38,322 nucleotides of DNA, from the NCBI GenBank assembly GCA_913051775.1, contig CAJXCL010000016.1:1-38322 (forward strand). The letters are read 5' to 3'. This DNA is from an uncultured Nitrospirota bacterium. GTDB lineage: Bacteria > Nitrospinota > Nitrospinia > CAJXCL01. The notes under the pieces were generated by a model, which saw only the letters and a program-made list of their open reading frames with translations, searched no databases and was not told the DNA's origin. The translations under genes and the position numbers were made by a program. Below are positions 1-38,322 of the stretch, piece after piece. Numbering within the stretch: position 1 is the first letter of the stretch; each line of letters begins with the position of its first letter.

Positions 1-355
1 TAATTCCTTCTTTAACAACTTCATCAACGGTAAGAGTAACACGATCAATTTTATTATCGTAACTGAACCCGCAATATTTGCAGATACTGAAACATTCATT
101 AGATAAATAAAGGGGAGCATACAATTGAACCACGTTGCCGAAGCGCTGCCGGGTTATAAGGTAGGACTTTCGGGCCATCAGTTCGAGGTGTTTTTCCATG
201 GTAGGGCTTAACAATACAGGGATGTCTTGCGGGGAAAATCTATTCTTATGAAGACAGGCCTCTGCCTCATATTCAGTAACTTTCTGGATTTGTTGCTTGA
301 TTTTATCAGGATTTACTTTTTGAAATTCTGAGAAGAAGTTATTGTTAGTATTCAT
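1..355 (-). CDS. thiH: 2-iminoacetate synthase ThiH, N-terminal part
   Basis: The minus strand reads from an ATG at 355 to the window edge, about 118 codons, so the C-terminus is missing. ThiH is a radical SAM enzyme that cleaves tyrosine to dehydroglycine and p-cresol, supplying the glycine imine used by ThiG for the thiamin thiazole. The translation contains CFSICKYC near residue 95, the CxxxCxxC iron-sulfur motif of radical SAM enzymes, followed by GFSYDNK. The preceding stretch with LLSPTMEKHLELMARKS is typical of ThiH N-termini. It lies downstream of thiG on the same strand with about 170 bp between them, the usual thiGH order. The use of ThiH rather than the oxygen-dependent glycine oxidase ThiO fits an anaerobic or facultative lifestyle, which is an inference. 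Confidence 0.9.
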   Translation of the reverse strand, partial: MNTNNNFFSEFQKVNPDKIKQQIQKVTEYEAEACLHKNRFSPQDIPVLLSPTMEKHLELMARKSYLITRQRFGNVVQLYAPLYLSNECFSICKYCGFSYDNKIDRVTLTVDEVVKEGI

Positions 356-522
356 TTCCCATCGAGGTTATATGGACCGCAAAGATCTTAGCGCAGCAGA
401 GTTGCAATCAAATATATGACAGTAAAACAGAGAGTTAATTTGCCGAATCAAGTTTTAAAAAATTCGAATTTCGAATATCAAAGCAAATTCAAATTTCAAA
501 AATTAAAACGTTCTGCGGTTAA

Positions 523-1323
523 TTATTCTTCATTGAGCAAACCAACAAGAGGGCTAGTAGCCTGAGCGGTTTTACTCTCACCGGCGATCCCGGCCAGATA
601 TGCCATTCTTCCAGCTTCCACACCTCTTTTAAATGCCCTTGCCATTTCAACTGGATCACCTGCCACAGCAATAGCCGTATTTACCAGCACGGCTGATGCT
701 CCCATTTCCATAGCCTCTGCAGCATGAGATGGGGCTCCAAGTCCTGCATCCACCACAACAGGCACAGATGACTGCTCGATAATAATTTCTATGGAAGCTT
801 TTGTTTTTAATCCCTGATTAGAGCCGATAGGTGATCCTAAAGGCATTACCGCGGCAGCGCCGATATCTTCTAACCGCTTAGCCAGTATGGGATCGGCGTT
901 AATATAAGGCAAAACAACAAATCCATCTTTAATAAGTCTTTCAGCAGCTTTTAGTGTCTCAACAGGATCCGGTAGTAAATAGCGAGGATCAGGAGTGACT
1001 TCCAATTTTACCCAATTACCGCAATTCGCTGCCCTGGCCAATCGTGCCAGCCGAATGGCTTCCTCTGCAGTGCGTGCGCCGGAAGTGTTGGGAAGAAGTA
1101 CATATTTAGAAACATCTATTGCGCTAATTAGACTATCTTTCGGACTATCAAGCTCTACTCTTCTTAAAGCTAGTGTTACAATCTCTGTCCCTGAAGCTTC
1201 TATTGCCTTCTTCATAATATAAATGGAGGAGAATTTTCCGGTACCCATCAAAAAGCGGGATATAAATTCTCTTCCACCGAGTAATAATGTATCTTCCGAT
1301 TTGAAATTATTATTGTCGATCAT
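523..1323 (-). CDS. thiG: Thiazole synthase ThiG
   Basis: ThiG joins 1-deoxy-D-xylulose 5-phosphate, dehydroglycine and the ThiS thiocarboxylate to make the thiazole phosphate of thiamin. The protein shows the whole family pattern: [18 protein letters not shown] at the N-terminus, the [16 protein letters not shown] segment, and [12 protein letters not shown] with the following [20 protein letters not shown] that forms the phosphate site. I start it at the ATG at 1323, preceded by GGAG. The open frame continues upstream to 1437, but those 38 residues do not resemble ThiG. No thiS lies next to it in this window. It is transcribed towards thiH. Confidence 0.95.
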
Positions 1324-1487
1324 TGGCTTATTCTCCAGGTCCTGTTTTTTCTTATTATAACATAGTGCAGTATTGCCGCAAGAAGGTTTGACGTGTCTTG
1401 AACAAGCTAAAGTGTAGAAAGCTAAAATAAAACTCACCTTTTACTACATCTTTAGCTCACTTGAAATTTTAGTTCCCTAGAAGTTCA

Positions 1488-1886
1488 GTGGTAAAAGAAA
1501 ATAGAGAGATGGAAGCACAGGAAAAAGAAATGAAAGAAAGTGTCATTACAGGGGCAACTTATCCTGTGTCTACAGGAAGAACCGGATCAATAAGTATAGG
1601 TTCTATTGTACCGGTGGTCTTCAGCCAGGATGAAATAAGGGTAATGAGTGTAAATATTAAATTGGATATTGACAACAAGAAAGTATACGAACAGGTTAAA
1701 AAGGACTTTCCTTTTTTTGAAGAAAAGGTTGAAAGTACTATTAAAAAGTATTTTGAAGGAAAATTTTATAGAGATATTCAATTTGCCCATGAAAAGCTTC
1801 GAAAAGAACTTCATGCAAAATTAAATCAGGAAGTAAAGGGTGGGAAAATTAAGGGTGTAGTGCTAGAAGATTTCCTGATTCAATAG
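1488..1886 (+). CDS. FliL-like protein without an obvious membrane anchor
   Basis: A 132-residue protein whose second half resembles the conserved FliL domain: a beta strand SVNIKLDID, a helix of charged residues, then a KGGKIKGVVLEDFLIQ ending that matches the FliL V-x-F-x-x-F-x-x-Q pattern. FliL normally sits in the inner membrane beside the flagellar motor and has an N-terminal transmembrane helix. Here the first 50 residues are polar or Ser/Gly/Val-rich and no such helix is visible. The start could be the GTG at 1488 or the ATG at 1509; neither has a convincing ribosome site. No flagellar gene lies nearby. The assignment rests on the pattern of the C-terminal half only. Confidence 0.45.
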   Translation: MVKENREMEAQEKEMKESVITGATYPVSTGRTGSISIGSIVPVVFSQDEIRVMSVNIKLDIDNKKVYEQVKKDFPFFEEKVESTIKKYFEGKFYRDIQFAHEKLRKELHAKLNQEVKGGKIKGVVLEDFLIQ

Positions 1887-1974
1887 GAGAACAATGTTTA
1901 ATTAACAATTATCATCCTATCAATATTATAGAATATTGTTTATTGATAACTGATTATTGCTAATTGATTATTAT
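1887..1974. other. Low-complexity AT-rich spacer
   Basis: The spacer is built from near-repeats of TTGATAACTGATTATTG and its variants and from AATATTATAGAATATTG, which can fold. Similar word-like filler occurs at 455-505 and 10740-10800. No gene is visible. Confidence 0.5.
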
Positions 1975-2229
1975 CTATTCCTCTTCCTTCTCAAATGCTA
2001 TGGGGCTGCTGCATTTAGGACAAAATATTTTTCCTTTTGTTAGCGACGACGAACAGGAAAATTCAGTTCCGCATTTTGGGCAAGTTGCGATTTTTATTTT
2101 AAAGGATTTGAAAACATGAGGTTTTTTTATTAACGTGGCATGTTTTTCAGCTAATGCACCTTTCTCTTTTTCCCTTCGGCTGTTGATGATATCTGCTTTC
2201 TTGCAACTCGGGCAGCGATCTGAGGACAA
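1975..2229 (-). CDS. Small zinc-ribbon protein, possibly truncated at its N-terminus
   Basis: An 84-residue protein with a CPSC pair near residue 6, then CPKC near residue 50 and CPKC near residue 71. These Cys pairs would bind zinc as one and a half ribbons. The open frame starts at a TTG. Just upstream, in another frame, the sequence encodes KCPNCQETVSMPINC. That looks like the missing first half of the N-terminal ribbon, separated by a frameshift near 2235 and a stop just before the Lys. The gene may be a decaying copy, or the first ribbon may have been lost. The acidic tail is EKEEE. The function is not recognised; such proteins often act in regulation or as prepilin or secretion accessories. 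Confidence 0.5.
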   Translation of the reverse strand: MSSDRCPSCKKADIINSRREKEKGALAEKHATLIKKPHVFKSFKIKIATCPKCGTEFSCSSSLTKGKIFCPKCSSPIAFEKEEE

Positions 2230-2320
2230 TTAATAGGCATAGACACGGTTTCCTGGCAATTCGGACACTTCTATTCTGCTACAACACCCATAAGCTTTAA
2301 TCTCCAATTTTCAAATTATA

Positions 2321-2373
2321 AATTGAAGCTCCCTGCAGCAAAGCTGCGAGGGATGCGCTCGCTAAATACTTCC
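2321..2373 (-). repeat. REP-like palindrome, copy a
   Basis: On the minus strand it reads GAAGTATTTAGCGAGCG, then a hairpin GCAGC-TTT-GCTGC flanked by CCC/GGG, then GGGAGCTTCAATT. The same parts occur at 15429-15515 and, split, near 23981-24031 and 24661-24682. It sits just downstream of apt. Confidence 0.65.
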
Positions 2374-2384
2374 CAAATAAAATT

Positions 2385-2903
2385 TCAGTATTTAACAAGT
2401 GAATGAATATTATGACCTTTTAATTTTTCTCGACCATGCAAAAAAGTCAACTCAATCAAAAAAGAAATTCCAACGATCTCACCGCCTATTTTGTTAATTA
2501 ATTCCGCGGCAGCCGCCATTGTTCCACCAGTAGCAAGGAGGTCATCAACGAGTAAAATACGCTCTCCGGATTTTATGGCATCCTCATGAATTTCAATTTC
2601 ATCTGAACCGTATTCCAACTCATAAGTTTGTTTGATGGTCTGGTAAGGGAGTTTACCTGGTTTCCGAATTACAATAAAGCCGGTGTTCATAGCATATGCT
2701 ATGGCCGCGCCGAAGATAAATCCCCGAGCTTCAATTCCAGCAACTTTATCAATTTTATTCTTTTGATGCTGTTTCGTAAGCATATCTACAGAAAGTTTGA
2801 AAGCATCAAAATCTTGAAGTAAAGTTGTGATATCTTTAAAAACAATCCCTGGTTTTGGGAAATCAGGAATATCCCTTATTCTGCTTTTTAAGTCAATTTC
2901 CAT
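2385..2903 (-). CDS. apt: Adenine phosphoribosyltransferase
   Basis: Apt salvages adenine to AMP with PRPP in the cytoplasm. The 172-residue length is normal for the family. The N-terminus IRDIPDFPKPGIVFKDITTL is the standard Apt opening, KVAGIEARGFIFGAAIAY follows, and the PRPP-binding loop is ILLVDDLLATGGTMAAA near residue 115. The ATG at 2903 is the natural start. It is followed by a REP-like repeat and lies 45 bp downstream of the M23 peptidase gene on the same strand, so it may be cotranscribed with that gene and the LOG-like gene. Confidence 0.95.
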   Translation of the reverse strand: MEIDLKSRIRDIPDFPKPGIVFKDITTLLQDFDAFKLSVDMLTKQHQKNKIDKVAGIEARGFIFGAAIAYAMNTGFIVIRKPGKLPYQTIKQTYELEYGSDEIEIHEDAIKSGERILLVDDLLATGGTMAAAAELINKIGGEIVGISFLIELTFLHGREKLKGHNIHSLVKY

Positions 2904-2947
2904 GCGAATTATGTTAACATTTGAGGGGACATTTATAAAGCTATAAT

Positions 2948-3667
2948 TTACTTGAGATAGTTAAGTGGATTTACAGGTTCCCTGTTATCCCGCAACTCAA
3001 AGTGAAGGTGAGGACCTGTTGCACGACCAGTTGTCCCCACTAAAGCAATTTTCTCACCTTTTTTTACTCTATCGTTCTTTTTTACAAGGTTTTTATAGTT
3101 ATGGGCATAAACGGTCACCCATTTTTGTTTGTGTTTGATAATAATCATCTTACCGTAACCAGTAGGTCCCCAGCCACTGAAGATGACTTTCCCGGAAGCC
3201 GCTGCATAAATGGTGGAACCTTTTTGTGCGGCTATATCTATACCGTCATGCTTCCGACCCTTTCGTATTCCATAGCGAGAAGTTAGTCTGCCCTTCAAAG
3301 GCCAATTAAAAAAACCCTTTCTTTTGATTGAAGGAATTCTCCTGTCCAAAGAAACCTTCTTAACGAGAGGCTTAACAGGGTTAACTTTGAGAACTTTTTT
3401 TGCTCCTGGAATAAACAGCTTTATGCCTGCTTTAATTTTATTTTCATCATTAATACGATTTGCTCTTTTCAGTTTTTTAAGATTAACATTGTATGTGTCT
3501 GCTATTCTCCATAGAGTTTCTCTTTTTTTAACTGTGTGATATACCCCTTTTGTTTTTCCTTTGGATTTAAAGATTAGCTTTGGCATTAAAGGAGTGGAGC
3601 ATCCGAAGGCAAAGGTCAACAAGAAAAGGCAGCTCGTTATTTTTAGGAGTTTAATCCTGCTTATCAT
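2948..3667 (-). CDS. Lipoprotein with LysM and M23 (LytM) peptidase domains, NlpD-like
   Basis: A 239-residue envelope protein. It begins with a signal peptide ending in the lipobox LTFAFGC (Cys23), so it should be lipid-anchored. A LysM domain for peptidoglycan binding spans about residues 43-87 (YHTVKKRETLWRIADTYNVN), followed by a basic linker and an M23 peptidase domain from about 120 to 239. The zinc ligands look intact: His140 and Asp144 in HDGID, and the HLH motif at 220-222, plus His189 in YAHN. Escherichia coli NlpD has lost these residues and only activates amidases. This protein is therefore more likely an active endopeptidase, or an EnvC/NlpD-type factor that kept its site. It overlaps the LOG-like gene by 4 bp (ATGA). 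Confidence 0.9.
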   Translation of the reverse strand: MISRIKLLKITSCLFLLTFAFGCSTPLMPKLIFKSKGKTKGVYHTVKKRETLWRIADTYNVNLKKLKRANRINDENKIKAGIKLFIPGAKKVLKVNPVKPLVKKVSLDRRIPSIKRKGFFNWPLKGRLTSRYGIRKGRKHDGIDIAAQKGSTIYAAASGKVIFSGWGPTGYGKMIIIKHKQKWVTVYAHNYKNLVKKNDRVKKGEKIALVGTTGRATGPHLHFELRDNREPVNPLNYLK

Positions 3668-4128
3668 AAAGGTGATCTTCTTTGAATTAATTTGTCAACT
3701 AAATTAATGGCTTCCTCGGGAGATTGGGTCTGAAAAATGTCTTTGCTGATATTCCATGAACATATTCCTATAACCGGTTTCCCTAATTTCAAGGCAATGG
3801 CAATTTCAGACAGGGTGCCGTATTTACCTGCTACAGCAATAAGGATATCCGAGCTTCGAACTATAATAACATTTCTGGCATGGCTTAAACCGGTTACAAT
3901 AGGTATATCTATAAAAGGGTTGGCGTCTTCTGCGCTTAAGCCGGGCAGAATCCCGATGGTTGTGCCGTCTTTTGATTTTGCCCCTTTAGCCGCCGCTTCC
4001 ATAACACCCCCCAGTCCTCCGCATATCAATGTATCTCCGCGTTCAGCAATCAGCCTACCCAGTTTTTCAGCAGTTTGATATACTTCCTTAGAGCAGGTTC
4101 CAGCGCCAATTATTCCGATTTTTACCAT
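3664..4128 (-). CDS. TIGR00725-type LOG/SLOG-family protein
   Basis: A 154-residue Rossmann-fold protein of the LOG (lysine-decarboxylase-like) superfamily. It has the nucleotide-binding opening IGIIGAGTCSKEVYQTAEKL, the GGLGGVMEAAAKGAK segment near residue 38, and GKYGTLSEIAIALKLGKP near residue 101, a version of the PGxxGTxxE motif. Classic LOG proteins release cytokinin bases from nucleotides. The short subgroup seen here is of uncertain substrate, and the usual PGG of the motif is replaced by AGKYG. Its stop overlaps the start of the M23 gene, indicating translational coupling. The region upstream holds dispersed element copy 1 rather than a plain promoter. Confidence 0.8.
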   Translation of the reverse strand: MVKIGIIGAGTCSKEVYQTAEKLGRLIAERGDTLICGGLGGVMEAAAKGAKSKDGTTIGILPGLSAEDANPFIDIPIVTGLSHARNVIIVRSSDILIAVAGKYGTLSEIAIALKLGKPVIGICSWNISKDIFQTQSPEEAINLVDKLIQRRSPL

Positions 4129-4176
4129 ATCCTTATTAAAAAGATTATTTCTTAAAAAGCAACCGCAGCGCGGCCA
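4129..4176. other. Short spacer upstream of the LOG-like gene
   Basis: AT-rich sequence between the LOG-like start codon and element copy 1. No clear promoter was recognised. Confidence 0.3.
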
Positions 4177-4404
4177 GGGGCCACAACCATAATTCGGTAT
4201 GAAAAACCGAATTGGACGGTTTCCGAAGGAAAGCCGTCCGAAGGGTTGAAGCCAGGGATGGCAGTGATAAGCTCAGCTTTGCCGAAAATCAAATAGGGCT
4301 ACCCCAAAAAGCTTCTAACAAAAACTTTGCTAAAATGGGACACCACATAAGATATCTCACTTTGGAAACAAAGTTTTTCAAATTAGTAATAGAGTGGCTT
4401 TAAG
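4177..4404 (+). ncRNA. Dispersed structured element, copy 1
   Basis: The element is shared with 18666-18900 and, for its first ~95 nt, with the minus strand of 37671-37764. Order of parts: outer stem CAACC/GGGTTG, hairpin AATTCGG/CCGAATT, hairpin GGACGG-TTTCC-GAA-GGAAA-G-CCGTCC, then GCCAGGGATGGC, a segment ending GCTCAGCTTTGCC, the box AGGGCTACC, and a long-range stem AAAACTTTG (4321-4329) with CAAAGTTTT (4369-4377), ending in ATTAGTA. In copy 2 the last stem is AAACGTTG/CAACGTTT, so a U-A pair becomes G-C and pairing is kept. This supports a folded RNA. The class is not identified. A mobile guide-RNA scaffold such as HEARO/omega-RNA is one possibility, but no IscB or TnpB gene is adjacent. 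Confidence 0.55.
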
Positions 4405-4475
4405 TTAAACATTTGCATTAGAAAAATTCTATCATTTGAACTAGATAAGTCAATATTTATGGATTTATATAAGCA

Positions 4476-4504
4476 TTGACAACTACACCAAAAAAAAGTA
4501 GATT
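4476..4504 (+). promoter_or_regulatory. Sigma-70-type promoter for tRNA-Glu
   Basis: A perfect -35 box TTGACA at 4476-4481 is followed by a 17-nt spacer and TAGATT at 4499-4504. Transcription would start near 4511, about 30 nt before the tRNA. Confidence 0.65.
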
Positions 4505-4541
4505 AAGCGACCGAATAGCTGAACCTCTTTAATGCCTGTTT

Positions 4542-4614
4542 GGCCCCATCGTCTAGTGGCCCAGGACATCAGCCTCTCACGTTGAAGACACGGGTTCGAG
4601 TCCCGTTGGGGCCA
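4542..4614 (+). tRNA. tRNA-Glu, anticodon CTC
   Basis: A full cloverleaf is present. The acceptor stem GGCCCCA pairs with TGGGGCC (4607-4613), with discriminator A at 4614. The anticodon arm TCAGC/GTTGA encloses the loop CTCTCAC with anticodon CTC at 4576-4578. The T arm ACGGG-TTCGAGT-CCCGT is intact, and CCA is not encoded. A T-run follows directly and could end transcription. tRNA 3' ends of this kind are common integration sites, and the DNA after this gene up to about 7.5 kb is gene-poor. Confidence 0.96.
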
Positions 4615-4956
4615 TTTTTTTCTGTTACAGGAAATCAAAGGCTTAGAAGGAAAGTGTTAAGAATTTGCCCCTTTTTTGACCATTTTGATTAGCCACAAAT
4701 TAGCCACAAAAAAAGGGCTACAGGTCGCTTATGCCTGTAACCCTATATGAAGAAAAAAAAGAAAACTCATTAAATAATGACTCTGCTTATTTCAGAATGA
4801 TTCAAAAACAATGTTTGATTTATCAATACAGGGTTGTTCGCTTAAAACGGTTATCATTCGGTAACCTTCAAAAGCTGATAAAGAATTTTGTTTGCTATGT
4901 ATATATTTTTTTAGATGCTTGTTGAAAAATAAATGACAAAGCAGGATTATATTGGT
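4615..4956. other. Gene-free stretch after tRNA-Glu with a tandem 11-mer
   Basis: ATTAGCCACAA occurs twice in tandem at 4688-4698 and 4699-4709, followed by an A-run and AGGGCTACAGG. The palindromic words TACAGGTCGCTTATGCCTGTA also occur at 4720-4740. A 64-codon open frame from 4731 has no recognisable similarity and no ribosome site, so I do not call it. The stretch could be what remains of an integration site beside the tRNA, which is an inference. Confidence 0.35.
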
Positions 4957-6741
4957 CTACAGTCCCTTTTTTTTTTGTTTAATTTTATTTTCAGCATATT
5001 TAAGTGCTTTATTCATTTCAGGATTAGAAGGGTCATATAGAAGAGCATTTTTTAAGTAACCAAGCGCATCGTAGTAAAGTCCTTTTTCCATAGAAGTCAA
5101 TCCCATTCCATAGTAACCTAATGATTGAGCAGAATTTAATTTACTGGACGACATAAAATATTCTTCTGCTTTCACAATCTCTTTTTTCATTAAATAGCAT
5201 AAACCTAATTGAGCATGAACATTGGCAAGCATCAATGATCCTGGAGATTCAAGCTGATTTAAGAGAATAATTGCTTCATCAAACTTACCTAAAAGCATAT
5301 TAGATTTTCCTAATTTTATATAAGAGAGGTTTTGCGGCTCGCGATGGTAGTTTTTTAAATTTACAGATAAGGTTAGTTCAGGAATGATTTCTTTAATATT
5401 TTTTTTCCAATTATTAAGAGCTAAAACAGAGCCTTTATAATAATGCAACTCCGCATAATCTTTAATAGAGTGTAACCGCTTGCTAAGTTTGTTTTTTACT
5501 AAAACCATTAGTTTATTATAAGATTCATTAATTTTTTGTTTGTTAAACTTTTTATCTTTGTGAAACGAATCTATTATTGATAAAGCAATGTTAAAGCCAG
5601 CAGCCAAGTGACCTGTTGTGCTGATGTGGGACTCAAACGGATACCACAAATAACTTACATCTTTTTTTTCCACTGACAAAAATGAGTGTGCCAAAATTAG
5701 TGTTTCTATTTTATTCTGGTTTTTGCCCAAAAAAGAAGGGTAGTTCCTAATTGGAGAATTCCCAATTATTTCTTCTCTTGTTGGAATTACCACTACCATA
5801 AATTCACTATTATTTTTGAGAGCATAACTTGACATTTTCCTGATGAGTGAGAGTGTAACTGCAAATTTTGCAATGGATGTTGGATTTGAATTTGAAGACA
5901 GTATTATTTTTGCGTTGTTGTCACGATCTACCCACTTTGCTCTGGCAATGTTATTTTTGACAACTAACTGATTTAATGCATTTTCTTTTATTTGATATTC
6001 CTGCGATAGAGCTTGAATTCGCAATTTTACAGAATTAAGTAAATGTGAACGAGAATTAAGAAAATCATAAAAGGGTATAAAACTAAAAAGCGATCTAATT
6101 ATGGATAGTGTTAATGGTTCATTATATTCTGAATAATAAAAGCCAGAAGTAACCATCTCATTTTTAGATTCATCGTAGCTAATTTTTTCAAAGTCGCTAT
6201 AACCAACAAAATTTGCCCACCAGTCGTTATCGTATAAACACAAAACGATTAAGTCAGGTTTATATTTAATTCCTTCCTTTTCTAAGAAAAGTAATTGATC
6301 TAGTGTAGAAGTTGCTGGAATGCCACCATTTATTACTTTAAATTTCGGAAAAGCAAACTGTTTGCTATTATTAAGAAAACGCTCTAAATGATTAGAAAAT
6401 GTCCCATCATTTGATACCCCCCATCCAAAAGTCATAGAATCACCTAGCATCAATATTCTGTATTCATCGGTTTCCTTTTTATAATCAACCTCAGCCCCTC
6501 TTAATCTCTTTTTATTGGTTTTAAATGAATGTTCAAATTCATTCCTCCTGGGTTCGGTGAGATGTGTTGAAAAATTTGGCTTAAGAGTAACCTTTAAACC
6601 ATTGTGAGGCTCGAGACAAATTATATGAGGATCTACCGGCCAAAATGTAGAAACTAAATACTCAAGAAACAGTAAAAAAAGAAAAAATGTAAAAAAAGAA
6701 AATAAAATAATTTTAGTTCTTTTTATATGAAAAAAAGCCAT
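4957..6741 (-). CDS. Membrane-anchored SGNH-hydrolase-like protein with C-terminal TPR repeats
   Basis: A 594-residue protein. An N-terminal hydrophobic helix (about residues 9-31) anchors it, leaving the rest probably periplasmic. Residues 95-110 read ILMLGDSMTFGWGV, block I of the SGNH/GDSL fold with Ser102. Block II is probably NGGIPATSTLDQ, block III YDNDWW, and the final His is in HISTTGHLAAG. This fits the AlgX/AlgJ-like or acyl-esterase group that acts on cell-surface sugars. From about 440 the protein changes to TPR-like helices such as FDEAIILLNQLESPGSLMLANV. It stands alone, read towards the tRNA. A perfect palindrome lies 36 bp upstream of its start. A role in exopolysaccharide modification is an inference. 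Confidence 0.7.
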   Translation of the reverse strand: MAFFHIKRTKIILFSFFTFFLFLLFLEYLVSTFWPVDPHIICLEPHNGLKVTLKPNFSTHLTEPRRNEFEHSFKTNKKRLRGAEVDYKKETDEYRILMLGDSMTFGWGVSNDGTFSNHLERFLNNSKQFAFPKFKVINGGIPATSTLDQLLFLEKEGIKYKPDLIVLCLYDNDWWANFVGYSDFEKISYDESKNEMVTSGFYYSEYNEPLTLSIIRSLFSFIPFYDFLNSRSHLLNSVKLRIQALSQEYQIKENALNQLVVKNNIARAKWVDRDNNAKIILSSNSNPTSIAKFAVTLSLIRKMSSYALKNNSEFMVVVIPTREEIIGNSPIRNYPSFLGKNQNKIETLILAHSFLSVEKKDVSYLWYPFESHISTTGHLAAGFNIALSIIDSFHKDKKFNKQKINESYNKLMVLVKNKLSKRLHSIKDYAELHYYKGSVLALNNWKKNIKEIIPELTLSVNLKNYHREPQNLSYIKLGKSNMLLGKFDEAIILLNQLESPGSLMLANVHAQLGLCYLMKKEIVKAEEYFMSSSKLNSAQSLGYYGMGLTSMEKGLYYDALGYLKNALLYDPSNPEMNKALKYAENKIKQKKKGL

Positions 6742-6776
6742 AAGAAAGTTTTCTAAAAATATATATATAATTCTAG

Positions 6777-6796
6777 TTAACCTGTATACAGGTTAA
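6777..6796. promoter_or_regulatory. Perfect 20-bp palindrome, possible operator
   Basis: TTAACCTGTATACAGGTTAA is its own reverse complement. It lies 36 bp before the start codon of the SGNH/TPR gene on the minus strand, the place expected for a dimeric repressor. No known regulator consensus was matched. The LexA pattern CTGT-N8-ACAG does not fit because only two bases separate the halves. Confidence 0.45.
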
Positions 6797-7280
6797 TATA
6801 ACATATGATATTGTTGAAGGGATAACAAATATCAAGGTTTGGATTGTTGAAAAATAGAGAAGCAAGGATAAGGAAAAGAGGGTTGTGGTATTTTGCTGGT
6901 GATTTAACAGTCTTCTTTTTGATACAGCTTATTTTCTAACAATATCGTGCGCCTCATACAGAAATTCCAACACTAAGACTACCTGTTTTGTTGGCTTTGA
7001 CTACAATGTGTAAGCAGGGGGTTGTGTGGAAAATCGAATAATCCAAAATATGGCCTTACCCCAAAAAACTAATCCACCCTTAAAGTTAATATTGTGATTC
7101 ACAGAGAAAAATTATTATTAAATTATTATTATTTTCCATTCAAAATGATATAAAATCAGATAAAACTGTATAAGTCGAAGCGAATCGACAATATAAGAGT
7201 TTACATTTTGAAATCAAAGAGTTAAGCTGTGTTTCAATAAGTTACGGAGGTTCTTTTTTTGAGAGGGGTAATCAATTGAC
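6797..7280. other. Gene-free AT-rich stretch
   Basis: No open frame of interest is visible. A short TGTGATTCACA palindrome lies near 7094-7104, followed by ATTATTATTAAATTATTATTA. Nothing else could be recognised. The low gene density fits an insertion scar or decayed island DNA. Confidence 0.35.
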
Positions 7281-7317
7281 ATGCAAGGAGTCGGCGGTTC
7301 GAAACCGCCCGTGCCTA
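7281..7317 (+). other. tRNA 3'-end-like fragment
   Basis: The segment has a T arm GGCGG-TTCGAAA-CCGCC (7293-7309), then CGTGCCT and an A that could be the acceptor strand and discriminator base. The matching 5' acceptor AGGCACG and a D arm are not found upstream, so this is not a whole tRNA. It looks like the tRNA end left by integration of a mobile element, at the left edge of the radical SAM cassette. It could also be a chance hairpin. Confidence 0.4.
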
Positions 7318-7488
7318 TTATTTTCTCTCAATTAATCAAATACTTGTTTTTTTAAATCTTGTCCCTTACTGTCCCTGAGCAGTTCCTGAATAATTAATAG
7401 ATGCTGATATATATTTTGTTGTGGTTCTGTCATACTATGCTACAGCATTTTTATTTTATTATATTTAAAAATTAAAAAGATAATAACT

Positions 7489-7980
7489 ATGGAAAATGAT
7501 AAAAACCCGATTGCCAATCCCGTGATAGTCCTCCGGGAGGAATTTGATGACTGGGCCGTTCTCTTTGATCCGGATTCCGGTGATGCTTTTGGGCTGAACC
7601 CGGTAAGCGTATTTATATGGAAGCTCCTGGATGGCACACATAATGACAGGGATCTTTTAAATAAGTTGCTCGAAAAATGCAAAAATGTTCCTGAAGAAGT
7701 GGAAAGTGATATTACAGAATTCGTAAATGACCTTGTAGAACGAGGGTTTGCAGGTTACGAAACAACCGTCGAAGAAAGGAGATTTGAGATGGATGACAAA
7801 GAGCTCACATATGAAAAACCGAGACTCCTTATACTGGGGGCCTCCGATTCGGGAGCATCTGATAATGCCGAGCCAGAGGACAGCGCCATGTGTGACGTGG
7901 GTCAGGCAGCTGCTTACATATGCGGCCTCGGATTCTCCCCGGCTTTGCTATGTGGCGAAGGAGCCGGTGATGAGGGATGA
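7489..7980 (+). CDS. scmD: PqqD-family (ScmD-like) protein fused to a Cys/Gly-rich precursor-like tail
   Basis: A 163-residue protein. Residues 8-95 form a PqqD/RRE domain: NPVIVLREEFDDWAVLFDPD, then FGLNPVSVFIWKLLDG and a helical C-terminal half. Such domains bind leader peptides of RiPP precursors for radical SAM enzymes. The family resemblance is to ScmD of the SynChlorMet cassette, recalled from memory. Most PqqD proteins end near residue 95. Here an in-frame tail of about 63 residues follows, with an acidic leader-like part and the end CDVGQAAAYI-CGLGFSPALL-CGEGAGDEG. Cys135, Cys145 and Cys155 are exactly ten apart, and each opens a C-x-x-G unit. The tail therefore looks like a RiPP core attached to its own recognition domain. 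Two radical SAM genes follow. Confidence 0.75.
   Translation: MENDKNPIANPVIVLREEFDDWAVLFDPDSGDAFGLNPVSVFIWKLLDGTHNDRDLLNKLLEKCKNVPEEVESDITEFVNDLVERGFAGYETTVEERRFEMDDKELTYEKPRLLILGASDSGASDNAEPEDSAMCDVGQAAAYICGLGFSPALLCGEGAGDEG
7777..7782 (+). promoter_or_regulatory. Internal Shine-Dalgarno site before Met101 of the PqqD fusion
   Basis: AGGAGA lies 6 bases before the ATG at 7789, inside the PqqD reading frame and in frame with it. The main start at 7489 has no such site. This could drive separate synthesis of the tail. Confidence 0.5.
7789..7980 (+). CDS. Candidate stand-alone precursor peptide from an internal in-frame start
   Basis: If translation starts at Met101 of the PqqD fusion, the product has 63 residues. 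It would begin MDDKELTYEKPRLLILG, continue with a Ser/Asp/Glu-rich stretch and end with the three C-x-x-G decads. Size, acidic leader and Cys/Gly-rich C-terminus are all usual for precursors modified by radical SAM/SPASM enzymes that form thioether or other Cys-linked crosslinks. The strong ribosome site is direct evidence; that a separate peptide is made is inference. The alternative is that only the fusion is made and modified in cis. Confidence 0.4.
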   Translation: MDDKELTYEKPRLLILGASDSGASDNAEPEDSAMCDVGQAAAYICGLGFSPALLCGEGAGDEG

Positions 7981-8041
7981 AAGTTGTATGGGACCAATTT
8001 AATTTTATATTTTTCACTTCACATCTCTGGAAATTAGAAGC

Positions 8042-8113
8042 ATGAATGAAGAAGAGCTAACCACTATTTTTATTAGCTCGGAAATGCTACAAAAAAGCGT
8101 AATAGTTGAATGA
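8042..8113 (+). pseudogene. Internally deleted four-helix-bundle ORF remnant
   Basis: A 23-codon frame reads MNEEELTTIFISS and ends in TGA overlapping the next gene's ATG. Its first codons match the start, and the rest matches the C-terminus, of the four-helix-bundle pseudogene at 9256-9610; about 285 bp between them are missing. The upstream flank (8010-8041) also resembles 9224-9255. The frame may still help translation of the radical SAM gene by ATGA coupling. Confidence 0.6.
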
Positions 8114-9222
8114 AATCTAAAATGAGAATAATGAAAACACCCAAAACTGTGGATCTGGATATTACAAACCAATGTAACCTCCGGTGCAAATATTGCTTTC
8201 ATTTCACCAGTGCCGGTGATGTTGACATCGACCTGCCTAAAGAGGGGTGGTTTCAGTTTTTCGAGGAATTAAACCGCTGTGCTGTAATGGAAGTTTGTCT
8301 CACTGGAGGGGAACCTTTTTACCGGGAAGATTTAAAGGAGCTTATAGATGGAATCGTCCGCAACCGGATGCGATTTTCCGTTCTCAGTAATGGAACGCTG
8401 ATTACGGATGATACAGCAGCCTATCTGGCATCCACCGGGCGATGTAACTCAGTGCAGGTTTCTATTGACGGATCCGGGACAGAACCTCATGATACCTGCA
8501 GGGGAAACGGAAATTTTCTAAAGGCGATGGCAGGGATAAATAATCTCAAAAAACATAACGTTTCCGTTGCCGTTAGAGTTACTATTCATAAACATAATGT
8601 GTGGAACCTTGAGGAAGTTACCGAGCTCTTATTGGATGAGATCGGTCTCCCCGGTTTTTCCACAAATGCGGCCTCTTTTTTTGGGCTTTGCTCAAAAAAT
8701 GCGGCTCAGGTACAGCTCACAGTAGAAGAGCGTTCCATTGCGATTAAATCACTGATTAGACTGAATAAAAAATACAATGGCCGCATAAACGGGGCAGCGG
8801 GACCTCTGGCAGAGGGAAGGATTTGGGTTAGAATGGAAAAGGCACGGTTACATAAAGAGAATTGTCATCCGGGCAGGGGACGGCTTACGGGCTGCGGTTG
8901 TCCTATGAGCAAAATTGCCATACGCTCGGATGGCGCGATTGTTCCCTGCAACATGCTAAGTCATATAAAGTTGGGCCAGATAAATAGGGACAGGCTTCAG
9001 GATGTATGGCTTAACCATCCGGAAATGAGAAAGTTAAGGGTACGGCGTAATATCCCTTTGAGAGATTTCGAGTTTTGTAATGGATGCGAATATATTAATT
9101 ACTGCACCGGTAATTGCCCGGCATTGACTTACACCATGTTGGGCAAAGTCGATCACCCCAGCCCGGACGCTTGTCTCAGGAAGTTTCTGGATGATGGGGG
9201 GAAACTACCCGTTTCATATTAG
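8110..9222 (+). CDS. scmE: Radical SAM/SPASM peptide-modifying enzyme, ScmE-like
   Basis: A 370-residue enzyme. DITNQCNLRCKYC holds the CxxxCxxC motif (Cys22, Cys26, Cys29) for the SAM-binding 4Fe-4S cluster. LTGGEPF is the GGE motif that contacts SAM, and VSIDGS follows. The C-terminal SPASM region has CGCPMSKIAIRSDGAIVPC, then CNGCEYINYCTGNCP and a late Cys, enough to bind two auxiliary clusters. Enzymes of this build crosslink or epimerise ribosomal peptides. The resemblance to SynChlorMet ScmE is from memory of that family. The ATG at 8110 overlaps the upstream remnant's stop. In-frame ATGs at 8122 and 8131 are alternatives, and MKTPKTVDLDIT from 8131 looks like the natural domain start. 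Confidence 0.85.
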   Translation: MKSKMRIMKTPKTVDLDITNQCNLRCKYCFHFTSAGDVDIDLPKEGWFQFFEELNRCAVMEVCLTGGEPFYREDLKELIDGIVRNRMRFSVLSNGTLITDDTAAYLASTGRCNSVQVSIDGSGTEPHDTCRGNGNFLKAMAGINNLKKHNVSVAVRVTIHKHNVWNLEEVTELLLDEIGLPGFSTNAASFFGLCSKNAAQVQLTVEERSIAIKSLIRLNKKYNGRINGAAGPLAEGRIWVRMEKARLHKENCHPGRGRLTGCGCPMSKIAIRSDGAIVPCNMLSHIKLGQINRDRLQDVWLNHPEMRKLRVRRNIPLRDFEFCNGCEYINYCTGNCPALTYTMLGKVDHPSPDACLRKFLDDGGKLPVSY

Positions 9223-9255
9223 ATTTTTCATTTTACATCTATATAACTAAGAAAC

Positions 9256-9610
9256 ATGAACGAAGAGAAACTAAAGGAACGAACAAAGAGTTTTGCCTTA
9301 CGAGTATAAAGCTGCTTGACTCGTTGCCAAAAAATGCAGTTGAACGAGCAATTGGCAATCAATTGGTGAGGCGTAGAACTTTAGTGGCGGCAAATTATCG
9401 TTCTGCTTGCCGGGAGAGGTCAAAAGCAGATTTCATTTCAAAATTGGGTATGGTAGTAGAAGAAGCCGATGGAAGCGACTTTTGGCTTGAATTACTAATT
9501 GATGGGAAAATAATAAAAAGAGAATGGGTAGAACCTCTACTGAAGAAGCAGGAGAACTTACCGCTATTTTTATTAGTTCGGTAAATACTGCAAAAAAGCG
9601 TAATAGATAA
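9256..9610 (+). pseudogene. Frameshifted four-helix-bundle protein (23S rRNA intervening-sequence family)
   Basis: The product can be read in three successive frames. MNEEKLKERTKSFALRV runs into a TAA at 9307. Then frame +2 reads IKLLDSLPK, AIGNQLVRRRT, VAANYRSACRERSKADF and WLELLIDGKI. Finally frame +1 reads EEAGELTAIFISS and ends at 9610. Together these cover a complete member of the small four-helix-bundle family (TIGR02436 type), broken by indels near 9305 and 9535. Family members are common beside mobile and variable loci and have no clear enzymatic role. The gene ends one base before the next radical SAM frame. Confidence 0.75.
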
Positions 9611-10738
9611 ATGAATTCTAAAATCAAAAATCTAAAGTCTAAAATGAAATTAAACCAAATCTACTTTTATCTCACCGAAGGATGCAACCTTACCTGCCGT
9701 CACTGTTGGATGGCGCCGAAATTTCAGACAGAGAAAACCATCTACCCGGCGCTGGGGTTAGACCTGTTCCGATCTATTATTGAGCAGGCCAAACCGCTGG
9801 GACTTTCCGGCGTCAAGTTAACGGGTGGTGAGCCGCTGATGCACCCGGGAATAGGTGATATTTTAGAGCATATCCGGATGGAAAATCTTCGTCTCACCAT
9901 AGAAACCAACGGTCTCCTCTGTACGCCCGAACTTGCCCAAAAAATAAAGGAATGTAAAAAACCCTTTGTATCGGTGAGTCTGGATGGTGCAAACGCTAAT
10001 ACCCACGAATGGGTAAGGGGTGTGGAGGGTTCTTTTGAGGACGCAAAAAATGGAGTCAGGAATCTCGTAAAAGCCGGACTAAAACCGCAGATTATTTTAT
10101 CCGTTATGCGTTGCAACAAGGATCAGATGGAAAAGGTTGTGCGGCTTGCTGAATCTCTTGGCGCAGGCTCGGTGAAGTTCAATCTTGTGCAGCCAACCAT
10201 GAGGGGTGAGAAGATGAGTAAGGCGGGAGAGACTTTAACCATAAAGGAGCTTGTGAGCTTAGGGCTGTGGGTGGAAACCACCCTTTCAGATTCAACAAAT
10301 TTAAGGCTTATTTACCACCACCCTCCTGCTTTTCGACCTCTGGGCAAAATATTTGGCAATAACAGAGTCGGGAACGGAACTTGCGGAATCCTGGGAATTT
10401 TAGGGGTTCTGGCAAACGGTTCTTATGCCCTTTGCGGTATAGGGAAGTCTGTTAAGAATCTTGTTTTTGGTCATGCCTGTAAGAATCGGCTTGAGGACAT
10501 TTGGAATAATACGCCCGTTCTTCAGGAGCTTCGTGAAGGCTTGCCTAGTGGATTGAAAGGTATATGCGGCGACTGTATTATGAAGAGCCGTTGTTTAGGA
10601 AGCTGCGTGGCGCAAAATTATTACCTCAGGAAGAACCTTCTTGCCCCTTTCTGGTATTGTGAGGAAGCCAGAGCGCAGGGGCTTTTCCCGGAAAGTCGGC
10701 TGCGACCGGAGGCAAATAATTGCAGATTGATGATTTAA
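9611..10738 (+). CDS. scmF: Radical SAM/SPASM peptide-modifying enzyme, ScmF-like
   Basis: A 375-residue second radical SAM enzyme. LTEGCNLTCRHCWMAP carries Cys25, Cys29 and Cys32; VKLTGGEPLMHP is the SAM-contacting motif, and TIETNG and VSLDGA follow. The SPASM part has a Cys in GTCGILGILG, a Cys in YALCGIG, CGDCIMKSRCLGSC, and a late Cys in WYCEE. It resembles SynChlorMet ScmF from memory. The first 11 residues (MNSKIKNLKSK) come from low-complexity filler like that at 10740-10800, so the true start may be the ATG at 9644. With the PqqD fusion and ScmE-like enzyme it forms a two-enzyme peptide-maturation set. Confidence 0.85.
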   Translation: MNSKIKNLKSKMKLNQIYFYLTEGCNLTCRHCWMAPKFQTEKTIYPALGLDLFRSIIEQAKPLGLSGVKLTGGEPLMHPGIGDILEHIRMENLRLTIETNGLLCTPELAQKIKECKKPFVSVSLDGANANTHEWVRGVEGSFEDAKNGVRNLVKAGLKPQIILSVMRCNKDQMEKVVRLAESLGAGSVKFNLVQPTMRGEKMSKAGETLTIKELVSLGLWVETTLSDSTNLRLIYHHPPAFRPLGKIFGNNRVGNGTCGILGILGVLANGSYALCGIGKSVKNLVFGHACKNRLEDIWNNTPVLQELREGLPSGLKGICGDCIMKSRCLGSCVAQNYYLRKNLLAPFWYCEEARAQGLFPESRLRPEANNCRLMI

Positions 10739-10841
10739 AATTGAAAATTTGAGGAAGATATTTTCATTTAAGATTTAAGATTGATGATTTAAGATTTTAC
10801 CTTAAAGCAAAGATCTAAAATGCAATGACGGCTATCAAAAA
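10739..10841. repeat. Low-complexity AAGATTTAAGATT filler
   Basis: The stretch consists of near-repeats of TTTAAGATTGATGATTTAAGA. It separates the second radical SAM gene from the HTH-sulfotransferase gene. No promoter was recognised. Confidence 0.5.
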
Positions 10842-11825
10842 ATGTTAGGAAAGCAGATCAAAGAATTGCGGCAAAAAAATAAAATATCTCTGGAAGAACT
10901 CGCTCATAAATCAGGTCTTTCAGTGGATACCCTGAGGTTAATTGAACAGGATGATATAGAGCATATTGAGGATTCCAGGCTTCTCAAAATTGCCGATAAC
11001 CTCTGCTTAAAAAGTGCTCTTGATTTTGCCTGTTTGATGAAAACTAATAAAGCCTTTAGAAGATTCCATGCATACGTTGTTGGTCTACCTAAAACAGGAA
11101 CAGTATCCCTTGCAGCTGTTTTTGGAAACTATCGTTCGCTCCATGAATTTCACCAGAGGGAAACACATCAAGAGATCATTAAACTGAATCAGGGGCAGAT
11201 TTCGAAAAAGGAGTTTTCTCAATTCATCAGAAAACGCGATTTTTTGGCTGGGTTCCTGGAAATGGATGCCGCGCATTTTAATCGTCATTATATAGATATT
11301 CTCGCTGAAGAATTTCCAAAAGCTAAATTTTTATGCCTTATTCGTGACTGCTATTCCTGGGTGAATTCTTGCGTTAACTACTACACCCATCCTGAAAAAG
11401 AAGCCTTGGAGGTTTCTGAACTTCCCAACGGAATGCCTTTTGACCTACCCATAGGATCAAACAGCCAGAAAGATGAACTAAAAAAAAATTTTCATAAATA
11501 TATTGATGTCCCCCTTATATTCTGGACAACTGAATACAAAAAGATATTAGAAAAACTTCCTCCCGACAGGTCCATGATAATCAAAACAAACGAGATTTCA
11601 GCAAAACTGGACGAAATAGCCCGGTTTTTGAATGTATCCTATAATTCTTTATTTACAGAACAGTCTCATCTCAATAAAGCAAAGTATGGGGTTGGGATCC
11701 TTTTTAGCCTGGATATGGATTTTCTGGAAGCAAAGTTCAGGGAGCATTGTTCTGATTTGATAGAAGAATTTTTTCCCGATTATTCTCTCCAGGATTATTT
11801 CAAGGGGAAAAAATTGTGGCAGTAA
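10842..11825 (+). CDS. XRE-type helix-turn-helix domain fused to a sulfotransferase-like domain
   Basis: A 327-residue protein. Residues 1-56 are a Cro/CI-type HTH (KQIKELRQKNKISLEELAHKSGLSVDTLRLIE). After a short linker, residues 76-320 resemble PAPS-dependent sulfotransferases. VVGLPKTGTVSL at 79-90 fits the 5'-phosphosulfate loop. CLIRDCYSWVNS at 165-176 fits the 3'-phosphate motif with its R-D and S. WTTEYKKIL and the following region complete the fold. Sulfotransferases of this group act on sugars, lipids or peptide tyrosines. A joined HTH is unusual and could bind DNA or serve as a protein-docking domain. It follows the radical SAM genes on the same strand, so sulfation of the cassette product is possible, as an inference. 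The ATG at 10842 is the only sensible start. Confidence 0.7.
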   Translation: MLGKQIKELRQKNKISLEELAHKSGLSVDTLRLIEQDDIEHIEDSRLLKIADNLCLKSALDFACLMKTNKAFRRFHAYVVGLPKTGTVSLAAVFGNYRSLHEFHQRETHQEIIKLNQGQISKKEFSQFIRKRDFLAGFLEMDAAHFNRHYIDILAEEFPKAKFLCLIRDCYSWVNSCVNYYTHPEKEALEVSELPNGMPFDLPIGSNSQKDELKKNFHKYIDVPLIFWTTEYKKILEKLPPDRSMIIKTNEISAKLDEIARFLNVSYNSLFTEQSHLNKAKYGVGILFSLDMDFLEAKFREHCSDLIEEFFPDYSLQDYFKGKKLWQ

Positions 11826-11853
11826 AAAGAAAGTCATTACAAAGAGTTTCTAG

Positions 11854-12312
11854 ATGAAAATTCGCACTCATTTATATACGACCACTCTATTAAGCGGTGG
11901 TTTATTTGCTGCGACGCGCTCGTCGCAAATTGCAGTTTCCTGTTTTCTCAGTGGTATATTTATTGATATTGACCATGTTTTTGATTTCTTGATTTTCTCA
12001 GAAGAAAAATTTTCTATCAAGAACATACTCTCATGGTGTAATGAACTAAAATGGAAAAAAATTGTGTTGATTTTTCATTCTTATGAATTCTTTATTTTTT
12101 TAAGTTTTATTATGTACTATTTTCCTCACAATATATTATTAGGCATTTTACTGGGGAGCGGTCTCCATCTTATACTGGACCAAATAGGAAATTGTTCCTT
12201 TAGCAAGTATCACAAACCTTTTCCATGGTTTTATTTTTTCACTTTTCGAATTTTATCAGGTTTTCGAAAGGAAAAACTGCTCAGACAAAACCTGACTCCC
12301 CAATCGCAATAG
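11854..12312 (+). CDS. YdjM-like inner-membrane metal-dependent hydrolase family protein
   Basis: A 152-residue membrane protein with three or four hydrophobic segments. It contains FIDIDHVFDFLIF, HSYEFFIFLSF and GSGLHLILDQIGN, the spaced Asp/His clusters typical of the YdjM/DUF457 group (membrane-bound putative metal hydrolases). It begins MKIRTHLYTTTLLSGGLF, also usual for the group. It starts 28 bp after the HTH-sulfotransferase gene and ends about 20 bp before thrS, so it could belong to either transcript. Its substrate is unknown. Confidence 0.6.
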   Translation: MKIRTHLYTTTLLSGGLFAATRSSQIAVSCFLSGIFIDIDHVFDFLIFSEEKFSIKNILSWCNELKWKKIVLIFHSYEFFIFLSFIMYYFPHNILLGILLGSGLHLILDQIGNCSFSKYHKPFPWFYFFTFRILSGFRKEKLLRQNLTPQSQ

Positions 12313-12333
12313 TTGTAATCAATTGACAAAAGA

Positions 12334-14085
12334 ATGCCATTTAGATATTTTAATAATGACATGACTAATAATAAATTGGAAAAATTAAGGCACAGTACAG
12401 CGCACGTAATGGCTCAGGCCGTGAAAAGGCTTTACCCTGAAACGCTGGTTACCATAGGACCAGCGATTGAAAATGGTTTTTATTATGACTTTGACAGGGA
12501 GGAACCTTTCAAACCTGAAGACCTTCAAAAAATAGAAAAGCTCATGCATGAGATTGTTAAAGAAAACTTTCCTGTTGTGCGATCTGAACTGAATAAGGAA
12601 GAGGCCCTGAAATTTTTTGAGGGAAAAGGAGAGAAGTATAAGAAGGAATTAATTACTGAAATAGAGGATGAAGAAGTCAGCATTTACACACAGGGTGAAT
12701 TTGCGGACCTTTGCCGCGGTCCTCATGTTGGTTCCACAGGAGATATAAAGTCCTTTAAACTATTGAGTGTTGCAGGTTCATACTGGCGAGGGGATGAAAA
12801 TAATAAAATGCTGCAGCGCATCTATGGAATCGCTTTTTATTCCCGGAAAGATTTGGGCGAATACTTAGACAGGTTAGAGGAAGCAAAAAAAAGAGACCAC
12901 CGGAAATTAGGAAAAGAACTGGACCTTTTTCATGTTGATGAAGAAATTGGATCAGGCTTAATTTTGTGGCATCCAAAAGGAGCGTTGGTTAGGACCATTA
13001 TCGAAGACTTCTGGAGAAAAGAGCATTATAAAAATGGATACCAGATACTTTATTCTCCTCATATCGCACGTGCGCATCTCTGGGAAACCAGCGAACATCT
13101 CAACTTTTATAAAGAGAATATGTATTCCCCTATGGATATAGATGGCACGGATTACATCGTTAAACCGATGAATTGCCCGTTTCACATCAAAATATATAAC
13201 AGTAGATTGAGGAGCTACCGTGAGTTGCCATTTAGGTGGGCTGAATTGGGTACAGTTTACCGGTATGAAAAAACAGGGGTGTTGCATGGACTCCTTCGGG
13301 TAAGGGGATTTACGCAAGATGATGCGCATATATTTTGCCGGTCCGATCAACTGCCTGAGGAAATTTCCAAGGCATTGGATTTTACCATTTTTATTTTACG
13401 CTCTTTTGGTTTTGAAGAGTATCAAATATACCTCAGCACAAAGCCCGATAAATTTGTAGGATCTGAAGAATCCTGGGAAAAGGCTACGACAGCACTAAAA
13501 GGCGCTTTAGATAAATCAGGAATGGCTTATGAGATTGACGCGGGTGAGGGAGTCTTTTACGGCCCCAAAATAGACGTAAAAATAAAAGACAGCCTTGGCA
13601 GAGCATGGCAGTGTTCTACGATCCAGGTGGATTTTAATTTGCCAGAAAGGTTTAAAATAAGCTATATTGGGGAGGACGGGCAGCCGCACCAGCCGATTAT
13701 GATTCACAGGGCATTAATGGGATCACTGGAGCGTTTTTTTGGCTGCCTCATAGAACACTTTGCAGGGGCGTTTCCAACCTGGTTGGCTCCTGTTCAGGTT
13801 AGAATTCTTACCATTACCGACAACCATATTAAATATGCAGAAGAGATATCCGAGTTTTTGAAAAAAGATGGAATCCGGGTTGAGCTGGATTCAAGGAACG
13901 AAAAGGTTGGTTTCAAAATTCGCGAAGCCCAGACAAGCAAAATCCCTTATATGTTGATTATTGGTGATAAAGAAATAAAAGACAAAGAAGTAGCTGTTAG
14001 AAAGCGAAAAGAGAAAAAAACTGAAACCATGGATTCTGAAGATTTCTTAAGTAAATTAAATAAGGAAATTATTTCAAAAAAATAG
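12334..14085 (+). CDS. thrS: Threonyl-tRNA synthetase lacking the TGS domain
   Basis: This enzyme attaches threonine to tRNA-Thr. The 583-residue protein starts directly in the editing domain: [18 protein letters not shown] holds the first HxxxH, and DLCRGPHV follows. Catalytic class II motifs are present, such as [10 protein letters not shown] and [16 protein letters not shown], and the anticodon domain closes the protein. The usual N-terminal TGS domain of about 60 residues is absent, giving a length near 580 rather than 640. Start choice is open between the ATG at 12334 and that at 12361; neither has a clear ribosome site. It heads the thrS-infC-rpmI-rplT run. Confidence 0.93.
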
Positions 14086-14120
14086 TATAATGTCGCTACT
14101 GTAAATAATATTTGTAAAGG

Positions 14121-14131
14121 GAAGAGGAGGT
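14121..14131 (+). promoter_or_regulatory. Strong ribosome site that fixes the infC start
   Basis: GAAGAGGAGGT ends 8 bases before ATA at 14140. There is an in-frame stop TGA at 14131-14133, so the gene must start after it, and no ATG, GTG or TTG occurs in frame before 14224. Confidence 0.8.
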
Positions 14132-14139
14132 GATATTTC

Positions 14140-14652
14140 ATAAAAAAATTTTTACGAATTAATCAAAGGATAAGAATCCAGGAGGTTAGGGTAATAGACG
14201 ATTTCGGAGAACAGCTTGGTGTTTTGCCTACTAGGAAAGCCATTAACCTGGCCAGAGAAAAGGATTTAGATCTTGTAGAAGTGGCGCCGGGAGAAACCCC
14301 CCCTGTTTGCAAGATAATGGACTATGGAAAATATCAATATAAGCTCAACAAAAAGGCGCACGAAGCCAAAAGAAAACAGAAAGTTGTCCATCTAAAAGAG
14401 GTAAAGATAAGACCGAAAACAGAAGAACATGACTACCAGTTTAAGTTAAAACACGTAAACCGGTTTCTTGCCGATGGAGATAAAGCAAAAATTACAATGA
14501 TGTTTAAAGGACGAGAAATCGTGCATTTATCGATTGGACAAGCCATACTTGAAAGAATGGTGGAGGAAACTAAGGAAATAGCGGATGTAGAGCAATTACC
14601 TAAACGAGAGGGAAGAAATATGACATTAATACTGACTCCTAAAGCAAAATAG
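14140..14652 (+). CDS. infC: Translation initiation factor IF-3 with an AUA start codon
   Basis: IF-3 binds the 30S subunit and checks the start codon. The frame beginning at ATA 14140 gives a 170-residue protein. It opens with [20 protein letters not shown] and [17 protein letters not shown], the complete IF-3 N-domain, and ends in [13 protein letters not shown]. Starting at the TTG at 14224 would remove 28 conserved residues. ATA lies the right distance after GAGGAGG. Rare AUU/AUC/AUA starts are known for infC in many bacteria, where IF-3 represses its own translation, so autoregulation is likely. An ATT at 14158 is a weaker alternative without a ribosome site. Confidence 0.93.
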
Positions 14653-14665
14653 AAAGGTTTTTAAA

Positions 14666-14863
14666 ATGCCAAAATTGAAAACAAGCAGAGGTGCGGCTAA
14701 GCGATTTAAGGTTACCGGTAGCGGGAAAATTAAAAGATCAAAGGCCTACTTGCGGCATATTCTTACCTCAAAAACAACAAAGCAGAAAAGAAACTTGAGG
14801 GCGGGAAGTACAATATCCAGAGTAGATTCCGCTCGTGTTAAAAGAATGTTAGCTGGTAATTAA
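14666..14863 (+). CDS. rpmI: Ribosomal protein L35
   Basis: A 65-residue basic protein starting [20 protein letters not shown] and carrying [20 protein letters not shown], both standard for bL35, a small protein of the 50S subunit. It begins 13 bp after infC, the normal operon order. In enterobacteria L20 represses this mRNA by binding near rpmI. Whether that applies here cannot be read from the sequence. Confidence 0.97.
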
Positions 14864-14940
14864 ACTGAACTATAATAAAATATTTAATTATTATGATGGA
14901 TCGTATGAAAAATTTTATAAATTTATAGGAGACTGAACTA

Positions 14941-15306
14941 ATGCCAAGAGCAACAAGCGGGCCTGTTACCAGGAACAGGAGAAAGAAAGTACTTAAACAG
15001 GCCAAAGGCTTTAAGGGAACCAAGAGTAAGCAGTTTAAAAAGGCAAAAGAAACTTTAGAGAGAGCATTAAAATATGCCTATAGAGATCGTAGAGTGAAAA
15101 AACGTGAATTTAGAAAATTATGGATTATTCGCCTTAACGCTGCGGTCAGGGCTGACGGATTGACATACTCTAGGTTTATAGCTGGTTTAAAAAGAGCTAA
15201 TATTAATCTGGACAGAAAAATTTTGGCTGATCTCGCTGTTAATGAACCGGAAGCTTTTAAAGCAGTCACAGAAAAAGCCAAAGAAGAACTGGCAAAAGCG
15301 TCTTGA
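14941..15306 (+). CDS. rplT: Ribosomal protein L20
   Basis: A 121-residue basic protein starting [20 protein letters not shown], with [16 protein letters not shown] and the globular end [20 protein letters not shown]. It binds 23S rRNA early in 50S assembly. An AGGAG lies just before the ATG. It follows rpmI after 77 bp of AT-rich sequence. No plain terminator is seen after it. Confidence 0.97.
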
Positions 15307-15428
15307 AAAGTAAACATACCGGAATAAAAAGCATAAAAACTGCCTGCCTCATAGGATTGGACCCTTAAGTGTATACATCCTTTTTTCGCTGCCCACGGAT
15401 TTATAAATATGGATTTTGGAATTTATTT

Positions 15429-15515
15429 GGAAAGTGTTTAGCGAGCGAACTTAAAATAAAATCATACTTTGCACTGAAGATTTCCCGCAGTTTGCTGTGG
15501 GGAGCTTCAATTTTT
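15429..15515 (+). repeat. REP-like palindrome, copy b (most complete)
   Basis: It opens GGAAAGTGTTTAGCGAGCG, then has a spacer, GCACTGAAGATTT and the hairpin CCCGCAG-TTTG-CTGTGGG (15484-15501), closing with GAGCTTCAATTT. It fills much of the space between rplT and pheS. Other copies are at 2321-2373, 23981-24031 and 24661-24682. Confidence 0.6.
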
Positions 15516-15597
15516 GAATATTTTTGGCTGTGGCCCTGCCGCTCTGTGTTAATCTGTGAGTAAAAAAATATAACCCGCTGAAGTGGTTAACTTCCCT

Positions 15598-16611
15598 ATG
15601 AAAAACCGGTTAATTAATATAAAAGAAGAGGCGTTAAATGCCTTATCATCTGTTACGGATGAAAAAGAGTTAAACGATCTACGGGTAAAGTATTTAGGAA
15701 AAAAAGGGGTTATTACCCTCTCTCTTAAAAGAGTTGGTTCCCTCTCTTCTGAAGAAAGACCGGAGTTTGGTAGGCAGGTTAACGAAGTAAAAAAAATTTT
15801 GGAAGAGGGTATTAAGGCGAAAAAGGATGAACTAAAGAAAAAAGCGTCTTTAGATGAGAAGAAAGATTTCTTCGACCCTACCCTGCCAGGAGAAAGACCG
15901 GCAAGGGGTACTCTCCACCCTATTACTCAGGTAATGGACGAGGTTATCAGCATTTTTACATTTATGGGTTTTGAGGTTGCTGAAGGCCCGGAAATAGAAT
16001 CGGATTACTATAACTTTGAAGCGTTAAATATTCCTAAAGATCATCCTGCCAGAGATATGCAGGATACTTTTTATATAACGGATGATATTGTACTGAGAAC
16101 CCACACATCACCTGTTCAGATACGAACAATGGAAAAAGAATCACCTCCTGTAAGGATTATTGCCCCGGGCAAGGTCTATCGGTGCGATTCCGATATTTCC
16201 CATACTCCGATGTTTCACCAGGTCGAAGGGCTTTTTGTGGATGAAGGAGTGTCTTTTGCTCATTTAAAAGGCATTCTAAAAATTTTTGTGCATGAGGTGT
16301 TTGGAAGGGATACTGCTTTGCGATTTAGGCCTTCTTTTTTTCCCTTTACGGAACCGAGCGCAGAGGTTGATGTGCAGTGCGTTATATGCAAAGGTAAAGG
16401 GTGCAGGCTCTGCTCAAATAGCGGCTGGCTGGAAATTTTAGGCGCAGGCATGGTTGATCCTGAAGTCTTTAAATCCGTTAATTATGATTCGGAGAAATGG
16501 ACGGGGTTTGCCTTTGGAATGGGGATAGAAAGAATTGCCATGCTAAAATACGGTATTGACGATATCCGCCTCTTCTTTGAAAACGACCTCCGCTTTTTAA
16601 AGCAATTTTAA
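15598..16611 (+). CDS. pheS: Phenylalanyl-tRNA synthetase alpha subunit
   Basis: The alpha subunit carries the class II active site for charging tRNA-Phe. The 337-residue protein has an N-terminal coiled coil (residues 1-85), [20 protein letters not shown], the motif 2 region [10 protein letters not shown] with [20 protein letters not shown], and motif 3 [20 protein letters not shown]. The start is the ATG at 15598; an upstream GTG at 15583 would only add five residues. The beta subunit gene pheT, usually next, is not here; folK follows after 37 bp. The missing partner should be elsewhere in the genome. Confidence 0.95.
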
Positions 16612-16648
16612 CTAATCTCGAAAACGCAAAGATTGCAGAGAAAGGTGT

Positions 16649-17149
16649 ATGTACTGTTACAATAATGTTTTCATCGGCATTGGATCAAACCTGGGTAACG
16701 CAAAAGAAAATTGTTTGCAGGGTATTAACAAATTAAAAGAATCAAATAAAATTGAGATAATTAATTGTTCTTCTTTTTATAAAACAGAACCTGTTGGAGG
16801 GCCAGAACAAGATTGGTTTATTAATTGTGTAGTAGAAGCGGAGACCTCACTTTTACCGGAAAATCTTCTATTTCACTTGAAGGATATGGAGACTAAAATG
16901 GGACGGGTTCAGTCGGTTAAGAGGGGGCCAAGAGTGATTGATTATGATATTCTTTTTTTTGATAATAAAATAATTGATACATCTCATTTAAAGATTCCTC
17001 ACCCCTTAAATCATGAGCGGCGGTTTGTTTTGGAGCCGATGGGTGAGATTGCGCCTGACCTGGTTCATCCTGTATTAAAGAAAAGTATTAATGAACTGAA
17101 AAAAAGTAGATTATGTGAAAATCAGAGAGTAGAACTTTATAACAAATAA
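16649..17149 (+). CDS. folK: 2-amino-4-hydroxy-6-hydroxymethyldihydropteridine pyrophosphokinase
   Basis: FolK transfers pyrophosphate from ATP to the pterin in folate synthesis. The 166-residue protein shows FIGIGSNLGNAKENC, YKTEPVGGPEQDWFINCVVE and the ATP/magnesium motif RGPRVIDYDILFFD, then LKIPHPLNHERRFVLEPM. AAAGGTG precedes the ATG at 16649. The next enzyme's partner gene folP is on the other strand at 23107-23934. Deoxynucleoside kinase and panB follow closely, giving a small vitamin and nucleotide operon. Confidence 0.95.
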   Translation: MYCYNNVFIGIGSNLGNAKENCLQGINKLKESNKIEIINCSSFYKTEPVGGPEQDWFINCVVEAETSLLPENLLFHLKDMETKMGRVQSVKRGPRVIDYDILFFDNKIIDTSHLKIPHPLNHERRFVLEPMGEIAPDLVHPVLKKSINELKKSRLCENQRVELYNK

Positions 17150-17155
17150 TAAAAT

Positions 17156-17797
17156 ATGATCGATAATAGATATATAGCTATTGAAGGACCTATTGGCGTT
17201 GGTAAAACGAGCCTATCCGAAAAACTGAGTGAATGTTTTAACGCTGAACTGATTTTGGAAAAATCAAATAATAACCCGTTTCTAAAAAATTTTTACCTGG
17301 ATAAAGATAGATATAGTTTTCAAACACAAACGTTTTTTCTATTAAACCGATACTCACAACTACTTGAATTAGCCCAACGCAGTTTGTTTCACAATGGGAC
17401 TATTTGTGATTATGTTTTTCAAAAAGACATGTTGTTCGCGTCCTTGAATTTAAATAAAGATGAATTTTCTTTGTACGAAAATTTTTATGACCTGTTAAAA
17501 CCAAAAATTCCAGCACCGGATCTAGTAATTTTTCTTCAATCAGGAACAGATGTCTTAATGAACAGAATTCGTAAGAGAAGCAGAGATTTTGAAAAAAACA
17601 TTACCTTTGACTATTTAGAACAAGTAAATAGAGCATACAATAATTTTTTTTTCCACTATTTGGAATCACCTCTGCTTGTCATTAATACTGCTGATATTGA
17701 CTTTGTCGAAAACAAAAAAGCGCTTGATGACTTAGTCCAGAAAATTTACCATCATCGGTCGGGAATACAGTACTATGTGCCTTTAAGAGCCAAATAA
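17156..17797 (+). CDS. Deoxynucleoside kinase (dGK/dAK type)
   Basis: A 213-residue kinase with the P-loop IEGPIGVGKTSL at residues 9-20. The CDYVFQKDMLFA segment corresponds to the substrate-site ERS/DRS region, and an arginine-rich lid RIRKRSRDFE lies near 140. This fits the bacterial deoxyguanosine/deoxyadenosine kinase group, which phosphorylates salvaged deoxynucleosides. The exact base preference cannot be read from sequence alone. It starts 6 bp after folK, and its TAA overlaps the panB ATG by one base, so translation is probably coupled. Confidence 0.88.
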   Translation: MIDNRYIAIEGPIGVGKTSLSEKLSECFNAELILEKSNNNPFLKNFYLDKDRYSFQTQTFFLLNRYSQLLELAQRSLFHNGTICDYVFQKDMLFASLNLNKDEFSLYENFYDLLKPKIPAPDLVIFLQSGTDVLMNRIRKRSRDFEKNITFDYLEQVNRAYNNFFFHYLESPLLVINTADIDFVENKKALDDLVQKIYHHRSGIQYYVPLRAK

Positions 17798-18621
17798 TGA
17801 TTACAGTTAAGGATATTTTACAGAAGAAGAGAGAAAAGAAGAAAATCACGGCTTTAACAGCGTATGATTACCCCTTTGCAAAGATTTTAGATGAAGCGGG
17901 CATCGATATCATCCTGGTTGGCGATTCATTAGGGAACGTTATTCTGGGGTATGAAAATACATTGCCTGTTTCAATGGATGAAATGATACATCACGCGAAA
18001 GCCGTCAGCAAAGCCGCGAAGAACGCGTTGTTAATCGGAGATATGCCTTTTATGTCTTACCAGGCTTCACAGAACCGCTGCATGGAAAACGCCGGCAGGT
18101 TTATTAAAGAAGCGGGCGTTAAAGCTGTTAAACTTGAAGGAGGAAAGAGTGTTGCGGAAAAGATAGAAACCCTGAATGGTGTGGGAATACCTGTTATGGG
18201 CCACGTAGGACTCACGCCTCAATCTATCCATAAATTTGGCGGCTACAAAGTTCAGGGCAAGGACAAAATATCTGTGGAGCAAATCCTGAAAGATGCAGAA
18301 GCTATAGAAAAAGCAGGAGCGTTTAGCATTGTTCTGGAAGGAATTCCATATACCCTGGCTAAAAAAATTACAGAAGCTCTTTCAATCCCAACAATCGGTA
18401 TCGGTGCCGGACCGTACTGCGACGGGCAGATTCTGGTTACCCATGATCTGTTGGGCATGTCAGGAGAATTCAAGCCAAAATTTGTCAGACGCTATGCTGA
18501 AACAGGAAAAGATATTCTAAAAGCAGTAACAGAATATAAAGATGATGTTCAGCATGGAAGTTTCCCTTCTATAGAAGAAAGTTATAAAAAAACAGTAGGC
18601 CATTTGAAAGTTTTAAAATAA
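17797..18621 (+). CDS. panB: 3-methyl-2-oxobutanoate hydroxymethyltransferase
   Basis: PanB makes ketopantoate, the first committed step of pantothenate and coenzyme A synthesis, using methylene-tetrahydrofolate. This suits its place after folK. The 274-residue protein shows LVGDSLGNVILGYENTLPV with the metal-binding Asp, the IGDMPFMSYQ segment, VKLEGG, VMGHVGLTPQS and IGIGAGPYCDGQILVTHD. The start overlaps the kinase stop. Dispersed element copy 2 follows after about 45 bp. Confidence 0.96.
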   Translation: MITVKDILQKKREKKKITALTAYDYPFAKILDEAGIDIILVGDSLGNVILGYENTLPVSMDEMIHHAKAVSKAAKNALLIGDMPFMSYQASQNRCMENAGRFIKEAGVKAVKLEGGKSVAEKIETLNGVGIPVMGHVGLTPQSIHKFGGYKVQGKDKISVEQILKDAEAIEKAGAFSIVLEGIPYTLAKKITEALSIPTIGIGAGPYCDGQILVTHDLLGMSGEFKPKFVRRYAETGKDILKAVTEYKDDVQHGSFPSIEESYKKTVGHLKVLK

Positions 18622-18665
18622 AATAAATAAATAACCACGAAGGACACGAAAATCACGAAACAGCT

Positions 18666-18900
18666 GGGAGCCGCAACCACAATTAGGTAAGAAAAACCGA
18701 ATTGGACGGTTTCCTAAGGAAATCTGCCCGAAAGGTTGAGGCCATGGATGGCAGAGCTAATCTCAGCTTTGCCGATAATCAAAAAGGGCTACCGTCCCAA
18801 TCTCCTAACAAAAACGTTGCTAAGCCTTGCATAAGCCGCTCGAAAAATCACAACTAAACAGCGCCTTAAAAAACAACGTTTCGCAGATTAGTAGTACGAA
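18666..18900 (+). ncRNA. Dispersed structured element, copy 2
   Basis: It aligns with 4177-4404 over its length. Shared parts are GGGAGCCGCAACCAC, GAAAAACCGAATTGGACGGT, TTCC-AAGGAAA, GGTTGAGGCCATGGATGGCAG, CTCAGCTTTGCCGAT, AAAGGGCTACC and CTAACAAAAACGTTGCTAA, with a matching distal AACAACGTTTCGCAGATTAGTA. Stem AAACGTTG (18812-18819) pairs with CAACGTTT (18874-18881) and differs from copy 1 by a compensating pair change. The segment between the two strands of that stem is diverged. It occupies the space between panB and hsp20. Confidence 0.55.
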
Positions 18901-19003
18901 GGAATTCATTTTTTAATATTTTTTTTTGTGCCTTTGTGGCTAAGCATTAGTGGTTACAACTTCGCCTCATTATGCATTCGCAACAAAAATTTTTCCCTGA
19001 ACC

Positions 19004-19032
19004 TTGACAACTTTATTTGACGATTTTATATA
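19004..19032 (+). promoter_or_regulatory. Promoter of hsp20
   Basis: TTGACA at 19004-19009, a 17-base spacer and TATATA at 19027-19032 form a near-consensus sigma-70 promoter. It gives a 5' leader of about 85 nt before hsp20. No CIRCE inverted repeat is seen. Confidence 0.65.
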
Positions 19033-19126
19033 AGAAGTGAAAGACATATGTCGCCTCGATCGGGCTTGTTAGCATTCGGATGCACATTAACATTACATAA
19101 AAAATTTTTTAAAAGGAGGATGCAAA

Positions 19127-19576
19127 ATGTTTTTAACAAAATACAGACCCTTGGAAGACAATCTCTGCACCTGGAAGCCATTTTTAACAGACGAATTCGA
19201 TAATTTTGGAGAACGGTTTTTTTTCAATGCAGCCGGAACAGACGGTTTTTCTTCACCGAATATAGACCTGTATGACGATAAAGAAGATCTTGTATTCAAA
19301 GCGGAGATACCCGGAGCAAATGAAAAGGATATTGATGTTTCTCTTGAGGATGGAATCCTCTCAATAAGAGGAGAGAGAAAATTAGAGAATGAAGATAAGA
19401 AGGATAATTACTACAGGATCGAGAGAAGCTATGGGTCATTTTCAAGATCATTCAGGCTTCCGGTGAAAGTAAAAACTAACGACGCAAAAGCAAGCTACAA
19501 AGACGGAATCCTCGAAATAAGGATTCCCAAAGAAGAAAAAGCAAAACCGAAAAAGATTAAGATAAACGTTAATTAA
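19127..19576 (+). CDS. Small heat-shock protein, Hsp20/alpha-crystallin family
   Basis: A 149-residue ATP-independent chaperone that holds unfolding proteins. The alpha-crystallin domain runs from about residue 44 to 138: PNIDLYDDKEDLVFKAEIPG, DVSLEDGILSIRGERK, YYRIERSYGSFSRSFRLP and the A-x-x-x-n-G-I-L motif ASYKDGILEIRIPKEE. The tail ends KPKKIKINVN, with the I-x-I-like motif used in oligomer assembly. AAAGGAGG lies 7 bases before the ATG. It is transcribed alone, from a good promoter to a strong terminator. The large stress protein gene converges on the same terminator. Confidence 0.93.
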   Translation: MFLTKYRPLEDNLCTWKPFLTDEFDNFGERFFFNAAGTDGFSSPNIDLYDDKEDLVFKAEIPGANEKDIDVSLEDGILSIRGERKLENEDKKDNYYRIERSYGSFSRSFRLPVKVKTNDAKASYKDGILEIRIPKEEKAKPKKIKINVN

Positions 19577-19577
19577 A

Positions 19578-19612
19578 AAAAGAGGCGGCCTTTTAAAGGC
19601 TGCCTCTTTTTG
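19578..19612. terminator. Terminator shared by hsp20 and the stress protein gene
   Basis: AAAGAGGC-G-GCCTTT pairs with AAAGGC-T-GCCTCTTT, a stem of about 13 pairs with one G-T mismatch position. It is followed by a T-rich run on the plus strand and preceded by an A-run, so it can work in both directions. Confidence 0.85.
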
Positions 19613-19624
19613 TTTCTTCAGTCT

Positions 19625-21946
19625 TTAATCTTTCTGAAATTCAGAATGGAATTCCATGGAGTGACTCCATTTGGTCCTTACAGATGAAAGAATTTCTTGA
19701 GTAACCGTTTTCTCTCCCTTTCTCTTTGCTTCGTTCTCCACTTCTTTTATTACCATGCCGCGTACAAAGGGAGGTATTTTTTCAATTTTTTCTTTAGCTT
19801 CCTTATTCCAGGCTAATTCTTTTACTATCTTTTTCGAGCCTTCTCCCCAGTATTGATATTTCTGCTCTATGAGTTCTTCAGTAACCTGCGGAGAACCGCT
19901 TTTTCTTACAAAGGCCTCGATTCTCCATTTTGTCATATCTCTCATAAATCCTTCCGGAATATTTTGAAGACGTTTTTGGGCTTCCTCTGTCCACTCTAAA
20001 ATTTTTCCACTTGCAGGCGTCACAAACTCTTTTTTATCTTCCACTAATTTGAATTTTTCTTTTGCGGCCCTGCAAACTGGACACTCATCCGGCGCATAAC
20101 CTTTAGCTGTATATCCGCAGATATCGCAGTAATAGTAATTAATACTTTCATCAACCTGAAAATCTATTTTTTTTGGAGCTTCACTTTCTTCTTTTTGTGG
20201 AGCGGCTTGGCCCATCATAGATGACATCATATCTTTAGCGCCGGATATTCCATTTTCCGCGACTTCCAGTGTTATTTCGGAAACGCCTGATTTTTCTGCA
20301 AATTGTTCTACCCTGCTTTTTGTCATGTTTCTCATAAACCCTTGCGGCACTCTTTCCAATCTTGCTTTTGCTTCTTCATTCCACTGAAAAGATTTTTTAG
20401 AACCTGCATCCTTCTGGTTAGCACCCATACCACCTGACATTTTTGAGATCATATCTGCCATACCGCCCATCTTTTTTTTGCCTTCATCGAGGTTCTGGGA
20501 GACAATCTCTTTTGTGACAAAATCTACTCCTTTTGAGCGGGCGTATTTTTCTATTCGGAGTTTTACATTGTCCCGCATAAATCCTGTCGGCACCTCTTCA
20601 AGACGTTTTAATGCTTTTTCTTCCCATGTAATTTTTTTACCGTCAAAAGCAGTCATTTCTTCTCCCTCTTTTTTTTCAGAGGCTGCAATGGCTTTTTCTT
20701 TATTCTCGATTTTTTTCTTAATCGCTTCTTTTGTGATAATTCCCATTGCTTTTCTGGCGGATTCAGGTAGCAGCTGCTCCGTTGCCAGACTTACTACTTT
20801 ATCAGTAATAACAGTATGTCCTTCCTCCGTGGCATACCTTAAAATGGCCATTTTTGCCATTCCCCTGGCAAAAGTAGGTACTCTTTCCATTCTCTTTTCA
20901 GCCTCTTTTGTCCACACGATATTAACTTTCGCAGTTTCTTCGAGTGGTGGAGTAAATTTTCTGGATGAAACCAATAAGTTGCAGTTTACTTTCCTGAGAA
21001 TATTTTCCGTATTACTGCCGATATCCATGCCATCATCACTGTGAATTCCAATTTTCCCCATTACCAACAACCAGGGATTTTCTTCTTTTACATACTGGAG
21101 TATTTTTTCAAACGCTTTGCCATCCAGCAATTTTGTTTCTATCGGCACTTTCTTTTTTTCCGCTACCTTTTTTGAAATATCAAGGTATGCTTGATAGATT
21201 TTTGCAAGTCCGCTGTCGATAATATCCTCATGCAGTTTTTCTTGTTCTTTAAACTTGAAGACTTTTCCAGCCTCATGAGACAACACTCCGGCAATACTGT
21301 TAAATGCCACGTAATGAAAATAGGGATCAAATGCGGATATTACCGCTATTTTTTTATTGAAATATTTGCCTAACTCCATAGCTGTCAGTAATCCACCGAA
21401 AGATTGCGGGCTTCCATCCACAGCGACTACAATGTTGCCGCCGTTCATAGGAGAGGTATCTTTAATAACGAGGGTATCCACATTCACCCTTCTCGTTACT
21501 CTTTCGCAAACGCTTCCAATAAGACTTTCTTTTACGCTGCCTAATCCCAGTGCGCCAATTATCACAAGATCATGTTTGTTTTTTTCCACATCTTTAACAA
21601 TTTCCTTATAGTTTTTTCCTTCCAGAGACCGTTTTTCAAAATTCATCATCTTGGCCTGAACGCATTTTTCCTCAAATACATCAAGGTATGAATCAGTGAT
21701 GATTTCCAGGCCTTTAGTTATCAGGGTATCATGAACATCTCTCTGTTTTTCCAGTTCTTGCTCTTCTAAATATTTTTGTGGTAGACCGCTTTCCATCTGG
21801 CGGAAACGTATGTCATGGAGGCGTGCCGCGTAAACATGATTACCCGTCAGCTTTGCCCCCATTTGCTGGGAAATTTTAATACCTGTGTCTATCCCCATGT
21901 TTGAACAATCTGAATTATCTACTGGAACAAGAATATTTTTATACAT
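19625..21946 (-). CDS. Double universal-stress domain protein with five PCP_red-type domains and a rubredoxin-like domain
   Basis: A 773-residue cytoplasmic protein. Two UspA domains come first (1-162 and 170-327). Each keeps the ATP-binding pattern G-x2-G-x9-G-S, as Gly131/134/144-Ser145 and Gly297/300/310-Ser311. Then come five repeats of about 47 residues like the PCP_red domain of light-independent protochlorophyllide reductase: 343-390, 439-486, 519-566, 649-697 and 710-757. Their core is W-x-x-x-A-x-x-R/K-x-x-x-V/I-P, then GFMRD or FVRGM, then a helix. Between repeats three and four lies CDIC-x11-CPVC (607-625), a rubredoxin-like iron site. A stress-responsive redox or metal scaffold is the likely idea, but no function is known to me for this combination. 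Confidence 0.85.
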   Translation of the reverse strand: MYKNILVPVDNSDCSNMGIDTGIKISQQMGAKLTGNHVYAARLHDIRFRQMESGLPQKYLEEQELEKQRDVHDTLITKGLEIITDSYLDVFEEKCVQAKMMNFEKRSLEGKNYKEIVKDVEKNKHDLVIIGALGLGSVKESLIGSVCERVTRRVNVDTLVIKDTSPMNGGNIVVAVDGSPQSFGGLLTAMELGKYFNKKIAVISAFDPYFHYVAFNSIAGVLSHEAGKVFKFKEQEKLHEDIIDSGLAKIYQAYLDISKKVAEKKKVPIETKLLDGKAFEKILQYVKEENPWLLVMGKIGIHSDDGMDIGSNTENILRKVNCNLLVSSRKFTPPLEETAKVNIVWTKEAEKRMERVPTFARGMAKMAILRYATEEGHTVITDKVVSLATEQLLPESARKAMGIITKEAIKKKIENKEKAIAASEKKEGEEMTAFDGKKITWEEKALKRLEEVPTGFMRDNVKLRIEKYARSKGVDFVTKEIVSQNLDEGKKKMGGMADMISKMSGGMGANQKDAGSKKSFQWNEEAKARLERVPQGFMRNMTKSRVEQFAEKSGVSEITLEVAENGISGAKDMMSSMMGQAAPQKEESEAPKKIDFQVDESINYYYCDICGYTAKGYAPDECPVCRAAKEKFKLVEDKKEFVTPASGKILEWTEEAQKRLQNIPEGFMRDMTKWRIEAFVRKSGSPQVTEELIEQKYQYWGEGSKKIVKELAWNKEAKEKIEKIPPFVRGMVIKEVENEAKRKGEKTVTQEILSSVRTKWSHSMEFHSEFQKD

Positions 21947-22001
21947 AGAAAAATCCTCCTAGTAAATGTTGTGGCAAAGCCGCAAACGAAGATGAATTAC
22001 A

Positions 22002-22041
22002 CCCTCCTAGTCCACTCTGAGAAGTGAAAATTAGAGGAGGG
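22002..22041 (-). promoter_or_regulatory. Leader hairpin before the stress protein gene
   Basis: CCCTCCT pairs with AGGAGGG, and inside lies CACT/AGTG, so the minus-strand leader can fold into a nested hairpin about 55 nt before the start codon. One strand includes AGGAGG-like sequence. It is the only notable signal in the 336-bp gap to pdxJ. Confidence 0.4.
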
Positions 22042-22282
22042 CGTAAAAAAATCCGTCAAAAGTAGATTTTATGTGGCAATAATATCAAGCTACTTTGAAT
22101 CCCGTAAAAAGTCAATTAGTTATTTCTTCAGAAGAAGTCGGTTCCTGTGATGCTGATTTTTGGTTTTCCATTTTATAATCTTATACCATAAAAACTTTTT
22201 TTTTACAGAGCCAAGCTCAGCTTTAAGGAAATTTTTTAGTTATTACTCCACGGCGGAAGCTCGGGTTACGGCCCTTACCGCT

Positions 22283-23005
22283 TTATGCTCTCTGATTGAT
22301 TGCTTCTATCATTTCTTTTACCGCTTTGTCCAATCCTACCATGACTGCCCTGGCAACTATATTATGTCCGATATTAAATTCCTCAATCGCCTGTATGGAT
22401 GCTATTTTAGCAACATTTTTATAAGTTAGGCCATGGCCGGCATTAACGTTCAACCCAAGTTTTACAGCAGCATCTACCGCGTCCTGAATTTTTTTAAATT
22501 CCTTTGCAATTTCAGAATCTGTTTTTAGTTCAGAATATTTTCCGGTATTAATCTCTATTGCGTCACCGCCAATTGTTTTAGAACATTCCACCTGCGCGAG
22601 TTCCGGATCAATAAACAGGCTTACAGGAATTTTTTGATCGTGAAATTTTCGGATAACATTTTTTAACTGATTTTTGTGTTTTATTACGTCAAGCCCTCCT
22701 TCAGTAGTAATCTCTTCTCTTTTTTCAGGCACCAGGGAAACTTTATCAGGTTTGGTGTCCAAAGCTATTAGAACCATTTCTTTGGTAGCCGCCATTTCAA
22801 GGTTCAGCCTGGTTTTAACCATTTGACGCATTAGTTTCAAATCCCTGTCCTGGATATGCCTTCTGTCTTCTCTAAGATGAATAGTAATGCCGTCTGCGCC
22901 GGCCAGTTCTACCAGTACTGCAGCAGCTACAGGATCGGGTACATTAGTCTTCCTTGCTTCTCTAATTGTCGCCACATGATCTACATTTACTGACAATTCA
23001 GCCAT
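22283..23005 (-). CDS. pdxJ: Pyridoxine 5'-phosphate synthase
   Basis: PdxJ closes the ring of vitamin B6 from 1-deoxyxylulose 5-phosphate and aminoacetone 3-phosphate. The 240-residue protein shows LSVNVDHVATIREARKTNVP, GITIHLREDRRHIQDRDL, LVPEKREEITTEGGLDV and NAGHGLTYKNVA, all family marks with the catalytic Glu and His. It lies about 100 bp downstream of folP on the same strand and is probably cotranscribed with it. Its 5'-spacer is short and has no special signal. Confidence 0.96.
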   Translation of the reverse strand: MAELSVNVDHVATIREARKTNVPDPVAAAVLVELAGADGITIHLREDRRHIQDRDLKLMRQMVKTRLNLEMAATKEMVLIALDTKPDKVSLVPEKREEITTEGGLDVIKHKNQLKNVIRKFHDQKIPVSLFIDPELAQVECSKTIGGDAIEINTGKYSELKTDSEIAKEFKKIQDAVDAAVKLGLNVNAGHGLTYKNVAKIASIQAIEEFNIGHNIVARAVMVGLDKAVKEMIEAINQRA

Positions 23006-23106
23006 ACACGTCTCTCTATTTTAGACAAGGTGAACGTAATTAACCGGATATTTTAAGTGCAATGATTTTGTCATTGCACACTATCCTGCATATCCTGTCT
23101 AAGTTT

Positions 23107-23934
23107 TTAATGAATAATGGCGTCTGCTACAGCGAGGGCTCTTTTGGTTTCCTTAACATCATGGGTTCTCAATATTTGAGCCCCGTTTAGAATACCAAAT
23201 ACAGAAGCCGCGATGGATCCTTCTAGACGCTCTTCAACGGGAAGGTCTAATATTTTTCCAATAAACGATTTTCTCGAAAGACCGAGTAAAATTGGTTTTT
23301 TAAGTTTTTGCAACTGTTTGAGTTTTTTTAAAATAGTAATATTATGGGAAAATTTTTTTCCAAAACCAATACCCGGGTCAACAATAATACTGCTTTCTTT
23401 TATGCCGGAAGAAACCGCCTGTTTAATGCCCCTCTTAAGATATGCTGTGATTTCTCTCATAAGGGATTTATAAGACGGGTTTTTCTGCATAGTTTTAGGT
23501 TTCCCGGAAATATGCATGATAATCACAGCGGCTTTTGCCGAAGCTATGGTTTTAGCCATATTAGGGTTAAACCTTAATCCGCTAATATCATTAATTATGC
23601 TTACGCCTTCCTCCAGAACAGCCCTGGCGACAGCTGATTTGTATGTATCCACAGATACAGGAATATCAAATTTTTTAATTAGCCCATTAATTACAGGTAA
23701 GATTCTTTTTAATTCTTCCTCTTCTGAAACAGGATTAGACCCCGGGCGGGAAGATTCCCCTCCTATATCCAGAATATCGGCACCCTCTCGGATCATTTTA
23801 TCCGCTCTTTTTAAGGCAGTATTGACCGAGATTACTCTACTCTCCTTATAAAAAGAATCGGGAGTGATATTTAGAATTCCCATTATATGGGTTCTTTTTT
23901 TAAGATTCAAACGATATTGTCTGCAAAGAAACAT
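23107..23934 (-). CDS. folP: Dihydropteroate synthase
   Basis: FolP joins the pterin pyrophosphate made by FolK to 4-aminobenzoate. The 275-residue protein has MGILNITPDSFYKES, ILDIGGESSRPGS, the VSVDTYKSAVA and INDISGL strands, VDPGIGFGKKF and ILLGLSRKSFIG, ending RTHDVKETKRAL. These carry the substrate residues Asn, Asp, Lys and Arg. The Met at residue 18 is an alternative start but would cut the first strand. It is read towards pdxJ. Confidence 0.95.
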   Translation of the reverse strand: MFLCRQYRLNLKKRTHIMGILNITPDSFYKESRVISVNTALKRADKMIREGADILDIGGESSRPGSNPVSEEEELKRILPVINGLIKKFDIPVSVDTYKSAVARAVLEEGVSIINDISGLRFNPNMAKTIASAKAAVIIMHISGKPKTMQKNPSYKSLMREITAYLKRGIKQAVSSGIKESSIIVDPGIGFGKKFSHNITILKKLKQLQKLKKPILLGLSRKSFIGKILDLPVEERLEGSIAASVFGILNGAQILRTHDVKETKRALAVADAIIH

Positions 23935-23980
23935 TTCCTTATTGTGCGAATGTTTTCTGTTAGTTTGAAGGATACAACAT

Positions 23981-24031
23981 ATACTCTTTAGGCTGAAGAT
24001 TTCCAGTAGTCTGCCACAGAGAGCTTCAAAT
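23981..24031 (+). repeat. REP-like palindrome, right half (copy c)
   Basis: ACTCTTTAGGCTGAAGATTT, then CCAGTAGTCTGCCACAG and AGAGCTTCAAATT match the hairpin half of the repeat at 15429-15515. It lies between folP and the TPR gene. Confidence 0.5.
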
Positions 24032-24048
24032 TACGAGGCGTAGAAAAG

Positions 24049-24636
24049 CTAAAGGTTTTTCTTTAGTTGGTCATAGAGATTAAATTCTTTTTCCGCTTTG
24101 CTTTTCATGTTTTTTGCCTCATAAGCTTTACCGAGCAAATGATGATGATGGGCATCGAAAGGAAACACTTCCACTGCCCTTTCAAGGTAAATAATGGCCT
24201 CATCATAGCGTTTCTGCAAAAAAAAAACTTCCCCAAGGTTTGCTTTAGCTATCTCTAAATCGGGGAAATTCTTAATAGCCTTTTTCAAATACAATTCTGC
24301 CTGGGGATAGTTTCCCTTGTGTTTATATGCCTTGCCGATATTATTAAGTAATATTGGAAAATTGGGGTTGATCTTTAGAGCATTCTGAAAAGAAGTAATT
24401 GCCCCGTCGTATTTTCCCTGGCTCAAAAGAATCATTCCAAAATTATTGTGGGCGTACATATTGTCAGGTTCTTTTTTTATAATTTCAAGAATGATTAACC
24501 GCGCCTTTTCATGCTCACCTTTAATGCTCAATTGTATAGCCCGGTTCATTAAGGCAGACGTTTCTCCAGCATGTGCGATTGAGGACAAAAAAATCATATA
24601 AAAAGAAATCAAAAATCCTGAAGTAAACTTTTTCAT
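24049..24636 (-). CDS. Exported TPR-repeat protein
   Basis: A 195-residue protein with an N-terminal signal peptide (MKKFTSGFLISFYMIFLSSI, then AHA as the likely cleavage site). It has about four tetratricopeptide repeats, for example NMYAHNNFGMILLSQGKYDG, NPNFPILLNNIGKAYKHKGN, LEIAKANLGEVFFLQKRYDE and FDAHHHHLLGKAYEAKNMKS. TPR proteins bind partner proteins; here this should happen in the periplasm. No partner is evident from the neighbours. The two halves of a REP-like repeat lie on either side of the gene. Confidence 0.85.
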   Translation of the reverse strand: MKKFTSGFLISFYMIFLSSIAHAGETSALMNRAIQLSIKGEHEKARLIILEIIKKEPDNMYAHNNFGMILLSQGKYDGAITSFQNALKINPNFPILLNNIGKAYKHKGNYPQAELYLKKAIKNFPDLEIAKANLGEVFFLQKRYDEAIIYLERAVEVFPFDAHHHHLLGKAYEAKNMKSKAEKEFNLYDQLKKNL

Positions 24637-24660
24637 CGTATTGTGTTCCCTGTTTCTAAA

Positions 24661-24682
24661 TTGAAAGTGTTTAGCGAGCGTA
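24661..24682 (+). repeat. REP-like palindrome, left half (copy d)
   Basis: TTGAAAGTGTTTAGCGAGCG matches the first 20 bases of the repeat at 15429-15515. The right half is on the other side of the TPR gene, in the opposite order to copy b. Confidence 0.5.
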
Positions 24683-24727
24683 TTTCTTATGTAGTCAAGG
24701 ATGGATTTAACCCCTTTTCTCTTTTGT

Positions 24728-25204
24728 TCATATCAGAAGTTCAATATCCTTGTAAAGGTTTTCTGGTTTAGTGGTAGGGGCAAATCTTTTCCTTGGATTA
24801 CCCTCTTTATCAATGAGAAACTTTGTAAAGTTCCATTTTATTCTCTCTCCCATAATCCCTGGTAATTTTTTTTTTAAATACTTAAAAAAAGGATGAGCAT
24901 TTTTCCCATTGACTTCCGCTCTGGAAAACATGGGAAAGGTCACACCATAATTCAAAGAACAAAACTCTTTTATCTCTTTATTGTTTCCAGGTTCTTGTCC
25001 ACCAAACTGGTTGCATGGGAAAGCGAGTATAACAAAATTCTTGTCTTTATATTTTTCGTATATCTTTTGAAGTCCCTTATATTGAGGAGCAAAACCGCAT
25101 TTGCTGGCAGTATTCACTACAAGAATAATTTGACCTTTATAACTTTCTATGGGAATTTCTTTTGAATCAATGGAAGTTGCTTTAAATTGAAAGATATTGG
25201 TCAT
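24728..25204 (-). CDS. Glutathione-peroxidase-family thiol peroxidase
   Basis: A 158-residue protein of the Cys-type glutathione peroxidase family, which reduces hydrogen peroxide or lipid peroxides. The catalytic tetrad is visible: Cys36 in NTASKCGFAPQY, Gln70 in FPCNQFGGQEPG, and Trp124-Asn125 in KWNFTKFL. The codon for residue 36 is Cys, not a selenocysteine TGA. Bacterial members of this kind usually accept electrons from thioredoxin. Cys82 in EFCSLNYGVTF is the likely resolving cysteine. It is transcribed alone, away from putA, and fits defence against oxygen. Confidence 0.93.
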   Translation of the reverse strand: MTNIFQFKATSIDSKEIPIESYKGQIILVVNTASKCGFAPQYKGLQKIYEKYKDKNFVILAFPCNQFGGQEPGNNKEIKEFCSLNYGVTFPMFSRAEVNGKNAHPFFKYLKKKLPGIMGERIKWNFTKFLIDKEGNPRKRFAPTTKPENLYKDIELLI

Positions 25205-25616
25205 GACTTTAAAAAGAAATTGCTTTTATTTAGCTTTGACTATAACCTGAGTGCAAAAGTTTGTCGGAGCTGTAAAGGGGTCTATTATGTTATGCTCATT
25301 TTTGCCAAATTAAAGCTCTAATAATTGTATACAGAAATTAAAAAAGTTGTCAAATTTTAAGTTGAGCTAGTAAACATCACCCTCTTCCGACAGTGTCTGT
25401 CCTGAGTTAACCCAAGGGCTCAGGACAAATTTTTCAAAGGGGAAATTATTGTAGTGTTGAGCCTTTCAATATAGTGTTGTATTCTTTTTTTAGTAAAGTT
25501 TTAAAAAAAATAGATGGGATAACAGGATTTATTTGATATAAATTAATTATTAATCTTGTTTATCCTGTAATCTTGCAAAGCTGAGATTAGCTCACGTCAA
25601 ATAAAAGAAAAGAATC
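25205..25616. other. Divergent intergenic region between gpx and putA, with a hairpin
   Basis: TGTCCTGAG (25398-25406) pairs exactly with CTCAGGACA (25419-25427), followed by AATTTTT. It precedes putA, so it may be a leader hairpin or attenuator rather than a gene-end terminator. The remaining sequence is AT-rich and holds no gene. The words GCAAAGCTGAGATTAGCT near 25576 resemble part of dispersed element copy 2, read in the other direction. Confidence 0.45.
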
Positions 25617-28600
25617 ATGAAACCGTTGTCTGAGAAAACTGAAACACGAATACAGGAAATGGGAAAACGGTTGCTCGAAGCAGCACGCAAGCGAAAGCAG
25701 GCTTTCTGGGCGCGGGAACACTGGGAAGAAATACTCTTTCACAAATTAATGGACAATGAGCAATTGCGTGTGCAGTTACTCCGCTTTGTGGATGTTCTTC
25801 CCGCACTGATTTCGGACGAAGACCTTTCCAAGCATCTTTATGAATACCTGGGAGAAGAGGATTTACCGATACCGGGGTTTGCCAAGTGGGGCATCGAGCA
25901 TGCGCAAGGCTCTGTTGCGGCTCATTTGGCTGCCGGGGCAGTACGCACAGCTATGCACGGCCTGGCAAAACGATTTATAGGCGGCGAGGATGTAAACGAC
26001 GCATTTAATACAGTCAAACACCTGCGCAATGAAAACATGTGCTTTACTCTTGATCTGTTGGGGGAAGCTACAGTTAGTGAAGCTGAAGCGGATGAGTATT
26101 GCGACAAGTATTTAAATTTTATTAAAGACCTGGCGCCCCGGCTTAAATCCTGGAAACCAAACCTTTTGCTGGATACTATCAATGACCGCTCCATTCCTCG
26201 ATTTAACCTTTCTATTAAAGTTTCATCTTTATGTTCTCAGATTGATCCCATTGACATTGAAGGACGGGCTGAGACAATAAAAAAACGGTTGCGTTCTATA
26301 TTTCAGGCTGCCAAAAAAGAAGGAGCCTTCATCTGCCTGGATATGGAGCAGTACGACATGAAGGAAATTATCCTGCGGGTGTTTCAGGATATTCTTGTTG
26401 AGCCTGAGTTTCGTGACTGGCCGGACGTGGGAATAGCGTTTCAAGCGTATTTACGCGATACGGAAAAAGATCTATTGAGTTTGGTAGATTGGTGCGGTAG
26501 CAGGGGGAGTCCTATTACTGTCCGGTTAGTTAGAGGAGCTTACTGGGATTATGAAAAGATAATAGCAAAACAGAATGAATGGAATATGGCCGTGTGGTCT
26601 GAGAAAGGGGAAACCGATCTTTGTTTTGAAAATTGTGTCCGTCACCTCATGGATAATTACCCGGTGTTAGATATTGCCGTCGGCTCCCATAACGTTCGGA
26701 GTTTAGCATTAGCAATGGTACTGGCTGAAGAGAAGGGTTTGAAGCCCGGACAATTTGAAATGCAAATGTTGTATGGTATGGCCGATCCTCTAAAAGAGGT
26801 TATTGTGGAAATGAACCAGAGGACTCGCATTTATGTTCCCTGCGGGGAATTGATTTCCGGCATGGCCTACATGGTAAGGCGGTTGCTGGAAAATACGGCA
26901 AGCCAATCTTTTCTGCGCATGAGCTTTGCTGAAGATCTTCCTGCTGAAACTCTCTTAGCTCCTCCGATATCTCCAGAGCAAAAAGAAGATGATTCTAATG
27001 AAAAAGAATCGACTCAACAACCCCCTTTCCCCTCTTTAGGGGGGGGGGATAAAAGGGGAGGGGAGCTTCCGCCTTTTGTTAACGAACCAGTTCATCGTTT
27101 TACAGACGAAGTGGAGCGCAAAGCCTTTGCCGCGTCTATTCAATATGTCCGCGACAACCTGGGACAGGAATATCCGCTTCTTATAAACGGAGAGAAGGTT
27201 AATAAAACCGTACACATTGTTTCAATAAACCCGGCGCGTCCTGAAGAAGTTGTGGGACGAGTTTCTCGATCGGATAAACAGGATGTTGGACGTGCTATAG
27301 AAGCCGCAATATCCGCGTTTCCCGGGTGGAGAGATTTGACCGCTAAAAAACGGGCTGATTACCTGATAAGTATCGCAAAGCATCTGCGCAAACGCCGAGA
27401 CGAGTTTTCCGCGTGGCAAATCTTTGAAGCGGGTAAAACATGGCGAGAGGCGGATGCCGACGTAGTCGAGGCTATTGATTTCCTCGAATATTATGCGAGG
27501 GAAGCCATGCGTTTTTCATGTGAGACGAATTTTAATATTCCCGGTGAAAATAACGCATACTTCTATCAGCCCCGCGGTGTCGGCGTGGTTATCGCGCCGT
27601 GGAATTTTCCACTGGCTATTCTTTTGGGAATGCTGTCTGCTTCAATCGTGTCCGGTAATACAGTAATATTAAAAGCATCCTCGCAAACTCCGGTTATTGC
27701 CGCAAAGCTTGTGGAAGTTTTAAGCGAAGTGGGTTTGCCGAATGGGATCGTGAATTTCCTTCCCGGTTCCGGAAGTGAGATTGGTGATTTTCTTGCAAGC
27801 CATCCAAAGGTAAATTTTATTGCCTTTACAGGTTCACAGGAAGTGGGATGCGGAATTTATAAATTAGCCGCGGAAGTTCAAGATGGTCAGACACATTTGA
27901 AACGCGTTATTGCTGAAATGGGCGGAAAGAATGCCATTATTGTGGATTCCGACGCGGATATGGACGAAGCGGTATCAGGGATTGTTGCTTCCGCGTTTGG
28001 GTACCAAGGACAAAAATGCAGCGCGGCTTCGCGGGTTATTGCGGTGGGGAATGTTCATGATATCCTTGTTCAGCGATTAGTAGAAGCAGTACGCAGTTTG
28101 CGGGTCGGGATGCCGGAAGACCCAGGAAGTTTTATGGGAGCGGTTATTGACGAACAGGCTAAGAAAAAAATACAAAACGCTATTGAAAATGGAAAGCGGA
28201 CAGCCAATGTTGCGTTGGAAGTAGACGTGAGTTCGTTAGGTAATGGCTTTTTTGTTGGCCCAACTATTTTTGTGAATGTTCCGCCTGCGAGCGATCTTGC
28301 CCAAAAAGAAATCTTTGGTCCTGTATTAGCTGTTATTCAGGCAAAGAACTATAAAGAAGCTTTGGATATTGCGGGAAAAACGTCTTACGCGTTAACAGGA
28401 GGTGTTTATACCCGGAGTCCGGAAAACATGGAGCTTGCAAGGCGGGAGTTCAGAGTAGGTAATCTCTACTTTAACCGGAAAATTTCAGGGGCTATTGTCG
28501 GACGCCAGCCGTTTGGTGGTTTTAAGATGAGCGGCATCGGCAGCAAAGCCGGGGGTCCGGATTATCTTTTACAGTTCATGGAACCCCGTACCCTTACAGA

Positions 28601-28640
28601 AAACACATTCCGCCGCGGCTTTTCACCGGAAGAAATGTAA
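25617..28640 (+). CDS. putA: Bifunctional proline dehydrogenase / glutamate-semialdehyde (P5C) dehydrogenase
   Basis: A 1007-residue enzyme that oxidises proline to glutamate in two steps. The FAD-linked proline dehydrogenase part (about 70-450) shows SIKVSSLCSQIDP, ICLDMEQYDMK, VRLVRGAYWDYEK and FEMQMLYGMAD. The aldehyde dehydrogenase part (about 510-990) has the Rossmann stretch APWNFPLAILLGML, FTGSQEVG, the general base Glu767 in AEMGGKNA, and the nucleophile Cys801 in GQKCSAASR. There is no N-terminal DNA-binding ribbon-helix-helix, so it should not act as a repressor. Between the halves lies PPFPSLGGGDKRGGE (about 469-483), encoded by an inserted repeat with a run of ten G. It starts at ATG 25617. 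Confidence 0.92.
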   Translation: MKPLSEKTETRIQEMGKRLLEAARKRKQAFWAREHWEEILFHKLMDNEQLRVQLLRFVDVLPALISDEDLSKHLYEYLGEEDLPIPGFAKWGIEHAQGSVAAHLAAGAVRTAMHGLAKRFIGGEDVNDAFNTVKHLRNENMCFTLDLLGEATVSEAEADEYCDKYLNFIKDLAPRLKSWKPNLLLDTINDRSIPRFNLSIKVSSLCSQIDPIDIEGRAETIKKRLRSIFQAAKKEGAFICLDMEQYDMKEIILRVFQDILVEPEFRDWPDVGIAFQAYLRDTEKDLLSLVDWCGSRGSPITVRLVRGAYWDYEKIIAKQNEWNMAVWSEKGETDLCFENCVRHLMDNYPVLDIAVGSHNVRSLALAMVLAEEKGLKPGQFEMQMLYGMADPLKEVIVEMNQRTRIYVPCGELISGMAYMVRRLLENTASQSFLRMSFAEDLPAETLLAPPISPEQKEDDSNEKESTQQPPFPSLGGGDKRGGELPPFVNEPVHRFTDEVERKAFAASIQYVRDNLGQEYPLLINGEKVNKTVHIVSINPARPEEVVGRVSRSDKQDVGRAIEAAISAFPGWRDLTAKKRADYLISIAKHLRKRRDEFSAWQIFEAGKTWREADADVVEAIDFLEYYAREAMRFSCETNFNIPGENNAYFYQPRGVGVVIAPWNFPLAILLGMLSASIVSGNTVILKASSQTPVIAAKLVEVLSEVGLPNGIVNFLPGSGSEIGDFLASHPKVNFIAFTGSQEVGCGIYKLAAEVQDGQTHLKRVIAEMGGKNAIIVDSDADMDEAVSGIVASAFGYQGQKCSAASRVIAVGNVHDILVQRLVEAVRSLRVGMPEDPGSFMGAVIDEQAKKKIQNAIENGKRTANVALEVDVSSLGNGFFVGPTIFVNVPPASDLAQKEIFGPVLAVIQAKNYKEALDIAGKTSYALTGGVYTRSPENMELARREFRVGNLYFNRKISGAIVGRQPFGGFKMSGIGSKAGGPDYLLQFMEPRTLTENTFRRGFSPEEM
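27019..27062 (+). repeat. G/C-rich repeat core inside putA with a 10-G tract
   Basis: AACCCCCTTTCCCCTCTTT followed by ten G (27039-27048) and GATAAAAGGGGAGGGG resembles the middle of the inverted-repeat element at 31078-31192 (AACCCCCTTAATCCCCC, then GGGGGATAAAAG). It stays in frame and encodes the Pro/Gly/Lys-rich linker of PutA. Confidence 0.6.
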
Positions 28641-28770
28641 GAATCAGCTTTAAGCCGTTAGCAGTTAGTAAAGATTTTGACAGGACACGCTCAGCGGGTC
28701 AGGATAGCAGAATAAACTGGATTTTTTTAAGCCTAAAAGCTGATTGCTGATAGTTGTCAACTTACATATC

Positions 28771-29670
28771 ATGAAAATTCTAATCACAGGTTCCCATGGT
28801 CTTGTTGGTTCTGCTCTTATCCCGGTGGTTGCAAATGCCGGGCATACGGTAATTCGTATGATTCGCCCGCCAATGAAACCGGATGAAAAAAAAATCTTAT
28901 GGAATCCACAAACAGGCTTTGTTGAAAAGGAAAAGCTTGAGGGCTTTGATGCTATAGTTCATCTTGCGGGAGAGAATATCAGTACAGGTAGGTGGACAGC
29001 GGAAAAAAAAGCGCGCATCCGTGACAGTCGCGTAAAGGGAACACGGTTTCTTGCAGAAATTATAGCCGGACTGAAAGCTAAACCTAAAATCCTCGCTTCA
29101 GCTTCTGCAATCGGGTTCTATGGTAGTCGGGGAACGGAGGTCATGAGTGAAAAAAAATCACCTGGTTCAGGGTTTTTGGCGGAAACATGCGTTCAATGGG
29201 AGGCAGCCACAGAACCGGCAAGTCAGGCAGGAATCAATGTTTTTCATCTTCGGTTCGGGATAATACTCAGTCCAAAAGGCGGAGCATTGGCCAAAATGCT
29301 CCCTCCTTTTAAGCTTGGTGTGGGAGGCAAAATTGGCAGCGGCTTTCAGTATATGAGCTGGATTTCAATAACTGATGTGGTGAGTGCTGTAATGCATTTT
29401 TTGAAGAGGAAAGAACTTAACGGACCGGTTAATATTGTTTCTCAACAGCCCGTGACAAACCTTGAATTTATAAAAGCGCTTGGCAAGGTTTTATCCCGGC
29501 CTACATTTTTTCCTTTACCGGCTTTTGCAGCGCGATTTGCATTGGGAGAAATGGCTGACGAATTGCTTTTATCAAGTACGCGTGTTGAGCCTTCCCGCCT
29601 GAAGGCTTCGGGTTATGCTTTTCAACACAATAATATTGAAAAGGCTTTGCAAAGTATGTTGAAAAAGTAA
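28771..29670 (+). CDS. Epimerase of the SDR39U1/YfcH (TIGR01777) family
   Basis: A protein of about 299 residues in the extended short-chain dehydrogenase fold. It opens MKILITGSHGLVGSALIPVV, the dinucleotide-binding GxxGxxG region. It continues with AIVHLAGENISTGRWT, SASAIGFYGSRG and a Tyr-rich active-site area, then SWISITDVVSAVMHFL and the TIGR01777-type end VEPSRLKASGYAFQ. Substrate unknown, NADP likely. The start is the ATG at 28771; nine upstream codons (28744) are not conserved-looking. It follows putA by 130 bp. Confidence 0.88.
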   Translation: MKILITGSHGLVGSALIPVVANAGHTVIRMIRPPMKPDEKKILWNPQTGFVEKEKLEGFDAIVHLAGENISTGRWTAEKKARIRDSRVKGTRFLAEIIAGLKAKPKILASASAIGFYGSRGTEVMSEKKSPGSGFLAETCVQWEAATEPASQAGINVFHLRFGIILSPKGGALAKMLPPFKLGVGGKIGSGFQYMSWISITDVVSAVMHFLKRKELNGPVNIVSQQPVTNLEFIKALGKVLSRPTFFPLPAFAARFALGEMADELLLSSTRVEPSRLKASGYAFQHNNIEKALQSMLKK

Positions 29671-29753
29671 GAAATTGTCTATATCAATGACAGGAGTCGA
29701 TGGTTTTTTCTAACGGGATAAGTGTCGCTGTTCAATTAATCCGGGTTTTTAAT

Positions 29754-30200
29754 TTAATTCTTATTGAATAACAGATTATCAAGAGAAATTTTTCCTCCTC
29801 CGTTTATTATTAAAGCAATTGCCATGCAAAGGAGTGATCCCGCAAACTCAAATCCCTTATTGGATACAAAAAAACCATGTTTTAGATGCACCGTGAAAAC
29901 AGCAACCGACATTACGACGGCAATAAAGAGCGCTGCCCACCTTGTAAAAAGCCCCAGCAGCGTCAGTAGCCCCCCAAAAAATTCCGCACAAGAAAGCGCG
30001 ATTCCAAAGAAAGCCGCGAAACCAAAACCCATCATATCCATAAACCGGATTGTTCCTGCAATGCCGCCTCCTCCAAAAAAACCGAATAGTTTCTGGCTCC
30101 CATGAGTTAAAAACACCACACCGAGCGCTATTCTTATGGAAAGCATACTGTACTCTTTGAATCTATCCAGATTTGAATCTAAAACCTTAATTATAAACAT
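29754..30200 (-). CDS. DoxX-family membrane protein
   Basis: A 148-residue membrane protein with four hydrophobic helices. It has SIRIALGVVFLTHGSQKLFG near the N-terminus and ALSCAEFFGGLLTLLGLFTRWAA's core in the second helix, ending with a Lys/Asn-rich tail. DoxX-like proteins occur in sulfur and redox membrane complexes and in stress-response complexes. The exact role here is not readable. It lies 34 bp upstream of nothing but its own promoter side and ends facing the SDR gene (convergent). Confidence 0.85.
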   Translation of the reverse strand: MFIIKVLDSNLDRFKEYSMLSIRIALGVVFLTHGSQKLFGFFGGGGIAGTIRFMDMMGFGFAAFFGIALSCAEFFGGLLTLLGLFTRWAALFIAVVMSVAVFTVHLKHGFFVSNKGFEFAGSLLCMAIALIINGGGKISLDNLLFNKN

Positions 30201-30233
30201 GAAATGTATAAAAGTGTTTTTGAAAATTTCATT

Positions 30234-31055
30234 TTATTTATCCCGGGCCAAGCGAAACCCGTAAAGCATACGCCGGTGGCTGTCAGGCCTATCCCTGTGG
30301 CGTTTAGCGGCTCTCAGGTTGTTTGACAAGTTGCCCCAAGAACCACCCCTAAGAACTCTGTATTCTCCACTGCCTGGCCCTTTTGGATTGTTACGGGGGC
30401 TCTTTTGGTAATAGTCCTTATCATACCAATCCTGCACCCATTCCCAAACGTTACCAGACATATTGTATAACCCTAATGAATTAGGTAGTAAACTTTTTGC
30501 CGAAATAGTCTTTGTTCTATAAATCCCAGGTCGGGAGTAAGGTTTCTTATACTTCAGACTCCCATTAAAATTTGCCTCATCAGGTCCTATGATATTTTTC
30601 CCAGTAGCAAACCTCAGCTTTTTCCCCCCTTCTCTCGCTGCATACTCCCATTCCGCTTCTGTTGGAAGCCTGTAGTTCATGCTGGTCTTTACATTCAACA
30701 TCCTGATGAATTCCTGAACATTGTTCCATGACACATTATCCGCAGGGCAGTCATCCCCACAGTCATAAAAGGACGCCATGTTATTCCCCATGACCTCCTT
30801 CCATTCCCTCTGTGTCAGTTCATATTTTCCAAGATAAAAATCATCCACGCAGACCTCATGAACTGGTTTCTCATCATATTTCCCATCCCCGAAGGTATCT
30901 CCCATTTGATAACAGTCTCCCTTAATGAAGACCATATCCTGCTTCCCGATCTGTCTGCCCTTATTAGAGTGGGGTTCTATCGCAAATGCAGTGGAAGTCA
31001 AAGCAGTAGAAACTAATACCAAAAGGATGTACAAAATTAAATCTAAGAATTTCAT
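30234..31055 (-). CDS. Exported formylglycine-generating-enzyme-like (SUMF1/EgtB-type fold) protein
   Basis: A protein of about 273 residues with a signal peptide (MKFLDLILYILLVLVSTALT, cleavage after AFA). The SUMF1-type domain follows: MVFIKGDCYQMGDTFGDG, KPVHEVCVDDFYLGKYELTQ, VSWNNVQEFI, RLPTEAEWEYAARE, NMSGNVWEWVQDWY and the end YRVLRGGSW plus GFRLA. In true formylglycine enzymes a Cys pair oxidises sulfatases; here the catalytic pair is not evident, so a binding role is as likely. I start it at the ATG at 31055; an upstream Met at 31076 adds seven residues. A paralog begins at 37928 on the other strand. Confidence 0.88.
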   Translation of the reverse strand: MKFLDLILYILLVLVSTALTSTAFAIEPHSNKGRQIGKQDMVFIKGDCYQMGDTFGDGKYDEKPVHEVCVDDFYLGKYELTQREWKEVMGNNMASFYDCGDDCPADNVSWNNVQEFIRMLNVKTSMNYRLPTEAEWEYAAREGGKKLRFATGKNIIGPDEANFNGSLKYKKPYSRPGIYRTKTISAKSLLPNSLGLYNMSGNVWEWVQDWYDKDYYQKSPRNNPKGPGSGEYRVLRGGSWGNLSNNLRAAKRHRDRPDSHRRMLYGFRLARDK

Positions 31056-31077
31056 TTTGGTTATCCCGGAGTTCAAC

Positions 31078-31192
31078 TTAGATATGGGGCACCTCTAAAA
31101 ACTCTATTTTTTCATATCACAACCCCCTTAATCCCCCTTTTTTAATGGGGGATAAAAGATGGATGTGAGTTTTTAGAGGTGCCCATATCTAA
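31078..31192. mobile_element. Small inverted-repeat element (MITE-like) directly after the aconitase stop
   Basis: GGGCACCTCTAAAAACTC (31087-31104) and its exact complement (31167-31184) form 18-bp terminal inverted repeats. These extend outward by TTAGATAT/ATATCTAA with one extra G. The core holds an inner CCCCC/GGGGG hairpin and GGATAAAAG. No gene is inside the 115 bp. It sits immediately after the aconitase TAA, so its transcript could fold and also end aconitase transcription. Confidence 0.75.
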
Positions 31193-33466
31193 TTACCGTC
31201 TTATCATATTAAGGGCGGAACCCGCATTAAACCATAGAATATGTTCGAAGTTCATGCTGTGTGACGCAGAAATGGTGTTTGTTGAACCATTACTGTGGCG
31301 GATGTTAATCAATACTTCTTTATCGGGTTCTAATTTATCGAGATCGCGAAAAGTAAGGCTATCATCCTTTTTGATTATCTCATAATCAGAAGGATCACTA
31401 AAAACTAATGGAATTATGCCTTGTTTTTTCAGATTTGTTTCATGGATACGGGCATAGCTGCGTGCCAGAACTACAAGGCAACCCATGTACCGTGGTGACA
31501 TTGCTGCATGCTCCCGCGAACTCCCTTCTCCATAATTATTATCTCCAATTGCAATCCAGCCCTTGTTAAGCGCCTTGTAATCACGGGCAATATTGTTTAG
31601 AGATTGATCCTCCTTGCCGGTAAGAACGTGATAACCTGTGCCCGGTTTATTAGAAAATACATTATTTACACCTGAAAACAAGTTGTCGCTGATACGATCC
31701 AGATGTCCACGGAACCTTAACCATGGTCCTGCAGGAGAAATATGGTCAGTCGTACACTTGCCCCGGGCCTTAATAAGCGCTGGTAGTTCAGAATAGTCTT
31801 CTTTCTTATCTGCTGCCTCAAAAGGTTCTAACAGACAGAGACGTTCACTTGAGGGATCAATAGAGACAGTAAGGGAATCAGGCTCACTGGAAGGAGCAAC
31901 AAAACCGCTTTTATCCTGAATCAATCCCTTTTCCGGGAGCTCACTTGCTGCAGGAGGATTAAAAATAACGGTTCCCCCTTTATCCAGTTTAATTCCTTTG
32001 TGAATTGGATCTTGGTCTAAACTACCGTTCAGCGCGTAAGCTGTAACAACCTCTGGACTGGCGATGAAAGAATGAGTGTTAGGATTACCATCGTTATGGC
32101 GCGGTGAATTACGATTATATGAATTCATTATAGAGTTTTTTTCTTTTTTATCTACATCGCTTCGCTCCCACTGGCCGATACATGGCCCGCAGGCATTTGC
32201 AAGTACTTTAGCGCCGATAGCCTCAAGATCGCCTAATAAACCATCCCGTTCAATAGTAGCTCGTACCTGCTCTGAGCCGGGGGTAATAAGAAAAGGAACG
32301 CGTGTCTTCAAGCCCTGTTCCTTTGCCTGCCGTGCAACGTGAGCCGCGCGGCCAATATCTTCATATGAGGAATTAGTACAACTTCCAATAAGCGCGGCTT
32401 TAAGCGCCATAGGATAGTCGTTTACTTTGGCATCTTGAGCCATTTTAGATACAGGTCGCACCAAGTCCGGAGTATGGGGTCCAACAATATGCGGTTCCAG
32501 AGTAGAAAGGTCGATTTCAATAACCTGATCATAATATTTCTCCGGTTGTTCAATTACTTCAGGGTCTGCAACTAGGTGCTTTTTATATTTCTCAGCTATA
32601 TTAGCAATCTTATCTCGTCCGGTAGCGCTTAAATAATGAGCCATTTTGTCATCAAAAGGGAATATTGAAGTAGTGGCGCCCAGTTCAGCTCCCATATTGG
32701 CAATGGTGGCCTTAGCGGTACAGCCCAAAGACTGTGCTCCTGGACCAAAATATTCAATGAATTTTCCGGTTCCACCACTTGTGGTTAGTATTCCGGCAAG
32801 CTTAAGAATAACATCCTTTCCACTTGTCCAATCGGATAATTCTCCTGTGAGGCGGATACCAATAATTTTTGGCCACAATACTTCCCAGGCCATGTCTGCC
32901 ATTACTTCTACCACATCGGCGCCGTCAACACCAACCGCAACCATACCGAGTCCGCCTGCATTTGAAGTATGAGAATCAGTACCTATTATAAGCCCACCTG
33001 GGAAAGCATAGTTTTCTAAAACCACTTGATGTATGATGCCGGAACCCGGTTTCCAGAACCCTATTCCGTATTTAGCCGCTGCCGATACCAGAAAATCATA
33101 TACCTCGCGATTGTTATTCTCCGCGGTTTTCAGATCCTCATGCGCATTAATCTGTATGCGAATCAGGTGATCGCAATGTATTGTCGTAGGAACAGCAACA
33201 CTCTTGACTCCTAAATTAATGAACTGCAGTAAGGCCATCTGCGCCGTAGCATCCTGCATTACTACACGATCCGGATTAAGTAAAACTGTAGTTACTCCAC
33301 GTTTCGGCAAGCCTTCATTGCCCAATTCAAAATGAGCAAATAATATCTTTTCTGAAAGAGTTAAAGGCCACTTCTTAGCGCGGCGGACAGCAGCAAGCCG
33401 TCTCGTCAACACTACTTTAAAGTGGTTTTCAATTTTATCAACGAAATCTTCTTGATTTTTTTCCAT
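31193..33466 (-). CDS. acn: Aconitate hydratase, mitochondrial-type
   Basis: Aconitase isomerises citrate and isocitrate with a 4Fe-4S cluster. The 757-residue protein has the three cluster cysteines, in ALIGSCTNSSYED and NACGPCIGQWERSD. It also has IGTDSHTSNAGGLGMVAVGV, RNSPRHNDGNPNTHSFIAS and the C-terminal swivel domain with DHISPAGPWLRFRGHLD and DNNYGEGSSREHAAM. Length and motif spelling match the mitochondrial-type family rather than the longer AcnA (near 890) or AcnB (near 865). The 5' end and leader of this gene are duplicated at 37432-37554. The start is the ATG at 33466, after AGGAGAAT. Confidence 0.95.
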   Translation of the reverse strand: MEKNQEDFVDKIENHFKVVLTRRLAAVRRAKKWPLTLSEKILFAHFELGNEGLPKRGVTTVLLNPDRVVMQDATAQMALLQFINLGVKSVAVPTTIHCDHLIRIQINAHEDLKTAENNNREVYDFLVSAAAKYGIGFWKPGSGIIHQVVLENYAFPGGLIIGTDSHTSNAGGLGMVAVGVDGADVVEVMADMAWEVLWPKIIGIRLTGELSDWTSGKDVILKLAGILTTSGGTGKFIEYFGPGAQSLGCTAKATIANMGAELGATTSIFPFDDKMAHYLSATGRDKIANIAEKYKKHLVADPEVIEQPEKYYDQVIEIDLSTLEPHIVGPHTPDLVRPVSKMAQDAKVNDYPMALKAALIGSCTNSSYEDIGRAAHVARQAKEQGLKTRVPFLITPGSEQVRATIERDGLLGDLEAIGAKVLANACGPCIGQWERSDVDKKEKNSIMNSYNRNSPRHNDGNPNTHSFIASPEVVTAYALNGSLDQDPIHKGIKLDKGGTVIFNPPAASELPEKGLIQDKSGFVAPSSEPDSLTVSIDPSSERLCLLEPFEAADKKEDYSELPALIKARGKCTTDHISPAGPWLRFRGHLDRISDNLFSGVNNVFSNKPGTGYHVLTGKEDQSLNNIARDYKALNKGWIAIGDNNYGEGSSREHAAMSPRYMGCLVVLARSYARIHETNLKKQGIIPLVFSDPSDYEIIKKDDSLTFRDLDKLEPDKEVLINIRHSNGSTNTISASHSMNFEHILWFNAGSALNMIRR

Positions 33467-33581
33467 CCATTCTCCTTATGTTAGAATACGCGCTTTACGT
33501 TAAGATACGCAATGTATCCAAAAAGATTTAGAATTTCAAGAACTATTTGCGTGCGCCTCTATAAACTCCTTTTTTTAAAGA
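33441..33581 (-). repeat. Aconitase leader repeat, functional copy
   Basis: The first eight codons of acn, its ribosome site and about 115 bp upstream recur at 37432-37554 in the same orientation. The shared words are CGAAATCTTCTTGATTTTTT, TTCCATCCATTCTCCTTATG, TATCCAAAAAG and GACTATTTGCGTGCG or close variants. The copies differ by scattered bases and a gap of about 20 nt. Confidence 0.8.
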
Positions 33582-33645
33582 GCAACCCTTAATTCTCTTT
33601 GTTAAAATGGAATTAAAGAAGTGAATATGAGATTTAAATGAGCTC
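33551..33645. mobile_element. Decayed relative of the inverted-repeat element upstream of acn
   Basis: GTGCGCCTCTATAAACTCC resembles the terminal repeat GGGCACCTCTAAAAACTC of the 31078-31192 element. The next stretch CAACCCTTAATTCTC, then AAAGAAGTGAATATGAG, follows the order of that element's core (AACCCCCTTAATCCC, AAAAGATGGATGTGAG). It reads as an old, mutated copy. Confidence 0.4.
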
Positions 33646-33760
33646 TTTCAAAAAAAGTTGCTGGTTCTGAAAATCCAGATCAAGAAAAGTATCCAATTGA
33701 TGTTTGTATAATGAAGAAAGTAAAACCTGAGTGGGATAGCCTGATTTTTTTAAGATTTTA

Positions 33761-35020
33761 TCAGTGTATTTTTTCAAATTTCAAAATTAGTTCTGCTTTA
33801 CAGATATAAAAATGGCCAATTAACTTAAAACCATTTTCTTTCATAATATCGACTAATTTTTTTCGAGTATAATGAGTAATATGGTCATCTTTGTACCCTC
33901 CCGGTATAAAAAACCCGTATAAAGGTTCAATGATCCTCCACATTATTGTAGAATAATCCGGTGTACCTAATATCAAACAGCCGCCAACTCTCAAGATACG
34001 TGCCATTTCCTTGAAAATAACCGGATCATAATTGACATGTTCAATTACTTGAGAACAAATCGCGGACTCGACACTGCTATTTTTAAAGGGGAGAGCAAAA
34101 ACAGAGGCATTAACAAGGGGAACATGGTATCTTCTCATATAACGGAGCCGGCTTATTCCGATATCTATTCCAACGGCACGATTTAATGTTTTTAAAATCC
34201 GGCTTGAACCGCATCCAATATCAAAAGTCAATTTTTTAGAATCCGCGTTTTGAGTAATAATTGCGTGCCGCTTCCTCTGCCAGTATCTTTGTAAGGGTAT
34301 CTTACTTATATAAGCACGTTCATCATAATCGGCTGAATCAATAGAATTTCGCAAACACCACATCTTAACAAGTGTTTTTAATAAAACAATTCCAAACTTA
34401 AACAACTTTGCTTTTGACTGGCCGCTTTTGCGAGGGACATATATTAAGGGAGTTTCCAATATTTGATATCCTTGTGCATAGCATTTAATCAACACTTCTT
34501 CTAAAATTTCAAATTGTGTTCCTTCCAAGGGAATTTCTTCCAGTATCTGCTTTTTATAAAGGCGAAAACCGCTGGAAAAATCTTTGATTGGTAAAGAAAG
34601 AATTTTGGAAAAGCTGAAATTCAAAATGACGCTAAATATTTTCCTGATAACAGGCATATTAGCCTCGCCGCCAGGGATATATCTTGATCCGATAATGATC
34701 TCTGCTTCATGACGTCTTTCCCACATATGTTCGATAAAATCAGGGTTATGAGACAAATCGGCGTCAAGTGTGAGAATGAACTTTCCCTTAGCATATTTAA
34801 ATCCAAGTTTTAAAGCATTACCGTATCCTTTCTGGGGATGGATAATGACCTTTGCTCCAAAGGAAGACGCGGTCTCAACCGTATCATCTACAGATCCCCC
34901 ATCAACAATAATTATTTCATAACAGTTGGTTAGAGATGAAATAACTTGCTTGACTTTCGGAATTAAGAGGACAAGGTTATCTTTTTCATTAAGAGTTGGA
35001 ATAATTATAGATAAATCCAT
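33761..35020 (-). CDS. Family 2 glycosyltransferase fused to a SAM-dependent methyltransferase
   Basis: A 419-residue protein with two catalytic domains. Residues 1-225 are a DPM1-like GT2: LSIIIPTLNEKDNL, VDGGSVDDTVE, and the metal-binding DAD at 86-88 (LTLDADLSHNPDFI). Such enzymes load mannose or other sugars onto polyprenyl phosphate or onto a lipid-linked glycan. Residues 262-419 are a class I methyltransferase: FDIGCGSSR at 266-274, AVGIDI, then SAICSQVIEHVNYD and RVGGCLILGTPDYS. The product feeds naturally into the GT39-like membrane enzyme encoded 47 bp upstream on the same strand, which uses polyprenyl-phosphate sugars. The two would add glycans at the cell envelope, which is an inference. 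Confidence 0.88.
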   Translation of the reverse strand: MDLSIIIPTLNEKDNLVLLIPKVKQVISSLTNCYEIIIVDGGSVDDTVETASSFGAKVIIHPQKGYGNALKLGFKYAKGKFILTLDADLSHNPDFIEHMWERRHEAEIIIGSRYIPGGEANMPVIRKIFSVILNFSFSKILSLPIKDFSSGFRLYKKQILEEIPLEGTQFEILEEVLIKCYAQGYQILETPLIYVPRKSGQSKAKLFKFGIVLLKTLVKMWCLRNSIDSADYDERAYISKIPLQRYWQRKRHAIITQNADSKKLTFDIGCGSSRILKTLNRAVGIDIGISRLRYMRRYHVPLVNASVFALPFKNSSVESAICSQVIEHVNYDPVIFKEMARILRVGGCLILGTPDYSTIMWRIIEPLYGFFIPGGYKDDHITHYTRKKLVDIMKENGFKLIGHFYICKAELILKFEKIH

Positions 35021-35067
35021 TTTTCAGCAAACTGGAAAACCAGCATATTACGAAGATTAGGATTAAG

Positions 35068-37134
35068 CTATCGGTAAAATTCTAAAGGATTAACCAGCAC
35101 ATTTAAAGAAATTTTGACTTTGCTAAAATCAACTACTTTCCCATTTAAAGCATCGTTAAACAAGTTTTGGTTCTCATGACTTTTCCACAACCTAATGCCT
35201 TGTTTTATAAAATGAAGCCCCTCCTTATATTTCAGTTTGCCAACTATAGATTCATCCATCATGGCTTGAGAACAGAGAATAACCCCTAAATAAAATAAAG
35301 GAGCTGAAAATTCTTCCATATGATCCTTATTATCCAGTTCAGGGTCTGCCGCAATTGCCTTCCTTAAATTTTCTACAGCCAAATCTGGCTTGCCCAGATT
35401 TAACCACATTAAACCGAGGTTGTTATAACCTCTTCTGATATTTTTCACATTAGGAATTTTCACGAATTGATCAAAGTACATTATTGCCTGTGAATATTTG
35501 CCAATTCTTCCCATATGCCATCCTTTTAAAAACAACCAGAAAGGAGAACTTTTTTCTACATCCTCTGATAAAGAATCTGCCCAAATGCTAACATTCTCGT
35601 CTAAATATATTTTAAGATCAGATACTTCATCAACTTTTTTTGGATTAAAACTCTCTGGAAACCAGTATGGTATTTGTTTCCTTTTATCTAAATTACCAAT
35701 ATACCAAACCCTAACTCCATTCCCTCTAAAAAAAATATTTTCTAACGCATGCTGCTTATAATATTTTTTTAAATAGTATCTGTAAACACTTCCATCCGGA
35801 GGAAGAGCAATATTTGATATATTTAAAATTATATCCCTTTCTTTTTTATTATTTTTCAAGTAATCACGAACAGCTTTAATATCACTAAACTCGTCTCCGT
35901 CTGTTAAGCGTGTAAAAATTTCTTTATGAAGATCAGGACCAAACCAAACGTTTGAGGGGACATAAATCCAGACAAATAAAAACAAGTATCCTGCGCAAAA
36001 ACTATAAAGACTTCGTCTGGACTGATTCTCTTTAATTTTATTTTTCATAAAGTCAAATAGAGATACTCCTGCAACGGCCATAAATATCCAGTAAGGTATT
36101 AAAAAATAGGAATAATAACGATGTGCAAAATGAATTTTAAATATTTCAGCTGAAAGTAATGGGATAACAATTGTTAGTGCTAATAAAAAAGTTGTCTCAA
36201 AATTTTTTTTCCAGGATAAAAACATCCCTATGATAAAGAGAGAAAACTGTATAAAACTGGAGATGTGCTCCCCCACAGAAAACTCTGTAATAAACTTACT
36301 TAAAAATCCTAATGTTATATTACTTTCTGTTTGACTCATTCCGCCAAAAAAAGATGCATTAAATAATTTATTGTTACCCGTAAAATTAGTCCCTGTTATC
36401 TTTGACCATAATACTTGGGCGAGCGGAACGTCCTGATAGCTATAGACAAAACATATAGTTGCCAGCACTATACATAAAGAGGTAAAAAGAACAACCAGCT
36501 GAAACGAAGTGTCACCCAAACTCCTGTTCTTATAAAAGTAATCTTTTAAGAAAATTACTGTTAGAAAAAATCCGACAACTCCAAAGAGAAAAAAGGTGGT
36601 TAAATGATTATATGCTCCTATAATCAGGGATAATATAAAAGATAGCCAGTGCCATAGACCTCCTTTTAGCGCTATCCGCATTGTCACAAACAGCAATATT
36701 ATTGAAAAAGTAATCATTCCTTCATATCCTCTCGTTTCTGTAGAAAAACGGATATGAGCAAATGAAAACGCAAGTATAAAGATCACAAGAAAAGCTTCTC
36801 TATCTCCAAAATATCTTTTGGTGAAAAAATAAAGAAAGGGGAATGTAATTAAAGCTAAAATAAAATTAGGTAACCGCAATATTGGTAGAGAATCAGAAAA
36901 AAAATATTTCATTACACTTACGTTAAAAGCGGCAAGAGGATGAACAATTAAACGGTAAGGAGTAGTTAATATATCAAGAGGTGAGGATTGAGGAAGAATG
37001 TAATATACCAGTGCAATAGACTCATCGTGCCCCATTGAGTGATCAAGAAATAATAAACGGATAAAAAAACCTGCAAGAAACAGCAAAGAAAAGCAAATAA
37101 ATTTACGAAGTTTGCCAAACTCATTTATTTTCAT
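35068..37134 (-). CDS. Membrane glycosyltransferase of the GT39/ArnT type with C-terminal TPR repeats
   Basis: A 688-residue membrane protein. About ten to twelve hydrophobic segments cover residues 12-400. Between the first two lies LDHSMGHDESIAL, whose Asp37-Glu38 matches the catalytic pair of protein mannosyl- and ArnT-like transferases. The soluble rest includes TPR-like helices near 545-650, for example YSQAIMYFDQFVKI and GYNNLGLMWLNLGKPDLAVE. Such enzymes take a sugar from a polyprenyl phosphate and attach it on the outer face of the inner membrane. It is cotranscribed with the GT2-methyltransferase gene. The TPR tail echoes that of the SGNH protein at 4957-6741. Confidence 0.85.
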   Translation of the reverse strand: MKINEFGKLRKFICFSLLFLAGFFIRLLFLDHSMGHDESIALVYYILPQSSPLDILTTPYRLIVHPLAAFNVSVMKYFFSDSLPILRLPNFILALITFPFLYFFTKRYFGDREAFLVIFILAFSFAHIRFSTETRGYEGMITFSIILLFVTMRIALKGGLWHWLSFILSLIIGAYNHLTTFFLFGVVGFFLTVIFLKDYFYKNRSLGDTSFQLVVLFTSLCIVLATICFVYSYQDVPLAQVLWSKITGTNFTGNNKLFNASFFGGMSQTESNITLGFLSKFITEFSVGEHISSFIQFSLFIIGMFLSWKKNFETTFLLALTIVIPLLSAEIFKIHFAHRYYSYFLIPYWIFMAVAGVSLFDFMKNKIKENQSRRSLYSFCAGYLFLFVWIYVPSNVWFGPDLHKEIFTRLTDGDEFSDIKAVRDYLKNNKKERDIILNISNIALPPDGSVYRYYLKKYYKQHALENIFFRGNGVRVWYIGNLDKRKQIPYWFPESFNPKKVDEVSDLKIYLDENVSIWADSLSEDVEKSSPFWLFLKGWHMGRIGKYSQAIMYFDQFVKIPNVKNIRRGYNNLGLMWLNLGKPDLAVENLRKAIAADPELDNKDHMEEFSAPLFYLGVILCSQAMMDESIVGKLKYKEGLHFIKQGIRLWKSHENQNLFNDALNGKVVDFSKVKISLNVLVNPLEFYR

Positions 37135-37214
37135 ATGAAAAAAGTTTAAGTAAAACCAAATTATTTTTCAATTAAAAATTTGCTTTCCGCGTTACTTAAG
37201 TTAATAGGATATAC

Positions 37215-37431
37215 TGTACCCCATTAAGTGAACTGGTTTAAATTGGTAGTTTTTACTACTATAATACCAACTTATGAAAGGGGAAGTACTATGAAATACC
37301 GTCAATGGGATTCCAAGACTAAAGCTAATATTGTTCTGGGGGGACTCCATAACAATGTGTCGTTTTCCGAGCTCTGCAACTGGCATCAGATCATGCAAAG
37401 CACATATTATTACCTGCTTAAGGAGTTTGAG
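37215..37431 (+). mobile_element. Truncated insertion sequence with IS3-type orfA start
   Basis: TGTACCCCATTAAGTGAAC at 37215 looks like an IS left end. An ATG at 37291, preceded by GGGGAAG, opens MKYRQWDSKTKANIVLGGL and SFSELCNWHQIMQSTYYYLL, a helix-turn-helix as in the first ORF of IS3-type transposases. The frame is cut at 37431 where the duplicated aconitase leader begins, so most of orfA, all of orfB and the right end are missing. Confidence 0.65.
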
Positions 37432-37554
37432 ACGAAATCTTCTTGATTTTTTTTCCATCCATTCTCCTTATGTTAGGATACAAAATATATCCAAAAAGGA
37501 TTAAAATTTTAAGGACTATTTGCGTGCGTCTCTAAAAATTCTTTTTTTAGAAAG
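37432..37554 (-). repeat. Duplicated aconitase leader, second copy
   Basis: It is homologous to 33441-33581 in the same orientation. The start codon is kept, but one extra A in the run after ATGGAAA shifts the frame, giving MEKKSRRF instead of MEKNQEDF. No aconitase follows. The copy abuts the IS remnant at 37431. Confidence 0.8.
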
Positions 37555-37670
37555 TTTTTTTAGCCACTAGGACACAAAGATACAAAAAGATTAAGGAAAA
37601 AGGGAGAGTGAGGGAAAAGGAGGTAATCCTGGCAACTGCCAACTGTTCACTTCCTGCTGACTTTGTGATT
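37555..37670. other. Spacer between the acn-leader copy and element copy 3
   Basis: It contains an AGGGAAAAGGAGG run near 37611-37623 and GGCAACTGCC (37631-37640), but no convincing gene. A 60-codon open frame from 37608 runs through element copy 3 and is not called. Confidence 0.35.
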
Positions 37671-37764
37671 GTGGCTATCCCTGACCACAACCCTTCAGGC
37701 GGTCTTCCTTCGGAATCCATCCAATTCGGCTCTCCCTGCCGAATTATGGTTGCGGAGCCTCTCC
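37671..37764 (-). ncRNA. Dispersed structured element, copy 3 (core only)
   Basis: On the minus strand it reads GGAGAGGCTCCGCAACCAT, then hairpin AATTCGG/CCGAATT, GGATGGATTCCGAAGGAAG, GCCTGAAGGGTTG and GGTCAGGGATAGCC. It matches copies 1 and 2 in order and spacing. Where copies 1 and 2 keep AGGGCTACC and the long-range stem, this copy has unrelated sequence. The hairpin with AATTCGG is perfect, while the GGATGG stem is imperfect here. Confidence 0.5.
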
Positions 37765-37927
37765 ACTTTATGTTATACGCTTGCTCTTAAACGAACTTCA
37801 TATTAAAATTGAAAAAATATGAATGTAGTTATTTTAAAATGTTGGCACAAGCGGCAATCTATGGATGCTGTTTCCAAATGATAGAATGTCGAAATCAAAC
37901 TTTATTCAGGCAGGAAAAGCCATTCAA

Positions 37928-38322
37928 ATGATGAAAAATAAAGTATTAATAAAAACTATAGCAGTTATTATTTTGTTATTACCTGTTTCTGCTTTAGCAG
38001 ATGGAGGAATAGATGTCGGCGGCAGGCATTCCACAAGTATGGTCTTCATCAAAGGCGGTTGTTTTGATATGGGAGATCAGTTTGGCGATGGGGAAGATAA
38101 TGAAAAACCGGTTCATGAAGTCTGCGTAGATGATTATTATTTGGGAGAGCATGAAGTAACACAGAAAGAATGGAAGGATGTTATGGGAAGTAATCCATCT
38201 CATTTTAATTATTGCTGTGGTGATTTTCCTGTTGAGACCGTCTCCTGGAATGATGTGCAGCAGTATGTAAGAAAGCTTAATGATAAAACAGGGATGAGAT
38301 ATCGACTTCCTACAGAAGCAGA
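37928..38322 (+). CDS. Exported formylglycine-generating-enzyme-like protein, N-terminal part
   Basis: The first 131 residues of a protein cut by the window end. It has a signal peptide (MMKNKVLIKTIAVIILLLPV, then SALA), followed by MVFIKGGCFDMGDQFGDGE, KPVHEVCVDDYYLGEHEVTQ, VSWNDVQQYV and YRLPTEAE. It is a clear paralog of the protein at 30234-31055, with the same order of motifs, but sits on the other strand. The ATG at 37928 and the next codon, also ATG, are both possible starts. Its targets are not evident from the sequence. Confidence 0.85.
   Translation, partial: MMKNKVLIKTIAVIILLLPVSALADGGIDVGGRHSTSMVFIKGGCFDMGDQFGDGEDNEKPVHEVCVDDYYLGEHEVTQKEWKDVMGSNPSHFNYCCGDFPVETVSWNDVQQYVRKLNDKTGMRYRLPTEA

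Follow-up and report, generated by a model that had tools for sequence, protein, structure and literature searches.

The open frame 7489-7980(+) of the window, by which we mean the whole analysed stretch of 38,322 nucleotides, encodes 163 amino acids and raises two related questions. What is the Cys-rich tail that follows its PqqD-like domain: the substrate of the adjacent enzymes, or an extension with some other role? And are the domain and the tail produced as one polypeptide or as two? In the best reading, scmD, which encodes the leader-binding PqqD-like domain, is here fused to scmA, the gene for the precursor in a SynChlorMet RiPP cassette, and an internal start is probable. We put the probability that the tail is the precursor of the cassette at about 0.85.

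Structure of the gene and its neighbours

The features discussed below are as follows.

7489..7761, plus strand: ScmD domain (PqqD-like RiPP recognition element), residues 1-91; matches TIGR04248 and PF05402
7762..7788, plus strand: linker TTVEERRFE, not found in other ScmDs; holds the Shine-Dalgarno-like site
7776..7781, plus strand: AAGGAG, Shine-Dalgarno-like
7789..7980, plus strand: putative precursor of the ScmA type (63 aa), continuing the ScmD frame, assigned by profile score; possible own start at Met101
7810..7836, plus strand: putative leader recognition motif YEKPRLLIL, residues 108-116, of the form [YW]xxPx[L], common to separate precursors
7891..7977, plus strand: putative core, three C-x-x-G decads, read directly; the C-x-x-G units and spacing of separate precursors agree
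8110..9222, plus strand: ScmE, radical SAM/SPASM enzyme; TIGR04250, 603.5 bits (cut-off 400)
9611..10738, plus strand: ScmF, radical SAM/SPASM enzyme; TIGR04251, 596 bits (cut-off 400)

The ScmD model TIGR04248 matches residues 8-91 at 130.3 bits (cut-off 100), with 84 of 84 model positions covered and no frameshift inside the domain, which is also matched by PF05402 (59.6 bits). Thus, ScmD, ScmE and ScmF all score above the respective cut-offs; in the earlier note a PqqD-type domain was placed beside two radical SAM/SPASM genes. In both enzymes CxxxCxxC and the seven conserved C-terminal (SPASM) Cys residues are intact. At approximately residue 255, just before the first SPASM Cys, the window ScmF has Asn, where 90% of its relatives have Cys.

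The 163-aa product has Cys at positions 64, 135, 145 and 155, and Met at 1, 101 and 134; it ends with CDVGQAAAYI CGLGFSPALL CGEGAGDEG. Re-reading of the frame reproduced exactly the description given for these last 29 residues, that is, Cys 135/145/155, the strict 10-residue period and the C-x-x-G start of each unit, while the leader motif YEKPRLLIL and the Shine-Dalgarno-like site before Met101 are additional to it. When the 72-residue tail is shuffled, the Cys residues fall at exactly the 10/10 spacing in 0.09% of cases, and three C-x-x-G units lie 8-13 residues apart in 0.0045%; the leader motif occurs in 0.11% of shuffled tails and in 0.4% of 72-aa pieces taken from long frames. A single-sequence structure prediction for the whole protein had a mean pLDDT of 35.

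Several other components were sought around the cassette. No match to ScmC (TIGR04249; an HprK-related protein) was found at E 0.1 in this genome, whose completeness is only about 96%. A lasso leader peptidase and an asparagine-synthetase-like cyclase are absent among the ten neighbouring proteins scanned. At 10842-11825, 103 nt downstream of scmF, the window encodes a fusion of an HTH domain and a sulfotransferase-like domain; we rejected it as a member of the cassette, as it has no homologue near the 20 cassette loci compared.

Related cassettes and their separate precursors

A scan of genome contigs with ScmE yielded one relative, L022, and the wider sampling was then centred on its genome. 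L022 is a Desulfobacterales MAG that has ScmE, ScmF, a 51-aa ORF (MMKWQKPELIDLAMATFDQACVEGNSVNFNMCGPVGSAALSTCNEGSGVVE), ScmC (TIGR04249, 276 bits) and an S26-type signal peptidase; a similar peptidase was not found in the genome of the window in a search that, having no positive control, was weak. ScmD was found in 19 of 390 genomes from the class of L022, 17 of 395 from its phylum and 5 of 85 from another class, these sets being overlapping. In the window's own phylum no other ScmD was detected among 77 genomes, and nothing was found in the viral contigs searched.

A common gene order in the relatives is ScmD-ScmE-ScmF-small ORF-ScmC-S26, with variations. For example, in L087, L088 and L089 the precursor genes lie upstream of scmD, not after scmF. 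A separate small ORF near scmDEF is present in 28 related cassette loci of other genomes, commonly between scmF and scmC. These ORFs share one plan, comprising a leader with [YW]-x-x-P-x-[L] and then two to nine C-x-x-G units. The strict leader motif is seen in 26 of 27 separate precursors, and 107 of their 125 Cys residues (n = 27) belong to C-x-x-G, the unit often being extended to C-x-x-G-[SGN]-x-[AP]. The spacing of ten residues between Cys, for which a check beside scmE and scmF in other genomes had been proposed, is indeed the commonest one, followed by 11 and 9.

Some loci deviate from this plan. The L059 precursor (L059:6395-7075) is long: behind its seven C-x-x-G units comes a stretch of over 100 residues rich in Ser, Pro, Glu and Lys. 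In L084 there are two precursor-like frames (L084:7324-7704 and L084:8572-9309), both unusually Cys-rich, with fragmented ScmC- and ScmF-like matches in the vicinity. L053 contains a second, diverged set, including a PqqD-like domain fused to an ScmE-like radical SAM protein (L053:6249-7706) and, upstream, a small Cys peptide with a KPxL leader (L053:5057-5260).

Does the tail belong with the separate precursors?

The tail has each element of an ScmA-type precursor as defined from the separate ORFs, namely the leader, C-x-x-G units about ten residues apart, and the position beside scmDEF. Two of its units, CDVGQAA and CGLGFSP, also fit the extended pattern. A profile of the separate ORFs, built with the window excluded, gave the tail 25.7 bits, whereas none of 10,000 shuffles exceeded 12.5 bits and unrelated frames among 5,066 reached about 11 bits; every frame scoring above the tail was a precursor ORF of another cassette. 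This profile includes one automatically collected and probably false precursor, L056:6739, which was left out of the motif and locus counts. An earlier, smaller profile yielded 26.1 for the tail versus 11.0. The tail scores below five other precursors likewise outside the profile. It has only three units, which are more hydrophobic than those of the separate precursors, and the spacer between the leader and the core is 27 residues long, compared with 14-28 elsewhere (median 19).

The earlier note had described the SynChlorMet precursor as unidentified; this is not supported, as NCBIfam already includes TIGR04252 (SCM_precur_ScmA, cut-off 35 bits). The tail is not matched by this model even at E 10. 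Ten separate precursors tested with it reach at most 25.4 bits, hence the model is narrow.

One could suppose instead that the tail is a Cys-rich C-terminal extension of the recognition protein, for instance a metal-binding one, and not a substrate. Regularly spaced Cys residues could bind metal, and in a genome of this completeness the real scmA could be missing. However, the tail matches the separate precursors in order, leader motif included, far above chance, and no ScmA-like place was found elsewhere in this genome, the fused tail being the sole one; we regard such an extension as very improbable. As the profile match far exceeds chance, the leader and the C-x-x-G decads are common to the tail and the separate ORFs, and the genome has no other ScmA-like place, the tail is most likely the precursor, in line with the role of substrate suggested for it before. 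A separate conserved precursor gene in related cassettes, which had been named as an argument against that role, does exist, but its product resembles the tail and thus supports the assignment. A protein of the ScmD kind ordinarily does no more than hold a peptide while two radical enzymes modify it. Judged from the sequences, the relatives encode this peptide as a separate gene, and the fused arrangement is an unusual variant of the known SynChlorMet pathway.

One polypeptide or two?

The in-frame ATG at 7789 (Met101) is preceded, 7 nt upstream, by AAGGAG. In 27 window genes there are 205 further internal ATGs in frame, and AGGAG occurs 4-10 nt ahead of none of them, while four of the 27 gene starts have it; the starts of several separate scmA genes are likewise preceded by GGAGG or AGGAG. 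Moreover, ScmD homologues end just before Met101, and a TGA in another frame (7785-7787) directly precedes the ATG. Thus, the region looks like scmD, a ribosome site and scmA in succession, with the scmD stop removed, and a one-base indel, arisen in evolution or in the assembly, could explain the joining. Since none of the other internal ATGs in these genes has such a site, a nested, separately translated precursor is likely, and the precursor is probably also made alone from the internal start. The earlier description of the domain and the tail as one entity therefore stands as regards the single open frame, but does not by itself establish a single polypeptide, given the strong internal start.

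A stronger form of the fusion reading holds that the 63-aa peptide is made only or mainly from ATG 7789 and acts in trans, as in other SynChlorMet cassettes, the read-through form having no role. The ribosome site, similar to those at several scmA starts, and the ends of the ScmD homologues favour it; yet the domains are not separated by a stop codon, so ribosomes starting at scmD must produce the fusion. We give this form a chance not far below even. That the fused product is a true self-substrate seems possible but rather doubtful: in this case the domain would hold its own leader in cis and feed its own C-terminal core to both radical SAM/SPASM enzymes, and the mature peptide would possibly stay attached, as neither ScmC nor a cassette protease was found.

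All 41 other ScmDs found are tail-less. Thirty-seven aligned ones stop 1-15 residues beyond the point where their match to residues 1-91 ends, and the four further ones, whose open frames span 99-116 aa, have no room for the tail; hence the case raised earlier as adverse, ScmD homologues with the same tail but without conservation of the Cys residues, does not arise among them. The fact that all of them stop early is also what one would see if a sequencing or assembly error, a one-base indel in the contig, had joined two adjacent genes, scmD and scmA. The position of the out-of-frame TGA would suit an ordinary scmD stop that overlaps the ribosome site of scmA, and the fusion is known from a single genome with no second assembly. 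Both domains are, however, intact and in one frame, and no frameshift is seen within ScmD, which makes an error of this kind unlikely.

In the tree of ScmE and ScmF the window is sister to L049 and L052 (support 0.987) and is nested among other cassettes; L049 and L052 each have a separate precursor. On this evidence from sequence comparison, the fusion of scmD with scmA is derived, and so far it is unique, being carried by one genome. A Desulfobacterota-like donor is the probable source of the cassette.

Proposed mechanism and implications

By analogy with the lasso-type recognition proteins acting on YxxPxL leaders, the ScmD domain would bind the YEKPRL motif, either in cis or in trans between copies, and may present the three C-x-x-G decads to ScmE and ScmF. 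At each Cys the two enzymes would most likely make a link, with a thioether as the leading guess. Part or most of the precursor may be produced as the separate 63-aa peptide from Met101, in which case the 163-aa form could serve as a self-substrate or a carrier. The chemistry and the binding in cis are less certain than the identity of the tail, and removal of the leader lacks an explanation, as ScmC is absent and no peptidase like that of L022 was recovered in the weak search.

The SynChlorMet cassette has been annotated, yet is unstudied in the literature searched, where no paper was found to mention SynChlorMet, TIGR04252, or ScmE/ScmF in connection with radical SAM. Through the fusion the precursor is linked directly to its cassette, and from the 28 loci with separate precursors the features of the substrate can be read: a leader of the YxxPxL type, then C-x-x-G decads. 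With the substrate so defined, the chemistry of ScmE and ScmF becomes directly testable. For peptide engineering, a recognition domain fused to a core would in addition offer a natural model of substrates that present themselves.

Comparison with known systems

The closest system is the SynChlorMet (SCM) cassette itself (NCBIfam TIGR04248-TIGR04252), with which the locus shares ScmD, ScmE and ScmF above the cut-offs and the [YW]xxPxL leader with C-x-x-G repeats. It differs in the fusion of the precursor to ScmD, in the lack of a detectable ScmC in the genome and in the tail being missed by TIGR04252.

In sactipeptides and ranthipeptides, Cys thioethers to the alpha, beta or gamma carbon are made by radical SAM/SPASM enzymes. 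The likeness consists in SPASM enzymes, recognition of the PqqD-like type and a precursor with repeated Cys; the enzyme and precursor families are different, and here the cross-link is a presumed one. To our knowledge, a recognition domain fused to its own precursor has not been described, and a limited literature search turned up no such case. The domain fusions described in passages of the two RRE-Finder papers are to enzymes or other proteins, and none is to a precursor.

ScmD is similar in sequence to the lasso recognition proteins TbiB1 and TfuB1 and to a PqqD family protein. Lasso leaders carry YxxPxL (PMC10368454), and recognition proteins of the PqqD-like kind bind W/Y/LxxP motifs (PMC12710340). 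Lasso systems with a discrete recognition protein (TbiB1, TfuB1, FusE; PMC10368454, PMC12710340) thus resemble the present locus in the PqqD-like protein and the YxxPxL-type leader, whereas here radical SAM/SPASM enzymes replace the lasso cyclase, the core is a Cys repeat, and the precursor is fused to the recognition protein.

Finally, in Type I-III borosins (OphMA) the precursor core is fused to the C-terminus of the catalytic methyltransferase (PMC8429565). The position of the core at the C-terminus of a biosynthetic protein is the same in both cases, but here the core is joined to a recognition domain without catalytic function, and separate genes encode the enzymes.
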